The notes below the pieces were generated by a model. The model searched no databases, was not told the origin of the DNA, and was given only the letters and a program-made list of their open reading frames with translations. The translations under genes were made by a program, and so were the position numbers. A stretch of DNA of 64,000 nt. It comes from Thauera sp. (GTDB lineage Bacteria; Pseudomonadota; Gammaproteobacteria; Burkholderiales; Rhodocyclaceae). The stretch lies in contig JACKMB010000005.1 in the NCBI GenBank assembly GCA_024235615.1, positions 62,001-126,000 on the forward strand, read 5' to 3'. How positions within the stretch are numbered: the first letter of the stretch is position 1; each line of letters begins with the position of its first letter. Shown here piece by piece: positions 1 through 64,000 of the stretch.

Positions 1-553
1 CCACCGGCTCGGACAGGCTCTGTCCGGCGTCGAGCACCACCATCGCGGTCATCAGCTTGGTGATCGAGGCGATCGGCAGCACTTCGGCGGCGTTGCGCTC
101 GAGCAGCACCTCACCGGTGCGCTGGTTGATGACGTAGAAGGCGCTGGAGCCGAGCACGGGCATGCCGTTGCCGTCGAGGGCGAGCGGTGCATCGGGCTCG
201 TCGGCGAGCACCGCCGCGGGCGCGGCGAGCGCGGCGGCGGCCACCGCCGGCTTGCGCAGGCTCACCCGCATCGGCGCCGCCCGGCCGCGAGCACCCGCAA
301 CCGCGCGGCTCCCGGCCTTCGCGGAGCGCGTGGCCTTGGCGCTGCGCGTCACGGCCTTGGACGCGGCGGCCTTCTTTTGCGCGGGCTTCGCAGCGGCCTT
401 GCGCACCGGGGCCTTGGCCGCAGCCTTCTTCGCGGCCGGCTTGGAAACCTTGCTCGTCGCAGCCTTTCCGGATGCCTTCGGGGCTGCGACGGCCATACCC
501 GACTGCAGCGCGAACATCGCGGCAATCGCGGCGATCAGTGGGCGAACTTTCAT
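1..553 (-). CDS. pbpG: PBP7-like D-alanyl-D-alanine endopeptidase, 5' part (cut by window edge)
   Basis: Periplasmic serine peptidase of the S11 (PbpG/DacA) family, which trims peptidoglycan cross-links. The 184 visible residues begin MKVRPLIAAIAAMFALQSG, a signal peptide, followed by a long Ala/Lys-rich low-complexity stretch (about residues 25-85, histone-H1-like), then the catalytic domain start: LDGNGMPVLGSSAFYVINQR and NAAEVLPIASITKLMTAM, where SITK is the active-site SxxK motif near residue 163. The C-terminal SxN and KTG motifs lie outside the window. The start is the only ATG that gives an exported N-terminus. The basic linker is unusual for an exported enzyme and could bind cell-wall polyanions; that is inference. 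The family call is firm; PbpG versus another S11 member is less so. Confidence 0.85.
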   Translation of the reverse strand, partial: MKVRPLIAAIAAMFALQSGMAVAAPKASGKAATSKVSKPAAKKAAAKAPVRKAAAKPAQKKAAASKAVTRSAKATRSAKAGSRAVAGARGRAAPMRVSLRKPAVAAAALAAPAAVLADEPDAPLALDGNGMPVLGSSAFYVINQRTGEVLLERNAAEVLPIASITKLMTAMVVLDAGQSLSEPV

Positions 554-712
554 GATGGCGACGGGACGGAGAGCGGTGGAATGCGGGTTCGAGGCGTTCT
601 GCTTTAAGAAATAGGCAGATACGCAATAGATTTCAAGTTGTTTCTAGCTTTGGGAGGAATTCTACCCCTGCATCGGCGTCGCCGGCGAGCCCGGCGGCCA
701 CCCCGCCCCGGG

Positions 713-1876
713 TCAGGAGTCGATGCGCAGGAAACGGCGAAGCTCGCCGGCCCGCGTCATCGCGTCATGATAGCCGAGCTCGATCAGCGCGCGCGTGAAA
801 CCCGGTTCGAAAAGCAGGTAGGAAAGCAGGGTCGAACCGTCGCGCCGCAAGGTGCCCAGGCCGCGCAGCACGATGCGCAGCTGCATCGGCAGGCTGTGCG
901 CGTGGCGCGCCGCGATGGTGTCGAGGCGCTGCGAGGGCTGGATCACCAGGCACTCGATCGGGCGCAGCGCGATCCCTGCCTCGGCGCGGCGGGTCTCGTC
1001 GAGCCGGCTCACGGTGTCGTTGATGCGCGCCAGGCGCTCGAGATCGACCTCGAGGGTGTCGAGGAAGATGCTCGACAGCGCGTGGCCAGCGATCTGCGCC
1101 GGCGAAGGATAGCCGCCCACGGCGCGCATCCTCCCCTCTTCGGCCGTACGCCCGGCACCGATCACCAGGATGCGGTCGGCGCCGAGGTGGATCGCCGGGC
1201 TCACCGGCGCGAGCTGGCGCATCGAGCCGTCGCCGAAGTACTCGCGGTGGATCTTCACCGCCGGGAACACGAAGGGCAGCGCCGCGCTCGCCATCACGTG
1301 GCAGACGTCGAGCTGCGCGCGCACGCCCAGGCGCTGCGCGCGGCGCCAGGGCTGCAGTTCGGGCGCGCCCTGGAAGAAGGCGAGGCTTTCGCCGGAGGAG
1401 TAGCCGGAGGCGGTGACGCTGAGCGCGCGCAGATCGCCGCGGCCGATCGCGGCCTCGATCGAAGCGAAGTCGAGCACGCGCTCGAGCAGGCCGCGCAAGG
1501 GGGTGTTGTCGAGCAGCGAGCGCGGGGTCTGCCGCACCAGCCAGCCGCCGAACAGCGCCGCGCCCCAGCGCAGGCCGCTGCCGAAGAGCGCGGGCGGATC
1601 GACGCGATACACCTGGGCGACGTGCAGGCTGCGCCAGACGCGCTGGATGTGCAGCACCGCGCGGCCGAAGTCGGCCGCATGCACCGCGAGCGCGACCGCG
1701 TTGATCGCACCGGCCGAAGTTCCGCACAGGATGGGGAAGGGATTGCCGGGGCGCTTGCCGCGCAGTTCGCGGATCGCGACCAGCACGCCGACCTGGTAGG
1801 CGGCACGCGCACCGCCACCGGTCAGCACCAGCGCCGCTCGTCCTTCGTCCGCGCCCATCCGCCCGCCCCCGCTCAT
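713..1876 (-). CDS. patatin-like phospholipase family protein
   Basis: Predicted serine acyl hydrolase of 387 aa. The N-terminus carries the glycine-rich oxyanion motif LVLTGGGARAAYQVGVL, then the nucleophile elbow GTSAG (GxSxG), and further on a DGS motif (YFGDGSMRQLAP) that supplies the catalytic Asp of the patatin Ser-Asp dyad. There is no signal peptide, so it is probably cytoplasmic or membrane-peripheral. The length fits bacterial patatins with a C-terminal DUF3336-like extension. It ends about 160 bp from the upstream PBP7-like gene on the same strand and lies about 130 bp downstream of maeB, so it may be a separate transcript. A second in-frame ATG seven codons in (MGADEGRAALV) is a plausible alternative start. 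The physiological substrate cannot be read from sequence. Confidence 0.88.
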   Translation of the reverse strand: MSGGGRMGADEGRAALVLTGGGARAAYQVGVLVAIRELRGKRPGNPFPILCGTSAGAINAVALAVHAADFGRAVLHIQRVWRSLHVAQVYRVDPPALFGSGLRWGAALFGGWLVRQTPRSLLDNTPLRGLLERVLDFASIEAAIGRGDLRALSVTASGYSSGESLAFFQGAPELQPWRRAQRLGVRAQLDVCHVMASAALPFVFPAVKIHREYFGDGSMRQLAPVSPAIHLGADRILVIGAGRTAEEGRMRAVGGYPSPAQIAGHALSSIFLDTLEVDLERLARINDTVSRLDETRRAEAGIALRPIECLVIQPSQRLDTIAARHAHSLPMQLRIVLRGLGTLRRDGSTLLSYLLFEPGFTRALIELGYHDAMTRAGELRRFLRIDS

Positions 1877-2008
1877 GCGATGGCTTCAGCATCGCGCAAC
1901 GACGACCGCCCCCGCAAGGAAGGAATGCGCAGCCGCGACGCGAGCCGCGCCGGGCGCGCACCCCGAGCTGCGGGGAACGCGCCCTTGCGCCCGCTTGCGG
2001 CGCCCCGC

Positions 2009-4282
<2,274 letters not shown>

Positions 4283-4670
4283 GGTCTTCCTCCTTGGTCT
4301 TTTGCGTATGGGACGGGCGCCGTGCCGGCGCGCCGGGCGTCAACGGCACAAGCATACCGCGGACGCGCTTATTCTCGCATTACGAAAACAAAATTTGCGA
4401 TGTGAAAAATACGTATACCGAACCCACGGCAACCCCTTGCGATAGGCGGACTGCATCACACCGATCGTTACGATCCGGTTCATGGCCGGGGGCCGGGCAT
4501 GGCATAATTATGGGCTCAACCGCGAACGATCCGCCCCGACGGCGCTCGTAGACGGAAGTCGGTGCGCCCGCCTCGGGCGCCCATGCAGCCCGCCGGCCAG
4601 GCAGCCCCTGCAGCAACGATGGCCGACCGACGGGAATGGTTTCGCATCACAGCACGGGAGAGCTGTACAC
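4283..4670. promoter_or_regulatory. maeB-pckG divergent control region with AT-rich dyad
   Basis: This 388-bp intergenic region has one AT-rich island in otherwise GC-rich DNA. It holds an inverted repeat, TCGCA at 4375-4379 and TGCGA at 4396-4400, inside ATTCTCGCATTAC and AAATTTGCGATG contexts. This looks like an operator for a regulator of both genes. The rest up to the pckG ribosome site (GGGAGAG near 4656) shows no clear gene. The regulator is unknown; the dyad is short, so the reading is tentative. Confidence 0.4.
4479..4508 (+). promoter_or_regulatory. possible pckG promoter
   Basis: TTCATG at 4479-4484, an 18-base spacer and CATAAT at 4503-4508 resemble a weak sigma-70 promoter about 160 bases upstream of the pckG ATG. 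No experimental support. Confidence 0.3.
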
Positions 4671-6518
4671 ATGTCTCAGAACCACGCCCAGGCGGCGATC
4701 GCCGCTGCCCCCGAATACGTCCGCCACGAAGGCCTGAAGAAGTGGGTCGGCGAAATCGCCGCGCTCACCGAGCCCGACCGCGTGGTCTGGTGCGACGGCT
4801 CGCAGGAGGAGTACGACCGCCTGTGCGCCGAGATGGTCGAATCCGGCATGCTGATCAAGCTGAACCCGGAAAAGCGCAAGAACTCCTTCCTCGCCTGGTC
4901 CGACCCCTCCGACGTCGCGCGCGTCGAGGACCGCACCTTCATCTGCTCGCAGAAGAAGGAAGACGCCGGCCCGACCAACAACTGGGAAGACCCGGCGGTG
5001 ATGCGCGAGACGCTGAACGGCCTGTTCAAGGGTTGCATGCACGGCCGCACGATGTACGTGATCCCGTTCTCGATGGGTCCGCTCGGCAGCCCGATCGCCC
5101 ACATCGGCGTCGAGATCTCCGACAGCCCCTACGTCGTCACCAACATGCGCATCATGACCCGCATGGGCCGTGGCGCGGTCGAGGTGCTCGGCACCGACGC
5201 CGAGTTCGTGCCCTGCGTGCACACCGTCGGCGCCCCGCTCGCCCAGGGCGAGAAGGACAGCCGCTGGCCGTGCAACCCGACCACCAAGTACATCGTGCAC
5301 TACCCCGAGACGCGCGAGATCTGGTCCTACGGCTCGGGCTACGGCGGCAACGCCCTGCTCGGCAAGAAGTGCTTCGCGCTGCGCATCGCCTCGACCATGG
5401 CGCGTGACGAGGGCTGGCTGGCCGAGCACATGCTGATCCTCGGCGTCGAGTCGCCCGAAGGCGAGAAGTCCTACGTCGCCGCCGCCTTCCCGTCGGCCTG
5501 CGGCAAGACCAACTTCGCCATGCTGATCCCGCCGAAGTCCTTCGACGGCTGGAAGATCACCACCGTCGGCGACGACATCGCCTGGATCAAGCCCGGCCCC
5601 GATGGCAAGTTCCGCGCCATCAACCCCGAGTTCGGCTACTTCGGCGTCGCCCCCGGCACCTCGGAGAAGACCAACTTCAACGCGATGGCCACGCTGAAGG
5701 AAAACATCATCTTCACCAACGTCGCGCTGACCGACGACGGCGACGTGTGGTGGGAAGGCATGACCAAGGAGGCCCCGGCCCACCTGGTCGACTGGCAGGG
5801 CAAGGACTGGACCCCGGAGATCGCCAGCGAAACCGGCCGCAAGGCCGCGCACCCGAACGCGCGCTTCACCGCCCCGGCCAGCCAGTGCCCCTCGGTCGAC
5901 CCGGCCTGGGAAGATCCCGCCGGCGTGCCGATCTCGGCCTTCATCTTCGGCGGCCGCCGCGCCACCACCGTGCCGCTGGTGTACCAGGCCTTCAACTGGA
6001 ACTTCGGCGTGTACATGGCCTCGACGCTCGGCTCCGAGACCACCGCCGCCGCCTTCGGCGCGCAGGGCGTGGTGCGCCGTGATCCGTTCGCGATGCTGCC
6101 CTTCTGCGGCTACCACATGGGCGACTACTTCAACCACTGGCTGCGCATGGGCCACGTGGTCGAGGACACCCCCAAGATCTTCTGCGTGAACTGGTTCCGC
6201 ATGAACGAGCAGGGCCAGTTCATGTGGCCGGGCTTCGGCGACAACATGCGCGTGCTCAAGTGGATCGTCGATCGCTGCAAGGGCAAGATCGCCGCCAAGG
6301 AGACCGCGCTGGGCTGGATGCCGCGCTTCGAGGATCTCGACTGGACCGGCGCGGAGGTCAACCGCGAGGAATTCGAGGCGCTCACCAAGGTCGACGCCGA
6401 CGCCTGGCGCGCCGAGCTGAACTCGCACAAGGAGTGGTTCGACAAGCTGCAGGACCGTCTGCCGCGCCAGCTGGTGCTCAAGCGCGAGCTGTTCGAACTG
6501 GCGCTCAACGCCGACTGA
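4671..6518 (+). CDS. pckG: phosphoenolpyruvate carboxykinase (GTP)
   Basis: Converts oxaloacetate and GTP to PEP, GDP and CO2, the first step of gluconeogenesis from C4 acids. The 615 aa match the GTP-dependent family. Visible motifs include the kinase P-loop [15 protein letters not shown], the metal-site region [13 protein letters not shown], and [16 protein letters not shown]. The open frame extends upstream to 4482, but the ATG at 4671 has a GGGAGAG ribosome site and gives the expected N-terminus (MSQNHAQ...[13 protein letters not shown]). Divergent from maeB, so the two may be co-regulated on acetate or C4 acids. It is followed by a REP pair and tandem repeats rather than another gene of the same pathway. 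Confidence 0.97.
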
Positions 6519-6529
6519 GGCCGCCTCGC

Positions 6530-6619
6530 GTAGGAGCGCCGGCAGGCGCGAGCGTTTCGTCCGACTCTGGCTTGGTCGCGGAACGCAACGCTGCATTCGC
6601 GGCTGCCGCCGCTCCTACA
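6530..6619. repeat. REPIN (inverted REP pair) after pckG
   Basis: A forward class-B REP (GTAGGAGCGCCGGCAGGCGC at 6530-6549, extending to GAGCG) is followed by an inverted class-A REP (TTCGCGGCTGCCGCCGCTCC at 6596-6615, ending TACA). Together they can fold back. It begins only 11 bp after the pckG stop, so it probably affects the 3' end of that mRNA. Confidence 0.85.
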
Positions 6620-6637
6620 CGAACACCATCACCCCGT

Positions 6638-6749
6638 GAGCATCCCACGTGGAGACTTCGTCCTCGGGCGAGCATCCCACGTGGAACCTTCGTCGTCGGG
6701 CGAGCACCACACGTGGAAACTTCCTCGCCGTGGAGCACCTCCATGTAGG
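6638..6749. repeat. tandem 32-bp repeat, about 3.5 units, each centred on CCCACGTGG-like sequence
   Basis: Units start at 6638, 6670 and 6702, with a partial fourth at 6733. Each reads GAGCAyCmCACGTGGA followed by mmCTTCsTCsTCGGGC. The first two units are nearly identical. The core holds the palindrome CACGTG. The partial fourth unit (GAGCACCTCCATGTAGG) runs straight into a REP beginning at 6745. No ORF of conserved type covers this region. Confidence 0.85.
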
Positions 6750-6769
6750 AGCGCCGGCAGGCGCGAACC
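6745..6769 (+). repeat. REP element, class B
   Basis: GTAGGAGCGCCGGCAGGCGC followed by GAACC, the same unit as at 6530 and 8214. It lies between the tandem repeats and the terminator-like hairpin upstream of the aminotransferase. Confidence 0.8.
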
Positions 6770-6857
6770 GGGCGGTGCCGCAGACGACGAACCCCGCCGG
6801 AGACCAAAGGCCATCTTCGCGGCCGCCAGCGCTCCAGCATGGACACGCGACCGACGC

Positions 6858-6888
6858 AAAAAGCGCCCCACGGCGCTTTTTGCTTTTT
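6858..6888 (+). terminator. rho-independent terminator upstream of aminotransferase gene
   Basis: The inverted repeat AAAAAGCGCC-CCAC-GGCGCTTTTT is followed by GCTTTTT. The stem and T-tract are typical. It sits 340 bases after pckG and 22 bases before the aminotransferase ATG, so it would end read-through from pckG or act as an attenuator of the next gene. Confidence 0.75.
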
Positions 6889-6910
6889 CCGAACAGCAGA
6901 AGATCCCACC

Positions 6911-8086
6911 ATGCACCGATCACGCCGCCTCGACGACATCCAGCCCTTCCACGTCATGGAGTTGCTGCGCCGCGCGCGCGAGCTCGAGGCGCAGGGGCGC
7001 GACATCATCCACATGGAGGTCGGCGAGCCCGACTTCGGCACCCCGGCGCCGGTGGTCGAGGCCGCCACCCGCTTCCTCGCCGGCGGCGACGTGCATTACA
7101 CCCCCGCGCTCGGCCTGCCGGCGCTGCGCGAGGCGATCGCGCGCTTCTACCACGACCGCTTCGGTGCTGACGTCGCCCCCGAGCGCATCGTCGTCACCGC
7201 CGGCGCCTCGGGCGCGCTGATGCTGGCGCTCGCCGCCACCACCGACCCGGGCGACGAGTGGCTGCTGCCCGACCCCGGCTATCCGTCCAACCGCCACCTG
7301 ATCCGGGCCTTCGAAGGAGTCGCGCGCGCGCTCGAAGTCGATGCGGCGAGCCGCTACCAGCCCCGGCCCGGACAGGTCGACGCAGCCTGGGGCGAGCGCA
7401 CCCGCGGGCTCATGGTGGCGACGCCGTCCAACCCTACCGGCACCCTGCTGTCGGTCGCCGAGATCGCCGCGCTGCACCGCAGCACGCGCGCGCGCGGCGG
7501 CGTGCTGCTGGTCGACGAGATCTACCAGGGGCTGACCTACGGCGTGGAATCGGCCACCGCGCTCGCCGACCCGGTGCTGAACGCGGCCGACGACGTCTTC
7601 GTGGTGAATAGCTTCTCGAAGTACTTCGGCATGACCGGCTGGCGGCTCGGCTGGCTGGTGGCGCCAACGGGCTTCGTGCGCGAGCTGGAGAAGCTCGCCC
7701 AGCATTTCTTCATTTCGCCCTCGACGCCGGCGCAGCACGCCGCGCTCGCCGCCTTCGCACCGGCGACGATCGCGATCCTGGAGGAGCGGCGCCATGAGTT
7801 CGCCCAGCGCCGTGACGTGCTGCTGCCGGCGCTGCGTGAGCTCGGCTTCGGCATCGCCACCGAGCCGCAGGGCGCGTTCTACGTGTATGCGGACGTGTCG
7901 GCGCTGGCCGACGACTCGGAAGCGCTCGCGCGCCGGATGATCGAGGAAGCCGGCGTGGCCGCCACGCCCGGGCTGGACTTCGGCCACCACCTGCCGCGGC
8001 GCCACCTGCGCATCGCCTACACCACGCGCAGCGAGAGGCTGCTCGAGGCGGCGGACCGGATCCGCGCGCTCGGGCTGGGGCGCTGA
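6911..8086 (+). CDS. pyridoxal-phosphate aminotransferase, class I/II
   Basis: A 391-aa fold-type I aminotransferase. The PLP lysine lies in NSFSKYFGMTGWRLGWLV. Other family marks are EVGEPDFGTPAPVVEAA near the N-terminus, ATPSNPTGTLLS, and LVDEIYQGLTYG (Asp and Tyr that contact PLP). The C-terminal Arg region is RRHLRIAYTTRSERL. The start at 6911 gives the family N-terminus (SRRLDDIQPFHVMELLRRA); the open frame extends to 6839 through the terminator hairpin, so that start is rejected. It stands alone between repeat-rich spacers. The amino acid substrate is unknown; family relatives are annotated as aspartate, alanine or valine-pyruvate aminotransferases. Confidence 0.9.
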   Translation: MHRSRRLDDIQPFHVMELLRRARELEAQGRDIIHMEVGEPDFGTPAPVVEAATRFLAGGDVHYTPALGLPALREAIARFYHDRFGADVAPERIVVTAGASGALMLALAATTDPGDEWLLPDPGYPSNRHLIRAFEGVARALEVDAASRYQPRPGQVDAAWGERTRGLMVATPSNPTGTLLSVAEIAALHRSTRARGGVLLVDEIYQGLTYGVESATALADPVLNAADDVFVVNSFSKYFGMTGWRLGWLVAPTGFVRELEKLAQHFFISPSTPAQHAALAAFAPATIAILEERRHEFAQRRDVLLPALRELGFGIATEPQGAFYVYADVSALADDSEALARRMIEEAGVAATPGLDFGHHLPRRHLRIAYTTRSERLLEAADRIRALGLGR

Positions 8087-8164
8087 GCGGGCGCCCGGCT
8101 GGAGTGCCGGGGCGGTCGATGGCTCGGGGGCTCGGGATCTCGCGCGCCGGAGCCTGGGCAGCCG

Positions 8165-8240
8165 AATTCGCGGCTGCCGCCGCTCCTACAAGGGACGGAA
8201 CCGCGACGGTTTCTGTAGGAGCGCCGGCAGGCGCGAATGC
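8165..8240. repeat. REPIN (inverted REP pair) between aminotransferase and lytic transglycosylase genes
   Basis: An inverted class-A REP (TTCGCGGCTGCCGCCGCTCC then TACA at 8166-8190) and a forward class-B REP (TGTAGGAGCGCCGGCAGGCG from 8213) face each other across about 23 bp. The two flanking genes converge here, which is the common position for REPINs. Confidence 0.85.
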
Positions 8241-8341
8241 GGACGAATAGCCGCTCCAAGGCATGGCCTGCGCCCCACCCGGGCTCAGGCACCGCATCCA
8301 CCGCGACCAAGGCCCGCGGGGGAGCGGGTTCCTGCCGAAGC

Positions 8342-9256
8342 TCAGCTCGCCTGCTCGGCGTCGCGACCGCTGTCGCGGCCGGCGATCAGCATCAGGCGTT
8401 TTTTCAGCGCCATCACCTTGCGGGGATAACGCGCCTTCGGGTCCTTGAGCGAGCCGTTGTAGTACTGCAGCGCACGCTGCATGCTGCCGTAGCGCTCCAG
8501 GCCCTCCTGCAGCACCAGGGTGCCGACGCGGACATTGGTCTCGGGGTCGAAGAGGACGTTGCGGCCGCGATTGGGGCCGATCTTGTCCTTGTGGTAGCGC
8601 GGGATCACCTGCATCAGCCCGAGCGCGCCCATGTTGCTGACCGCGCGGTGGTTGAAGCTCGACTCCACCGCCATGATCGCAACGATCAGCAGCGGATCGA
8701 AGCCGAGCTCCTCGGCGTGCGTCTCGGCCGCAGCCAGCGCGGGCTCGATCGCCTCCTCGGAGACGCGATAGGTATCGGCGATCCAGTCGCGCACTCGCGC
8801 CATCTCGTCCGAGAGCGCGCCCTCTTCTTCCTCGAAGGGGTTGTCCACGAGCGCGGCGATGTCGCGCAGCGCGGGCTGGTGGAACACCGGCGGGACCGGC
8901 TCCGCGACGACGCGGGCGAGCTGGCGCTCGACCAGCCCCGGCGCGGCCACCGGCAGGCGTTCGTGCAGGCGCGTCGAGGCCGCCAGCGAAGGCACTGCCG
9001 CCACGAAGGACGGCGCGACCTCTTCGGCCTGCCGCGGCGCGAAGGAAAGCACCGAGGCCATGGCCAGTTCGGACGCGGTGGGCTCGGCCTGCTGGCTGAG
9101 GACGTCGCCGTAGCGCACATCCGTGACGCCACCGCTCTGTGTGCCGAGCCAGCCCATGCCCATGAGACTTACGGAAAGAACCGCACCGTGCGCCAGACTG
9201 CGCGCAGCGCCGCCCGCTTGACGCGCGAGCGCCTTGAATCGAGTTGCGTGTTTCAT
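8342..9256 (-). CDS. lytic transglycosylase, SLT family
   Basis: An exported murein lyase of 304 aa. The N-terminus (MKHATRFKALARQAGGAARS, then a hydrophobic run LAHGAVLSVSLMGMGWLG) is a signal peptide. The middle 130 residues are low in conservation. The C-terminal SLT domain contains FDPLLIVAIMAVESSFN with the catalytic Glu, then GALGLMQVIPRYH and ALQYYNGSLKDPKARYP. The frame opens at 9268, but the ATG at 9256 is preferred because GGAGGA lies just upstream at the right distance. A consensus promoter lies 270 bp upstream, giving a long 5' leader. The exact family subgroup is not assigned. Confidence 0.9.
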   Translation of the reverse strand: MKHATRFKALARQAGGAARSLAHGAVLSVSLMGMGWLGTQSGGVTDVRYGDVLSQQAEPTASELAMASVLSFAPRQAEEVAPSFVAAVPSLAASTRLHERLPVAAPGLVERQLARVVAEPVPPVFHQPALRDIAALVDNPFEEEEGALSDEMARVRDWIADTYRVSEEAIEPALAAAETHAEELGFDPLLIVAIMAVESSFNHRAVSNMGALGLMQVIPRYHKDKIGPNRGRNVLFDPETNVRVGTLVLQEGLERYGSMQRALQYYNGSLKDPKARYPRKVMALKKRLMLIAGRDSGRDAEQAS

Positions 9257-9526
9257 GGTGTCCTCCATGCTGTGGCCTGAGCCCTGCCGTGGACGAGCCC
9301 TGTGGTGGGGGCCGCCCGGCGCCGCCCTGTGGGGCAGCGTCCGCGTCGCTCGGCGGGTAGGCCGGCACGACGGGCAGGAGTACTCGGTCGCCAGTAGGTG
9401 TTAAGACCCTTCGCCGCAACCAGACGACGGGCCCCGCGGTGCGTGCGTCCATGAAACTGCGTCTCACCTTACGGGAGGCGCCGCACCGAGATCGGATTGG
9501 GAATGTTGCAATGCAACAGGCAGCGG

Positions 9527-9555
9527 ATTGTATTCGCTCACAGGTTTATTGTCAA
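9527..9555 (-). promoter_or_regulatory. sigma-70 promoter for the lytic transglycosylase gene
   Basis: On the minus strand TTGACA (complement of 9550-9555), exactly 17 bases, then TACAAT (complement of 9527-9532). An inverted repeat TGTTGC-AAT-GCAACA at 9504-9518 falls at about +8 to +22 and may be an operator or leader hairpin. The resulting 5' untranslated leader is about 260 bases. Confidence 0.7.
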
Positions 9556-9615
9556 AACCTGACAGCCACATGGCAACAGCAAGAAACACTTGAATTCACG
9601 GGAAGTTATGACCGA

Positions 9616-10143
9616 TCAGCAGCTTGCGCGGCGCTGTTTGCACATCACATCAAGGCGCTTCCAGTCGAAAAAAGGCCCCGGATCGGTCTTGCGGCCAGGC
9701 GCGATGTCGGAATGCCCGACCACCGCCTCGATCGGATAGCGTCGCTCCAGCTCGACGATCAGCGCCGCCAGGCGCTCGTACTGCGCGGGCTCGAAGGGCA
9801 TCGTGTCGCAGCCCTCGAGCTCGATGCCGATGGAAAAATCGTTGCAGCGCTCGCGTCCGTTCCAGCACGACACACCGGCATGCCAGGCGCGGCGAGCGGG
9901 GTCGACGAAGCACAGCAGCTGGCCGTCGCGGCGGATGAAGTAGTGGGCGGAGACGCGCAGGTGCTGGATGGTCGCGTAGTAGGGGTGTGCGGTGGGGTCG
10001 AGGGTGTTGGTGAAGAGCTGCTCGACACCGGGGCCGCCGAACTGATCGGGGGGGAGGCTGATGGCGTGGATGACGATCAGGCGGACGGGCTCGCCGGCGG
10101 GGCGCTCGTCGTGGTTGGGGGACAGCGGGGTCAGGTCTTTCAT
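9616..10143 (-). CDS. ampD: 1,6-anhydro-N-acetylmuramyl-L-alanine amidase AmpD
   Basis: Cytoplasmic zinc amidase that cleaves the stem peptide from anhydro-muropeptides during cell-wall recycling. It has 175 aa, the AmpD length. Zinc ligands are seen in RLIVIHAISLPP, the later RRAWHAGVS region, and GHSDIAPGRKTDPGPFF. The start is odd: the first residues MKDLTP are encoded by a dispersed repeat (reverse of ATGAAAGACCTGACCCC) at the edge of the upstream RAYT element, and the family sequence only begins at LSPNHDERPAG. There is no other in-frame ATG before the conserved core. Its ATG overlaps the RAYT stop codon (ATGA). Confidence 0.95.
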   Translation of the reverse strand: MKDLTPLSPNHDERPAGEPVRLIVIHAISLPPDQFGGPGVEQLFTNTLDPTAHPYYATIQHLRVSAHYFIRRDGQLLCFVDPARRAWHAGVSCWNGRERCNDFSIGIELEGCDTMPFEPAQYERLAALIVELERRYPIEAVVGHSDIAPGRKTDPGPFFDWKRLDVMCKQRRASC

Positions 10144-11146
10144 TTACTCATTTGCTCGCTTGCATTCCCGGCGCCGGGAGGCTGGCGCGCCTTCCGGTCC
10201 TTGGCGACGATCCGGCTGATCGAACTGTAGTGGAGGCCGAAGAACTGGGCGAGCTGCGCGAGGGTGAAGGCACCGGAGGCCGCGGCCTCGGCGATGGCCG
10301 CATCGCGCGACGCACTGCGCTCCACATACGCCTGCAAGGACATGCCCTGCGGCCGGCGCTGCAGCCGCGGCACTTCGTCGAGGCGCCCGTCGTCCGGCAC
10401 CTTGTGCGCCATCTCGTCGGCGAATGCCCCGCTGCCCAGATAGATCTGCGCATTGAGGCGTTCCCAGATCGGCGGCAGGCCGACGCCCGCGCGGACGAAG
10501 TCTTCGTATCGACGCACGGCAGCCGTCCGCTCCGAGCCGAACTGCCCCAGCACCCAGTCCGTCTCCAGCCAGGACGGCGGATCGACCAGCCCCATCAGTG
10601 CGCGATGGCTACTCCAGGGCCACTCGCGCGCATCGCCACAGAGCCCCGCCCGCACGGGGTTGAGCACCACATAGCGCGCGAGCTCCACGAGGTAGGCGTC
10701 GGCTTCGACCAGGATCGCCTTGTAGCGCCCCTGGAAGACGTGCCCGACACGAGCGTGGCGTCGATTCGCGGCCTGGGTGTACACCCCGTTCAGCTGTCTC
10801 ATGCCCCGGGAGAGGTTCGCCTCGGCGGTCTCCACGACCAGGTGGTAGTGGTTGCCCATCTGGCACCACGCGTGACAACGCCAGTTGAATCGATCGCAGA
10901 CCTCGCCGAAGAGTTCCAGCCACAACAGGCGATCGACGTCGTCGGCATAGATCGGCTCGCGACGGTCACCACGCGAAGTCAGGTGGTACACCCCTCCGGC
11001 AAGCTCGATCCGCAATGGCCGCGCCATGATCCTCTCCCAGGGCAGGAACAGCCCTGATTATCCCGAATGGATAATCGAAAAGGCAAGGCCAAAGGAAGAG
11101 CACTCGGCCACGGCGGAGGCGAATGAGCAAATGAAAGACCTGACCC
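10127..11146. mobile_element. REP-associated transposase element bounded by inverted short repeats
   Basis: A RAYT gene lies between two outward-facing copies of the same repeat: the reverse copy at 10127-10157 (GGGGTCAGGTCTTTCAT...) and the forward copy at 11125-11146 (GAGCAAATGAAAGACCTGAC). Further copies of this repeat occur at 13730 and 14388, so the element or its ends have spread locally. Exact insertion boundaries and any target duplication are not visible. Confidence 0.65.
10140..11027 (-). CDS. REP-associated tyrosine transposase (RAYT, IS200/Y1-like)
   Basis: Single-strand transposase of the TnpA-REP (Y1_Tnp) family, thought to mobilise REP or REPIN sequences. The 295-aa protein begins MARPLRIELAGGVYHLTSRG and contains CQMGNHYHLVVET, the HUH-like metal motif, followed by LSRGMRQLNGVYTQAANRRH (catalytic Tyr region) and the family signature ARYVVLNPVRAGL. 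The C-terminal 60 residues form a helix-turn-helix (FTLAQLAQFFGLHYSSISRIV), as in the RAYT subgroup with a DNA-binding tail. The stop codon overlaps the ampD start. GTAGGAGC-type REPs do not flank it closely, so its cognate repeat may be the GAGCAAATGAAAGACC family. Confidence 0.88.
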   Translation of the reverse strand: MARPLRIELAGGVYHLTSRGDRREPIYADDVDRLLWLELFGEVCDRFNWRCHAWCQMGNHYHLVVETAEANLSRGMRQLNGVYTQAANRRHARVGHVFQGRYKAILVEADAYLVELARYVVLNPVRAGLCGDAREWPWSSHRALMGLVDPPSWLETDWVLGQFGSERTAAVRRYEDFVRAGVGLPPIWERLNAQIYLGSGAFADEMAHKVPDDGRLDEVPRLQRRPQGMSLQAYVERSASRDAAIAEAAASGAFTLAQLAQFFGLHYSSISRIVAKDRKARQPPGAGNASEQMSK

Positions 11147-11162
11147 TAGGGGTCCCCTACGC

Positions 11163-11543
11163 CTACGGCCGGAACACCTCTATGCAGAGCTGCTCCACAT
11201 GGCGATAGTGACGATCGTTTGCCGTCAGCAGATCGAGCCCGCGCTCGAGCGCCGTTGCTGCAATCAAGGCATCCGCCATCTGCATGGAATGGGAAAGCGC
11301 GAATTGCTCGCAAAGGAAGCATGCACGCGCGGAGATGGCCTCATCGACCTGTACCACCCTCGCCGACCAGAAGCTCAGGGCCTGCCGAAGGGCGCGCAAC
11401 TCCGACTTGTCACGCACTCCCTGGACAAGCTCCATGTACGTCACCGCCGACACCAGAAACCCTGGCATCGCATCCAGCCGATCCGCTGCACGCGCGTTGC
11501 CTCGCAGGTTCCAGATCAGCACGTCCGTCTCCACGAGCATCAC
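11163..11543 (-). CDS. PIN-domain toxin (VapC-like), module 1
   Basis: Predicted ribonuclease toxin of 126 aa. The first acidic PIN residue is in MMLVETDVLIWNLRGN, Glu in TYMELVQGVRDKSEL, and the later acids in MQMADALIAATALERGLDLLTANDRHYRHV. It is encoded directly downstream of a Phd-type antitoxin with an ATGA overlap, the standard order. The stop lies about 16 bp from a copy of the RAYT-associated repeat. The antitoxin class (Phd, not AbrB) makes this a hybrid Phd/PIN pair. Target RNA unknown. Confidence 0.85.
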   Translation of the reverse strand: MMLVETDVLIWNLRGNARAADRLDAMPGFLVSAVTYMELVQGVRDKSELRALRQALSFWSARVVQVDEAISARACFLCEQFALSHSMQMADALIAATALERGLDLLTANDRHYRHVEQLCIEVFRP

Positions 11544-11779
11544 GGCAGCACTCTCGGCTGTCGCAGCCTGCGCACGTCATCGTCTACCGTGCCCTGCCGA
11601 TCCGCCCACAGACCAAACGCAGGATTGCGCTCGGCATGCGCCCGGGCACGGGTCTCTTCGCACCGCATCAACACCGCCCGTACCTGCCCCCGGCTGGTGA
11701 TGGTCACCCGCTCACCACGATCCGCTGCCGCAAGCACCTCTGCCGTGTGCAGGCGCAAATCCCTGATGGTCGCTTCCAT
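11540..11779 (-). CDS. Phd/YefM-type antitoxin, module 1
   Basis: A 79-aa antitoxin. The N-terminal DNA-binding fold is seen in MEATIRDLRLHTAEVLAAAD and VTITSRGQVRAVLM; the C-terminal tail would neutralise the PIN toxin. It overlaps the toxin start by four bases. Upstream, the inverted repeat TTCAC-AAACGC-GTGAA at 11792-11807 is a good candidate for the autoregulatory operator, and GGAG precedes the ATG. Confidence 0.82.
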   Translation of the reverse strand: MEATIRDLRLHTAEVLAAADRGERVTITSRGQVRAVLMRCEETRARAHAERNPAFGLWADRQGTVDDDVRRLRQPRVLP

Positions 11780-11791
11780 GACGAGCTCCGT

Positions 11792-11807
11792 TTCACAAAC
11801 GCGTGAA
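11792..11807. promoter_or_regulatory. operator-like inverted repeat of toxin-antitoxin module 1
   Basis: TTCAC, six bases, GTGAA, located 13-28 bases upstream of the antitoxin ATG, where Phd-type repressors bind. Confidence 0.5.
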
Positions 11808-11868
11808 CATTACATCATGAAGGCACTGAAGAGAGCCAGATGAGCAAACGAACGCCCGGCCCCGAGCC

Positions 11869-12180
11869 CTACTTCACCGTATCCACAAAACCGATGCTGG
11901 CCTGGGGCGCGCTGCTGATCACATCCCAGCTCACGGTCGCCGCGCCGTTCTCGAACGTGCGCCCAACGCCGACATCGAGCCCGACACGGTTCATCATGGG
12001 GTAATAGCTCGCCCCGACGGACGCCACGGTGCGGTCCTCACGATCGCTCGACAGCACCTTGACCGACAGACCCGGCCCGCCGCCACCAAAGTTGTAGTTG
12101 ATGCCGAACATCACGGCAGGGTCGGCCTGCGCTGTCGTGGCGGCAAGCGCAAGGATCGAGACGGTGAGCAGTTTCTGCAT
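11869..12180 (-). CDS. small exported protein, unknown function
   Basis: The 103-aa product begins MQKLLTVSILALAATTAQAD, a clear signal peptide with a cleavage site after AQA. The mature part (VMFGINYNFGGGGPGLSVKV, then alternating hydrophobic segments and GLDVGVGRTFENG) looks like short beta strands, so an outer-membrane or periplasmic beta protein is possible. The ATG at 12180 is chosen because GGAG lies nine bases before it; the ATG at 12189 has no room for a ribosome site. No family is recognised. It lies between two toxin-antitoxin modules but shows no link to them. Confidence 0.65.
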   Translation of the reverse strand: MQKLLTVSILALAATTAQADPAVMFGINYNFGGGGPGLSVKVLSSDREDRTVASVGASYYPMMNRVGLDVGVGRTFENGAATVSWDVISSAPQASIGFVDTVK

Positions 12181-12317
12181 GAGTTTCATCTCCGGATCGG
12201 TTCTCGGCAAAGCTGCGCAGGATGCGCACCCGCTGGAGTGACCACGGTGACGAAGAAAAATTGGCCACGACGCCGCACCGGATACCCAGGCGGCCGCCCA
12301 CACTCTATTTCCGCCAC

Positions 12318-12346
12318 TTGACAAAATAAGGAAAATTCCTTACTTT
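12318..12346 (+). promoter_or_regulatory. prlF-yhaV promoter with embedded operator
   Basis: TTGACA at 12318-12323, a 17-base spacer and TACTTT at 12341-12346. The spacer and first bases of the -10 hold a 16-bp inverted repeat, TAAGGAA-AA-TTCCTTA at 12327-12342, which would let PrlF repress by blocking polymerase. Confidence 0.75.
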
Positions 12347-12378
12347 CAGCCTCAATATCGATTCCCCGGAGGCTCACC

Positions 12379-12699
12379 ATGCCGGCAATTCACGAAGTCG
12401 CAACCATCACATCCAAAGGTCAGATCACGCTACCCAAGCCCATTCGTCAGGCCCTGGGGGTGGATGTTGGAGGCAAGGTCGCCTTCGACCTCACCGGCGA
12501 CCGAGTGATCGTGACGCGCGCAACCGAAATCGCGCACGAGGATCCCGCAATCGGCAGCTTCCTCGCTATTCTCGAAGAAGATATCCGGTCCGGCCGGCAC
12601 ATCACGACGCTACCCGACGATCTGACGCGCTCGATGCTCGCTGCGCTCGGCAAACACGCGGATCTGCGCGAAGACATCGAAGGCGACGTCGCGCTGTGA
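12379..12699 (+). CDS. prlF: PrlF-family antitoxin, module 2
   Basis: AbrB/SpoVT-type antitoxin of 106 aa. The swapped-hairpin DNA-binding domain is visible in EVATITSKGQITLPKPIRQALGV and KVAFDLTGDRVIVTRA; the C-terminal part (EDPAIGSFLAILEEDIRSGR) matches the PrlF (SohA) tail that binds YhaV. The start has GGAGG upstream. It overlaps the toxin gene by four bases (GTGA). A palindromic operator sits between its -35 and -10 elements. In E. coli the pair senses stress through Lon degradation of PrlF; the same is likely here but not shown by sequence. Confidence 0.9.
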   Translation: MPAIHEVATITSKGQITLPKPIRQALGVDVGGKVAFDLTGDRVIVTRATEIAHEDPAIGSFLAILEEDIRSGRHITTLPDDLTRSMLAALGKHADLREDIEGDVAL

Positions 12700-13151
12700 T
12701 CCAGCGTCACGGATGGAATCTGCTCTTCCACGATTGCCTGATCGCGCAGCTCCAGAAACTGGATGCCGCTGCCGCGCGCGTGCGGGCGCAGGATCCAGAG
12801 CGCTACGAATCCAACGCAAACACCAAGCTGTTTGCCGCGCTGGCGAATTTGATCTTCGAGACCGTTCCAGGCGATCCGAACAGGGAAGAATACCGACAAG
12901 GCAATACCATGGGGCCGGGGTTCAGGCACTGGCGCCGCGCCAAGATCGGCCGGCGCTTTCGGTTGTTCTTTCGCTTCGACTCCAAGACCAGAATCATCAT
13001 CTTTGCCTGGGTGAACGACGAGAAAACCTTACGCTCGACAGGTGCCAAAACTGACCCTTATGCGGTCTTTCAGAAGATGCTCAAGTCGGGCCACCCACCT
13101 GATGACTGGGACGCGTTGCTGAAGGCCAGCAAGTCTGACTGGAAGGCATAA
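12696..13151 (+). CDS. yhaV: YhaV-family ribonuclease toxin, module 2
   Basis: RelE-superfamily mRNA interferase of 151 aa with a GTG start overlapping the prlF stop. Family features are the N-terminus IQRHGWNLLFHDCLIAQLQKL, the basic loop RHWRRAKIGRRFRLFFRF, and IIIFAWVNDEKTLRSTGAKTDPYAVFQKML, the C-terminal YhaV signature that holds the RNase residues. Length and motif order match complete YhaV. After its stop come about 600 bp of repeats without a gene. Confidence 0.92.
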   Translation: MIQRHGWNLLFHDCLIAQLQKLDAAAARVRAQDPERYESNANTKLFAALANLIFETVPGDPNREEYRQGNTMGPGFRHWRRAKIGRRFRLFFRFDSKTRIIIFAWVNDEKTLRSTGAKTDPYAVFQKMLKSGHPPDDWDALLKASKSDWKA

Positions 13152-13196
13152 GGCTGCGCGCGCCCGGCAGATTAGGAAGGTGGCGGCGTAAAACGC

Positions 13197-13222
13197 GAAA
13201 TCGTGGCCTGTCCCCGACTTCC
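13197..13222 (+). repeat. dispersed repeat GAAATCGTGGyCTGTCCCCG-type, copy 1
   Basis: Close copies occur at 13675-13700, 14531-14556 and 14715-14740, and inverted at 44619-44645. The repeat is itself an imperfect palindrome (GGAAATCGGGGAC / GTGG..GATTTCC). It frames repeat-rich intergenic DNA near the toxin-antitoxin genes. Confidence 0.75.
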
Positions 13223-13288
13223 GTTGCGCACCAGGCGCTCGGACCGCGGGGAGCCCATCAACCCGCGCAGCTCGAGCACATCGGGGAA

Positions 13289-13380
13289 GGATGCGCACGG
13301 GGTGTTCCTTCCGAGGCTGCGGAACTCGCCCTGCGGGCTCGGACAGTCCTCGCCTCTCCAGGAACACCCCGCACGCATCC
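13289..13380. repeat. long hairpin element, copy 1
   Basis: The arms GGATGCGCACGGGGTGTTCC (13289-13308) and GGAACACCCCGCACGCATCC (13361-13380) pair at 18 of 20 positions. The loop holds GGCTGCGGAACTCGCC...CTCGGACAGTCCTCGCC. An inverted relative with compensating stem changes lies at 13548-13633. No protein-coding reading is supported. Confidence 0.8.
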
Positions 13381-13547
13381 GGGAACCGTGGGCGCATCAC
13401 GACGGAAAAGTGGAACTCGATGGGGGCGAAGCAGGCGCACCGCGAAATGCTTCCTGCCCCCTGCCTGCAGCACTCACCTAACTGCGGAGAAGGGGCGACG
13501 CACTCTGTCGCACGCCAAGGGCCGCCCCGCCACAATCACCGTAGCCC

Positions 13548-13633
13548 GGGATGTTGGGCATTCCTGGCGCAGGCGAGGACTGTCCGAGCGAAGCGAGTTC
13601 CGCAGCCTGCAGAAGGAATGCCCCGCGCGTCCC
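13548..13633. repeat. long hairpin element, copy 2, inverted relative to copy 1
   Basis: The arms GGGATGTTGGGCATTCCT (13548-13565) and AGGAATGCCCCGCGCGTCCC (13614-13633) pair. Read in reverse it matches copy 1 over about 80 bases (GCGGAACTCGC, CTCGGACAGTCCTCGCC shared). The stem core differs from copy 1 on both sides so that pairing is kept, which shows the fold is under selection or copied as a structure. Confidence 0.8.
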
Positions 13634-13674
13634 CGGCGGATTACGAGCACAGCGGGAAAAAGACACAAGGGTGG

Positions 13675-13700
13675 GAAATCGTGGTCTGCCCCCCATTTCC
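13675..13700 (+). repeat. dispersed repeat GAAATCGTGGTCTG-type, copy 2
   Basis: GGGAAATCGTGGTCTGCCCC followed by CCATTTCC, a slightly diverged copy of the 13197 repeat. Confidence 0.7.
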
Positions 13701-13729
13701 CATCACGAAGCCACCGACGGGAGGGAAAT

Positions 13730-13752
13730 GAGCAAATGAAAGACCTGACCCC
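13730..13752 (+). repeat. RAYT-associated repeat GAGCAAATGAAAGACC-type, extra copy
   Basis: GAGCAAATGAAAGACCTGAC then CCC, identical to the right end of the RAYT element at 11125. It lies 10 bp beyond the hicB stop codon, just as the 11125 copy lies 16 bp beyond the module 1 toxin stop. Confidence 0.8.
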
Positions 13753-13762
13753 GAGGAACCCC

Positions 13763-14098
13763 TCACCCCGCCCGGGCGGCCTGCCTGATCGCCTCGGCTG
13801 CCCACTGGTTCAAGCTCTGCCCGTGCGCAGCGGCAGCGACGACCGCCGCCTCGTGCACCGCGGGATCGACGCGCAGCGAGAACTTGCCCGAGAAACGCTT
13901 GCGTGGCTCGATGCCCCGCCGTTCGCACGCATCCAGGAACACGCGGAGGGACACCTCACCTTCGCGCCTCAGTCCGGCCACATCCGCCGCATAAAAATCC
14001 GCACCACCATTCAAACCGACGAACTCGCCGCGAAACATCTGGATGTCCGGATCGAAGGTGATCACGGCCTCGTAGCCCCCGATGTTCATGGTGTTCAT
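13763..14098 (-). CDS. hicB: HicB-family antitoxin, module 3
   Basis: A 111-aa protein with the HicB partial RNase-H-like fold (YEAVITFDPDIQMFRGEFVGL, and FYAADVAGLRREGEVSLRVFLDAC) and a C-terminal ribbon-helix-helix (KFSLRVDPAVHEAAVVAAAAHGQSLNQWAAEAI) for DNA binding. Encoded after hicA with a four-base ATGA overlap, the usual HicAB order. The stop lies next to a RAYT-associated repeat. Confidence 0.9.
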   Translation of the reverse strand: MNTMNIGGYEAVITFDPDIQMFRGEFVGLNGGADFYAADVAGLRREGEVSLRVFLDACERRGIEPRKRFSGKFSLRVDPAVHEAAVVAAAAHGQSLNQWAAEAIRQAARAG

Positions 14099-14349
14099 GG
14101 TTGCACTCCGTTGTCTTCAAGCCACTTCCGAATTGCTGCGACTGCGCCCTTGTCGGTATCCGGGGACGGGTGCGGGCGATGAAAGACACGCACCACACCG
14201 AACAGGAACACCTCCACCCGAGAACCTTCGCGCTCCGAAATCTCGGCCCCCAACTCCCGGAACAAAGCCTCGATATCCCCCCAGCGCACATTGGCCGAGA
14301 CCGGCCGGGCATGGATCAGTTCAAGGGTGCGCTGGTGTTTGCGTTTCAC
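14095..14349 (-). CDS. hicA: HicA-family toxin, module 3
   Basis: Double-stranded-RNA-binding-like mRNA interferase of 84 aa. The family marks are RKHQRTLELIHARPVSANVRWGDIEAL and VEVFLFGVVRVFHRPHPSPD followed by AVAAIRKWLEDNGV; the His in FHRPHP corresponds to the active His of HicA. It precedes hicB in the operon. Upstream (14355-14382) the minus strand carries two direct TGATAyC motifs about 15 bases apart that could be HicB sites. Confidence 0.9.
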   Translation of the reverse strand: MKRKHQRTLELIHARPVSANVRWGDIEALFRELGAEISEREGSRVEVFLFGVVRVFHRPHPSPDTDKGAVAAIRKWLEDNGVQP

Positions 14350-14387
14350 GACGTTATGGTATCAAAAAACGATATCAGACGAAAATA

Positions 14388-14409
14388 AGCAAATGAAAGA
14401 CCTGACCCT
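14388..14409 (+). repeat. RAYT-associated repeat, diverged copy upstream of hicA
   Basis: AAGCAAATGAAAGACCTGAC then CC; differs from the 13730 copy only at its left end. Confidence 0.7.
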
Positions 14410-14427
14410 AGAGCCTCTCCCTTGAAC

Positions 14428-14740
14428 CATCGCGGTTCGGGTGGGATGCAGGCACTGCGGAGGCTGCGGACCCGGCGGCTACGATACCTGACCCCAGGGC
14501 TCCCTCAGAGCATCTGGCCAGCTCGAAATCGAAATCGTGGTCTGTCCCCGATTTCCCGCTGCGTCCGACAACATCCCTGAAGATCCGCGCCTGCTGGCGC
14601 TCCCAGAAGGGCATCGCGGTTCGGGTGGGATGCAGGAGCTGCGGAAGCTGCGGACCCGGCGACCACGATGCCTAACCCCAGGGCTCCCTCTGCGCATCTG
14701 ACCAGCTCGAAATCGAAATCGTGGTCTGTCCCCGATTTCC
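14428..14740 (+). repeat. tandem duplication of a 129-bp segment (period 184 bp)
   Basis: 14428-14556 and 14612-14740 are about 90 percent identical by eye. Both begin CATCGCGGTTCGGGTGGGAT, pass through GCTGCGGACCCGGCG and CAGGGCTCCCTC, and end in the repeat GAAATCGTGGTCTGTCCCCG then ATTTCC. Coding potential is poor. The stretch 14350-14829 contains only such repeats. Confidence 0.85.
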
Positions 14741-14829
14741 TTTCCGTCCCCGATTTCCACTTCGTTCGCTGTGATCAACTTACGGCGAGACTTGCACCCG
14801 CAGGAGTGCGCCCATGCTGGGCGCACACG

Positions 14830-14858
14830 AAAAAACGGGAGCCGAAGCTCCCGTTTTT
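14830..14858 (-). terminator. rho-independent terminator of the porin gene
   Basis: The stem ACGGGAGC-CGAA-GCTCCCGT is flanked by A-runs and T-runs on both sides, 26 bases after the porin stop. It could work in both directions. Confidence 0.85.
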
Positions 14859-14884
14859 AATTTCAAACCTGTCTAGGAGACAGA

Positions 14885-15961
14885 TTAGAAGGTGTGGCGA
14901 ATACCCACCGCGAAGACGCTGGAGTCGTCGCCGTTGGCAGTGCCAGCCACCGGACCGAAAGCCATGGTGCCGCTTTCGTTCTCGGTCTGGTTGTAGGCGG
15001 CGTAGGCGGTCGTACGCTTCGACAGGGCATGGGTGTAAGCCAGCGACCAGCTTTCCGCGCCAAGATTGCTCTTGTCGTCGCGATCAAATTCGCCGTAAGC
15101 GAGGTGGACATTACCAGCCGCGCTAACCGGAACGATGACACCGATCTGCCACAGATCAGCCTCCGCACCCTTCGCAAACTTCAGGCCTTCAGCAGCCTGA
15201 TACGAGCCGGCGACCTTGACCATACCGAAGTCATAGCTACCGCCGATGCCCCATTCTTCCTGGTCTTCAGCGCCATCGGTGAAGAGATACTGATAAACAG
15301 CACCCACAGCCAGCGGGCCGTTCGCGTAGTCGACGCTCAGGCCGAAGGCATCGTCGTCTTCCGGATTCAGCGAGGTTTCAACAGCCTTCATCGAGTAGAT
15401 CGCACGAGCGGTCAGACCCGAGAACGAACCCGTGTAGGCGACCGAGTTGTCCCAGCGAGCGGGGCTGTTCGGGGTGATCGTCATGCCCCCGGCGGCCGAC
15501 AGCAACGACTGGGGACCAACGGACGCGCCGAGAACAGCGTCGTAGTTGAAGAAATAGCCAGGAGCGTATTGACGACCAACGCTCACGGTACCGAAGGAAC
15601 CGCTCAGACCGACGTAGGCTTGGCGCGAAAAGACCGAATCGCCGTCCACAATCGTTTTGCCGTCAGTATCCGTCGCCTTTTCATTCGAACCAACGGCAGG
15701 CGAAGCCACGCCATTACCGATATCGAAGCCTTGCTCGAGGGCGAACACGGCCTTGAGGCCGTTACCCAGATCCTCGGTACCGCGGAAGCCGATACGCGAA
15801 CCCGACAGCACGCCGTTGATGACGCCGTTGAAGTCGTTCTTGCCGTGCTCACCAAGACCGATAGCAGCGTCAGCCACACCGTAAATGGTCACGTTCGACT
15901 GAGCGAAGGCCGGAGCCGAAACCAGGCCAGCAACAGCCAGCGCGATCAGTTTCTTTTGCAT
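14885..15961 (-). CDS. outer-membrane porin, betaproteobacterial type
   Basis: General diffusion porin of 358 aa. Signal peptide MQKKLIALAVAGLVSAPAFA, then the classic strand QSNVTIYGVADAAIGLGEHG and SRIGFRGTEDLGNGLKAVFA. The eyelet-loop region and the last strand FAVGIRHTF with C-terminal Phe are as expected for a 16-strand trimer porin recognised by the BAM complex. GAGGAG stands before the ATG. Codon use and GC content look lower than in neighbouring genes, typical of highly expressed porins. It sits between toxin-antitoxin modules 3 and 4 without a functional link. Confidence 0.95.
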   Translation of the reverse strand: MQKKLIALAVAGLVSAPAFAQSNVTIYGVADAAIGLGEHGKNDFNGVINGVLSGSRIGFRGTEDLGNGLKAVFALEQGFDIGNGVASPAVGSNEKATDTDGKTIVDGDSVFSRQAYVGLSGSFGTVSVGRQYAPGYFFNYDAVLGASVGPQSLLSAAGGMTITPNSPARWDNSVAYTGSFSGLTARAIYSMKAVETSLNPEDDDAFGLSVDYANGPLAVGAVYQYLFTDGAEDQEEWGIGGSYDFGMVKVAGSYQAAEGLKFAKGAEADLWQIGVIVPVSAAGNVHLAYGEFDRDDKSNLGAESWSLAYTHALSKRTTAYAAYNQTENESGTMAFGPVAGTANGDDSSVFAVGIRHTF

Positions 15962-16134
15962 ATGTTTCTCCTCAAATTTGAAGTTGAGACCTTGGCACCT
16001 GCCTTGGCCCTACTCACCTCTCTGGCGAGAAGTTGGAGCGATTCTGCAAACCTGCCGCCGGCCTTGCAAGCATGACAACGCGAAAACGCGACATTCCGGG
16101 CTTTGGTGTTGCGGACGTGCAACAGAACGCCTGA

Positions 16135-16536
16135 TCAGCGCCGCGCATCGAGCCGCGGCAGACCCGCATTCCATGCCAACAGCTTCTCGTCCGCCGTCAC
16201 CAGTGTCGCGTTGCGCACGCCTGCGGTGGCAGCGATGAAGCGGTCTGCCGGGTCGCGATGCAGATCCGCGAACCCTGCCGCTGCCAGCACGATGCGCCCA
16301 TCGAGCGCGATCTCGGCCAGCCCCGCGCCCAGCAGGCCTGCCCGCCAGCTTTCGACAGCAAGCGGCAGGACGATGCGCCCCTTGTCCGCAAGCATTGCGC
16401 ATTCCCAGAAGCTGATCGCGCTCACCGCGACCTCGCCCGCGCGCCAGGCCTGCTCGATGCACGCACGCGCCTGCGGGCCGAGCGCGGAATCGTCGGCATC
16501 CATCCAGATGAGCACATGCGTGTCGAGGACGATCAC
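16135..16536 (-). CDS. PIN-domain toxin (VapC-like), module 4
   Basis: A 133-aa RNase toxin. The GTG start overlaps the antitoxin stop (GTGA), so a longer open frame upstream is rejected. Motifs: VIVLDTHVLIWMDADD (first Asp), ISFWECAMLADKGRI (Glu), and HRDPADRFIAATAGVRNATLVTADEKLLAW (last Asp residues). This is the type II VapC form with the DTHVLIW signature. Its partner is a Phd-like antitoxin encoded just upstream. Confidence 0.88.
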   Translation of the reverse strand: MIVLDTHVLIWMDADDSALGPQARACIEQAWRAGEVAVSAISFWECAMLADKGRIVLPLAVESWRAGLLGAGLAEIALDGRIVLAAAGFADLHRDPADRFIAATAGVRNATLVTADEKLLAWNAGLPRLDARR

Positions 16537-16763
16537 GACAAGGCCTCCCAGTCCTCGTCGGCGACCGGCGACACGATGTCGCCCAGGATGCGCACGCCCG
16601 GGTGCAGCCCGAAAGGCGACGATACACGCGCGCCCTGATAAGGATGCAGCTCGGCAACCGGCTTGCCGTTCTTCGTGACGACAAGGATCTCGCCCGAGGC
16701 CGCCACCTGGTCCATCAGGGCGAGGCAGCGAGCCTTGAATTCGGAGGCCTGGATGGTTTGCAT
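16533..16763 (-). CDS. Phd/YefM-type antitoxin, module 4
   Basis: A 76-aa antitoxin starting MQTIQASEFKARCLALMDQV, then EILVVTKNGKPVAELHPYQG, the Phd fold. The C-terminal tail (GDIVSPVADEDWEAL) resembles toxin-binding tails of VapB partners of DTHVLIW toxins. The ATG at 16763 has GGGAGTACGCCC upstream. An upstream extension to 16829 is not needed. Confidence 0.85.
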   Translation of the reverse strand: MQTIQASEFKARCLALMDQVAASGEILVVTKNGKPVAELHPYQGARVSSPFGLHPGVRILGDIVSPVADEDWEALS

Positions 16764-16785
16764 GGGCGTACTCCCTGGATAGTCG

Positions 16786-16806
16786 ATGACCATGATCATG
16801 ACCATG
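16786..16806. promoter_or_regulatory. operator-like repeats of toxin-antitoxin module 4
   Basis: Two direct ATGACCATG repeats at 16786-16794 and 16798-16806, 12 bases apart, with the palindrome CATGATCATG between them. This is 23-43 bases upstream of the antitoxin start. Confidence 0.5.
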
Positions 16807-16852
16807 GTTGCACATGAGATCAAGCCCAATCCACCATCCCAGACACAGACGC

Positions 16853-16880
16853 TTGCCGCGCCGCCTAAAGTAGCTACTAT
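16853..16880 (+). promoter_or_regulatory. promoter of toxin-antitoxin module 5
   Basis: TTGCCG at 16853-16858, a 16-base spacer and TACTAT at 16875-16880. The palindrome AGTAGCTACT at 16869-16878 overlaps the -10 and would suit antitoxin repression. Confidence 0.55.
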
Positions 16881-16913
16881 GGATCTATCTCGACCCTACT
16901 CAGGACACTGATC

Positions 16914-17222
16914 ATGAAAGTCATGACCGCACGCGAAGCGAAGAACCGATTCGGCGAATTTCTCGATGCATCACGCCGGGAGCCGGTCGTCATCACCAAG
17001 AACGATCGCCCCGTCGGCATCATGGTGTCGATCGAGGACGCAGCAGACACGCTGTTGCCCGAATTCCTGCTCGACAAGACACCCGGTTACGACGGCTGGC
17101 TCTTCGAGAAGGTCACGGCGACGCTCGAGCGCCTGGATGCGGGCCAAACCACGCTACATGCCCACGACGAAGCCATGGCCCTGCTGCGCGAGCGTGTGGC
17201 GGCGCGGAATCGTCGTGCATGA
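16914..17222 (+). CDS. Phd/YefM-type antitoxin, module 5
   Basis: A 102-aa antitoxin: MKVMTAREAKNRFGEFLDAS and PVVITKNDRPVGIMVSIEDA form the Phd DNA-binding domain; the longer C-terminal half (DKTPGYDGWLFEKVTATLERL...) is the likely toxin-binding part. The stop overlaps the ParE-like toxin start (ATGA). Modules 4 and 5 are divergent and share a short intergenic region of about 150 bp. Confidence 0.85.
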   Translation: MKVMTAREAKNRFGEFLDASRREPVVITKNDRPVGIMVSIEDAADTLLPEFLLDKTPGYDGWLFEKVTATLERLDAGQTTLHAHDEAMALLRERVAARNRRA

Positions 17223-17509
17223 ACATCCTCTGGACTGACGAGGCGCTGGACGACCTTGAGGAGATCCTTGTTTATTACCACTCGGAGGCAGGCCCCCTGA
17301 CTGCGGAAGCCGTCCATTCGCGCATCGTTGCCGAGATCGAAGCCTTGCGCGTCTTCCCCGAGCGTATTCGGGCAAGTACGCGAATCCCGGGGGCACGTGA
17401 GCTCGTCGTTCGCCGACTGCCCTATGTTGCCTTCGTGAAAGTGACGGATGACGCGGTGATCGTGCTCAACGTGGTTCATACCGCACGGGAGTTTCCGTCG
17501 CGGCGCTGA
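17219..17509 (+). CDS. RelE/ParE-family toxin, module 5
   Basis: A 96-aa toxin. MNILWTDEALDDLEEILVYY is the paired N-terminal helices of the ParE group; later come IRASTRIPGARELVVRRLPYVAFVKV and VIVLNVVHTAREFP, the beta-sheet core and C-terminal strand with the Arg typical of ParE/RelE toxins. A gyrase target (ParE-like) is more likely than ribosomal mRNA cleavage given the missing RelE catalytic set, but this is not certain. Confidence 0.87.
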   Translation: MNILWTDEALDDLEEILVYYHSEAGPLTAEAVHSRIVAEIEALRVFPERIRASTRIPGARELVVRRLPYVAFVKVTDDAVIVLNVVHTAREFPSRR

Positions 17510-17562
17510 CGTGCTTGGCCAAGCCCGCCGGCAGCACGCCCGCAGCTCGGCAATTGCGTACA

Positions 17563-17574
17563 TTTTGTACAAAA
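17563..17574. promoter_or_regulatory. operator-like palindrome of toxin-antitoxin module 6
   Basis: The perfect 12-bp palindrome TTTTGTACAAAA. TTGCGT (17554-17559) and CATACA (17575-17580) flank it at promoter-like positions, 36-60 bases upstream of the antitoxin ATG. Confidence 0.5.
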
Positions 17575-17615
17575 CATACAGTCCAATCTCACCAAAACGA
17601 ACAGGAGTCGCCACC

Positions 17616-17864
17616 ATGCGCACCGTCTCCGCCACCGAGGCAAAACAAGGACTGGCTGGCGTACTCGACCTGGCCGCACATGAACCCGTCGTGATCCGCC
17701 GCCAGAAGCGCGATGTCGCGGTCGTTCTGTCGATGAAGGAGTACGAGCGCCTCACGCGGCTCAACGTCGCCGAGTTCCAGCGCTTTTGCGACGCAGTCGG
17801 CGAGAAAGCCGCAGCGGCGGGACTGACCGAGGACAAAGTCGCCGAATTGCTCGCCGATGACTGA
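17616..17864 (+). CDS. Phd/YefM-type antitoxin, module 6
   Basis: An 82-aa antitoxin starting MRTVSATEAKQGLAGVLDLA, then EPVVIRRQKRDVAVVLSMKEYERL, a standard Phd fold. The C-terminal segment RFCDAVGEKAAAAGLTEDKV is predicted helical and would wrap the toxin. CAGGAGTCGCC gives a ribosome site for the ATG at 17616; the frame extends further upstream through the promoter, which is rejected. It overlaps the next gene by eight bases. Confidence 0.85.
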   Translation: MRTVSATEAKQGLAGVLDLAAHEPVVIRRQKRDVAVVLSMKEYERLTRLNVAEFQRFCDAVGEKAAAAGLTEDKVAELLADD

Positions 17865-18267
17865 ATTCCTGCGCTTCGTCGTCGACACGAACGTACTCGT
17901 CAGCCGCCTTTTGGCGCCGCGCAGCACCGCCGCCAAGGCGGTCGACCGGGCGCTCGCCCAAGGCAACCTGCTCGGCTCGGAAGAAACCCTGGCCGAGCTC
18001 GTCGAGGTGCTGGCACGGCCCAAGTTCGACCCGTATGTATCTCGAGAAGGCCGGCGCGAGTTCATCCGTCTGCTCGGCGGCGTCATGCAGGTCGTGCCGA
18101 TCATTCGCAGGGTGGCGGCCTGCCGCGATCCGCGCGACGACAAATTCCTGGATGTGGCGCTTGCAGGCGAAGCGGCGGCGATCATCAGTGAAGACAAGGA
18201 TCTGCTTGTGCTGAACCCATGGCACGGCATTGCCATCCTGACGCCAGCAGCGTTCATCGTGCGTTGA
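17857..18267 (+). CDS. PIN-domain toxin, COG1569-like, module 6
   Basis: A 136-aa PIN nuclease of the group often annotated as putative toxin component. Motifs: FVVDTNVLVSRLLAPRS (first Asp), ETLAELVEVLARPKFDPYVS (Glu), and CRDPRDDKFLDVALAGEAAAIISEDKDLLVL (Asp cluster). It follows a Phd antitoxin with an eight-base overlap. This PIN branch differs from those of modules 1, 4 and 7. Confidence 0.87.
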   Translation: MTEFLRFVVDTNVLVSRLLAPRSTAAKAVDRALAQGNLLGSEETLAELVEVLARPKFDPYVSREGRREFIRLLGGVMQVVPIIRRVAACRDPRDDKFLDVALAGEAAAIISEDKDLLVLNPWHGIAILTPAAFIVR

Positions 18268-18368
18268 ATGAAGAGGGCAGCGCAGAAGACAGGTCAGCTT
18301 ACGGGTTCGAGGCGCAGCCCGCCCACGGGAAACAAGTGGATATTTGCCCTGTTGCTACGCGAGCACTA

Positions 18369-18390
18369 AAATACACACGCCAGCGTATTT
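18369..18390. promoter_or_regulatory. operator-like inverted repeat of toxin-antitoxin module 7
   Basis: AAATAC, ten bases, GTATTT at 18369-18390, ending 15 bases before the antitoxin ATG. A likely VapB binding site. Confidence 0.55.
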
Positions 18391-18405
18391 ACAAGAGGTG
18401 ATGCC

Positions 18406-18669
18406 ATGGAAACACTGCCCAGCCGCGTCTTCAACAACGGCAACAGCCAGGCGGTCCGTATTCCGGCGGAGTTCCGCCTCGACACCGACCGCGTCAGCAT
18501 CACGCGCAACGACGCGGGCGACCTGGTGATCCACCCCTTGCGCGTGCAGCGTGGCACCGCCCTGATGCAGGCCCTGAAAGCGCTGGGCGAAGTGGACGAC
18601 GACTTCGTCGCCGCGCTCGAGGCCGAGCAGGAAACGCCGCTGCCGGTGCAGGAGCGCGAGGCGCTGTGA
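18406..18669 (+). CDS. vapB: VapB-type (AbrB-fold) antitoxin, module 7
   Basis: An 87-aa antitoxin whose N-terminus (LPSRVFNNGNSQAVRIPAEF, VSITRNDAGDLVIHPL) is the MazE/VapB swapped-hairpin DNA-binding domain. The C-terminal part (LMQALKALGEVDDDFVAALE) is the VapC-binding tail. AGAGGTG precedes the ATG. The stop overlaps the toxin start (GTGA). Confidence 0.9.
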   Translation: METLPSRVFNNGNSQAVRIPAEFRLDTDRVSITRNDAGDLVIHPLRVQRGTALMQALKALGEVDDDFVAALEAEQETPLPVQEREAL

Positions 18670-19085
18670 TCTACCTGCTCGACACCAATATCCTGATCTA
18701 CCTGATCAAGAACCAGCCGCCCGGCATCGCGCAGCGCATCGACGCACTCCCCGAAAGCGACACCCTGTGCATGTCTTTCGTGACCTGGGCCGAGTTGCTG
18801 AAGGGCGCCGAGCGCAGCACTCGCAAGACGGAGGTGCTGCGGCGGCTGAACGCCCTGGCACGCGAGGTACCGGTGCGCTATCCCACCGCCCCCGCCATCT
18901 GCCGGCATTACGCGGAACAGGCCATCCGCCTGAAGGAGGCAGGCACGCCGATCGGCGCGAACGACCTGTGGATCGCCTGCCATGCGCTGGCCGAAGACGC
19001 CACCCTGGTCACCCACAATACGCGCGAGTTCAGGCGCATTGCGGGTTTGCGCGTCGAGGACTGGGTGTCCGCCGAAAAAGACTGA
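18666..19085 (+). CDS. vapC: VapC-type PIN toxin, module 7
   Basis: A 139-aa RNase toxin with a GTG start overlapping vapB. Motifs: IYLLDTNILIYLIKNQ (Asp), MSFVTWAELLKGAERS (Glu), TPIGANDLWIACHALAEDATLVTHNTREF (Asp and Asn), the canonical VapC set cleaving initiator tRNA or rRNA in characterised members. This is the last of seven modules; rpoH follows after about 90 bp. Confidence 0.92.
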   Translation: MIYLLDTNILIYLIKNQPPGIAQRIDALPESDTLCMSFVTWAELLKGAERSTRKTEVLRRLNALAREVPVRYPTAPAICRHYAEQAIRLKEAGTPIGANDLWIACHALAEDATLVTHNTREFRRIAGLRVEDWVSAEKD

Positions 19086-19116
19086 AGAAGGCTGCCCCCG
19101 GAACTCCCGCCGCCCC

Positions 19117-19143
19117 TTAGCACTCTCACGCCGCGAGTGCTAA
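19117..19143. promoter_or_regulatory. CIRCE element (HrcA operator) upstream of rpoH
   Basis: A perfect match to the CIRCE consensus: TTAGCACTC at 19117-19125, nine bases, GAGTGCTAA at 19135-19143. It lies 31 bases upstream of the rpoH ATG. HrcA normally binds this element in front of groESL or dnaK operons, so rpoH here is expected to be under HrcA control. Confidence 0.92.
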
Positions 19144-19173
19144 CATTCAAGCGCACAAGGAGGACCCCAGCCC

Positions 19174-20025
<852 letters not shown>

Positions 20026-20043
20026 CTGCTGACAGCCCCCACG

Positions 20044-20080
20044 AAATGCAAACGGCGGTCCAGGACCGCCGTTTGCATTT
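20044..20080. terminator. bidirectional terminator between rpoH and the SCO gene
   Basis: A perfect 37-base palindrome centred on 20062: AAATGCAAACGGCGGTCC, A, then the exact complement, with A-run and T-run ends. The two flanking genes converge here. Confidence 0.88.
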
Positions 20081-20105
20081 GGAGTGCGCGTTGCGCGCGC
20101 TCGTC

Positions 20106-20708
20106 TCACTTCCCCGCCAGCAGCGCCTTGATGTCCGCCACCACCACCTGCGGGTCCTCGGCGTGCTTGACGTACAGGCGCGGGCGGCCGTCCGGGCCGA
20201 AGACGTAGGTTCCCGCGGTGTGGTCGATGGTGTAGTGGCCGGCGAGGTCGCCGCTCTTGCGGTAGAAGACGCGGAACTCCTTCGCCACCTCGGCGATCTT
20301 CTCGGCCGTGCCGTACAGGCCGAGGAAGCGCGCGTCGAACACCGGCACGTACTGCGCGAGCAGCTCGGGCGTGTCGCGCTCGGGGTCGACGGTGACGAAG
20401 AGCACCTGCACGCGATCGGCCTCGGGGCCGAGCTCCTGCATCACCGTGCTCATGCCCGACAGCGCCGTCGGGCACACGTCCGGGCATTGCGTATAACCGA
20501 AGAAGATCGTGACCACCTTGCCCTTGAAGTCGGCGAGCGTGCGCTCCTGGCCGTGGTGGTCGGTGAGGCGCAGCGTCTTGCCGTAGCTCGTGCCGGAGAT
20601 GTCGGTGCTCTTGAATACGGGCTCGGCGGGCGTGCAGCCGGCAAGCAGGCCGAGCGCGAGCAGCGGGGTGGCGACGAGGAGGGAGATCGCTTTACGACGT
20701 GAAGACAT
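20106..20708 (-). CDS. SCO1/SenC-family copper chaperone lipoprotein
   Basis: A 200-aa membrane-anchored thioredoxin-fold protein, needed for CuA assembly in cytochrome oxidase. The N-terminus MSSRRKAISLLVATPLLALG ends in the lipobox LLAGC. The copper ligands are the CPDVC pair in FFGYTQCPDVCPTALSGM and the His in HYTIDHTAGTYVFGPDG. The chosen start gives a signal peptide; the frame opens farther upstream without one. It lies about 145 bp after the SnoaL-like gene, possibly in the same transcript but not clearly so. Confidence 0.93.
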   Translation of the reverse strand: MSSRRKAISLLVATPLLALGLLAGCTPAEPVFKSTDISGTSYGKTLRLTDHHGQERTLADFKGKVVTIFFGYTQCPDVCPTALSGMSTVMQELGPEADRVQVLFVTVDPERDTPELLAQYVPVFDARFLGLYGTAEKIAEVAKEFRVFYRKSGDLAGHYTIDHTAGTYVFGPDGRPRLYVKHAEDPQVVVADIKALLAGK

Positions 20709-20853
20709 GGGGCTTACCTGTGTTTCGATTCCATAAGCACCCGATGATAGTCCGCTTGCCCGGCTCGGGTCAGCCGGATGTGCGACGGAGCGCCTCATCG
20801 ATCTTGGGGGAACACCCGCGACGCCACACCAGGCTTCGCCGCTGGTCGCACGT

Positions 20854-21345
20854 TCATCGAGGCGGGTCGGTGGCACGCAAGCGCCGCCTGACCGCGCGCA
20901 TCAGCCCCCCGAGCAGCGGCAGCTTCTCGTACAGTTCCTCGGCGGCGTCCCAGTAGTCGCGGTGCAGCGTCACCCGGTCGTCGGCGTCGAAGCGCAGGTG
21001 CGTGACGCCGCGCACCGTCAGCGCGCGCCCGCGCAGCGCGAAGTGGAACGTCCAGCCCAGCATGGCCTGCCCGCCCTGCTCGATGCAGTCGGTGACCTCG
21101 AAGCGCGGCGCCTCGGTGGTGGCGAACATGTGCTCGAAGATGCGGCGGATGGCGGCGGTGCCGGCGACCTCGTTGAAGGGGTCCTTGAAGCGGGCGTCGG
21201 GGGCGTAGAACTGGTCGAGGCCGTCCAGCGCGGCGGGGGTGAGCGTCTCGTAGAAGCACGCCAGGCGCAGGGCGGGCGATTGCCGCACGGGCTCCGGCGT
21301 CGAGGCGGCTGCTGGCAGGGGCTCCGGAAGCTTCGGGTCGGTCAT
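20854..21345 (-). CDS. SnoaL/NTF2-like protein (last gene of the FolE2-lipid operon)
   Basis: A 163-aa protein of the NTF2-like fold: CFYETLTPAALDGLDQFYAP and ARFKDPFNEVAGTAAIRRIFEHMF, then IEQGGQAMLGWTFHFALRGR. Members with this KDPFNEV motif are typically encoded beside the SDR, DUF3833 and CFA-like genes, as here, and may handle a lipid intermediate. The gap to the SDR gene is 10 bp. No catalytic role can be read from the sequence. Confidence 0.82.
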   Translation of the reverse strand: MTDPKLPEPLPAAASTPEPVRQSPALRLACFYETLTPAALDGLDQFYAPDARFKDPFNEVAGTAAIRRIFEHMFATTEAPRFEVTDCIEQGGQAMLGWTFHFALRGRALTVRGVTHLRFDADDRVTLHRDYWDAAEELYEKLPLLGGLMRAVRRRLRATDPPR

Positions 21346-21355
21346 GGCGGCAAGC

Positions 21356-22270
21356 CTACACGCCGGTGGCGCGGCGGATCAGCGCGAAATAGAAGCGGCG
21401 CGGCAGCAACTGCAGGAACTTCAGCACGCGCGTGAAGCGCTTCGGGAAGTGGATCTCGAAGTCGCCGCGCGCAAAGCCGTCGACGATCGCATCGGCCGCC
21501 TGCGCCGGAGTCTGCAGCGCGGGCATGGCGAAGTCGTTCTGCGCGGTGAGCGGGGTGGCGACGAAGCCGGGATCGATCAGGAACACGCCGATGCCGCGCG
21601 GCGACAGGTCGAGGTGGAGGACTTCGGCGAAGTTGATCAGCGCCGCCTTGGAGGGGCCGTACACGGTCGCCTTGGGCAGCCCGCCGTAGCCGGCGACGCT
21701 GCCCACCAGGGCGATCGCGCCCTCGCCTTGCGCGAGCAGGGTCGGCAGGACCGCCGCGGTGGCGCTCATGGTGCCGACGAGGTTGGTCTCCAGGGTCTCG
21801 CGCACGGCCTGCGCGCTCAGCTCCCAGGCACGCAGCGGGCGATAGGTGCCGGCGTTGAAGACGACGAGGTCGATGCCGCCCCAGGCTGCGAGCAGCTGGT
21901 CGCGCGCGCGCTCGAGCTCGTCCGTGCGGGAGAGGTCGAGCGCCAGCGCGCGCGCGGCAGCGGGCGAATCGGCGCGGCGCGCGGGCTCGACGGCCGCGTT
22001 CGCGGGCGAGCCCGCGTTCCCGGTGGCCGGCGCGGCGCCGCCGACCGGACCGGCGCCGGCGGCCGCATCGCAGGCCGCGCACACCGCCTCGAGGCGTTCC
22101 CGTCCGCGCGCGGACAGCGCCAGGCACGCGCCGCGACGCGCGAGCTCGAGCGCGAGCGCCTCGCCGATGCCAGACGACGCGCCCACGATCCACACCCGCC
22201 GCCCCGCCCACTCGCGGATCGGCGTGTTCAGCGGCGCGAACCAGCCGCGGCGGGCGGCAGGCGCGGTCAC
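21356..22270 (-). CDS. short-chain dehydrogenase/reductase
   Basis: A 304-aa NAD(P)-dependent oxidoreductase. The cofactor motif GASSGIGEALALELARRG, the NAG motif VFNAGTYRPLR, the catalytic Ser in ALVGSVAGYGGLP and the YxxxK in YGPSKAALINFAEVL are all present. The GTG start at 22270 overlaps the DUF3833 stop (GTGA). An Ala/Pro-rich insert (residues about 70-100) is unusual. Part of a translationally coupled operon; the substrate is probably a lipid-linked carbonyl or alcohol, by context. Confidence 0.9.
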   Translation of the reverse strand: MTAPAARRGWFAPLNTPIREWAGRRVWIVGASSGIGEALALELARRGACLALSARGRERLEAVCAACDAAAGAGPVGGAAPATGNAGSPANAAVEPARRADSPAAARALALDLSRTDELERARDQLLAAWGGIDLVVFNAGTYRPLRAWELSAQAVRETLETNLVGTMSATAAVLPTLLAQGEGAIALVGSVAGYGGLPKATVYGPSKAALINFAEVLHLDLSPRGIGVFLIDPGFVATPLTAQNDFAMPALQTPAQAADAIVDGFARGDFEIHFPKRFTRVLKFLQLLPRRFYFALIRRATGV

Positions 22271-22800
22271 GGACGCGCCCTCTTGTGGAAGGACAGCGTG
22301 ACCTCGCCGAGGCGAAAGCCCCACTTGCTCATCAGCGAGCGGTTGAGCATGACCTGGTCGTCCATCAGGAACATCCAGTCGTCGAAGTCGACGTTGTAGA
22401 CCTTGCCATCCACCGGCAGCGCCAGCACGTAGCGCCAGCGCAGCGCATTGCCGGCCGCCTCGCCGGTTGCCTCGCCGACCACGTCGTCGGCACGGCCGCT
22501 GTAGCGCCCCGGCCCGAGCCGCGTGATGGTCCACACCCGACGCTGGGTCGTGCCGTCGGAGTAGGTGAAATGCTCGTCGAGCGTGCCGGTGTCGCCCTGC
22601 CAGCGCGCGTCGATGAGCACGTGGAAGCGCTTGACCACCTTGCCCGAGCGATCCTGGAACATGCCCCAGGCGTCGATCGTGCCGTCGAAGTAGTCGCGCA
22701 GCTCGAGCACGGGCGTCTCGGCACGGTAATCATCGATGTTCACGCTGCTGCACCCCCAGAGCCCCAGCAGGGCAACGCACATCAGGAAAAAACGTTTCAC
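22267..22800 (-). CDS. DUF3833 lipoprotein
   Basis: A 177-aa protein with signal peptide and lipobox (MKRFFLMCVALLGLWGCSSV), Cys being the lipid-anchored residue. The mature domain (LELRDYFDGTIDAWGMFQDR, GTLDEHFTYSDGTTQRRVWT, MLNRSLMSKWGFRLGEVTLS) is the DUF3833 signature. The GTG start overlaps the MFS stop. The family is regularly linked to CFA-like and DUF1365 genes and is thought to act in envelope lipid modification, though its biochemistry is unknown. Confidence 0.9.
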   Translation of the reverse strand: MKRFFLMCVALLGLWGCSSVNIDDYRAETPVLELRDYFDGTIDAWGMFQDRSGKVVKRFHVLIDARWQGDTGTLDEHFTYSDGTTQRRVWTITRLGPGRYSGRADDVVGEATGEAAGNALRWRYVLALPVDGKVYNVDFDDWMFLMDDQVMLNRSLMSKWGFRLGEVTLSFHKRARP

Positions 22801-24386
22801 GATTGCTCTCCACGAAGATCCTTCCCTCCCACGCCTCCTGGGACCGGACTCGCCCGCCACCCTCCCGGCTCGATCGCATCCCGCCAGCGCCACAGCAGCG
22901 CGATCGCCGCGAGCTTGAGCGCGACCGGCACGAAGCCGTACACCGCCGCGAGCGCGCCGACTGCCGCGGCCTCGCGCGCGCCCGGCGTATAGCCGAGCAG
23001 CGCGAGCAGCGGCAGGGCGAGGCCGGCGGCGAGCGCCAGGTTGGCCTTGGTGACGAAGCTCCACCAGCCGAAGCAGGCGCCCGCCTCGAGCGTGGGCGCA
23101 CAGGCCGCTCCGTCGTGCATGCGCGCGTCACCCGTCATGCCGATCGGGGCCACGGCCTCCAAGTGCCGAGAGGGCGCCCGCTCGCGCCCACGCGCGAGCA
23201 GGTCGGCGAGCAGCGAGGGCGGCAGGGTGAGGTCGGCGCCCAGCGCCAGGCCCGAGAGCACGCAGATGCAGGCGTAGGCGACCAGGTCGCCGCTGCCGAG
23301 CAGGCCTGCCCAGGCGAACACCGCCACCGCCAGCGCCATGCTGCCGAGCCAGGCGCGCAGCTTGCCGATGCGCTGCGACAGCCGCGTCCAAACGGGCAGA
23401 CCCGCCGCTGCGGCGACAAAGTAGAGCGCGAGGAAGGCGCCGGCGAGCGCCTCGGCCTGCAGCACGTCGGCGACGAAGAAGAGCACCGTGGCCGAAGGGA
23501 TCGCCGCGGCGATGCCGTTGGCCGCGAACACCGCGAGCAGGCGGGCGAAGCCGGCGTCGCCGAGCGCCGCGCGCAGGCCCCGCCACAGCGCAGCGCGCAC
23601 CGGCGCGAGCGGCGGCGGCGCCGGCGCGCGCCACAGCGTCCACAGGCCGAAGACCACGAGCAGCGGCAGGAAAGCCCAGGCGAGCCGCGCCAGCCCGGCC
23701 GCGCCGCCATCGCTCACGCTGGCCGGGGCGCCATCGGCCGGCTGCGCGGAAACCTCCGCCTCGCGGACCACCCCGGCTCCAGCGCCAGCCCCCTCTCCCC
23801 CCATCCCAGCGTCACCGAGCAGCCCCGGCAGCGCCGCCGCCAGCACCACGCCGGCGAGCGCGAAGGCCTCGCGGCTGGCGACGAAGCGGGTGCGCGCCGC
23901 CGGCGTGGCGGCCACCTCGGCGCCCCAGGCGTTGTAGGCGATGCTCGCCACCGAGTAGGCCAGCGACACCGCCACCAGCAGGCCGAACAGCCACGCCGCC
24001 CCGCTCCCCGCGGGCGGGACCAGCAGGCCGAGCATGCCGGCGCCGAGCGCGGGCAGCGCCAGCGCGATCCACAGCCGGCGCCGCGGCAGGCGGTCGTTGG
24101 CCCAGCCGATGAGCGGATCGGTCACCGCATCCACGATGCGCGCGGCGAGCAGGACCGCGCCCACAAGCGCGAGCGAAAGGCCCAGGCCCTCGGCGTACAG
24201 GCGCGGCACGTGCACGTAGATCGGCAGCGCCGCAAAGGCCAGCGGCAATCCGAGCGCGCCGTAGGCGATCAGATCGCCGCGCTCGCCGCAGCCGCGATCG
24301 CGACCGATGCCGGATGCGCCGGGCGTGCCAGCGCTCGCGTCGCCAGCGGCGCAGCCGTCCGGTACGACGCGCGCGCCCTCGGTCAT
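22797..24386 (-). CDS. MFS transporter, GPH/MelB-like
   Basis: A 529-aa integral membrane protein with about 12 predicted helices. The GPH/MelB loop signature is DAVTDPLIGWANDRLPRRR. A long hydrophilic insert separates helices 6 and 7 (GEGAGAGAGVVREAEVSAQP region). The N-terminal 35 residues are polar. ATGA overlap with the chalcone-isomerase-like gene upstream. In this gene cluster the MFS protein may move a lipid or sterol-like molecule; substrate unknown. Confidence 0.88.
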   Translation of the reverse strand: MTEGARVVPDGCAAGDASAGTPGASGIGRDRGCGERGDLIAYGALGLPLAFAALPIYVHVPRLYAEGLGLSLALVGAVLLAARIVDAVTDPLIGWANDRLPRRRLWIALALPALGAGMLGLLVPPAGSGAAWLFGLLVAVSLAYSVASIAYNAWGAEVAATPAARTRFVASREAFALAGVVLAAALPGLLGDAGMGGEGAGAGAGVVREAEVSAQPADGAPASVSDGGAAGLARLAWAFLPLLVVFGLWTLWRAPAPPPLAPVRAALWRGLRAALGDAGFARLLAVFAANGIAAAIPSATVLFFVADVLQAEALAGAFLALYFVAAAAGLPVWTRLSQRIGKLRAWLGSMALAVAVFAWAGLLGSGDLVAYACICVLSGLALGADLTLPPSLLADLLARGRERAPSRHLEAVAPIGMTGDARMHDGAACAPTLEAGACFGWWSFVTKANLALAAGLALPLLALLGYTPGAREAAAVGALAAVYGFVPVALKLAAIALLWRWRDAIEPGGWRASPVPGGVGGKDLRGEQS

Positions 24387-25015
24387 CTCGCCCCGTCCGC
24401 CAACCCGAGCAGGCGCGCCCGCAGGGCGGGCTCGCGCGTGCGCTCGTCGAGCCAGATCGCGAAGAAGGCCTGCGCCAGGGCCGGGTCGTCGAGCTCGGCG
24501 GTGGGGCGTCCGTCGTGCCAGAAGGCTGCGCCCCGGCCGGGGCGGTGCAGGCCGGTGAGGGTGTCGCCGGCGGCGACCGCAGGCAGCGCCGCGGCGAGCG
24601 CCCCGGCCCAGCGCGCCAGCGTCGGCTCGTCAGCGAGGCCGAGGCGGCGCATCTCGTCGAGGCTGAGCTCGACCAGGCGCTCGGAGGTGACCGCGCGCGC
24701 ATAGCGGATGGAGAGCACGTACTCGTCGTCCATCGCCTGCGCGCCCGGTGCACGCGCCCACAACGCGGCGTCGTAGAGCTTGAAGCCGAGCCAGCGCAGC
24801 TCGCCGCGGCCGATCTCGCGCAGCCCGGCCTCGCTCGCCGCGAGCTGCGGCGGCAGGCCAAGCGCGTGCACCGTCTCCATGGCGAGCAGCATGCAGCAGG
24901 CGAGCACGACGCCGAGTTCGCGCGCCTTGCGGGCGCGCGACGCGCGGACGAGCCGGCTCAGGCCGCGCCTCAGGCGTTGCGGGGCGCGCGCGGGAAAGCG
25001 GGTCGGTGCGTTCAT
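24383..25015 (-). CDS. chalcone-isomerase-like protein
   Basis: A 210-aa protein with an N-terminal hydrophobic signal or anchor (ELGVVLACCMLLAMETVHAL) and the bacterial chalcone-isomerase-like domain: GRGELRWLGFKLYDAALWA, SIRYARAVTSERLVELSLDEMRRLG and GRGAAFWHDGRPTAELDDPALAQAFFAIWL. Bacterial members are periplasmic and bind fatty acids or unknown ligands rather than flavonoids. It is separated from the CFA-like gene by 68 bp, the largest gap in the operon, and a DUF2878 gene often found there is absent. Confidence 0.87.
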   Translation of the reverse strand: MNAPTRFPARAPQRLRRGLSRLVRASRARKARELGVVLACCMLLAMETVHALGLPPQLAASEAGLREIGRGELRWLGFKLYDAALWARAPGAQAMDDEYVLSIRYARAVTSERLVELSLDEMRRLGLADEPTLARWAGALAAALPAVAAGDTLTGLHRPGRGAAFWHDGRPTAELDDPALAQAFFAIWLDERTREPALRARLLGLADGAR

Positions 25016-25083
25016 GGGCTCAGCTCCAGGTTCAGGATCAAGCGGCAGGCAGCGTCGATCGCGGCCGCGCCGGCCGCGATGCT

Positions 25084-26325
25084 TCAGCCGGCTCGCGAGG
25101 CCGCCCCGGCATGCGCGAACACATAGTGGTGCACGTCGATGTCGCCGGTGTCGAAGCCCGCCTCGCAGTACGCAAGATAAAAACGCCACATGCGCAGGAA
25201 GCGCTCGGGGAAGCCCTGGGCGCGCACCGCCGCCGCCTGCGCGTCGAAGCTGCGGTGCCAGTGCGCCAGCGTGCGCGCGTAGTCGCGCCCGAAGGCGAAG
25301 TCGCCCACCACCTCGAGCCCGGCGCGCCCGGCCTGCTGCGCGACCGCGCCCGGGCTGGGCAGCATGCCGCCGGGGAAGACGTGGCGCTGGATGAAGTCGG
25401 TGCCGCGGCGGTAGCGTGCGAACAGCGCGTCGGCGATCGTGATCGCCTGCACCACGCAGCGCCCGCCCGGTTTCAGCAAGCCCGAGAGCTGGGCGAAGTA
25501 GGTCGGCCAGAAGCGCTCGCCCACCGCCTCGATCATCTCGATGGAGACGATGTGGTCGTACTGGCCGCGAACGTCGCGGTAGTCGCACAGCTCGAAGTCC
25601 ACCCGGTCGGCAAAGCCGCCGCGCTCGGCGCGCGCGCGCGCGAAATCGAGCTGCGAGGGCGACAGGGTGATGCCGAGCACCTTGCAGCCGAACTCGGTGG
25701 CGGCCACCTCGGCGAAGCCGCCCCAGCCGCAGCCGACCTCCAGGATGGTCTGCCCCGGCTGCACGCCGAGCTCGCCGAGGATGCGGCGGTACTTGCGCAG
25801 CTGGGCGTGCGCCAGCGACTCGTCCGGCGAGGCGAACACCGCCGCCGAGTAGGTCATGGTGGGGTCGAGCCAGAGGGCGTAGAAGTCGTTGCCGAGGTCG
25901 TAGTGGGCCTCGATGTTGCGCCGCGAGCCGCTGCGCGTGTTGGCGCGCAGCAGGTGCTGCAGGCGGTGGCTCAGCAGCCGGAACATGCGCCCGTAGATCG
26001 CACCCTGCAGGCGGGCGCGGTTGGCCGAGAGCAGGCGCAGCAGCCCGGGGAGGTCCTCGGTGTCCCACAGGCCGTCCATCCAGGTCTCGCCGAAGCCGAT
26101 GTCGCCGCGCGCGAGCGCCTCGTCGAAGACGGCGTGGTCGCGCACGCGCAGGTGGGCGACGAGCGGGCCATGGCCGGCACGCACGCGCACGCCATCAGGC
26201 AGTTCCACCGCGATCGCACCGCCGTCGAGGCGGTCGAGCATCTCCAGGCACAGCCGGGTGGCGCGCGGCAGGCGCGCGAGGCGCAGGCCGGCGAGCGGCT
26301 GCAGGGCATGGTCGAGCGCGTTCAT
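25084..26325 (-). CDS. cyclopropane-fatty-acyl-phospholipid synthase-like methyltransferase (UfaM-like by context)
   Basis: A 413-aa SAM-dependent methyltransferase acting on unsaturated phospholipid acyl chains. The SAM site is LEVGCGWGGFAEVAATEFG; other marks are AHYDLGNDFYALWLDPTMTYSAA, HIVSIEMIEAVGERFWPTYF and HVFPGGMLPSP. Beside DUF1365 and an FAD oxidoreductase, it resembles the alphaproteobacterial methylase of furan fatty acid synthesis rather than plain CFA synthase; that is inference from neighbourhood. Start MNALDHALQ overlaps the DUF1365 stop by one base. Confidence 0.92.
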   Translation of the reverse strand: MNALDHALQPLAGLRLARLPRATRLCLEMLDRLDGGAIAVELPDGVRVRAGHGPLVAHLRVRDHAVFDEALARGDIGFGETWMDGLWDTEDLPGLLRLLSANRARLQGAIYGRMFRLLSHRLQHLLRANTRSGSRRNIEAHYDLGNDFYALWLDPTMTYSAAVFASPDESLAHAQLRKYRRILGELGVQPGQTILEVGCGWGGFAEVAATEFGCKVLGITLSPSQLDFARARAERGGFADRVDFELCDYRDVRGQYDHIVSIEMIEAVGERFWPTYFAQLSGLLKPGGRCVVQAITIADALFARYRRGTDFIQRHVFPGGMLPSPGAVAQQAGRAGLEVVGDFAFGRDYARTLAHWHRSFDAQAAAVRAQGFPERFLRMWRFYLAYCEAGFDTGDIDVHHYVFAHAGAASRAG

Positions 26326-27095
26326 CAGGTGGTCTCCTCGATCGGCGGCGCGGGCTTGCGGAAGAAGCTCACCCGCCGCAGGGCCAGGCGCAGCGCCTGC
26401 CAGTGGATGCGGGCGATGACGCCCAGGGTCATGAAGGGCTGGCGGGCGAGCCATTTCCCCATGCTGGCGCCGCTGACCGCTTCGGCACGGCCCGACAGGC
26501 GGGTGGACAGCTGGCGCTCGCCGCCGTCCCAGAGCTCGATCGACACCGCATGCACCGCGCCGCGCTGCTCGAAGCGGAAGCGGTACTCGCCGCGCACCGG
26601 GAAGAAGGGCGAGACGTGGAAGCGCTTGCTGGCGCGCAGCTCGTCGCCCGCGACGATGGGGCGCAGGTCATCGTGGTGCAGCAGGTAGTTGTGGCGTTCG
26701 CCGAAGGTGTTGTTCACCTCGGCCAGCACCGCGCGCAGGTTGCCCGTGCAGTCGTGGCAGAACCAGAAGCTGACCGGGTTGAAGACGAAGCCGAGGATGC
26801 GCGGCATGGTCTGCAGCACGACCTCGCCGTCGCACGCCGCGGCCAGCCCGCGCTCGTCCAGGAGAGCGCGGATCCACGGCAATAGGGGCGAGCCGTCGCG
26901 CGCGCCGTGATCGCGGCTGCGGAAGCTGATGAGGTTGGCACGCTCGATGCCGAGCAGCGGTGCGCGTACCCGATCCAGCCGGCCGAGCGGCAGGCGCAGG
27001 AAGGCGCTCGGGTAGACGAAGCGGTTGTGCGCCTGCACATGGCGCTCGTGCATGACCGCGCCGAAGCACACGGCAGGTTGCAGCGCGTCGGACAT
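26325..27095 (-). CDS. DUF1365 family protein
   Basis: A 256-aa cytoplasmic protein with the DUF1365 marks CFGAVMHERHVQAHNRFVYP, PRILGFVFNPVSFWFCHD, VLAEVNNTFGERHNYLL and RFHVSPFFPVRGEYRFRF. It always neighbours the FAD oxidoreductase and CFA-like gene in this cluster type and is thought to help make furan or modified fatty acids. Starts and stops overlap both neighbours by one base (TGATG), indicating translational coupling. Confidence 0.94.
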   Translation of the reverse strand: MSDALQPAVCFGAVMHERHVQAHNRFVYPSAFLRLPLGRLDRVRAPLLGIERANLISFRSRDHGARDGSPLLPWIRALLDERGLAAACDGEVVLQTMPRILGFVFNPVSFWFCHDCTGNLRAVLAEVNNTFGERHNYLLHHDDLRPIVAGDELRASKRFHVSPFFPVRGEYRFRFEQRGAVHAVSIELWDGGERQLSTRLSGRAEAVSGASMGKWLARQPFMTLGVIARIHWQALRLALRRVSFFRKPAPPIEETT

Positions 27096-28456
27096 CACGC
27101 CGCCTCCAACGCCATCGCGGCAGGCACGCGGCCGCGCCGCCACGGCACCTCCACGCCCATGGCCTCGACCACCGCGACCGCGGACTTGAGGCCGTCCTCG
27201 TGGAAGCCGTAGCCGGTCCATGCCCCGGCGAACCAGCAGCGCTCGCGGCCCTGGATGGCGGGCAGCGCGGCCTGGGCGTCGATCGCGCCGTGGTCGAACA
27301 CTGGGTGGGCGTACTCGATGCGGCGGAAGGTCTTGTCGGCCGCGGGTTCGGTGAAGGGGTTCAGCGATACCACCACCGGGGTCTGGAAAGGCAGGGGCTG
27401 CAGGCGGTTGATGAGATAGCTCACCGACACCGGGCGCGCGTCGGGCGCGCCCTTGCCGGCGAGGTAGTTCCACGCCGACCACACCTTTTGCCGGCGCGGC
27501 AGCAGGGCGGTGTCGGTGTGCAGCCAGGCGACGTTGGCCTGGTACTGCACCGCGCCGAGGACGCGGCGCTCTTCCGCCGTGGCCTCGCTGCCGAGGATGG
27601 CGAGGGCCTGGTCGCTGTGGCAGGCGAAGACGAGTTCGTCGAAGCGCTCCGCCCCGCCTGCGGTATGCACCCACACCCCGTCCTCGCCGCGCACCACGCG
27701 CTGCACCGGCGAATTCACCCGCACGTCGTCGAGACGGGCGAGCATGCGGCGCACGTAGCTGCGCCCGCCACCCTTCACCGTCATCCAGGTCGGACGGTCG
27801 AGGATCTGCAGCAGGCCGTGGTTGTGGCAGAACTGCACGAAGGTGGCGAGCGGGTAGGCCAGCATGGTGCTCGTCGGGCAGGACCAGATCGCCGCAGCCA
27901 TGGGCAGCAGGTACCAGTCGCGGAAGGCCTGCGAATAGTCCTCGAGGTCGAGGTACTCGCCGAGCGACAGGGCCGGCATGGCACCCTCGTGCGCCATGCG
28001 CGTGGTCTCGCGGTTGAAGCGCAGGATGTCGCGCAGCATGGCAAGGAAGGCCGGGCGGACCAGGTTGCCACGCTGGGCGAATACGCTGGCGAGGTCGGTG
28101 CCGGCCCATTCGAGCTCGGGCTCGGCGAGGCTGACGCCGAAGCTCATCTCGGTCTCGACCGCCTCGACCTGCAGCAAGGCGAACAGCGCGCACAGGTTGG
28201 GATAGGTGCGGCGGTTGAAGACCAGGAAGCCGGTGTCGACCGGATGGGTGAGGCCGTCGACCGTGACGTCGATGGTGTTGGTGTGGCCACCGACGTAGCT
28301 GCCCGCCTCGAACAGCGTCACGCGGTGCTGCGGCGCGAGCAGCCACGCGGTCGAGAGGCCGGCGATGCCGCCGCCGATCACCGCGATGCGCCGCCCCTGG
28401 CTGCCCTGGCCCGCCTCGCCTGCGGCGTGCAGGCGCTCGATCTCACCCATCTTCAT
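27095..28456 (-). CDS. FAD-dependent oxidoreductase, amine-oxidase/desaturase-like (UfaD-like by context)
   Basis: A 453-aa flavoprotein. The FAD motif is RRIAVIGGGIAGLSTAWLLA, followed by VTLFEAGSYVGGHTNTIDVT and GFLVFNRRTYPNL; the C-terminal FAD contact is CWFAGAWTGYGFHEDGLKSA. The start at 28456 has GGAG eight bases upstream; an internal ATG two codons later is possible. In Rhodobacter a similar protein introduces the double bond in furan fatty acid synthesis; transfer of that function is inference. Confidence 0.92.
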   Translation of the reverse strand: MKMGEIERLHAAGEAGQGSQGRRIAVIGGGIAGLSTAWLLAPQHRVTLFEAGSYVGGHTNTIDVTVDGLTHPVDTGFLVFNRRTYPNLCALFALLQVEAVETEMSFGVSLAEPELEWAGTDLASVFAQRGNLVRPAFLAMLRDILRFNRETTRMAHEGAMPALSLGEYLDLEDYSQAFRDWYLLPMAAAIWSCPTSTMLAYPLATFVQFCHNHGLLQILDRPTWMTVKGGGRSYVRRMLARLDDVRVNSPVQRVVRGEDGVWVHTAGGAERFDELVFACHSDQALAILGSEATAEERRVLGAVQYQANVAWLHTDTALLPRRQKVWSAWNYLAGKGAPDARPVSVSYLINRLQPLPFQTPVVVSLNPFTEPAADKTFRRIEYAHPVFDHGAIDAQAALPAIQGRERCWFAGAWTGYGFHEDGLKSAVAVVEAMGVEVPWRRGRVPAAMALEAA

Positions 28457-28461
28457 GGCAC

Positions 28462-29268
28462 TTACTCCGGCGCGTTCTCGCCCTCGATGAGGGCGTAGGC
28501 GGAATGGTTGTGGATGGACTCGAAGTTCTCCGACTGCACCCGCCACGAAGCCACGCGCGCATCGGCGCGCAGGCGCAGCGCGATGTCGCGCACGAGGTCC
28601 TCGACGAACTTGGGGTTGTCGTAGGCGCGCTCGGTGACCCACTTCTCGTCCGGGCGCTTGAGCAGGCCGAAGACCTCGCACGAGGCTTCTTCTTCAGCCA
28701 TGCGCACCAGCTCGCGCAGGCCGAGGTCGCCGCGCAGCGTGGCGCTCAGGGTGATGTGCGAGCGCTGGTTGTGGGCGCCGTAGGCGGAGATCTTCTTCGA
28801 GCACGGGCACAGGCTGGTGACCGGCACCACCGCCTCGAGCGTGCTGCGGATCTCGCCGCCCTCCGCCTTCTCCACCACCACGCGGGCGTCGATGTCGAGC
28901 AGGCTCTCGACGCCCGAGACCGGCGCGGCCTTCTTCATGAACCAGGGGAAGCGCGCCTCGATGCGACCGCTGCTGGCCTCGAGGCGCAGCAGCATGTCGG
29001 CGAAGAGGCCGCGCAAGCCGTCGAGGTCGAGCGCATCGCGCTCGGCTTCGAGGAGCTCGACGAAGCGCGACATGTGCGTACCCTTGACGTCCGCGGGCAG
29101 GCCGACGGTCATCTCCAGCGTGGCGACGGTGTGCTGCACGCCGCCGTCGAGGTCGCGCACCGCGATCGGGTAGCGCAGGCCGCGCACTCCGACCTGCTGG
29201 ATCGCCAGCGCGCGGTGGTCGGCGCTGGATTGCACGTCGGGCAGGAAGAACTTTTCCGGGGCGTTCAT
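28462..29268 (-). CDS. folE2: GTP cyclohydrolase I type 2
   Basis: A metal-flexible GTP cyclohydrolase, first step of tetrahydrofolate and pterin synthesis. The 268-aa protein carries the active-site Cys in [20 protein letters not shown], followed by [13 protein letters not shown] and [20 protein letters not shown], and the N-terminal [14 protein letters not shown]. FolE2 homologues often appear in LitR-regulated, light-induced sets, perhaps to feed photolyase or oxidative-stress repair. The start overlaps the stop of the small exported protein (ATGA). Confidence 0.96.
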
Positions 29269-29519
29269 GAGTGATCCTTTTGCTTGCTGGGGAGGGGACG
29301 CAGCGGGAGGTCCGCGCGATGGACGAAGAGCAGGAGTTCGAGCGGGGTCTGTGCCTGGGTCACAGGCCCCTTGTCTACGACGAGCCTTTCAGGAGCGCCG
29401 GCCGCTACCGCCGCGACGACCTGGGGCTGGGCGGCCGTGGCCGCGGAAATCCCGAAGGAGACGAGCGCCGCCGCGGCGAAGAGCATGCCGGCGCGCCTGG
29501 AGAGCGTATTCGCATTCAT
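29265..29519 (-). CDS. small exported protein, first gene of the FolE2-lipid operon
   Basis: An 84-aa product with signal peptide [20 protein letters not shown] ending SAATAAQP, then a short mature part ([39 protein letters not shown]). No family recognised. The ATG at 29519 lies right after a TGTCC-N-GGACA palindrome and 35 bases from the -10 of the operon promoter, so it is the first reading frame of the transcript. Because it overlaps folE2, it may act as a translational leader. Confidence 0.65.
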
Positions 29520-29524
29520 GGCCG

Positions 29525-29535
29525 TGTCCTGGACA
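29525..29535. promoter_or_regulatory. TGTCC-T-GGACA palindrome downstream of operon promoter
   Basis: The 11-bp core of the same palindrome found at 29586 and 31516, lying between the operon -10 and the first ATG. It could be a second operator. Confidence 0.55.
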
Positions 29536-29553
29536 AGCGTTGATGACGATCCC

Positions 29554-29582
29554 ACGATAGGCCAGCCCCGAGGACCTGTCAA
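29554..29582 (-). promoter_or_regulatory. sigma-70 promoter of the FolE2-lipid operon
   Basis: Minus strand TTGACA (complement of 29577-29582), 17 bases, TATCGT (complement of 29554-29559). It is bracketed by the palindromes at 29586-29600 and 29525-29535. Confidence 0.75.
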
Positions 29583-29585
29583 GGA

Positions 29586-29600
29586 TTTGTCCAGGACAAA
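29586..29600. promoter_or_regulatory. LitR-operator candidate TTTGTCC-A-GGACAAA
   Basis: A 15-bp inverted repeat with 7-bp arms, just upstream of the -35 of the operon promoter. An identical-arm copy (centre T) overlaps the litR -35. Position suits regulation of both the operon and the divergent Na/Pi gene. Confidence 0.75.
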
Positions 29601-29722
29601 ATAAAATTTCAGCGCCCCGCAGAAATTGCCCCGGCATCCTCCGAGAACAATGCACTCCCCGCCGCGGCGATCCGGCATTACGCTTTCCCTAAGACCCCCC
29701 CATCCCGCACGAGAGGCCCGCC

Positions 29723-31396
29723 CTGGACACCAGCTCGCTCGCCATCTACCCGATCGTCGCCGGCCTGCTCGGCGGCATCGGCCTGTTCCTGCTCGGCATG
29801 CACATGCTCACCGAGGGCCTCAAGCTCGCCGCCGGCCGCGCGCTCGAGGGCCTGCTCGAGCGCGGCACCGCCACGCCCGTGCGCGGCCTGGGCGCCGGCA
29901 TGACCATGACCGCGCTGGTGCAGTCCTCCACCGCGGTCACGGTGGCGAGCATCGGCTTCGTCAACACCGGGCTGCTGTCGCTGCAGAACGCGATGTGGGT
30001 GATCTTCGGCTCCAACGTGGGCACCACGCTCAACGCCTGGCTGGTCGCGGCGCTCGGCTTCAGCTTCAGGATCGACGCCTTCGCCCTGCCCTTCGTCGGC
30101 ATCGGCGCCACCCTGATGCTGGCCGGACGCACGGTCCGCCAGCGCGCGCTCGGCCAGGCTCTGGCGGGCTTTGGCGTGCTCTTCCTCGGCATCGACGCGC
30201 TCAAGGACACCTTCTCGGGCTTCGGCGCGGCGATGAACCTGCAGGACCACATCGCGCCCGGCCTCGCCGGCTGGCTGATCCTGGTCGGCATCGGCACCCT
30301 GCTGACCGTGCTGATGCAGGCTTCGGGCGCGGTGATCGCGATCATCATCACCGCCGCGCAGGGCGGGCTGATGTCGATCGAGGCGGCGTGCGCGATGGTG
30401 ATCGGCACCAACATCGGCACGACCTCGACGGCGATCCTTTCGGCGCTCGGCGCGACCTCGAACGCGCGCCGGCTGGCAGCGACCCACGTGATCTTCAACC
30501 TGGTGACCGGCGCGGTGGCGATCGCCCTGCTGCCGCTGCTGATCAGCCTGCTCGGTGCGCTGCGCAACTGGTTCGAGCAGCCGGCCACGCCGGCGGTGAT
30601 GCTGGCGATGTTCCACACCGCCTTCAACCTGCTCGGGGTGCTGCTGATGGTGCCGCTGGCGCGGCCGCTGCGGCGCTATCTGGCGGGCCACTTCCGCAGC
30701 CGCGAGGAAGAGATCGCCCGCCCGCGCTACCTGGACGCGCCTTCGCTGGCGGTGCCCGACCTGGCGCTGCGCACCCTGCGCCTGGAGCTGGGCCGCACGC
30801 AATCCTTCGCGCTGACCGCACTGACCGCAGCCACCCGGGTGCCGCCCGACGAGCCCTGGATCGAGCGCCAGGCGAGCGCGCTCGATGCGCTCGCGCCGGC
30901 GATCGGCGACTACGTGCGCAAGCTCAACGCCATGCGCCTGCCGCCAGCGCTGGTCGAGGCGGTGGCGCACAGCCTGCGCGCGCTGCAGTACCAGGAGAGC
31001 GCGGTGACCGCGGTGCGCCAGGCCTGCGCGCTGGCCACCACGCTCGGCGCGCCGCCGGGCGCCGAACTGGAGCCGGTCGCCGCGGCCTTCCGCCAGGCGA
31101 CCGGGGCGCTGGCCGCGAGCGCGGACGCGGCGCGCGAGGATTTCTCGGTGGCGCCGGTCGAGGTCAGGCTGGAAGAGGCGGAACTGCGCTACCAGGCCTT
31201 CAAGGAGGCGCTGCTGCTGGAAGGCGCACACGCCCGCATCGACATCCGCACCATGCAGGACTGGCTGCGCCTGGCCAGCCTGGAGCGGCGCGCGATCGAG
31301 CAGGTGGCCAAGGCGGCGCGCATGCTGGCCGTGCTGGACGGCGACCTGACGCCGCAGCAGGCGGCGGAGAAGGCGGGAGAAAACGGGGTGGAGTGA
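29723..31396 (+). CDS. Na/Pi cotransporter family protein with PhoU-like C-terminus
   Basis: A 557-aa membrane transporter of the NptA/YjbB family. Two inverted PhoU-like transporter repeats are visible: TALVQSSTAVTVASIGFVNTG with VIFGSNVGTTLNAW, and TVLMQASGAVIAIIITAAQGG with VIGTNIGTTSTAIL; QSS and QASG are the substrate-site motifs. The C-terminal 200 residues are soluble and helical, PhoU-like. Start: CTG at 29723 preceded by GAGAGG and six bases gives the full family N-terminus (LDTSSLAIYPIVAGLLGGIG); there is no ATG or GTG upstream before an in-frame TAA, and ATG at 29798 would lose the first helix. Confidence 0.85.
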   Translation: MDTSSLAIYPIVAGLLGGIGLFLLGMHMLTEGLKLAAGRALEGLLERGTATPVRGLGAGMTMTALVQSSTAVTVASIGFVNTGLLSLQNAMWVIFGSNVGTTLNAWLVAALGFSFRIDAFALPFVGIGATLMLAGRTVRQRALGQALAGFGVLFLGIDALKDTFSGFGAAMNLQDHIAPGLAGWLILVGIGTLLTVLMQASGAVIAIIITAAQGGLMSIEAACAMVIGTNIGTTSTAILSALGATSNARRLAATHVIFNLVTGAVAIALLPLLISLLGALRNWFEQPATPAVMLAMFHTAFNLLGVLLMVPLARPLRRYLAGHFRSREEEIARPRYLDAPSLAVPDLALRTLRLELGRTQSFALTALTAATRVPPDEPWIERQASALDALAPAIGDYVRKLNAMRLPPALVEAVAHSLRALQYQESAVTAVRQACALATTLGAPPGAELEPVAAAFRQATGALAASADAAREDFSVAPVEVRLEEAELRYQAFKEALLLEGAHARIDIRTMQDWLRLASLERRAIEQVAKAARMLAVLDGDLTPQQAAEKAGENGVE

Positions 31397-31515
31397 GCGC
31401 GGAGGCGGAGTCATGTGCTACCGGGTGGAGTGCTGGTCGGACGGAAGCGTGGGCGCGTGCGATCCGGCTGCCCCGACCTCGCACGTCACAGGCTGGAAAG
31501 CGGCTTCCAGACACG

Positions 31516-31530
31516 TTTGTCCTGGACAAA
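31516..31530. promoter_or_regulatory. LitR-operator candidate TTTGTCC-T-GGACAAA at litR promoter
   Basis: A perfect inverted repeat overlapping a -35-like TGGACA (31523-31528), 17 bases before TAACAT (31546-31551). It fits autoregulation of litR. The same palindrome lies at 29586. Confidence 0.75.
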
Positions 31531-31585
31531 TCAAACTCCCCCGCCTAACATCCACTCATCGACCACCACCCGAAAGCAGCTGCCG

Positions 31586-32509
31586 ATGAACGCGCCGAAC
31601 CTGTCCGAGACCGCCTTCAGCATCGCCGCCGTCGAACGCGACACGGGCCTCGCGAAGGACACCCTGAGGGTGTGGGAGCGGCGCTACGGCTTCCCTTCGC
31701 CGACGCGCGACGCCAACGGCGAGCGCCTCTATCCGGCGGATCAGGTCGAGAAGCTGCGCATGATCCGCCGCCTGCTCGACCACGGCCGACGGCCGGCGCG
31801 GGTCGTGGGGGCGAGCATCGAGGAACTCTCCGCGATGCTGGATGCCTGCCTGTGCCCGGAGGGCGGCGCGCCAGCCGGTCGCGACGACGGCCTGCTGCAG
31901 CTCGTGCGCCTGCATCGCAGCGTGGAGCTCGCCGCGGCGCTGCGCCAGGCGCTGATGAAGCAGGGCCTGCAGCGCTTCGTCGCCGAGACCGTGGCGCCGC
32001 TCGCGGCGGCGGTGGGCGAGGCGTGGATGCGCGGCGAGGTCGATGTGCCGGAGGAGCACCTGTTCACCGAGCAGGTGCAGAACGTGCTTCGCAGCGCCAT
32101 CGGTGCGCATGCGGCGAGCGCTGGACGGCCGCGCGTGCTGTTGACGACCTTCCCCGAGGAGGAGCACGTGCTCGGCCTGCTGATGGCCGAGGCGATGCTG
32201 GTGCCCGAGGGCGCGAGCTGCCTGTCGCTGGGCACGCGCACCCCGCTCGCGGACATCCGCAGCGCGGCGGTGGGTGGGGGCTTCGACATCGTCGGGCTGT
32301 CCTTCAGCATCGCCTACCCGGCGCGCCAGGCGATCGAGGGGCTGCTCGAGCTGCGCTCGCTGCTGCCCGAGGGGATCGAGCTGTGGGCCGGGGGCGCCGC
32401 CGTCCGCGACAAGCAGAAGCGGCTGCCGGGCATTCGTGTGGTCGGGGATCTGGAGGACACCATGGCGGCCCTGCAGGAGTGGCGCGCGCGCAACGGCGCG
32501 GAGGGCTGA
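31586..32509 (+). CDS. litR: LitR/CarH-type MerR regulator with B12-binding photosensor domain
   Basis: A 307-aa regulator. The N-terminal MerR HTH is FSIAAVERDTGLAKDTLRVW and RRYGFPSPTRDANGERLYPA. A helical bundle follows with the Wx9EH motif (W147, E157, H158), whose His is the upper axial ligand to adenosylcobalamin in CarH. The B12 Rossmann domain has TTFPEEEHVLGLLMAEAML (His194, lower ligand position) and IVGLSFSIAYPARQ ... LWAGGAAV. In CarH/LitR, light breaks the Co-C bond and releases DNA. It likely controls the operon starting at 29519, which shares its palindrome. CarH's DxH is ExH here. Confidence 0.92.
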   Translation: MNAPNLSETAFSIAAVERDTGLAKDTLRVWERRYGFPSPTRDANGERLYPADQVEKLRMIRRLLDHGRRPARVVGASIEELSAMLDACLCPEGGAPAGRDDGLLQLVRLHRSVELAAALRQALMKQGLQRFVAETVAPLAAAVGEAWMRGEVDVPEEHLFTEQVQNVLRSAIGAHAASAGRPRVLLTTFPEEEHVLGLLMAEAMLVPEGASCLSLGTRTPLADIRSAAVGGGFDIVGLSFSIAYPARQAIEGLLELRSLLPEGIELWAGGAAVRDKQKRLPGIRVVGDLEDTMAALQEWRARNGAEG

Positions 32510-32535
32510 GGCGCACGCAGCGACCGGCGCGGCGG

Positions 32536-33992
32536 TTTGTGTAGGAGCGGCGGCAGCCGCGAATGGGGCCGGGTCGACGACCACGGCACAGCGAGGGTTC
32601 CACCCGCCGCGTTCGCGCCTGCCGGCGCTCCTACATGAAACGCCGCGCCTCCTGCACGAACCACCGCGTCTCCGCCCCCTGTAGGAGCGGCGGCAGCCGC
32701 GATTGGGCTGGGTCGACGACCGCGGCGCGGACCCGCCATCGCCGCCGCCGAAGCCTGCCGCGCGCTCCTACGCGAACCGCCGCGCCTCCTGCACGGCCCA
32801 CCGCGTCTCTGCCCCCTGTAGGAGCGGCGGCCGCAGAACGGGGGTCGACGACCGCGGCGCCGCGAGGACCCCGCCCGCCGCGTTCGCCCTGCCGCGCCTG
32901 CCGCGCTCCTACCCCGCCCGCCGCGCCTGCCGCTGCGCACGAAACCGCCGCGCCGCCGCCCGCCGGTCGACGACCGCGCGCTGCAGCGCCCCCGCATGAG
33001 CGGCGGCAGCCGCGAACCGCGTCTCCGGGTGGGCGCGACGCCGCGGCGACCGCGGCGCAGCGAGGACCCGCCCGCCGCGTTCGCGCCTGCCGGCGCTCCT
33101 ACATGAACCGCCGCGCCTCCTGAACGAACCACCGCGTCTCCGCCCCCTGTAGGAGCGGCGGCAGCCGCGAATGGGCTGGGTCGACGACCGCGGCGCCGCG
33201 AGGACCCGACCGCCGCGTTCGCGCCTGCCGGCGCTCCTACATGAACCGCCGCGCCTCCTGCACGAACCGCGCCGTCTCCGCCCCCTGTAGGAGCGGCGGC
33301 AGCCGCGAATGGGCTGGGTCGACGACCGCGGCGCCGCGAGGACCCGCCCGCCGTCGTTCGCGCCTGCCGGCGCTCCTACATGAACCGCCGCGCCTCCTGC
33401 ACGAACCACCGCGTCTCCGCCCCCTGTAGGAGCGGCGGCAGCCGCGAATCCGCCCCAGGAGCGTCGACGCCGCGGCGCCGCGCGAGCGCCGCGCCCGCCG
33501 CGCCCGTCTTCGCCCGCTGCCGGCGCTCCTACATGAACCGCCGCGCCTCCTGAACGAACCACCGCGCCTCCGCCCCCTGTAGGAGCGGCGGCAGCCGCGA
33601 ATGGGCTGGGTCGACGACCGCGGCGCCGCGAGGACCCGACCGCCGTCTTCGCGCCTGCCGGCGCTCCTACATGAACCGCCGCGCCTCCTGAACGAACCAC
33701 CGCGTCTCCGCCCCCTGTAGGAGCGGCGGCAGTCGACGACCGCGCAACCCGCCCGCCGCGTTCGCGCCTGCCGGCGCTCCTACATGAACCGCCGCGTCTC
33801 CTGAACGAACCACCGCGTCTCCGCCCCCTGTAGGAGCGGCGGCAGCCGCGAATGGGCTGGGTCGACGACCGCGGCGCAGCGAGACCCCGCCCGCCGCGTT
33901 CGCGCCTGCCGGCGCTCCTACATGAACCGCCGCCTCCTGAACGAACCACCGCGTCTCCGCCCCCTGTAGGAGCGGCGGCAGCCGCGAATCCG
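32536..33992. repeat. REP/REPIN array 1
   Basis: About 1.45 kb of alternating REPs between litR and recQ. Roughly ten forward class-A copies (GTAGGAGCGGCGGCAGCCGC) alternate with about eight inverted class-B copies (complement of GTAGGAGCGCCGGCAGGCGC). The unit is about 138 bp and its spacers are conserved too (TGGGCTGGGTCGACGACCGC, GAACCGCCGCGCCTCCTG, CCACCGCGTCTCCGCCCCCT). Some units are shortened (near 33720) or rearranged (32880-33050). Open frames running through it are repetitive and not genes. Confidence 0.93.
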
Positions 33993-34016
33993 GCCGCGGG
34001 CGGTAAAATGCCGGCC

Positions 34017-35915
<1,899 letters not shown>

Positions 35916-36084
35916 CCGCGGGAGCTTCCCGCAGGACCGCCGCAAGGCGCGAATGCGGCCGGGCTTTCGTTCGCCGACGTGCGACGCATCACGCGAATAT
36001 TTGCCACGCGCATATATACTCTCGGCCTCGAAAAAACACGGTGACGGCAGGGCTGCGCCGCGCCGACCCACAAGCCGCCAAGCC

Positions 36085-38149
36085 ATGAAGCTCAAGCCCC
36101 GCCTGCTCGCCCTCGCTCTGGCACTCACCCCCTTGCCGGCACTCTCGACCCCACCGGATCCGGCCGGCATCACGCCCGACGCCGACCTCTTCGAGCTCAG
36201 CCTCGAGCAGCTCATGGACGTGGTGGTGACCTCGGTGTCGAAGCGCTCGCAGCCGCTGTCGAGCACGGCAGCCGCGGTCCATGTGATCAGCGCCGAGGAC
36301 ATCCGCCGCAGCGGCGCCGCCAACCTGCCCGAAGCGCTGCGCCTGGCGCCGGGCGTGCATGTGGCGCGGTTCTCGAACAACCGCTGGAGCGTGTCGATCC
36401 GCGGTTTCGGTGGGCGCTATGCCAACAAGCTGCTGGTGCTGCAGGACGGGCGCAGCCTCTACTCACCAGCGTATTCCGGAGTGTTCTGGGAGTTCAACGA
36501 CATCCCGCTCGAACTGGTCGAGCGCATCGAGGTGGTCCGCGGCCCGGGGGCATCGATCTGGGGTGCGAATGCGGTCAATGGCGTGATCAACATCATCACC
36601 CGCAATGCCGCCAGCGCGCAGGGCACGCAGCTCGTGGCCACGGCGGGCAGCGAGCTACGCGGCAGCCTGTTCGCCAGCCAGGGCGTGACCCTGTCGGAAA
36701 ACACGCACCTCGAATTTCACGCCAAGTCGCAGTACGTCGAACCCTCGTCCACCCCCGAAGCCGGCCCCGCGCGCGACTTCTGGCGCACCCGCCAGGCCGG
36801 TTTCCGCCTCGACGCCAACGCGGACGGCAACCGCTTCCGGCTGCAGGGCAACGCGTGCGCGACAGCGTCGCGGGCGACCACTTCATGCAGCGCACCGCGG
36901 GCGTCGACGTCGCTGCTCGGGATTACAACAGCGTCAGCGAGCTCGCCTACCTGCTCGCGCGCTGGGAGCGCGACGCGGGCGACGGCACCCTTCACAGCCT
37001 GCAGGCCTACGCCGAAAGTCCCGCCTCGACATCCTCGTCGGCAGTCGCGAGCGCCGCAGCACCTTCGACATCGAATACCAGCAGCAGCAACGCCTTGGCG
37101 AGCAGGTTGACTTTCATCTCTGGGGCGGCGGCTGGCGGCACACGCGCGACGAGATCCTGGGCGACGCGGCCGAAGACTACGTGCGCATCGACAACACGCG
37201 CGACCAGGCCGACCTCTTCAGCCTGTTCGCGCAGGGCGAGTTCGCCCTCGTCCCCGAGCGCTGGGCGCTGATCCTGGGTGCGCGCGTCGACCTGCGACGA
37301 CGCCGAGAAGCTCGCCTTCCAGCCCAACGCGCGCGCTTGCTGTTCACGCCGGACAAGACGCACAGCCTGTGGGCCTCGGTGGCGCGCGGGGTACGCACGG
37401 CCTCGCGGGCGGAGCAAGCGGTGGCAGGGACGCTTCCAGCGACGCCCTTGCCAGCACCCGTTACGCTGCCGGGTTTGGGCACCATCTCCGACGTCGTGCC
37501 TCGGTTGGATGGCAACCCCGACTTCGGGCACGAATACCTCGATGCGCTCGACCTGGGCTGGCGTGCGGCCTGGTCGCCAACGCTCAGCACCGAGATCGCC
37601 GCGTATCACTACCGCTACGACGACCTGCGCTATGCAAGCCCAAGCGGCACACCGGAGCTGATCTTTGGGGCAGTGCCGCACTTCGTCCAGCCCGTCCGAC
37701 TCGATACCACGGAGCGCGCCAGAGTCAGCGGCGTGGAACTCACCGCCAACTGGCGCCCCACCGCCGTCTGGGACCTCGCCGCCAGCCTAAGCCTCAACCA
37801 CCTGGGCCACAGCAGCGTCGATGGGCGCGCGGAGTTCTCCGAGGGCACGCCCGAGCGCATCTTCACGCTACGCACCGGCTACGCGATCTCGCCCACGCTG
37901 CAGTGGGACGCCTGGCTGCGGCACTCGAGCGCGCTGTACACCTACTCCTTCCAGGCCGGCCGGCAGATCGACCCGCACTGGACGCTGGACATGCGCCTGG
38001 GCTGGAAAGCCAGCCGCGACCTGGAGATCTCCATCGTCGGCCAGAACCTGCTCGACCGCCGACACCTCGAGGCGATCAACGAGCCGCTGCCCTCGATCCT
38101 CACCGAGATCGAGCGCGGCGTTTACCTGAGGGCGGACTGGCGTCTCTGA
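36085..38149 (+). pseudogene. TonB-dependent receptor, interrupted by several frameshifts
   Basis: Outer-membrane receptor reading, about 680 residues if joined. The signal peptide is MKLKPRLLALALALTPLPAL, then the TonB-box region and plug (SLEQLMDVVVTSVSKRSQPL; RGFGGRYANKLLVLQDGRSL; ERIEVVRGPGASIWGANAVN). The barrel ends GQNLLDRRHLEAINEPLPSI ... [10 protein letters not shown]. The frame shifts near 36850, near 37020, and twice between about 37290 and 37335 (the last two nearly compensate). In each gap the other frame continues the protein sense (RDSVAGDHFMQRTAGVDVAA; DILVGSRERRSTFDIEYQQQ; DDAEKLAFQPNAR). Either a decayed gene or sequence errors. It leads the YfiR-kinase operon. Confidence 0.8.
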
Positions 38150-38163
38150 GCGGTCGAGCAGCG

Positions 38164-38715
38164 ATGACCTCCTTCCGTCGCCTCTTCGTGCGCGCGCTCA
38201 TGTCGGGGCTGCTCGGCCTCGGCCTGCTCGGCGCGGGCGTCGCGCACGCCGCCGACTCGCCCGAAGAGGCGCGGCTGAAGGCCGTCTTCGTGTTCAACTT
38301 CATCAAGTTCACCGAGTGGGCCGAGGGCAGCGCGATGCGCGCCAGCGACCGCATCGAGCTGTGCGTGGTCGGCGAGCGTCCGCTCGATGGCCAGCTCGAG
38401 ACGCTCGAGGGGCGCGGCGTGCGCAGCCAGACCGTCCGCGTACATGCCTGGACCCCGACCACGGCGGGGCGCTGCGACATCGTCTTCGTCGCCGCGGGAG
38501 ATGGCGAGCGCCTCCGCGCCGTGCTGCTGGCCAACGCCCGCCAGCCCCTGCTGAGCGTGGGAGACGAGCCCGACTTCCTCGAACGTGGCGGCATCATCGC
38601 GCTCAAGCTCAGCGGCGGGCGGGTACGCTTCGACATCAACCTTGCGGCCGCGCGCGAAGCTGGCCTGCGCCTGAGCAGCCAGCTCCTGCAGCTCGCCGAC
38701 CGGGTCGTGCAATGA
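38164..38715 (+). CDS. YfiR-family periplasmic protein (DUF4154)
   Basis: A 183-aa exported protein: signal peptide ending [13 protein letters not shown], then [20 protein letters not shown], the DUF4154/YfiR hallmark, and [80 protein letters not shown]. In Pseudomonas YfiR represses a membrane diguanylate cyclase; here the partner is probably the downstream sensor kinase, with which it overlaps by four bases (ATGA). It lies 14 bp after the receptor. Confidence 0.9.
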
Positions 38716-41099
38716 AACTGCACGACCTTCCGATCGGCCGCAAGCTCACGCTGATTCTCGCGGCGACGACCGGAGCCGCGGTCCTGCTCGCGACCCTGGC
38801 CTTTTCCGCCGGCGGCATGTACCGCCTCTATCGCGACAGCGAGTACCGCCTGCAGACCCTCGCCCGCCTCACCAGCCAGAACAGCCATGGCGCGCTCGCC
38901 TTCGGCGACGACAATGCGGCGCGCGCGCTGCTGGCCGCGCTGCGCGCCGAACCCAATGTGGTTCGCGCGCAGCTCTTCGACGCCGCCGGACGCGAGCTCG
39001 CCGCATACAGCGCGCCACACGAGGCGCCCGAGCGCGCCGGGCTCGCCGCGCTTGCGGTGGACCTCTTCCTGCCGACCCGGCTGCGCATCGTGCAGCCGGT
39101 GGAGGTCGGCCACGAGCGCCTGGGGGCGGTCGAGATCCAGGCCGACATCACCTCGGCCTGGCTGGAGTTCGGCGTGGGCCTGCTGCTCGCCACCCTGGCC
39201 GCTGCGGTCGCCGCCGCCGTGGCGGTGCGCTTCGGACTGCGCCTGCGCGGCCGCATCATCGCGCCGCTGCTGGAGCTCGCCGAGGCCGCGGGGACGGTGG
39301 TGCGCAACCAGCGCTACGACATCCGCGTCGCCACCGCGGGCAAGGACGAGATCGGCCGCCTCGTGGAGGAGTTCAACCGCATGCTGGGCGAGATCGAGGC
39401 ACGAGACCGCGCGCTGCAGGCCCACCGCGACAACCTGGAGCGCGAGGTCGAGGCGCGCACCGCCGAGCTGCGCGGCGCCAAGGATGCCGCCGAGGCCGCC
39501 AGCCTCGCCAAGTCGCGCTTCCTCGCCACCATGAGCCACGAGATCCGCACGCCGATGAACGGCGTGCTCGGCATGACCGAGCTGCTGCTGGCCTCGGCAA
39601 GCGACGACGACCAGGCGCGCAGGGCACGCGCCGCGCTGCAGTCGGGCGAGAACCTGATGGCCATCCTCGACGACCTGCTCGATTTCTCCAAGATCGAGGC
39701 CGGTCGCATGGAGCTCGAATCCATCCCGCTCGACCCCGGCCGCCTCGCCCGCGAGCTCGTCGAGCTCGCCGCCCCGATCGCCGCGGGCAAGGGTCTGCAT
39801 CTGTGCGCGCGGATCGACGCGAGCGTGCCGGCCTGGGTGAGGGGCGACCCCACGCGCCTGCGCCAGATCCTGAACAACCTCGTCGGCAATGCGCTCAAAT
39901 TCACGGTCAAAGGCGAGGTGGGACTGACGATGCGCGCCCGCCCAGGCGCCGCCCCCGACGCCTGCATGCTCGAGATCGAGGTTCGCGACACCGGCATCGG
40001 CGTCGCACCCGAGGACCTGCCCCACCTGTTCGAAGCCTTCGCCCAGGCCGACAGCACCACGACCCGTCGCTTCGGCGGCACCGGGCTCGGGCTGGCGATC
40101 GTGCGCCAGCTGGTCGAGCTCATGGACGGGACGATCGAGGCCACGAGCACGGAACGAGTCGGATCGACCTTCCGTGTCGAACTCCCGCTGGCGCTCGCGA
40201 ACGCGGGCCCTGCCACAGGGGGCGCAGCAGCGGCCGGGCTGCGGGCGCAACACGGGGCCGCGCGCTGGCCGGGCGCGCGCGTGCTGCTGGTCGAGGACAA
40301 TCCGATCAACCAGACGCTGGCGCTCGAGCAGTTGCGCGACCTGGGCTGCGAACCACGGCTGGCCTGCAACGGTGCCGAGGCGGTCGAGGCCTGTGCCGGC
40401 GAGCGCTTCGACCTGGTGCTGATGGACTGCCAGATGCCGGTGATGGACGGCTACGAGGCCTGCCGGCGCATCCTCGCAGGGTGCGGCGAGGCGCCCGTGC
40501 CAATCGTGGCGATGACCGCCAACGCCATGCGTGGGGACCGCGAGCGCTGCGACGCCGCGGGGATGGTGGATTTCCTCGCCAAGCCCTACCGCAGCGCGGA
40601 TCTCGCCGCGGTGCTGGCGCGCTGGCTGCCGGAGTCGCTGCGGGTGACGGCGCCAGCCGGCTCCGCGACCCGCGCGCCGGCGAGCGCCGCGGAGCAGGGA
40701 GCAGGCCCGGCCGACAGGGCCGCAGCAGACCAGGAGGTCGTGTTCGACCCCGCGGCGCTCGCCGAGCTGTCGCTGCAGCATTCCGGAGGCGAGGCGATCG
40801 TGGCGCAGGTGCTCGGGCTGTTTCGCCAGGAAGGCCGCAGGCAGCTCGACACCCTGCGAGAGGCCTTGCTGGGCGGGGACATCGACACCGCGACGCGCGC
40901 CGCACATACGCTCAAGGCGAGCGCCGCGACGCTCGGGGCGATGCGCCTGTCCGCGCGCTGCCGCGACATCGAGGCCACGCTGCGGGCCGGCAGCGACGCA
41001 CGGGTCGAGGCCTGGATCGCCGAGGCCGACAGCGCCTTCTCGGCCGCCTGCACGGAAATGAATGGCGCATTGGCGCAGAGGGACAACGGACATGCCTGA
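38712..41099 (+). CDS. hybrid sensor histidine kinase with receiver and Hpt domains
   Basis: A 795-aa membrane kinase. Helix 1 ([20 protein letters not shown]) and helix 2 ([20 protein letters not shown] region) enclose a periplasmic CHASE8-like sensor. A HAMP linker ([20 protein letters not shown]) and coiled coil lead to the H-box [20 protein letters not shown] with H276. ATPase boxes: [35 protein letters not shown]. Receiver: [18 protein letters not shown] with Asp572 in [13 protein letters not shown]. Hpt: [18 protein letters not shown] with His732. It gets periplasmic input, probably from YfiR, and passes phosphate to the EAL regulator next door. Confidence 0.94.
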
Positions 41100-43242
41100 A
41101 GCGACACGCGTGCTGATCATCGACGACGACGCCGTCACCCGCCTGCTGGTGGGCAGCGCGATGTGCGGCGCCGGCCACGAGGTGCTGGAGAACGACAGCG
41201 GCGAGACCGCGATGGCCACCCTCGAAGAATGCCGGCCGGAGTTGATCCTGCTCGACCTCGAGATGCCCGGCATGGGCGGCCTGGCCTTCTGCCGCTGGCT
41301 GCGCACCCGGCCCGCCTGCCACAACCTGCCCGTGCTGGTGATGACCGCGCACGACGACAGCACGACCATCCAGAACGCCTTCGACGCCGGCGCCTCGGAC
41401 TTCATCGCCAAACCGCTCAACTTCAACATCCTCGTGCATCGGGTGCGCTTCCTGCTGCGCGCCCGCGACAACCTGCGCGCCCTCGAGCGCAGCCGGCGCA
41501 ATCTCGCCGAGGCGCAGGGCATCGCCCGGCTGGGCAGCTGGGAGCTGGACCGCGCCTCGGGCATCGCCGAGTGCTCGGAGGCGCTGTTCACCGTGCTCGG
41601 TCGCGACCCGCAGGACACCGAGCGCTCGATCGCAGGCTTCGTCGAGCGGGTGCATCCGGACGATCTCGAACGCGTGCGCGCGGCGATCGCGGCCTCCAGT
41701 GACGGGCGCCTGCCGGCCGACGTCATCCACCGCTACCTCGGCGACGACGGCCGCGTCCGCTGGATCCACCTGCGGGTGAAGTTCGAACACGACGAGCAGG
41801 GCCACGCCAGGCGATCCTACGGCACGGTGCAGGACATCACCGCGCAGCGCCGCATCGAGGAGCGCATCGACTACCTCCTGCGCCACGACGCCCTCACCGG
41901 CCTGCCCAACCGCGACCACTTCCTGCAGGCGCTCGGCACGGAGCTCTCACGCTGTGGCGAACATGAACAGGTCGCCGTGATGCATATCGCGCTCGAACGC
42001 TACCAGCGCATCAGCGACAGCCTCGGCCACGAGGCGGGCGACACGGTGCTGCGCCTGGCCGCCGAGCGGGTCCGGCGCTGCCTGCCCGGCACCGAGCTGG
42101 CGGAGATCGACGGGCGGACGCTGCTGGCGCGCTGGAGCGGCGGCGAGCTGATGCTGATGCGCAGCGGCGCCACCGTGACCCACGACGCCTCGCGCCTGGC
42201 GCGGACGATCCTCGACAAGCTGCGCGCGCCCTTCCGCGTCGGCGAGCACGAGCTCATGCTCGGGGCCCACATCGGCATCGCAATGCATCCGCTCGACGGC
42301 GCGGGCGCGGCCGTCCTCACCCACGCCGCCAGCATCGCCAGCCATCATGCGCGCAGCGCCGGATGCGCCGAAGCGCAGTTCCACTCCGCCGCGATCCAGG
42401 CCGAAACCCGCCTGCGCATGGAGCTCGAGCGCGACCTGCGGCGCGCGCTCGCCGACGACGAGGGCGGCGGGCTGACCCTGCATTACCAGCCCAAGTACGA
42501 CCACGAAGGCCACATCCGCGGCGCGGAGGCGCTGATCCGCTGGGAGCACCCCAGCCGCGGCCTGCTGCCGCCGGCGCGCTTCGTCCCGCTCGCGGAGGAA
42601 GTCCGCCTGATCGTGCCGCTCGGCAAGTGGGTGATCCGGCGCGCCTGTCGCCAGCTGCGCGAGTGGCTGGACCAGGGCTTGCCCGAGGTGCGCATCGCGC
42701 TCAACCTCGCCGCGCCGCACTTCGTCGATCCCGACCTGCTCCCCCTGCTGATTGCCGAGACCGCGGCCCACGGCATCCGCAGCGAGCTGATCGAGCTCGA
42801 GCTCACCGAGAGCATGCTGATGGACGACACTGACTACGTCCGCGACATGCTGCGCCACATGCACGAGCGTGGCTTCCGCCTCGCCATCGACGACTTCGGC
42901 ATGGGCTACTCGTCGCTGAGCCAGCTGAGCTTCCTGCCGCTCGACACGCTCAAGATCGATCGCGTGTTCACCCAGGGCATGCTGGAGGTGCCGCGCCAGG
43001 CCGCGGTGGTGCGCGGCATCATCGCGCTGGCCAAGGGACTGGGGCTGAGCGTGGTCGCCGAGGGGGTGGAGACGCCCGCCCAGGCCGCGGCCCTGCGCGC
43101 CGAAGGCTGCGACCTCATGCAGGGCTTCCATTTCGACCGCCCGCTGGCGGCGGCAGACTTCGCCCGCCGCCTGGCCGGCCCGACGCCGCCCGCGTCCCCG
43201 GCCGCAGCCGGCGCCGCCCCGACCACGGCCGGCAGGCCGTAG
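41092..43242 (+). CDS. response regulator with PAS, degenerate GGDEF and EAL domains
   Basis: A 716-aa c-di-GMP enzyme. Receiver: [20 protein letters not shown] with acceptor Asp55 in [13 protein letters not shown] and the Lys in [14 protein letters not shown] domain about residues 140-260 ([20 protein letters not shown]). The GGDEF domain begins [20 protein letters not shown] but its active site is [10 protein letters not shown], so cyclase activity is unlikely. The EAL domain is intact: [62 protein letters not shown]. Predicted phosphodiesterase. Overlaps the kinase gene by eight bases. Confidence 0.93.
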
Positions 43243-43279
43243 CCGCGGCGCGCGGCCCCGTCCCCCCGGCGACCGGAGC

Positions 43280-44329
<1,050 letters not shown>

Positions 44330-44458
44330 GCTGTGTCTCCTTCCTTATGGGAACGTGAGGGGGTGTCGCCGCGCCGGCGCCGCGGTTGGCAGCGTCGGCG
44401 GACGGATTGGGTACAGGTGCTACCGGGAATGGCAGCCTCGAACGGTGATACGGTGCGC

Positions 44459-44733
44459 AACCGCCCGCAAGGCTCGCGGCTGCCGCCGCTCCTGCAGGCC
44501 GCCACGCGGCGATGGCCTTCTGCAGGAGCGCCGGAAGGCGCGAACGCGGCGGTGCCCGGCGCCAGCCACGTCGATCGAAGAGCGGGCGAATTCGCGGCTG
44601 CCGCTGCTCCTACATCAGGGAAATCGGGGACGGACCGCGATTTCCGAACCGCCCGCAAAGCTCGCGGCTGCCGCCGCTCCTACAGGCCGCCACGCGGCGA
44701 TGGCCTTCTGTAGGAGCGCCGGAAGGCGCGAAC
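44459..44733. repeat. REP pairs in a duplicated 87-bp block
   Basis: 44459-44545 and 44647-44733 are nearly identical: AACCGCCCGCAArGCTCGCG, an inverted class-A REP, GGCCGCCACGCGGCGATGGC, then a forward REP ending GGAAGGCGCGAAC. Differences are few (TGCAGG versus TGTAGG). Another inverted REP lies at 44592. The spacer of 441 bp between the dehydrogenase and IOR genes holds nothing else recognisable. Confidence 0.85.
44619..44645 (-). repeat. dispersed repeat GAAATCGnGGTCnGTCCCCG-type, inverted copy
   Basis: GGAAATCGGGGACGGACCGC then GATTTCC, the reverse form of the repeat seen at 13197, 13675, 14531 and 14715. It sits inside the REP-rich spacer. Confidence 0.75.
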
Positions 44734-44770
44734 ATGGCGCGGAAGCAGGGGAAAGCCCCCTTTTCCCGAA

Positions 44771-47700
44771 TCAGCCCGGGATGATCGCGATCGTCCTGCG
44801 CGCCCTGGTCACCACGGGCGTGCTCGGCGCGCGGCGCTGGCGGAAGTCCTCGAGCAGCGCGGCCTGGCGCTTGCGCGCGCCGGCGAGGTAACGCTCGCGC
44901 ACGTGGCCGTAGCCGCGGATGTGCTCGGGTAGGGCTGCCAGCTCGATCGCCGCCTCGTGGTTGGCGCGGTCCAGATTGACGACGATCTCGTCGACCAGGC
45001 GCTCGTAGTCGGCGATCAGCTCGCGGTCGAGCTGGCGGTCGTGGCTGCGTGCAAACGGATCGAGCTTCGAGCCGCGCAGGTGGCGGAACTTCGCCAGCAC
45101 GCGCATCGCCTTCAGCATCCAGGGGCCATAGGCCTTCTTCTTCAGCTCGCCGGTCTGCGGGTCCTTGTCGGCCAGCATCGGCGGCGCGAGGTGGAAGACG
45201 AGCTTGTAGTCGCCCTCGAACTGCTCCTCGACGCGCTTCAGGAAGTCACTGTCGGTGTACAGGCGCGCGACCTCGTACTCGTCCTTGTAGGCGAGCAGCT
45301 TGTGATAGCCGCGCGCGACCGCCTCGGTCAGCAGCTGGATGCCGGGGGCGACCCTGGCCTCGGCGGCGCGCACGCGCTCGACGAGGCGCGTGTAGCGCTC
45401 GGCGTAGGCGGCGTCCTGGTAGTCGGTCAGCTGCGCCTTGCGGCGCGCGATGAGCTCATCGACGCTGGTCGACAGGCGGTGGTGCGCGGGCGTGCCGAAG
45501 CGGGGCCTGGCAGCCTCGCGCACCGCACGCAGGTCGACCGCGGCGCGGCGGCCCCACAGGAAGGCGGCCTTGTTGGCCTCGATCGCCGTGCCGTTGATCT
45601 CGATCGCGCGCTCGATCGCCTGCCGCGACAGCGGCACCAGGCCGCGCTGCCAGGCGAAGCCGAGCATGAACAGGTTGGTGGCGATCGAGTCGCCGAGCAG
45701 CTCGGTGGCGAGCGCGGTGGCGTCGAGGAATTCGGCCTGATCGGCGCCGACGGCGTCGACGATCTGCGCCTCCATCGCCGCGGCCGGGAACTGCGGGTCG
45801 GGGTTGGCGAGCACGTCGCCGCTGCGCGCCTGGGCGGCGAAGCCGCGCACGAACTCGCTGGTGTTGGTCTGGTCGCGGTTGATGAGGACGCGGGTGCGGC
45901 CGTGCTGCATCTTGGCGAGCGACTCGTCGCTGGCCGCCACCACCAGGTCGCAGCCGATCACCGCATCGGCCTCGCCGGCGGCGACGCGGGCGGCGTGGAG
46001 CTGCGCCTGGCGGTCGGCGATGCGCACGTGCGACCACACCGCGCCGCCCTTCTGCGCCAGCCCCGCCATGTCGAGCACCGAGATGCCCTTGCCCTCCAGG
46101 TGCGCGGCCATGCCGAGCAGCGCGCCGATGGTGACCACGCCGGTGCCGCCGACGCCGGTGATGAGGATGCCCCAGGGCGCGGCGGTATCCGGCAGCTGCG
46201 GCTCGGGCAGCGCGTCGGCGAGGCCTCCGGGCGCGACGGCGCCACTCGCCTTGCCCTTGCGCAGCGCCCCGCCCTCGACGGTGACGAAGCTCGGGCAGAA
46301 GCCCTTCACGCAGGAATAGTCCTTGTTGCACGAGCTCTGGTCGATGAAGCGCTTGCGGCCGAACTCGGTCTCCACCGCGCCCACCGACATGCAGTTCGAC
46401 TTGTCGCTGCAGTCGCCGCAGCCCTCGCACACCAGGTCGTTGATCACCACGCGCTTGGCCGGGTCGGGGAACTTGCCGCGCTTGCGGCGGCGGCGCTTCT
46501 CAGCGGCGCAGGTCTGGTCGTAGATGATGGCGGTCACCGCCGGCGCCGTGCGCAGCTCGCGCTGCACCGCGTCGAGCTCGTCGCGGTGGCGCACCGCCAC
46601 GCCGTGCGGCAGGTCGGCGGGACCGTAGGCGCGCGGCGTGCCGTCATTGACCACGACCACCGTGCCCACACCCTCGGCGAGCAGCTGGCGGGCGATGATC
46701 GGCACCGACAGCGTGCCGTCGTGCGGCTGGCCGCCGGTCATCGCCACGGCGTCGTTGTAGAGCACCTTGTAGGTGATGTTGACCTTCGCCGCCACCGCGG
46801 CGCGGATGGCGAGGATGCCCGAGTGCATGTAGGTGCCGTCACCGAGGTTGGCGAACACGTGCGGGGTATCGGTGAAGGGCGCCTGGCCGATCCAGGGTAC
46901 GCCCTCCCCGCCCATCTGGCAGAAGGTCTGGGTGTGCTCGGGGGACAGCCAGGTCGCCATGTAGTGGCAGCCGATGCCGGCGATCGCGCGCGAGCCCTGC
47001 GGCACCTTGGTCGAGGTGTTGTGCGGACAGCCGGAACAGTAATGCGGCACGCGCTGGATGGACAGTCGCGGTTTTGCGAGTGCGGCCTCCTTGGCCTCGA
47101 TGAAGGCGAGCCGCGCCTTGATGCGGTCGGAGGTGTGGAAGCGCGCGATGCGGCCGGCGATCGCGCGCGCGATCATCGCCGGGGTGAGCTCGCCGGCGGC
47201 GGGCAGCAGCCAGTCGGCGTGCGGCAGGCTCCACTCGCCCTTCTCGTCGAACTTGCCGATGACGCGCGGGCGCACCTCGTCCTTCCAGTTGTAGAGCTCT
47301 TCCTTCAGCTGGTACTCGAGGAACTGGCGCTTCTCCTCGATCACCAGGATCTCGTCGAGGCCGTCTGCGAAGCGGCGCACACCCTCGGCGTCGAGCGGCC
47401 ACACCATGCCGACCTTGTACAGGCGCAGGCCGATCGCCGCGGCGGTGGCCTCGTCGATGCCGAGGTCGTCGAGCGCCTGGCGCACGTCGAGGTAGCTCTT
47501 GCCGCTGGTGAGGATGCCCAGGCGGGCCTGCGGCGGGTCGATGACCATGCGGTCCAGGCCGTTCTTGCGGCCGTAGGCGAGCGCGGCGTAGAGCTTGTGG
47601 TGGAGCAGGCGCTCCTCCTGCACCAGCGGCGGGTCGGGCCAGCGCAGGTTGAGGCCGTCGAGCGGCAGCGGGAACTCTTCCGCGCTCGGGATCCGCGTCT

Positions 47701-48364
47701 GCACGCGGAAGGGGTCGATGTCGACCGAGGACGAGGTCTCGACCGTGTCGGTCAGCGCCTTGAACGCCACCCAGCAGCCCGAGTAGCGCGACATCGCGAA
47801 GCCGTGCAGGCCGTACTCCAGGTACTCCTGGATGCCCGCGGGGGCGAGCACCGGCATCATCAGCGCCTTGAACACGTGCTCGGTCTGGTGCGGCAGGGTC
47901 GAGGACTTGGCGGCGTGGTCGTCGCCGGCGATCACCAGCACGCCGCCGTGCTGCGAGGTGCCGGCGGCGTTGGCGTGGCGGAAGACGTCGCAGGTCCGGT
48001 CCACGCCGGGGCCCTTGCCGTACCAGATCGAGAACACGCCATCGACCTTGGCATTGGGATCGAGGCCGAGCTGCTGCGTGCCCCACACCGAGGTCGCGGC
48101 GAGGTCCTCGTTGAGGGCGGGCTGGAAGCGGATGTTCATCGGCTCGAGGAAGCGCTTCGCCTTCCAGAACTCCTGGTCTACGCTGCCGAGCGGCGAGCCG
48201 CGGTAGCCGGTGACGAAGCCGGCGGTGTTCAGGCCGGCAGCCTCGTCGCGCAGCTTCTGCATCATCGGCAGGCGTACCAGGGCCTGGATGCCGGTCATCC
48301 AGGCGCGGCCGGTCTTGAGGGTGTACTTGTCGTCGAGGCTGACGTTGGGTGCGATGTTCGACAT
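44771..48364 (-). CDS. indolepyruvate ferredoxin oxidoreductase, fused alpha-beta form
   Basis: A 1197-aa enzyme that oxidatively decarboxylates indolepyruvate or phenylpyruvate-type 2-oxo acids to acyl-CoA, with ferredoxin as acceptor. Pyrimidine/TPP domains lie N-terminal (NTAGFVTGYRGSPLGSVDQE; HYCSGCPHNTSTKVPQGSRA; FANLGDGTYMHSGILAIRAA). A [4Fe-4S] site follows in VCEGCGDCSDKSNC with another Cys group at CNKDYSCVKGFCP. The gamma-type domain starts ILITGVGGTGVVTIGALLGM and AGLAQKGGAVWSHVRIADRQ. The ATG at 48364 gives the family N-terminus; the longer open frame is rejected. Together with the dehydrogenase it suits amino acid or aromatic catabolism. Confidence 0.94.
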   Translation of the reverse strand: MSNIAPNVSLDDKYTLKTGRAWMTGIQALVRLPMMQKLRDEAAGLNTAGFVTGYRGSPLGSVDQEFWKAKRFLEPMNIRFQPALNEDLAATSVWGTQQLGLDPNAKVDGVFSIWYGKGPGVDRTCDVFRHANAAGTSQHGGVLVIAGDDHAAKSSTLPHQTEHVFKALMMPVLAPAGIQEYLEYGLHGFAMSRYSGCWVAFKALTDTVETSSSVDIDPFRVQTRIPSAEEFPLPLDGLNLRWPDPPLVQEERLLHHKLYAALAYGRKNGLDRMVIDPPQARLGILTSGKSYLDVRQALDDLGIDEATAAAIGLRLYKVGMVWPLDAEGVRRFADGLDEILVIEEKRQFLEYQLKEELYNWKDEVRPRVIGKFDEKGEWSLPHADWLLPAAGELTPAMIARAIAGRIARFHTSDRIKARLAFIEAKEAALAKPRLSIQRVPHYCSGCPHNTSTKVPQGSRAIAGIGCHYMATWLSPEHTQTFCQMGGEGVPWIGQAPFTDTPHVFANLGDGTYMHSGILAIRAAVAAKVNITYKVLYNDAVAMTGGQPHDGTLSVPIIARQLLAEGVGTVVVVNDGTPRAYGPADLPHGVAVRHRDELDAVQRELRTAPAVTAIIYDQTCAAEKRRRRKRGKFPDPAKRVVINDLVCEGCGDCSDKSNCMSVGAVETEFGRKRFIDQSSCNKDYSCVKGFCPSFVTVEGGALRKGKASGAVAPGGLADALPEPQLPDTAAPWGILITGVGGTGVVTIGALLGMAAHLEGKGISVLDMAGLAQKGGAVWSHVRIADRQAQLHAARVAAGEADAVIGCDLVVAASDESLAKMQHGRTRVLINRDQTNTSEFVRGFAAQARSGDVLANPDPQFPAAAMEAQIVDAVGADQAEFLDATALATELLGDSIATNLFMLGFAWQRGLVPLSRQAIERAIEINGTAIEANKAAFLWGRRAAVDLRAVREAARPRFGTPAHHRLSTSVDELIARRKAQLTDYQDAAYAERYTRLVERVRAAEARVAPGIQLLTEAVARGYHKLLAYKDEYEVARLYTDSDFLKRVEEQFEGDYKLVFHLAPPMLADKDPQTGELKKKAYGPWMLKAMRVLAKFRHLRGSKLDPFARSHDRQLDRELIADYERLVDEIVVNLDRANHEAAIELAALPEHIRGYGHVRERYLAGARKRQAALLEDFRQRRAPSTPVVTRARRTIAIIPG

Positions 48365-48548
48365 GGTGGCGTGAACCGCCGCCGGTCGGCAGGCCGGCGC
48401 GTCTGGCGCGGGCTGCCGGCGGGTCGGCGTGGTCTCCTCTGCGGGTGGATCGGTACGCCATCGCGGCCGGTTGGGCCCGTGGCGCTTGCGGAAGCACATG
48501 CTAGGGCGATCGGCGGAAAAGATTTTTCGCAATCGGGGGTGCAGACCT

Positions 48549-48588
48549 CGATATAAGAAAAATTTTTTCGCTTATCGAATCGTACGAT
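48549..48588. promoter_or_regulatory. AT-rich dyads between the IOR and SNF transporter genes
   Basis: An imperfect dyad CGATATAAGAAAAA / TTTTTTCGCTTATCG at 48549-48577 and the perfect palindrome ATCGTACGAT at 48579-48588, about 185-225 bases upstream of the IOR start in a 472-bp divergent spacer. They look like operator and promoter for one or both genes. Confidence 0.4.
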
Positions 48589-48750
48589 GCGCGCCAGTCG
48601 GACCGAACCGTCCGGCGACCACAAGATGGGTCGGCACGGATCCGCGAACGTGGCGGCGCAGGCATCCCGCTTGGGAGGCGGGCGCCGGACGTTTAGAATC
48701 CGCGCCTTTTCCCTCCGCGCCACAAGCGCGTCAAAACTCGAGGAGACCTG

Positions 48751-48835
48751 CATGAATCGAACCGCCGCCACCCGCGGCGCCGCCACTGCGCGGCCGCACG
48801 CCACCGTCGCCCCCACCCGCCGCGAGGACCGCTGA
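48751..48835 (+). CDS. possible 27-residue leader ORF before the SNF transporter gene
   Basis: The ATG at 48751 follows CGAGGAGACCTGC, a good ribosome site, and runs 27 codons rich in Ala, Arg and Thr (MNRTAATRGAATARPHATVA). The stop TGA at 48833-48835 ends one base before the transporter ATG (TGACATG), and CGAGGACC near its end can serve the next start. The two might be translationally coupled. It is not hydrophobic, so it is not the small MetS-like subunit of some SNF transporters. Could be fortuitous. Confidence 0.4.
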
Positions 48836-48836
48836 C

Positions 48837-50177
48837 ATGGCCAAGCACGCACACAGCCAATGGTCGTCGCGGATGGGCTTCGTGCTCGCCGCCACCGGCT
48901 CCGCCGTCGGCCTCGGCAACATCTGGAAGTTTCCCTACATGGTCGGCCAGAGCGGCGGCGCCGCCTTCGTGCTGGTCTATCTCGCCTGCATCGCCTTGAT
49001 CGGCGTACCGATCCTGGTCGCGGAGTGGATGATCGGCCGGCGCGGGCAGAAGAACCCGATCAACACCATGGCCCAGCTCGCGCGCCAGAACGGCCACAGC
49101 ACCAACTGGGCGGTGGTCGGCGCGGTCGGCGTGCTCGCCGCCTTCCTGATCCTGTCCTTCTACTCCGTGATCGGCGGCTGGGCGCTGGCCTACATGCGCG
49201 ACGCCGCCACCGGCGCCTTCATCGGCCTGGACAAGGCCGCGATCGGCGGCGCCTTCGAGGGCTTCCTCGCCCGCCCGGCCGAGCTGCTGACCTGGCACTC
49301 GATCTTCATGCTGCTCACCGTGGTCGTCGTGGCGCTCGGCGTGTCCGCCGGCCTGGAGCGCGGCACCAAGCTGATGATGCCGGCGCTGGGGCTGATCCTG
49401 ATCGTGCTCGTCGGCTACGCGATGACCACCGGCAGCTTCGGCCAGGGCCTCGCCTACCTGTTCAACCCGGACTGGAGCAAGCTCGACGGCAAGGTGCTGC
49501 TCGCGGCGCTCGGCCACGCCTTCTTCACCCTGTCGCTGGGCATGGGCATCATGATGGCCTACGGCTCCTACCTCGGCCAGGAGGTGAACCTGCTTCGCAC
49601 CGCGCGCACGGTGGTGATCATGGACACGGTGTTCGCGCTGTGCGCGGGCATGGCGATCTTCCCGATCGTGTTCGCCAACGGCCTCGACCCCGCGGCCGGC
49701 CCCGGCCTGGTGTTCGTCACCCTGCCGCTGGCCTTCGGCCACATGGGTGGCGGCCTGGTGATCGGCGCGCTGTTCTTCCTGCTGCTGACCTTCGCCGCGC
49801 TGACCTCGTCGATCTCGCTGCTCGAGCCGGTGGTGGAGCTGATCGAGGAGCGCACCCCGCTCGGCCGCGTGGCCGCCACGATGATCGCCGGCATCACCAT
49901 CTGGGCGCTGGGCATCGCCGCGCTGCTGTCCTTCAACGTATGGGGCGACGTCAAGCTGTTCGGCATGAACATCTTCGACCTGCTCGACTACGCGACGAGC
50001 AAGTTCATGCTGCCGCTCGCCGGCCTGGGCGCGATCGTGTTCGCGGCATGGAAGCTGGACCAGCAGGGCGTGAAGGCGGAGCTGGGGCTTGGCGACGGCG
50101 CCTTCGGACTGTGGACGCTGCTGTCGCGCTACGTCGCGCCGGTGGGCGTGCTGTTCGTGTTCTGGAGCAACCTGTAA
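48837..50177 (+). CDS. SNF-family sodium-dependent transporter
   Basis: A 446-aa neurotransmitter:sodium symporter family protein. Helix 1 carries the family signature RMGFVLAATGSAVGLGNIWK with FPYMVGQSGGAAFVLVYLAC, holding the Na and substrate-binding unwound segment. Later helices include LSLGMGIMMAYGSYLGQEVN and FAALTSSISLLEPVVELIEE. Eleven to twelve helices, the usual bacterial length. Substrates of bacterial relatives are amino acids (Trp, Leu, Met, Ala). Next to aromatic 2-oxo acid and branched-chain dehydrogenase genes, an amino acid is likely. Confidence 0.93.
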   Translation: MAKHAHSQWSSRMGFVLAATGSAVGLGNIWKFPYMVGQSGGAAFVLVYLACIALIGVPILVAEWMIGRRGQKNPINTMAQLARQNGHSTNWAVVGAVGVLAAFLILSFYSVIGGWALAYMRDAATGAFIGLDKAAIGGAFEGFLARPAELLTWHSIFMLLTVVVVALGVSAGLERGTKLMMPALGLILIVLVGYAMTTGSFGQGLAYLFNPDWSKLDGKVLLAALGHAFFTLSLGMGIMMAYGSYLGQEVNLLRTARTVVIMDTVFALCAGMAIFPIVFANGLDPAAGPGLVFVTLPLAFGHMGGGLVIGALFFLLLTFAALTSSISLLEPVVELIEERTPLGRVAATMIAGITIWALGIAALLSFNVWGDVKLFGMNIFDLLDYATSKFMLPLAGLGAIVFAAWKLDQQGVKAELGLGDGAFGLWTLLSRYVAPVGVLFVFWSNL

Positions 50178-50185
50178 GCATTGCA

Positions 50186-51054
50186 GCGCCGCATTCGCGC
50201 CTGCCGGCGCTCCTGCAGGAACCGCCGCGGCCCCGGGCCCATGTAGGAGCGGCGGCAGCCGCGAATGGGCGGCACCGGGGCGAGGCGCGTGGGCGGGAAT
50301 CGTGCCGCCATGTTCGCGCCTGCCGGCGCTCCTGCAGAAACCACCGCGGCCCCCGGCCCATGTAGGAGCGGCGGCAGCCGCGAATGGGCGGTGCCGGGGC
50401 GAGGCGCGTGGGCGGGAATCGTGCTGCCGCATTCGCGCCTGCCGGCGCTCCTACAGGAACCGCCCGGGCGCCAGCGGCGAAGGCGCGGCGGCGGTGGGCG
50501 GAATCGATGGCGGCGCTCGCGGGCGCCTGTGGGCGGGAATCGTGGCGCCACAGATGCGGCTCGCGCCTGCCGGCTCGGTGCCTGCAGGCGGCACGGAGCG
50601 CGCGGCAGCCGCCGTGAGCGGGGCGGCGCCGCGGGTGGGCGGAGGCGCGTGGGCGGGAATCGTGCCGCCATGTTCGCGCCTGCCGGCGCTCCTGCAGGAA
50701 CCACCGCGGCCCCCGGGCCATGTAGGAGCGGCGGCAGCCGCGAATGGGCGGCGCCGGGGCGAGGCGCGTGGGCGGGAATCGTGCCGCCATGTTCGCGCCT
50801 GCCGGCGCTCCTGCAGGAACCGCCGCGGCCCCCGGGCCATGTAGGAGCGGCGGCAGCCGCGAATGGGCGGCGCCGGGGCGAGGCGCGTGGGCGGGAATCG
50901 TGCCGCCATGTTCGCGCCTGCCGGCGCTCCTGCAGAAACCACCGCGGCCCCCGGGCCATGTAGGAGCGGCGGCAGCCGCGAATGGGCGGCGCCGGGGCGA
51001 GGCGCGTGGGCGGGAATCGTGCCGCCATGTTCGCGCCTGCCGGCGCTCCTACAA
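50186..51054. repeat. REP/REPIN array 2
   Basis: About seven inverted class-B REPs (TTCGCGCCTGCCGGCGCTCC; from about 50193) alternate with five forward class-A REPs (from 50243, 50362, 50722, 50841, 50960). The period is 119-120 bp. Spacers are conserved (TGGGCGGCGCCGGGGCGAGG, CGTGGGCGGGAATCGTGCCG, CCACCGCGGCCCCCGGGCCA) and differ from those of array 1. The middle (50460-50665) is diverged. The last REP runs into the lrp stop codon. Confidence 0.93.
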
Positions 51055-51507
51055 GGGCAGCGCGGTCTCGTTCTTGATCTCGCGCAGCGCCACCGCGGAA
51101 TGGGTGACGTCGATCTCTGGGATCTTGAGCAGGAATTCGTGCATGAACACCGACAAGGCCTCGAGGTTGGGCAGGTAGAGCTTGAGCAGGCAGTCGGTCT
51201 CGCCGAGCAGCTCGTAGCACTCCACCACCTGCTCGCAGGCCTTGACCACGCGCTCGAAGCGGTCGAGCACGTCGGCGCTGTGCTGCTTGAGCTTGACGCG
51301 CACCCACACGCAGGTGCCCAAGCCGACCTTGTGGCGGTCGACCAGCGCAACGTAGCCGCGGATCACGCCCGCCTCCTCCATGTCACGCACCCGCCGCCAG
51401 CACGGCGTCGGCGACATGCCGACCTTGTCGGCGAGCACCTGGGTGCTGAGGGTGGAGTCCTTTTGCAGCAGCGTCAGGATGTGTCGCTGCGCCGGGTCGA
51501 GCTTCAT
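51049..51507 (-). CDS. Lrp/AsnC-family transcriptional regulator
   Basis: A 152-aa regulator: HTH LDPAQRHILTLLQKDSTLST and VLADKVGMSPTPCWRRVRDM, linker, then RAM domain (VWVRVKLKQHSADVLDRFER, ECYELLGETDCLLKLYLPNL) that binds amino acids. The ATG at 51507 gives the usual start. The stop codon TAG lies inside a REP (TTGTAGGAGCGCCGG), which suggests REP insertion reset the 3' end. It may control amino acid catabolic genes nearby, such as the IOR or dehydrogenase. Confidence 0.92.
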   Translation of the reverse strand: MKLDPAQRHILTLLQKDSTLSTQVLADKVGMSPTPCWRRVRDMEEAGVIRGYVALVDRHKVGLGTCVWVRVKLKQHSADVLDRFERVVKACEQVVECYELLGETDCLLKLYLPNLEALSVFMHEFLLKIPEIDVTHSAVALREIKNETALPL

Positions 51508-51650
51508 GAGGGGTGGCCTTGTGCGGCGGTCGTCTGGTCGGTGCGGGCGCGGGGACGCCAATGGCGGATTCCGGGGGGCACGGGCCTGCCCGCGCGAGCG
51601 GCGCTCGGGCAGCGCCGTTGTTCGCCGGCAAGCCGCTCCCACAAGAGGAT

Positions 51651-51995
51651 TTACAGCACCTTCAGCAGCTCGACCTCGAACACCAGGGTGGCGTTGGGCG
51701 GGATCACGCCGCCGGCGCCGCGCGCGCCGTAGCCGAGCTCGGGCGGGATGGTGAGCTTGCGCTTGCCGCCGACCTGCATGCCCTGCACGCCCTCGTCCCA
51801 GCCGCGGATCACGTGGCCGGCGCCGAGCGGGAAGACGAAGGGATCGTTGCGATCCTTGCTCGAGTCGAACTTGCGTCCGTCGGTGAGCCAGCCGGTGTAA
51901 TGCACCGACACCATGCGGCCCTTCTCGGCGGTGTCGCCGCTGCCGAGCTCGAGTTCATCGATGACGAGTCCGCTGGCGGTGGTGGTCTGGGTCAT
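51651..51995 (-). CDS. FKBP-type peptidyl-prolyl isomerase
   Basis: A 114-aa single-domain FKBP with no signal peptide. Active-site marks: [60 protein letters not shown] and [13 protein letters not shown]. The start has CAGGAGAACGGC upstream. Located 30 bp after msrA on the same strand, so they may share a transcript. A general folding helper. Confidence 0.94.
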
Positions 51996-52028
51996 GCCGT
52001 TCTCCTGCCGTGAGTGAAAACGCGCATT

Positions 52029-52598
52029 CTACCTGCTGCCTTCGGGCCAGCGGCGCAGGTCGAAATGGCTGCGGAATTTCGTGATCTTGGGCGCCACCAC
52101 GTACTGGCAGTACGGCTGGTCGCTGTTGTTCACATAGTAGTCGTGGTGCTCCGGCTCGGCCGGCCAGAAGCGCGGCGCACGCTCGACGCGCGTGACGATC
52201 GCCTTCGGGAAGACACGGCGCTCGCCGAGCTCCTCGATGGTGGCGAGCGCGGTGTGCAGCTGCGCCTCGGTGGTGGCGAAGATCACCGAGCGGTATTGCG
52301 GGCCGACGTCGTTGCCCTGGCGGTCGACCGTGGTCGGATCGTGGATGGTGAAGAAGACGTCGAGCAGCTCGCGGTAGCTCACCTTCTCCGGATCGAAGAC
52401 GATCTTCACCACCTCGGCATGGCCGGTGCCGCCGGAACACACGTCGCGGTAGCCGGGCAGATCGACGTGGCCGCCGCAATAGCCCGGCACGACCTCGTCC
52501 ACACCGGCCACCAGGTCGAACACCGCCTCCAGGCACCAAAAGCAGCCGCCGCCCAAAATGGCGGTCTCGCGCACCGGCTCGTTCTTGTTCTCTGTCAT
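52029..52598 (-). CDS. msrA: peptide methionine sulfoxide reductase
   Basis: Reduces S-form methionine sulfoxide in proteins. The 189 aa contain the active-site Cys in ETAILGGGCFWCLEAVFDLV, then GYCGGHVDLPGYRDVCSGGT, FFTIHDPTTVDRQGNDVGPQ and RYWPAEPEHHDYY-like ending (PRFWPAEPEHHDYYVNNSDQ). The frame opens slightly farther upstream, but the ATG at 52598 gives the family start. Follows tamB after a strong hairpin. Confidence 0.95.
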   Translation of the reverse strand: MTENKNEPVRETAILGGGCFWCLEAVFDLVAGVDEVVPGYCGGHVDLPGYRDVCSGGTGHAEVVKIVFDPEKVSYRELLDVFFTIHDPTTVDRQGNDVGPQYRSVIFATTEAQLHTALATIEELGERRVFPKAIVTRVERAPRFWPAEPEHHDYYVNNSDQPYCQYVVAPKITKFRSHFDLRRWPEGSR

Positions 52599-52641
52599 CT
52601 GCTCGCTCCATCGGGGTTGGTCATGGCATCGGAGAGACCGC

Positions 52642-52668
52642 GCGGACGGGGAATCATTCCCCGTCCGC
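52642..52668 (-). terminator. hairpin after tamB
   Basis: A perfect inverted repeat GCGGACGGGGAAT, C, ATTCCCCGTCCGC, eight bases beyond the tamB stop. There is no T-run, so it may stabilise the mRNA end or pause polymerase rather than terminate alone. Confidence 0.55.
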
Positions 52669-52676
52669 CACGTGTC

Positions 52677-55600
52677 TCAACGGAAGGAGAAGCCGTACTG
52701 GACGTCGAGCGCGGTGTCGGTGCCGCCGCGGGCGATCACGGAAAGCCGGCGCGAGATCTGGTAGGTCAGCTTGACCAGGGTGGCGGCCCCGCCCAGGCTC
52801 TGCTCGAAGTTGAGGAAGAGGTCCGGCCCCAGGCGCTTGCCCAGGCTCAGCACCTGGCCGGACACCGAGGGGCCGCCGGAGACCGTCTGCCCGCTGCCGA
52901 GCACCCGGCTGCTGCGCGCGCGCGTGGTGCTGTTGAGCTCGCCCTGGCCGATCGAGAAGGAGTCGAAGCCGAGGCTGCGCGAGAGCTCCTCGGTCATGCC
53001 GCCGCCCGGGCCGCCGAGCAGCGCCGCCGCGGCCGGGAGCAGCAGGCCGAGGTCGGCGCCGGAGCCGGCGTCTGGGGCGCGCCCGAGCACGATCCACGAC
53101 AGCTTGGCGGGGTCGGGCACCTCCGGGTCGGACACCAGCTTGATCTGCGGACGCTTGGCGCTGCCGGTGATCGCCACCCCGGCCTCGACCTCGAGCCCCT
53201 TGCGCAGCGCGACGATGTTGAGCCCGGGTGCGTCGAGCGGGCCCTGGAAGTTGATCAGGCCGCGCTCCAGGGTGAGGTTCTGGCCGTAGCCGCGGTAGCC
53301 GCCACCCACGGTCTCGATCGTGCCCACCGCCGACAGCGGCCGCCCGGGCTGCAGGCGGATGCGCAGGCCGCCGGCGAGCCGTGTCTCCAGGCCGAGCGCC
53401 GACAGGTAGAGGGCATCGCCGAGGCCGACACGGACGTCCGCATTGACCGCGAAGCCGCCCCCCTCCTGCGCCGGTGCGGGGTTGCGCCCGAGCACGACGA
53501 CATCGTCGGACAGGCTGGGCGGCAGCGCCTCGGCGAACTCGATGTAGCCGGCGTCGGCGCGGAACTCCGCGTCCAGCGACAGCGACTCCAAGGTGCTGCG
53601 CGCCGTGCCGCCACCCGAGAGCAGCATCCAGCGGTCGTCGCGCTGCAGCAGCGGCAGGCGGTCGGCGTCGAAGCGGAAATCGCCCGCGCCGCTGTCGAGC
53701 GCGAGCTCGCCGCGCGCGGTGAAGCGCCCGGGCGTGGCGGTGAGGCGCTCGAAGGGGATGCGGCTCTCGCGCGGGCGCACGCGGTTCTCGGACACGAACT
53801 CGAGCCGCTCCAGGCGCACGCGCTGCTGGTCGAAGTCGAGGTCGAGCTCGCCGCCGGCGAGGATCAGGCCCTGGTCGACCAGGGTGAAGCCGAGCTCGCG
53901 CCCCTCGATGCGGCCGCTCGCGCGCGGCGCCGCGATGGTGCCGCCCACCGTGAAGTCGCCGCGGATGCGTCCGGCGAGCTCGACGCTCTCCTGCGAGAGG
54001 CGCCCGAGCCAGGCGAGCGAGGGCATGTCGAGGCGCGCCGCGCCGCGGATCGCGGTCGCCGGCGGCACGCTCCACAGGCCGTCGGCGCCGCGCCGCGCGC
54101 GCAGCCCGGCCTCGCCCTGCACGCTGCCGAGCTCCTTGCCCTGCACGTCGACGGCGAGCTCGATGCGATCGCCGCGCGCGTTCAGCGCCGCCTCGAGCTT
54201 CTCCAGGCCGAGCCGGGTGCGCAGCTCGCCTTCCACGCTGATGTCGCCGGCCTCGCGGAACACGCGCGCCTCGCCTTCGAGGGTGCGCCCGACCGAGAGG
54301 TCCCAGCGCGCGCCCAGGCGCAGCGGGTCGGCGTTGCGGCGCGGGCGCCCGTCACGACGCGGCGGTTCGGTCTCGACCACCAGCCCGGCGAGATCGCCGC
54401 GCAGCACGCTCTGTGCCGGCGACCAGACGGTCTCGAGCAGGCGGATGCGGCCCTTGTCGCCGGCCTCGATCTCGACGCGGCCGAGGCGCACGCGATCGGC
54501 GCCGAGCTCGAGCGTGGCCGGCGCCTGCAGGCGCGCCGGAAAGCGCCCGCCCGCTTCGAGCGCAGCGAGGCGACCGCTCCAGCGCGGCGTCCCGCCCGCC
54601 GCCAGGCCGCCTTCGAGGGCGAGGCGCAGGGTGTCTGCGACGCCCTCGAGCTTGGGCGTGGCGAGGTCGGCGTCGAGGCGGTGGCGAGCGCGCGTGCCGC
54701 TGGCCTCGACACGCGCACTCGCCAGCCAGTCGGGCTGCACCGCGCCGTCGGCGGCGCGCGCGCGGCTGCCGAGGCGGCTGAGGCCGAGCGCGATCTCGAA
54801 GGGGCCGTCGATTCCGGAATCGAGGCGGACGCGACCATTCACCCCGGCCAGGCGCACTTCGCCGGGCAGGGCGAGGTTCTCGCCGAAGAGGTCGAGGCGG
54901 CCGTTGGGCGCCTCGAGCGTGCCGCCGATGCGGCCCTCGGCGCCGGCGCGGCCGCCGAGCCCGAAGCCGATCGCCGCCAGCGCGGGCGCGTCCAGGCGCA
55001 GCGCCAGACTGTCGCCGGGCGCGCCGAAGGCCCCCTCGGCGGCCAGGGTGTTGCCGGCGACATCGAGGTCGATCTTCGCCTCCGGCAGGCGCAGGCCTTC
55101 CAGGCGCAGGCGACCCTGGCCGCGGAGCGGGCGGCCGTCGAGCCGGCTGTCGGGGATGGTGAAGTCGAGTGCGACCGCCTGCGGCAGGCCCTCGGCGGGG
55201 AGGTCGCCGCGCGCGTCGAGGTCGAGGTTGAGGCGCGCGCTCGGCAGCCCGGCCTGCAGCGCGCGCGGATCGATACCGCGCAGGCGCGCCGACAGGGTGA
55301 AGCTGCGCACCGGTGGCGCGGGCGCATGCGTTGCCGGCGCGGCAACCGGGGGCGTGACGGCGGCACCATCGGGGGCGGGCACCGCTTGCTCGCCGCCTGC
55401 ACCCGCCACCGCCACTGGCGCGGCGGGCGCGGCGATGAGGCTGGCGTCGGCGTCGATGCGGGCCTCGCCCACCGCGAGCGCGAGCCGCGCCGTCTGGCGC
55501 TGCGCGTCGGCCTCGGCATCCACCCGTCCGGCAACGATCTGGCGCGGCAGGCGGCCGTCGAGGGCCTGCGTGTCGATGCCGGCGAGTTCGAGCACGGCGG

Positions 55601-57128
55601 CGAGCTGGCCGAATCCTCCGTCGGCCGCTGGCGCGGCCGGGGCGGTTGCAGCCGCGTTGTCGCGCTGCGGCGCCGTGGCAGCCGGCGCGGACGAATCCAC
55701 CGCCGTCCCGGGCTCGCCATCCGTCGCCGCGGACGCCGGCGGTGTCCCGCCCTCCCCGACCTCGGGCACCGCCGGCGGACGCCAGGCCACGCGGCCGGCG
55801 ATGGTGCCGCCACCGGCGAGGCGGAATTCGAGGGCGTCGAGGGCGAGCTCGGCGCGCTTCCAGTCGAGCTGCGCCACCACTGCGTCGAGCGGGATCCCGC
55901 CAGCATCCACCGCGGCAGCACGGGCGTTGGTGATACGGATCGGGCCGGCGAGCAGACCCTCGCCCGCGGCGGGAGCGGCGAGCTCGGCCTGTACGGCGAA
56001 CTCGCCGGTCGGCGCGCCGGCAGCGAAGGCTGCGGGATCGATGCCGCCAGCCTCGAGGCGCAGCTGCCGCAAGGGATCGGCGGCGAAGCTGTCGACGCGC
56101 GCATCGACTTCGGCGTGCGCGGCGCCCAGCGTGGCCCTGGCCTGCAGACGCGGCTCGAGCAGGCTGTCGGCGAGCGTCGCCTGCACCGCGGCGGCGTGGG
56201 TCTCGACGACACCGTCGAAGCCCACCTCACCTGCGAGCGCGAAGGGTGCCACGCCGTCGAGCGCGAGCGCCGCATGAGCGCGGCCCTGCGGCAGCTCGAC
56301 CGCGAGGGCTTCGAGGCGGTGATGGCGGCCGTCGCTGGAGAGCGCGGCTTCGAGGCGCGAGAACACCAGGCCCTGCTCGGCGGCCACCTCGGTCGCTGCC
56401 TCGGCGGCGAGCTTGGGGTCGCTGGCAACGTCCGCGGCGCGATCGAGCGCCTGCGCGGCCTCACCGGCCGCGGCGGCGACCTCGCCCGGAGCGGGCGCAG
56501 CCGCATCCGCGGAGGCCGGCACGGCGCCGTCGGCACTTCCGCGGTCACGGTCGCCAGCAGCCGAGGACTCCGCCAGAGCGGAAGCGCTCGACGACGCAGC
56601 ATCGGCGAGCGGCGCCGTGGCCTCCCCGCTGGCGGGCAGCTCGCGCATCAGGAAGGCGCCCACCGCGAGCCGGCGCAGCGCGATCGCAACCGGCAGCTCC
56701 AGCGAGGAAGGCGCCACCAGGGGCGCGGCGGCGGGTTCGTCCTCGGCCACCGCCTGGGCGAGCAGCACGCGCGCGGCGGTGAGGTGGTCGATGTCGACAC
56801 GGCGCTGCAGCAGCGCCGACGGCGACCACGCGAGCGCCAGCGCGCGCACCTCGAGCTCCAGCCCCGGCCCGCGCCAGGCCAGCCGGTCAACGTCGAGGCG
56901 GCCGAGGAGCCGTCCACGCGCGCCCTCGACCTGCAACGCACCCGAAGTGGCGCGCGCGGCGAGGCCGAGCGCGGCGTCGAGCCCGGACTGGGTGCCGGCG
57001 AGCCAGGCGCCGCCGCCGAGCAGCAGCGCCAGCGGCAACGCGACGCCCCAGCCGAGCACGCGCGCCAGCCGGCGCCTGCGCGGCGGCGCGACGGAGTCGG
57101 GCGTGGAGTCGTGCTCGTGCGCGCTCAC
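52677..57128 (-). CDS. tamB: translocation and assembly module protein TamB
   Basis: A very large (1483 aa) inner-membrane-anchored, periplasm-spanning protein of the AsmA-like/TamB family, involved in outer-membrane protein assembly and phospholipid transport. N-terminal anchor LGWGVALPLALLLGGGAWLA; long repetitive beta-helix (LxLxA, GxLxAxG patterns); C-terminal DUF490: GGGYRGYGQNLTLERGLINF, KPQIKLVSDPEVPDPAKLSW, GLLLPAAAALLGGPGGGM and final KLTYQISRRLSVIARGG. Insert of Ala/Pro/Gly-rich sequence near residues 150-220 and 480-520. A tamA gene is not adjacent; trpC lies 9 bp upstream instead. Confidence 0.92.
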   Translation of the reverse strand: MSAHEHDSTPDSVAPPRRRRLARVLGWGVALPLALLLGGGAWLAGTQSGLDAALGLAARATSGALQVEGARGRLLGRLDVDRLAWRGPGLELEVRALALAWSPSALLQRRVDIDHLTAARVLLAQAVAEDEPAAAPLVAPSSLELPVAIALRRLAVGAFLMRELPASGEATAPLADAASSSASALAESSAAGDRDRGSADGAVPASADAAAPAPGEVAAAAGEAAQALDRAADVASDPKLAAEAATEVAAEQGLVFSRLEAALSSDGRHHRLEALAVELPQGRAHAALALDGVAPFALAGEVGFDGVVETHAAAVQATLADSLLEPRLQARATLGAAHAEVDARVDSFAADPLRQLRLEAGGIDPAAFAAGAPTGEFAVQAELAAPAAGEGLLAGPIRITNARAAAVDAGGIPLDAVVAQLDWKRAELALDALEFRLAGGGTIAGRVAWRPPAVPEVGEGGTPPASAATDGEPGTAVDSSAPAATAPQRDNAAATAPAAPAADGGFGQLAAVLELAGIDTQALDGRLPRQIVAGRVDAEADAQRQTARLALAVGEARIDADASLIAAPAAPVAVAGAGGEQAVPAPDGAAVTPPVAAPATHAPAPPVRSFTLSARLRGIDPRALQAGLPSARLNLDLDARGDLPAEGLPQAVALDFTIPDSRLDGRPLRGQGRLRLEGLRLPEAKIDLDVAGNTLAAEGAFGAPGDSLALRLDAPALAAIGFGLGGRAGAEGRIGGTLEAPNGRLDLFGENLALPGEVRLAGVNGRVRLDSGIDGPFEIALGLSRLGSRARAADGAVQPDWLASARVEASGTRARHRLDADLATPKLEGVADTLRLALEGGLAAGGTPRWSGRLAALEAGGRFPARLQAPATLELGADRVRLGRVEIEAGDKGRIRLLETVWSPAQSVLRGDLAGLVVETEPPRRDGRPRRNADPLRLGARWDLSVGRTLEGEARVFREAGDISVEGELRTRLGLEKLEAALNARGDRIELAVDVQGKELGSVQGEAGLRARRGADGLWSVPPATAIRGAARLDMPSLAWLGRLSQESVELAGRIRGDFTVGGTIAAPRASGRIEGRELGFTLVDQGLILAGGELDLDFDQQRVRLERLEFVSENRVRPRESRIPFERLTATPGRFTARGELALDSGAGDFRFDADRLPLLQRDDRWMLLSGGGTARSTLESLSLDAEFRADAGYIEFAEALPPSLSDDVVVLGRNPAPAQEGGGFAVNADVRVGLGDALYLSALGLETRLAGGLRIRLQPGRPLSAVGTIETVGGGYRGYGQNLTLERGLINFQGPLDAPGLNIVALRKGLEVEAGVAITGSAKRPQIKLVSDPEVPDPAKLSWIVLGRAPDAGSGADLGLLLPAAAALLGGPGGGMTEELSRSLGFDSFSIGQGELNSTTRARSSRVLGSGQTVSGGPSVSGQVLSLGKRLGPDLFLNFEQSLGGAATLVKLTYQISRRLSVIARGGTDTALDVQYGFSFR

Positions 57129-57137
57129 CCGGGCGCC

Positions 57138-57938
57138 TCAGCGGCCGAACAGCGTCTGCAGCTCGGCGCCCGGATGCGGCGCGCGCATGAAGGCCTCGCC
57201 AACCAGGAAGGTATGCACCGCGTTGGCCTGCATCAGGGCGACGTCCTCCGGTTTCAGGATGCCGGACTCGGTGACCACGATGCGGCCCGCAGCGCCGCTG
57301 GCGATGCGTGGCAGCAGGTCGAGCGTGGTCTGCAGCGAGACCTCGAAGCTGCGCAGGTTGCGGTTGTTGATGCCGATCAGCGGCGTGTCGAGCTGCAGCG
57401 CCTGCTCGAGCTCGGCGGCGTCATGCACCTCGACCAGCACGGCCATGCCGAGCTCGGTCGCGAGCTGCTCCATGTCGCGCATCTGCGCCAGGTCGAGGCA
57501 GGCGGCGATCAGCAGGATGGCGTCGGCACCCATCGCGCGCGCCTCGAAGACCTGATAGGGATCGACGAGGAAGTCCTTGCGCAGCACCGGCAGGTGGCAG
57601 GCGGCGCGCGCTGCCTGGAGGTATTCGGGCGCGCCCTGGAAGAAGCCGCGGTCGGTGAGCACCGACAGGCAGGCGGCGCCGGCGCGCTCGTAGTCGGCAG
57701 CGATCTCGGCGGGGTGGAAGTCGGCCCGGATCACGCCCTTGGAGGGGCTGGCCTTCTTGATCTCGGCGATCACCGCGGGGCGGTGGGCGGCGTGTCTGGC
57801 GCGGATCGCACCGACGAAGTCGCGCGCAGGCGGCTGCGCAGCGGCGTCCTCGCGCACCAGGCACTGCGGCCGCGCGGCGGCGGCCGCGGCGACCTCCTCG
57901 ACCTTGACCGCGCAGATCTTCTGCAGGATGTCGCTCAT
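57138..57938 (-). CDS. trpC: indole-3-glycerol phosphate synthase
   Basis: The 266-aa TIM barrel of tryptophan synthesis: starts [20 protein letters not shown]; phosphate and catalytic motifs [88 protein letters not shown] overlap with trpD gives translational coupling. The gene is a single domain, not fused to TrpF. Confidence 0.97.
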
Positions 57939-58978
57939 CGGCCGCTCCGGAACTGCTGGGTGAAGCGCACGAACTCGTCGAGCTTGGCGCGCGCGGCGCC
58001 GCTCTCGATGATCTCGCGCGCGCGCAGGATGCCGGCGCCGATGGTGTCGACCAGGTTGGCGGTGTACAGCGCCACGCCGGCGTTGAAGATCACGATCTCG
58101 CGCGCCGCGCCGGGGCGGTTGTCGAGCACGCCGAGCAGCATCTCGCGCGACTCGGTGGCGTCCTCGACGCGCAGCTGGCGGCTGCCCGCCATGGCGAGGC
58201 CGAAGTCCTCGGGGTGGATCTCGTACTCGGAGACCTCGTTGTTCTTGAGCTCGCCGACCAGGGTTGCGCCGCCCAGGCTGACCTCGTCCATGCCGTCCAG
58301 GCCGTGCACCACCATCACGTGGTTGGCGCCGAGGCGCTGCATCACGCGCGCCTGGATGCCGACCAGGTCGGGGTGGAACACGCCCATCAGGGTGTTGGGC
58401 GCGCTCGCCGGGTTGGTGAGGGGGCCGAGGATGTTGAAGATGGTGCGCACGCCCATCTCGCGCCGCACCGGGGCGACGTTCTTCATCGCGCTGTGGTGGG
58501 CGGGGGCGTACATGAAGCCGATGCCGGTGGCCTCGATGCACTCGGCGACCTGCTGCGGCGTGAGATCCAGATTGACACCGAGCGCCTCGATCACGTCGGC
58601 CGCGCCCGACTTGGACGACACCCCGCGCCCGCCGTGCTTGGCCACGCGCGCGCCGGCGGCGGCGGCGACGAAGATCGTGGTGGTGGAGATGTTGAAGGTG
58701 TTGGCGCCGTCGCCGCCGGTGCCGACGACGTCGAGGAAGTGGTCGTGCGGCGGCTCGACCACGACCTTGGTCGACATCTCGCGCATCACCGTGGCGGCGG
58801 CGGTGATCTCGCTGATGGTCTCCTTCTTGACGCGCAGGCCGGTGAGGATGGCGGCGGTCATCACCGGCGAGATCTCGCCGGCCATGATCTGGCGCATCAG
58901 CGACAGCATCTCGTCGAAGAAGATCTCGCGATGCTCGATCGTGCGTTGCAGGGCTTGCTGGGGGGTGATCGTGGTCAT
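57935..58978 (-). CDS. trpD: anthranilate phosphoribosyltransferase
   Basis: A 347-aa enzyme joining anthranilate to PRPP. Motifs: [20 protein letters not shown] (PRPP site), [20 protein letters not shown], and [40 protein letters not shown]. Upstream ribosome site GCGAGAG. It lies 21 bp after trpG and overlaps trpC by four bases. Complete. Confidence 0.97.
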
Positions 58979-58999
58979 GGGACTCTCGCAGCGTTCATG

Positions 59000-59587
59000 T
59001 CAGGCGGCCGCCGGCGCGGCGGCGCGGCGATCGAGGAAGTTCTTCAGCAGCGCGTGGCCGCACTCGGTGAGGATGGACTCGGGGTGAAACTGCACACCCT
59101 CGACGTCGAGCGTCCTGTGGCGCACGCCCATGATCTCGCCGTCCTCGGTCCAGGCCGTCACTTCCAGACAGTCGGGCAGGCTCGGGCGTTCGATCGCCAG
59201 CGAATGGTAGCGCGTGCAGGTGAGCGGGTTGGGCAGGCCGCGGAAGACGCCCGCATCGAGGTGATGCACCGGCGAGGTCTTGCCGTGCATCAGCTGCTTG
59301 GCGTGCACGATGCGCCCGCCGAAGGCCTCGCCGATGCTCTGGTGGCCGAGGCAGACGCCGAGGATGGGCAGCTTGCCGGCGAAGGCCTTGATCGCCGCCA
59401 CCGAGATGCCGGCCTGGGCCGGGGAGCACGGCCCGGGCGAAATGACGAGATGCGCGGGCGCGAGGCGCGCGATCTGCTCGAGGGTGATCTCGTCGTTGCG
59501 GTACACCTTGACCTTGGCGCCGAGCTCGCCGAAGTACTGCACGAGGTTGTAGGTGAAGCTGTCGTAGTTGTCGATCATCAGCAGCAT
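59000..59587 (-). CDS. trpG: anthranilate synthase component II, glutamine amidotransferase
   Basis: A 195-aa class I glutaminase supplying ammonia to TrpE. Start [20 protein letters not shown]; nucleophile Cys in [20 protein letters not shown]; His/Glu in [20 protein letters not shown]. This form also serves PabB in many bacteria, so it may work in folate synthesis. The ATG at 59587 is preferred to a longer frame. Gap to trpE of 86 bp. Confidence 0.97.
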
Positions 59588-59673
59588 GGTCTTTCCCTTC
59601 GCGAAGCCGCGCGCTGCGGGCTCCGCCAGTATCGAGGCGTGGTGGGCGGAGGGCGGCGCGGGCGCCGCCGCGC

Positions 59674-61146
59674 TCAGAAGCGGGTGTCGAGCCCGCCTTC
59701 GGCCATCTCGGCGGCGCGCAGCATCGCGCGCGCCTTGCTCTGGGTCTCGTTCCACTCGGCGTCGGGGTCGGAGTCGGCGACGATGCCGGCGCCGGCCTGG
59801 ACGTGGATCTGGCCGTCCTTGACCACCGCGGTACGGATCGCGATCGCCAGGTCCATGTCGCCATGAAAGCCGAGGTAGCCCACCGCGCCGGCGTAGATGC
59901 CGCGCTTGACCGGCTCGAGCTCGTCGATGATCTCCATCGCGCGCACCTTGGGCGCGCCCGACACGGTGCCGGCCGGGAAGGTGGCACGCAGCACCGCGAG
60001 CGCGTCGAGCCCGTCGCGCAGCTTGCCCTCGACGTTGGAGACGATGTGCATCACGTGCGAGTAGCGCTCGACGGTGAAGCGCTCGGTGACCTTGACCGTG
60101 CCGACCTCGGAGACGCGACCGGCGTCGTTGCGGCCGAGGTCGAGCAGCTGCACGTGCTCGGCGATCTCCTTCTGGTCGGCGAGGAGTTCCTGCTCGAGCG
60201 CGAGGTCCTCTGCCGGCGTGGCGCCGCGCTTGCGGGTGCCGGCGATCGGGCGCACGGTGACGACGTCGTCCTCGAGCCGGGTGAGGATCTCCGGCGAGGC
60301 GCCGACGACGTGAAAGTCCTCGAGGTTGAAGTAGAACAGGTAGGGCGAGGGGTTGAGCGAGCGGATCGCGCGGTACAGCGCCATCGGGCTGGCCGCGTAG
60401 GGCTTGCTCATGCGCTGCGACAGCACGACCTGCATCAGATCGCCGTCGACGATGTACTGCTTGGCGCGGCGCACCGCGTCCTTGAAGGCCTCCTCGCCGA
60501 AGCTCGACACCGGCTCGGCGGACTCGCCGCGGAACTCCTCGGGGATCTCCACCGGCTCGCGCAGGCGGGCGAGCAGTTCGCGCAGGCGCTTCTGCGCGCG
60601 CTTGTATGCGCCCGGCACCTCGGGCTCGGCATAGACGACGAGGGTGAGCTTGCCGCTGAGGTTGTCGACGATGGCGACCTCTTCGGACAACAGCAGCAGG
60701 ATGTCGGGCGTGCCGAGCGTGTCGGTCTTCTCGGTCTTCGCCAGCTTGGGCTCGATGTAGCGCACCGTGTCGTAGCCGAAGCAGCCGACCAGGCCGCCGG
60801 CGAAGCGCGGCAGGTGCTGGCGCGGCGGCACCTTGATGCGGTTCATGAACTCGGCGACGAAGTTGAGCGGGTCGCCGTAGTCGCGGCGCTCGACCAGGCG
60901 GTTGCCGGTGAGCAGCAGGGCCGAGCGGCCATAGACCTCGATGCGGGTCGGCGAGGACAGGCCGATGAAGGAGTAGCGCCCGAAGCGCTCGCCGCCCTGC
61001 ACCGACTCGAGCAGGTAGGTGTAGGGCTCGTTGGCGAGCTTCAGGTAGATGGAGAGCGGGGTGTCGAGATCGGCGAAGGTCTCGAGGGTGAGCGGGATGC
61101 GGTTGTAGCCCTCGGCGGCGAGGGCGTTGAATTCGTGTTCGAGCAT
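59674..61146 (-). CDS. trpE: anthranilate synthase component I
   Basis: A 490-aa chorismate enzyme. Feedback site near the N-terminus: the LLES motif in [20 protein letters not shown]. Catalytic region: [51 protein letters not shown]-like ([20 protein letters not shown]), [52 protein letters not shown]. The ATG at 61146 has GTGGAG upstream. About 100 bp further upstream is a Trp-rich leader ORF, so attenuation-type control is likely. The long open frame upstream of the ATG is rejected. Confidence 0.97.
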
Positions 61147-61244
61147 GGGGGCTCCACGTGGGACGGGTCGATCGGAGAGGCTTGCAGCGGGCGGGGAAGG
61201 CGGCGCGCGACGTGCGCGGCGGGCCCCGCAGGGGGAGGTCGCGT

Positions 61245-61334
61245 TCAGTGGCCCAAAGGCCAACGCCAGCCACCGCGCCAGTCGGGCTGGGCGGAGGACG
61301 AGGCGGCGAACAGGCGATCCCGGGTTGCGAGCAT
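61245..61334 (-). CDS. trpL: trp operon leader peptide
   Basis: A 29-codon frame upstream of trpE ending in [12 protein letters not shown] then TGA. Trp codons fall at residues 19, 23 and 25, three in seven codons, which is the mark of a Trp leader peptide. The last Trp codon lies in a hairpin (TGGCC-TTT-GGGCCA) and a second one (CCCC-CTGC-GGGG) follows. No T-run terminator is seen before trpE, so the downstream mechanism is unclear. The start is ATG at 61334, possibly the adjacent GTG; no strong ribosome site. Confidence 0.75.
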
Positions 61335-61480
61335 CACGATGACTGTCGTTGGTGGAGGAACGAACGAGGGCGGACGAAGGGCTCAGGAGCTACGCCCGGC
61401 AAAGCCGCACACACAAACTGCAGACCCGCAGCAGATCGCGACTTCGCACCGCATCGCGCACTCCCGCGGTCTACGTGCAC

Positions 61481-62167
61481 CTATGCAGGACCGATATGGT
61501 CCAGCACTTCGAGTGCGGTCGATAGTAGCCCATCGCATTCGATGCTGTCCACCGGCATGCCCTCGCTGTAACCGTAGCGCACCAGCAGCACCGGCATGCC
61601 GGCGTCGCGCGCGGCGAAGGCGTCGTTGGCCGAGTCGCCCACCATCAGCGCCAGCCCCGCCGGCACGCCGATGCGCTCGCAGGCCAGGTGCAGCATCGCC
61701 GGGTCGGGTTTCTTGACCGGCAGGGTGTCGCCGCTGACCACGGCGTCGAAGTAATGTGCGATCGCCATGCGCTCGAGCAGCGGCAGCGTGAAGGCCTCGG
61801 CCTTGTTGGTGACCACCGCGAGCGGCAGGCCGCGTCCGCGCAGGCGCTCGAGCAGCTCGACGACGCCGGGGTAGATGCGCGTGCGCACCCCGTTGACCAG
61901 GGCGTAGTGGCGGCGGAACACGCCCACGGCCCTGTCGATCTCGTCCTCGCCGGCGTGCGTGCCCTCGGTGAGGCAGCGCCGCACGAGGTTGGGAATGCCC
62001 TTGCCGACGAAGCTGTGGATCTCCTCCACGCTGCGTGCCGGGCGGGCAAGCTCGGCGAGCATGAGGTTGGCGGCGTCGGCGAGGTCGGCGATGGTGTCGA
62101 GCAGGGTGCCGTCGAGGTCGAACAGCACCGCGCGCGGCGCCAGCGCCAGGCGTGCGCCCCCCCTCAT
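61481..62167 (-). CDS. gph: phosphoglycolate phosphatase
   Basis: A 228-aa HAD hydrolase. Motif [21 protein letters not shown] with both catalytic Asp, motif [21 protein letters not shown], motif III Lys in [16 protein letters not shown], motif [22 protein letters not shown]. The order gph after rpe with an ATGA overlap is widespread, and trpE follows in many beta- and gammaproteobacteria. Substrate 2-phosphoglycolate is the family assignment. Confidence 0.94.
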
Positions 62168-62859
62168 GCCCGCACCGTGGCCAGCTCGGCGCGCAGCGCG
62201 CCCAGGATCGAGTCGTAGCGGTGCGGATCGGAGGCCTTGCCGGCGCCGAACACCGCGGAGCCGGCGACGAAGGTGTCCGCGCCGGCGCGGGCGATCTCGG
62301 CGATGTTGTCGGTCTTCACCCCGCCGTCGATCTCGAGCAGGATGCGGCGGCCGCTGCGTTCCTCGTAGGCGTCCAGCTTCGCACGCGCGGCACGCAGCTT
62401 GTTCAGGGTCTCGGGAATGAACTTCTGCCCGCCGAAGCCCGGGTTGACGCTCATCAGCAGCACGACGTCGAGCTTGTCCATGACGTGGTCCATCCAGTCG
62501 AGCGGGGTGGCGGGGTTGAACACCAGCCCGGCCTGGCAGCCGGCGTCGCGGATCAGCCCGAGCGTGCGGTCGACATGCTCGGAGGCCTCGGGGTGGAAGG
62601 TGATGACGTTGGCGCCGGCCTTGGCGAAGTCGGGGACGATGCGATCGACCGGCTTCACCATCAGGTGCACGTCGATCGGCGCCGTGGTGTGCGGGCGGAT
62701 GGCCTCGCACACCAGCGGACCGATGGTGAGGTTGGGGACGTAATGGTTGTCCATGACGTCGAAGTGGATCCAGTCGGCGCCGGCGGCGATGACGTCGCGG
62801 ACCTCCTCGCCGAGGCGGGCAAAATCGGCGGACAGCAGGCTGGGGGCGATGCGGTACAT
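62164..62859 (-). CDS. rpe: ribulose-phosphate 3-epimerase
   Basis: A 231-aa TIM-barrel enzyme that interconverts ribulose-5-P and xylulose-5-P. Motifs: [40 protein letters not shown] (metal ligands), [40 protein letters not shown] and [20 protein letters not shown] with VAGSAVFGA. The start has GGAGACCACC upstream. Overlaps gph. Confidence 0.97.
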
Positions 62860-62930
62860 GGTGGTCTCCGATGCAGGTTGCTGCCCGGATTCTAACCCGG
62901 GCCCCCCACGGTCGGCCGCCCCCGCCCCGC

Positions 62931-64000
62931 TCAGCGCACGCAGACCTTGCGCACCTGCTTCATGTCGGTGATGCCGGAGAGCACCTTCTCGATGCCGTCC
63001 TGGCGCAGCGTGCGCATGCCCTCGGCGAGCGCCTGGCCGAGGATCTGGTCGACGCGACCGCGCGACTGGATCAGGCGCTTGATCGCGTCCGAGCCGAGCA
63101 TCAGCTCGTGCAGGCCGACACGGCCCTTGTAGCCCTGGTTGCAGTGCTCGCAGCCGACCGCACGGTAGAGCCGGAAGCCGCCCTCCTTGTCACCGAAGGC
63201 CTCGCGCCAGCGCCCGAGAACGCGCTCGCGCGCGGCCCTGGGGTCGGCGGCGAAGTCCGGGGTCAGGTGCATGTCCTCGCAGTACTCGTCGAGCAGGCTG
63301 GCGAGCTCGTCCTCGCCGGCACGGTAAGGCACGCGGCACTTCAGGCACAGGCGCTTGGCCAGGCGCTGGGCGAGCACGCCGAGCAGCGCGTCGGCGAAGT
63401 TGAACGGGTCCATGCCCATGTCGAGCAGACGGACGACGGACTCCGGCGCGCTGTTGGTGTGCAGGGTCGAGAACACGAGGTGGCCGGTCAGCGAGGCCTC
63501 GATGCCGACCGAGACGGTCTCGTGGTCGCGCATCTCGCCCACCATGATCACGTCGGGGTCGGCGCGCAGGAAGGCGCGCATCATGGTGGCGAAGTCGATG
63601 CCGGCCTTGCGGTTGACCTGCACCTGGCGCAAGCCCTTCTGGGTGATCTCGACCGGGTCCTCGACGGTCCAGATCTTGGTGTCGGGGGTGTTGATGTAGC
63701 TCAGGATGGAGTGCAGCGTGGTGGTCTTGCCCGAGCCGGTGGGGCCGCACACGAAGAAGATGCCGTAGGGCTTGGCGATCGCGTTCTTGAGACGCTCGAG
63801 GTTGAAGGGCAACAGGCCGAGCTGGTCGATCGGGATCGGCTCGCTGTGGGCGAGCAGGCGCATGACCACGTCTTCCATGCCACCCTGGGTGGGCAGCGTG
63901 GCCACGCGCAGCTCGAGGTCGACCGGCGCGAACTTGCGGAAGCGGATCTTGCCGTCCTGCGGCTTGCGGCGCTCGGAGATGTCGAGGTCGCACATGATCT
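62931..64000 (-). CDS. GspE/PilB-family secretion ATPase, 3' part (cut by window edge)
   Basis: Type II secretion or type IV pilus extension ATPase; the first domain is outside the window. Visible are about 356 residues: [20 protein letters not shown] just at the edge, Walker A in [20 protein letters not shown], Asp box [20 protein letters not shown], Walker [21 protein letters not shown] and [20 protein letters not shown]. The zinc-finger-like Cys pairs ([30 protein letters not shown]) are present. Its C-terminus is complete ([11 protein letters not shown]). Which system it serves cannot be decided here. Confidence 0.92.

Follow-up and report, generated by a model that had tools for sequence, protein, structure and literature searches.

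The combination of photolyase, folate-pterin and furan-lipid genes considered here has so far been known in Pseudomonas, where a LOV-switched class II LitR controls it, and for its lipid part in Rhodobacter, under ChrR, a singlet-oxygen-responsive anti-sigma system. The class II proteins are PplR1–3 of P. putida and PmlR1/2 of P. mendocina, and the light-inducible genes of these Pseudomonas LitR systems include phrB, ufaM, folE, cryB and a LitR gene (PMC9758184; here and below, each cited source is represented by part of its text). In P. mendocina, phrB and ufaM are induced 25–33-fold by light (PMC9758184). Of the operator sites, one lies on the −35 element and one between the start site and the ATG, and such an arrangement of two sites around one promoter is known for the LOV-switched PmlR2 of P. 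mendocina (PMC9758184). For CarH, the direct-repeat contact consensus is nAnnTnnACAn, in 11-bp repeats (PMC8156234).

We analysed a stretch of Thauera sp. DNA of 64 kb, referred to as the window, in which the palindrome TTTGTCC-N-GGACAAA occurs both at a litR gene and at an operon headed by folE2. From the sequence comparisons described below, the palindrome is very probably a real operator. We also consider it highly likely that it serves a class I-type, adenosylcobalamin (AdoCbl)-dependent LitR repressor of a photo-oxidative defence regulon.

The litR product combines a MerR domain (Pfam MerR_1, E = 9.7e-14), the four-helix bundle B12-binding_2 (PF02607, E = 1.2e-7, over the cut-off) and the Rossmann-type B12-binding domain (PF02310, E = 4.1e-7), the last with 30.3 bits, slightly short of the curated cut-off of 32.1. 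The sequence-only reading had pointed to a Wx9EH motif at W147–H158 and a lower-ligand histidine at position 194, and both are present as placed. When compared with the AdoCbl and light residues of CarH (PMC11796333), W147, E157, H158 and H194 correspond to W131, E141, H142 and H177 of the T. thermophilus protein, and all four are kept in 164/164 aligned relatives. The best relatives in the PDB are Thermus LitR (3whp) and CarH (5c8d), with E values of about 2e-31. CarH is also the best match of the AF2 model (mean pLDDT 88; Foldseek E = 3.7e-19), which superposes on cobalamin-domain structures of CarH with a TM score of up to 0.84; over the whole chain the value drops to about 0.5, which probably reflects a different placement of the domains. 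Since the NCBI equivalog model for CarH, NF052513, gives 140.1 bits (E = 8.2e-41) and does not reach its cut-off of 400, we file the protein as a member of the LitR/CarH family, class I type by motif, and not as a CarH equivalog. Its nearest named relatives are found in Thauera phenylacetica (96%) and T. aminoaromatica (94%). Additionally, the genome carries a gene for a cobalamin adenosyltransferase of the BtuR/CobA family.

The genes from the leader ORF to the SnoaL-like gene (Table 1) are probably co-transcribed, judging by their spacing and conserved order. The earlier proposal that this operon serves a furan fatty acid pathway holds at the level of protein families, as it encodes a UfaD-like FAD enzyme, a DUF1365 protein, that is, one with the UfaO domain (PMC7380195), and a CMAS-type methylase. 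The comparison covered 67 named loci that each have 3 kb or more of upstream sequence. In 55 of them the nearest upstream match to the reference set lies on the opposite strand and is folE2 (34) or the UfaD-like gene (21), although genes outside the reference set may intervene. In the window and at loci L078 and L079, a Na/Pi-cotransporter gene stands between litR and the lipid operon.

Table 1. Features of the litR and folE2 region, in window coordinates
Feature	Position	Strand	Basis or remark
SnoaL-like protein	20854..21345	-	last operon gene kept in many relatives (47/67 loci)
Short-chain dehydrogenase (SDR)	21356..22280	-	start uncertain
DUF3833 lipoprotein-like protein	22267..22803	-	start uncertain
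MFS_2 transporter	22797..24386	-	Pfam
Chalcone_3 protein	24383..25015	-	Pfam
CMAS-type S-adenosylmethionine fatty-acid methylase, UfaM/Cfa type	25084..26325	-	start inferred
DUF1365 protein (UfaO family)	26325..27095	-	Pfam; PMC7380195 (in part)
UfaD-like FAD-dependent enzyme	27095..28456	-	Amino_oxidase, NAD_binding_8
folE2, GTP cyclohydrolase I type FolE2	28462..29268	-	profile match
84-aa leader ORF	29265..29519	-	signal-peptide-like start, LxLFxHR-type motif; no Pfam family
Second, degenerate palindrome of the folE2 pair (candidate)	29523..29537	.	between -10 and first ATG, 63 bp from the first; 11-bp core 29525-29535 exact, 3 mismatches over 15 bp
folE2/lipid operon promoter, sigma-70 type, TTGACA-N17-TATCGT	29554..29582	-	promoter scan; same layout in relatives
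Promoter-upstream palindrome of the folE2 pair (candidate)	29586..29600	.	exact TTTGTCC-A-GGACAAA (centre A on +); 3 bp upstream of minus-strand -35
Palindrome at the litR promoter	31516..31530	.	exact TTTGTCC-T-GGACAAA; overlaps litR -35; would suggest autoregulation
litR promoter TGGACA-N17-TAACAT	31523..31551	+	promoter scan
litR, 307 aa, MerR DNA-binding + B12-binding_2 + B12-binding	31586..32509	+	domain and structure searches

The two 15-mers and the third core agree with the positions given for them in the sequence-only reading. It had further set one palindrome against a consensus minus-strand promoter and another across the −35 of litR, and a promoter scan of positions 29200–31700 on both strands independently found exactly these two promoter-like sites and no others (shuffle mean 0.0). 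Along the minus strand, the first palindrome is followed after 3 bp by TTGACA, 17 bp later by TATCGT and after about 16 bp more by the second palindrome, beyond which comes the first ATG. Read directly, the folE2 −35 stands 11 bp on from a TnnACA half-site of the palindrome. At litR, an exact site is centred 63 bp before the start codon in the window and at three further loci (L073–L075). The half-sites of class II LitR, TGTACA and TATACA, do not occur in 29500–29640 or 31490–31590.

By itself the window is only suggestive, since its three matches at up to 3 mismatches are equalled or exceeded in 4 of 100 shuffles. In the whole Thauera sp. genome (4,012,043 bp, 14 contigs) the word occurs exactly 4 times, whereas the window's base composition would lead one to expect 0.0019 such copies, and no copy with exactly 1 mismatch was found. 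At up to 3 mismatches, 28 forward matches compare with 35 for a reversed-pattern control, so only near-exact copies are informative, and sites with 2–3 mismatches elsewhere in the genome were set aside as additional targets. The exact copies sit at the folE2/lipid operon, litR, phrB and a cluster of FAD-oxidoreductase and photolyase genes. Of the two outside the window, one has a DUF3429 gene on one side; on its other side come genes for an FAD-dependent oxidoreductase and a photolyase/cryptochrome, and then a further photolyase-like ORF. The other lies a few bases before the phrB ATG and adjoins a divergent gene, which we take to be yqgE. The earlier expectation that a genome scan would lead to photolyase genes was thus borne out by two of the four copies. 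The refuting condition set in the sequence-only reading, a palindrome as common at unrelated promoters as chance predicts, was also checked and did not refute it, all four exact copies lying at related genes.

A similar picture emerged upstream of litR in relatives. For the 82 litR genes of the family that have 150 bp or more of upstream sequence, we scanned positions −400 to +40. Exact sites were present in 33/82, sites with up to 1 mismatch in 71/82 and with up to 2 in 78/82; the reversed pattern gave 0, 0 and 1, respectively. In a collection of named litR genes the corresponding counts were 23/79, 45/79 and 67/79. Loci L105 and L222, in which no LitR start was matched, and L218, which has no upstream sequence, were left out of these scans. 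No site at up to 2 mismatches was found in 4/82 family upstreams, three of which belong to LitR copies of only 35–44% identity, or in 12/79 of the named collection. A search that assumed no motif recovered the same element: across 162 litR upstreams the commonest exact 6-mer inverted repeat was TTTGTC-N3-GACAAA, found in 96, as compared with a single occurrence of the best inverted repeat in shuffled sequence.

Among 69 exact sites in the family, 43 lie within 350 bp upstream of the litR start or overlap it. The 26 elsewhere are found at the lipid operon (5), photolyase genes (6), FAD oxidoreductase with or without photolyase (7, one being a fragment match), DUF3429 (1), methyl-accepting chemotaxis genes (3, one of them also beside an esterase gene), PAS-LytTR regulators (2), hemB (1) and a DinB_2/FGE-sulfatase-type enzyme (1). 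Seven of these 26 thus concern genes outside the core set, which counts against the operator reading.

The palindrome also follows the presence of LitR, called at E ≤ 1e-20. Exact copies occur in 44 of the 80 family genomes with LitR and in none of the 119 without it (Fisher p = 2e-22), and the reversed pattern matches in 4 of all 199. That 36 of the 80 lack an exact palindrome speaks against the operator reading. Within the 16 genera that contain both LitR states and at least one site, the counts are 29/35 and 0/35. In Thauera (n = 6), an exact site stands just before phrB in all four genomes with LitR. The two without LitR also lack the UfaD-like gene yet keep phrB, and no site with up to 4 mismatches was found in about 240 bp upstream of it. 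At the level of the order, the exact palindrome is present in 11/129 genomes with LitR and 4/270 without (reversed control 7/399). This link is weak because the site drifts, with forms such as TTTGTCTAGGGCAAA in Polynucleobacter and TTTGTCCTGTACAAA in Moraxellaceae; the data therefore do not support the exact word as an order-wide LitR code.

These data bear on two explanations that do without a LitR operator. That the palindromes are chance words or functionless repeats would fit the modest excess in the window and the inability of loose matching to outdo the reversed control, but four exact copies against 0.002 expected, placed at related genes, the strict confinement of exact copies to family genomes with LitR and a position and spacing conserved in dozens of genomes leave this with next to no probability, and we regard a chance origin as refuted by the comparative co-occurrence and position data. 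Another transcription factor, co-inherited with litR, might instead bind the palindrome and control litR and the photo-stress genes. Palindromes this tight are common among dimeric repressors of other families, which favours such a factor. We nevertheless judge it improbable: at up to two mismatches the site stands upstream of litR in 78/82 family cases, often shared with a divergent operon, within the 16 genera exact sites are confined to members with LitR, and the TnnACA half-site with its 11-bp step to the −35 fits the published CarH contact consensus.

A third explanation accepts that LitR binds these sites and has it answer another signal, for instance a LOV partner, oxidative stress or the B12 status by itself. 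In Pseudomonas, class II LitR is B12-independent and switched by a LOV protein (PMC9758184), and the scores of 140 bits against a cut-off of 400 for the CarH equivalog and 30.3 against 32.1 for B12-binding could be taken in its favour. However, the four residues of the AdoCbl light sensor are invariant in the 164 relatives, and the main target genes are photo-stress genes; moreover, the class II proteins, as far as the cited part of PMC9758184 describes them, have no recognisable C-terminal B12 domain, unlike LitR here. We therefore consider a different signal unlikely, if less so than a different factor, and retain the AdoCbl-dependent LitR as the preferred reading.

What we propose for LitR binding, oligomer state, sign of regulation and light response is drawn by analogy from CarH and Pseudomonas LitR. 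In the dark, AdoCbl-LitR on palindromes that flank or overlap core promoters would block RNA polymerase. At the lipid operon it would cover both flanks of the promoter, with six helical turns between the 15-mers, as well as the −35. Light would break the Co–C bond and LitR would leave the DNA; the folE2/furan-lipid operon, litR, phrB and the FAD-oxidoreductase/photolyase cluster would then be switched on together. The sequence-only reading had named the palindrome as the LitR operator and suggested that light or B12 turns the genes on. The operator part is supported at the sequence level by the site distribution, LitR co-occurrence, the promoter layout and the conserved light-sensing residues, whereas activation by B12 has the wrong sign and is rejected, because AdoCbl should act as co-repressor in the dark if LitR works as CarH does. 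B12 would aid dark repression, and light or a lack of B12 would relieve it.

In relatives, the palindromes often come in pairs. Spacings of 62–64 or 73–75 bp were found upstream of 63/82 family and 30/79 named litR genes, with 0 in both sets for the reversed control. Of 94 pairs spaced 40–100 bp, pooled and not deduplicated, 61 fall at 62–64 bp and 27 at 73–75 bp. As the two locus sets overlap in genomes, we repeated the count on distinct sequences with slightly looser limits and obtained 61 operators of the 63-bp class and 26 of the 74-bp class, although pair counts are inflated by shared ancestry. The stretch between the paired palindromes contains a strongly conserved promoter of sigma-70 type (TTGACA, 17 bp, TATCTT) that belongs to the divergent operon, an arrangement also present at folE2 in the window.

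Each 15-mer may be taken as a pair of CarH-type half-sites, with a TnnACA core, set back to back. In the 63-bp class, in litR orientation, the centre base is T in 60/61 first palindromes and A in 46/61 second ones; the better TnnACA halves therefore face the promoter from both sides. TTGACA follows a TnnACA half-site 11 bp on in 30/61 and 12 bp on in 7/61. In the 74-bp class it follows 22 bp on in 15/26, 23 bp in 4/26 and 21 bp in 1/26, and an extra TnnACA stands at +11 in 10/26, against a background of about 0.02 per position. We read the two classes as probably differing by one repeat, that is, one helical turn. The 11-bp step and TnnACA match the register and part of the CarH contact consensus (PMC8156234). 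The A of nAnnTnnACAn was not found at these operators, of which the palindrome is the main conserved element.

These spacings allow a tentative model, which we hold to be possible rather than probable, in which a dark AdoCbl-LitR tetramer in Betaproteobacteria acts as a promoter clamp. The two palindromes, separated by 63 or 74 bp, or six or seven helical turns, would flank the core promoter, with the 11-bp step running into the −35, and the tetramer would loop or wrap the promoter. If this is true, one photon-sensitive tetramer could close off a promoter on both of its sides. The literature searched yielded no such phased palindromes under a B12-type LitR.

Relatives often carry a third palindrome about 160 bp from the pair, which falls inside the small leader ORF and is translated there as xVQDx. 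A leader-type ORF was recognised in only 11/162 upstreams, and 7 of the 11 use GTC-CAG-GAC. Selection on an operator and selection on the protein are both conceivable readings.

The Thauera system is closest to the class II LitR regulon of Pseudomonas, and the gene set under LitR is already known there, under a class II, LOV-switched protein with TGTACA-type sites. In the literature searched, to which Sumi 2018 and 2020 (class III; P. putida LitR) do not belong, we found neither the TTTGTCC-N-GGACAAA code with its 63/74-bp pairing nor this gene set under a B12-intact LitR in Betaproteobacteria. If the proposed reading is true, B12-based light sensing in a large bacterial group around Thauera would follow a recognisable DNA code, so light regulons could be read from genomes. 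Additionally, a photolyase/folate-pterin/furan-lipid programme would be wired to a B12-type light sensor.

The Thauera and the Pseudomonas systems are alike in their LitR-family repressors, in the kind of target genes, which in Pseudomonas include phrB, ufaM, folE, cryB and a LitR gene, with genes for an FAD oxidoreductase and an SDR clustered alongside, and in two sites around a core promoter, which in Pseudomonas give a footprint of about −54 to +37 (PMC9758184). They differ in the operator, which is T(G/A)TACA-N12-TGTACA in Pseudomonas and TTTGTCC-N-GGACAAA in Thauera, and in the sensor, as the class II proteins, in the part of the source cited, have no usable B12 domain and are LOV-switched whereas Thauera LitR keeps the B12 light-sensing residues (PMC9758184). 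In Thauera, unlike in the class II regulon, folE2 heads the lipid operon. This operon resembles ufaM and RSP1091–1087 of Rhodobacter sphaeroides in its UfaD-type FAD enzyme, DUF1365 protein (UfaO) and UfaM methylase (PMC7380195); by gene order, the MFS, DUF3833 and SDR genes would correspond to RSP1089–1087. In R. sphaeroides loss of ChrR raises furan lipids (PMC7380195), while in Thauera a light-sensor-type repressor adjoins the operon.

With class I LitR/CarH of Thermus thermophilus, Bacillus megaterium and Myxococcus xanthus, Thauera LitR shares the MerR and two B12 domains, Wx9EH, the lower-ligand histidine and the predicted fold, and its candidate operators show a TnnACA core and, in part, an 11-bp step resembling theirs (PMC8156234). 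The class I operators described consist of three or four 11-bp direct repeats and control carotenoid genes (PMC8156234), whereas the candidate operators of Thauera are back-to-back palindromes, in Thauera and its relatives often paired 63 or 74 bp apart, with DNA repair, pterin and lipid genes as candidate targets. That CarH operators in print are direct repeats counts against the operator reading. The paired palindromes offer a directly testable model of how a single photoreceptor family could rely on direct repeats in certain species and on palindromes elsewhere.

The candidate LitR operator also occurs, as an exact palindrome, next to other kinds of genes. Methyl-accepting chemotaxis genes adjoin it at three loci in genomes of relatives (L169, L172 and L156 in G180, G092 and G139, respectively), and at one of these we observed a PAS domain as well as a second, near-exact site. 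These palindromes point to possible light control of taxis; the site in L156 is equally near an esterase gene. In each of two congeneric genomes (G091 and G033), an exact palindrome separates the gene for a PAS-LytTR regulator from a divergent gene whose product is membrane-protein-like. The assignment is based on Pfam for the first locus (L170) and on ORF similarity for the second (L049).

Additionally, in another relative (G188, contig C178) litR is present as two tandem copies separated by about 3 kb (locus L181), each with a separate pair of sites, spaced by 58 and 62 bp.

Location of the leader and photolyase-like ORFs
Feature	Location	Strand
First ORF of the lipid operon, short, signal-peptide-like	window 29265-29519	(-)
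Photolyase-like ORF with in-frame insertion	L011:12014-13621 (own genome, contig C4)	

No Pfam family was found for the leader ORF, which shares an LFLHR/LLLYH-type C-terminal motif with equally placed ORFs at other loci (L081, L084, L086, L095 and L102). In several relatives, a third palindrome lies within the leader ORF, often about 160 bp away from the operator pair.

The insertion in the photolyase-like ORF encodes two copies of the GTAGGAGCGGCG repeat. Ten units of this repeat are present downstream of litR in the window (32541-33966), mostly in steps of 113-153 bp.

In L166 (G152), an exact palindrome precedes hemB (porphobilinogen synthase), 92 bp before the ORF; a real operator here would tie tetrapyrrole synthesis to the light switch. 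Another lies immediately upstream of a DinB_2/FGE-sulfatase-type enzyme gene (L055, G188), plausibly a photo-oxidant defence gene, whose domain architecture is that of ergothioneine/ovothiol-type synthases.
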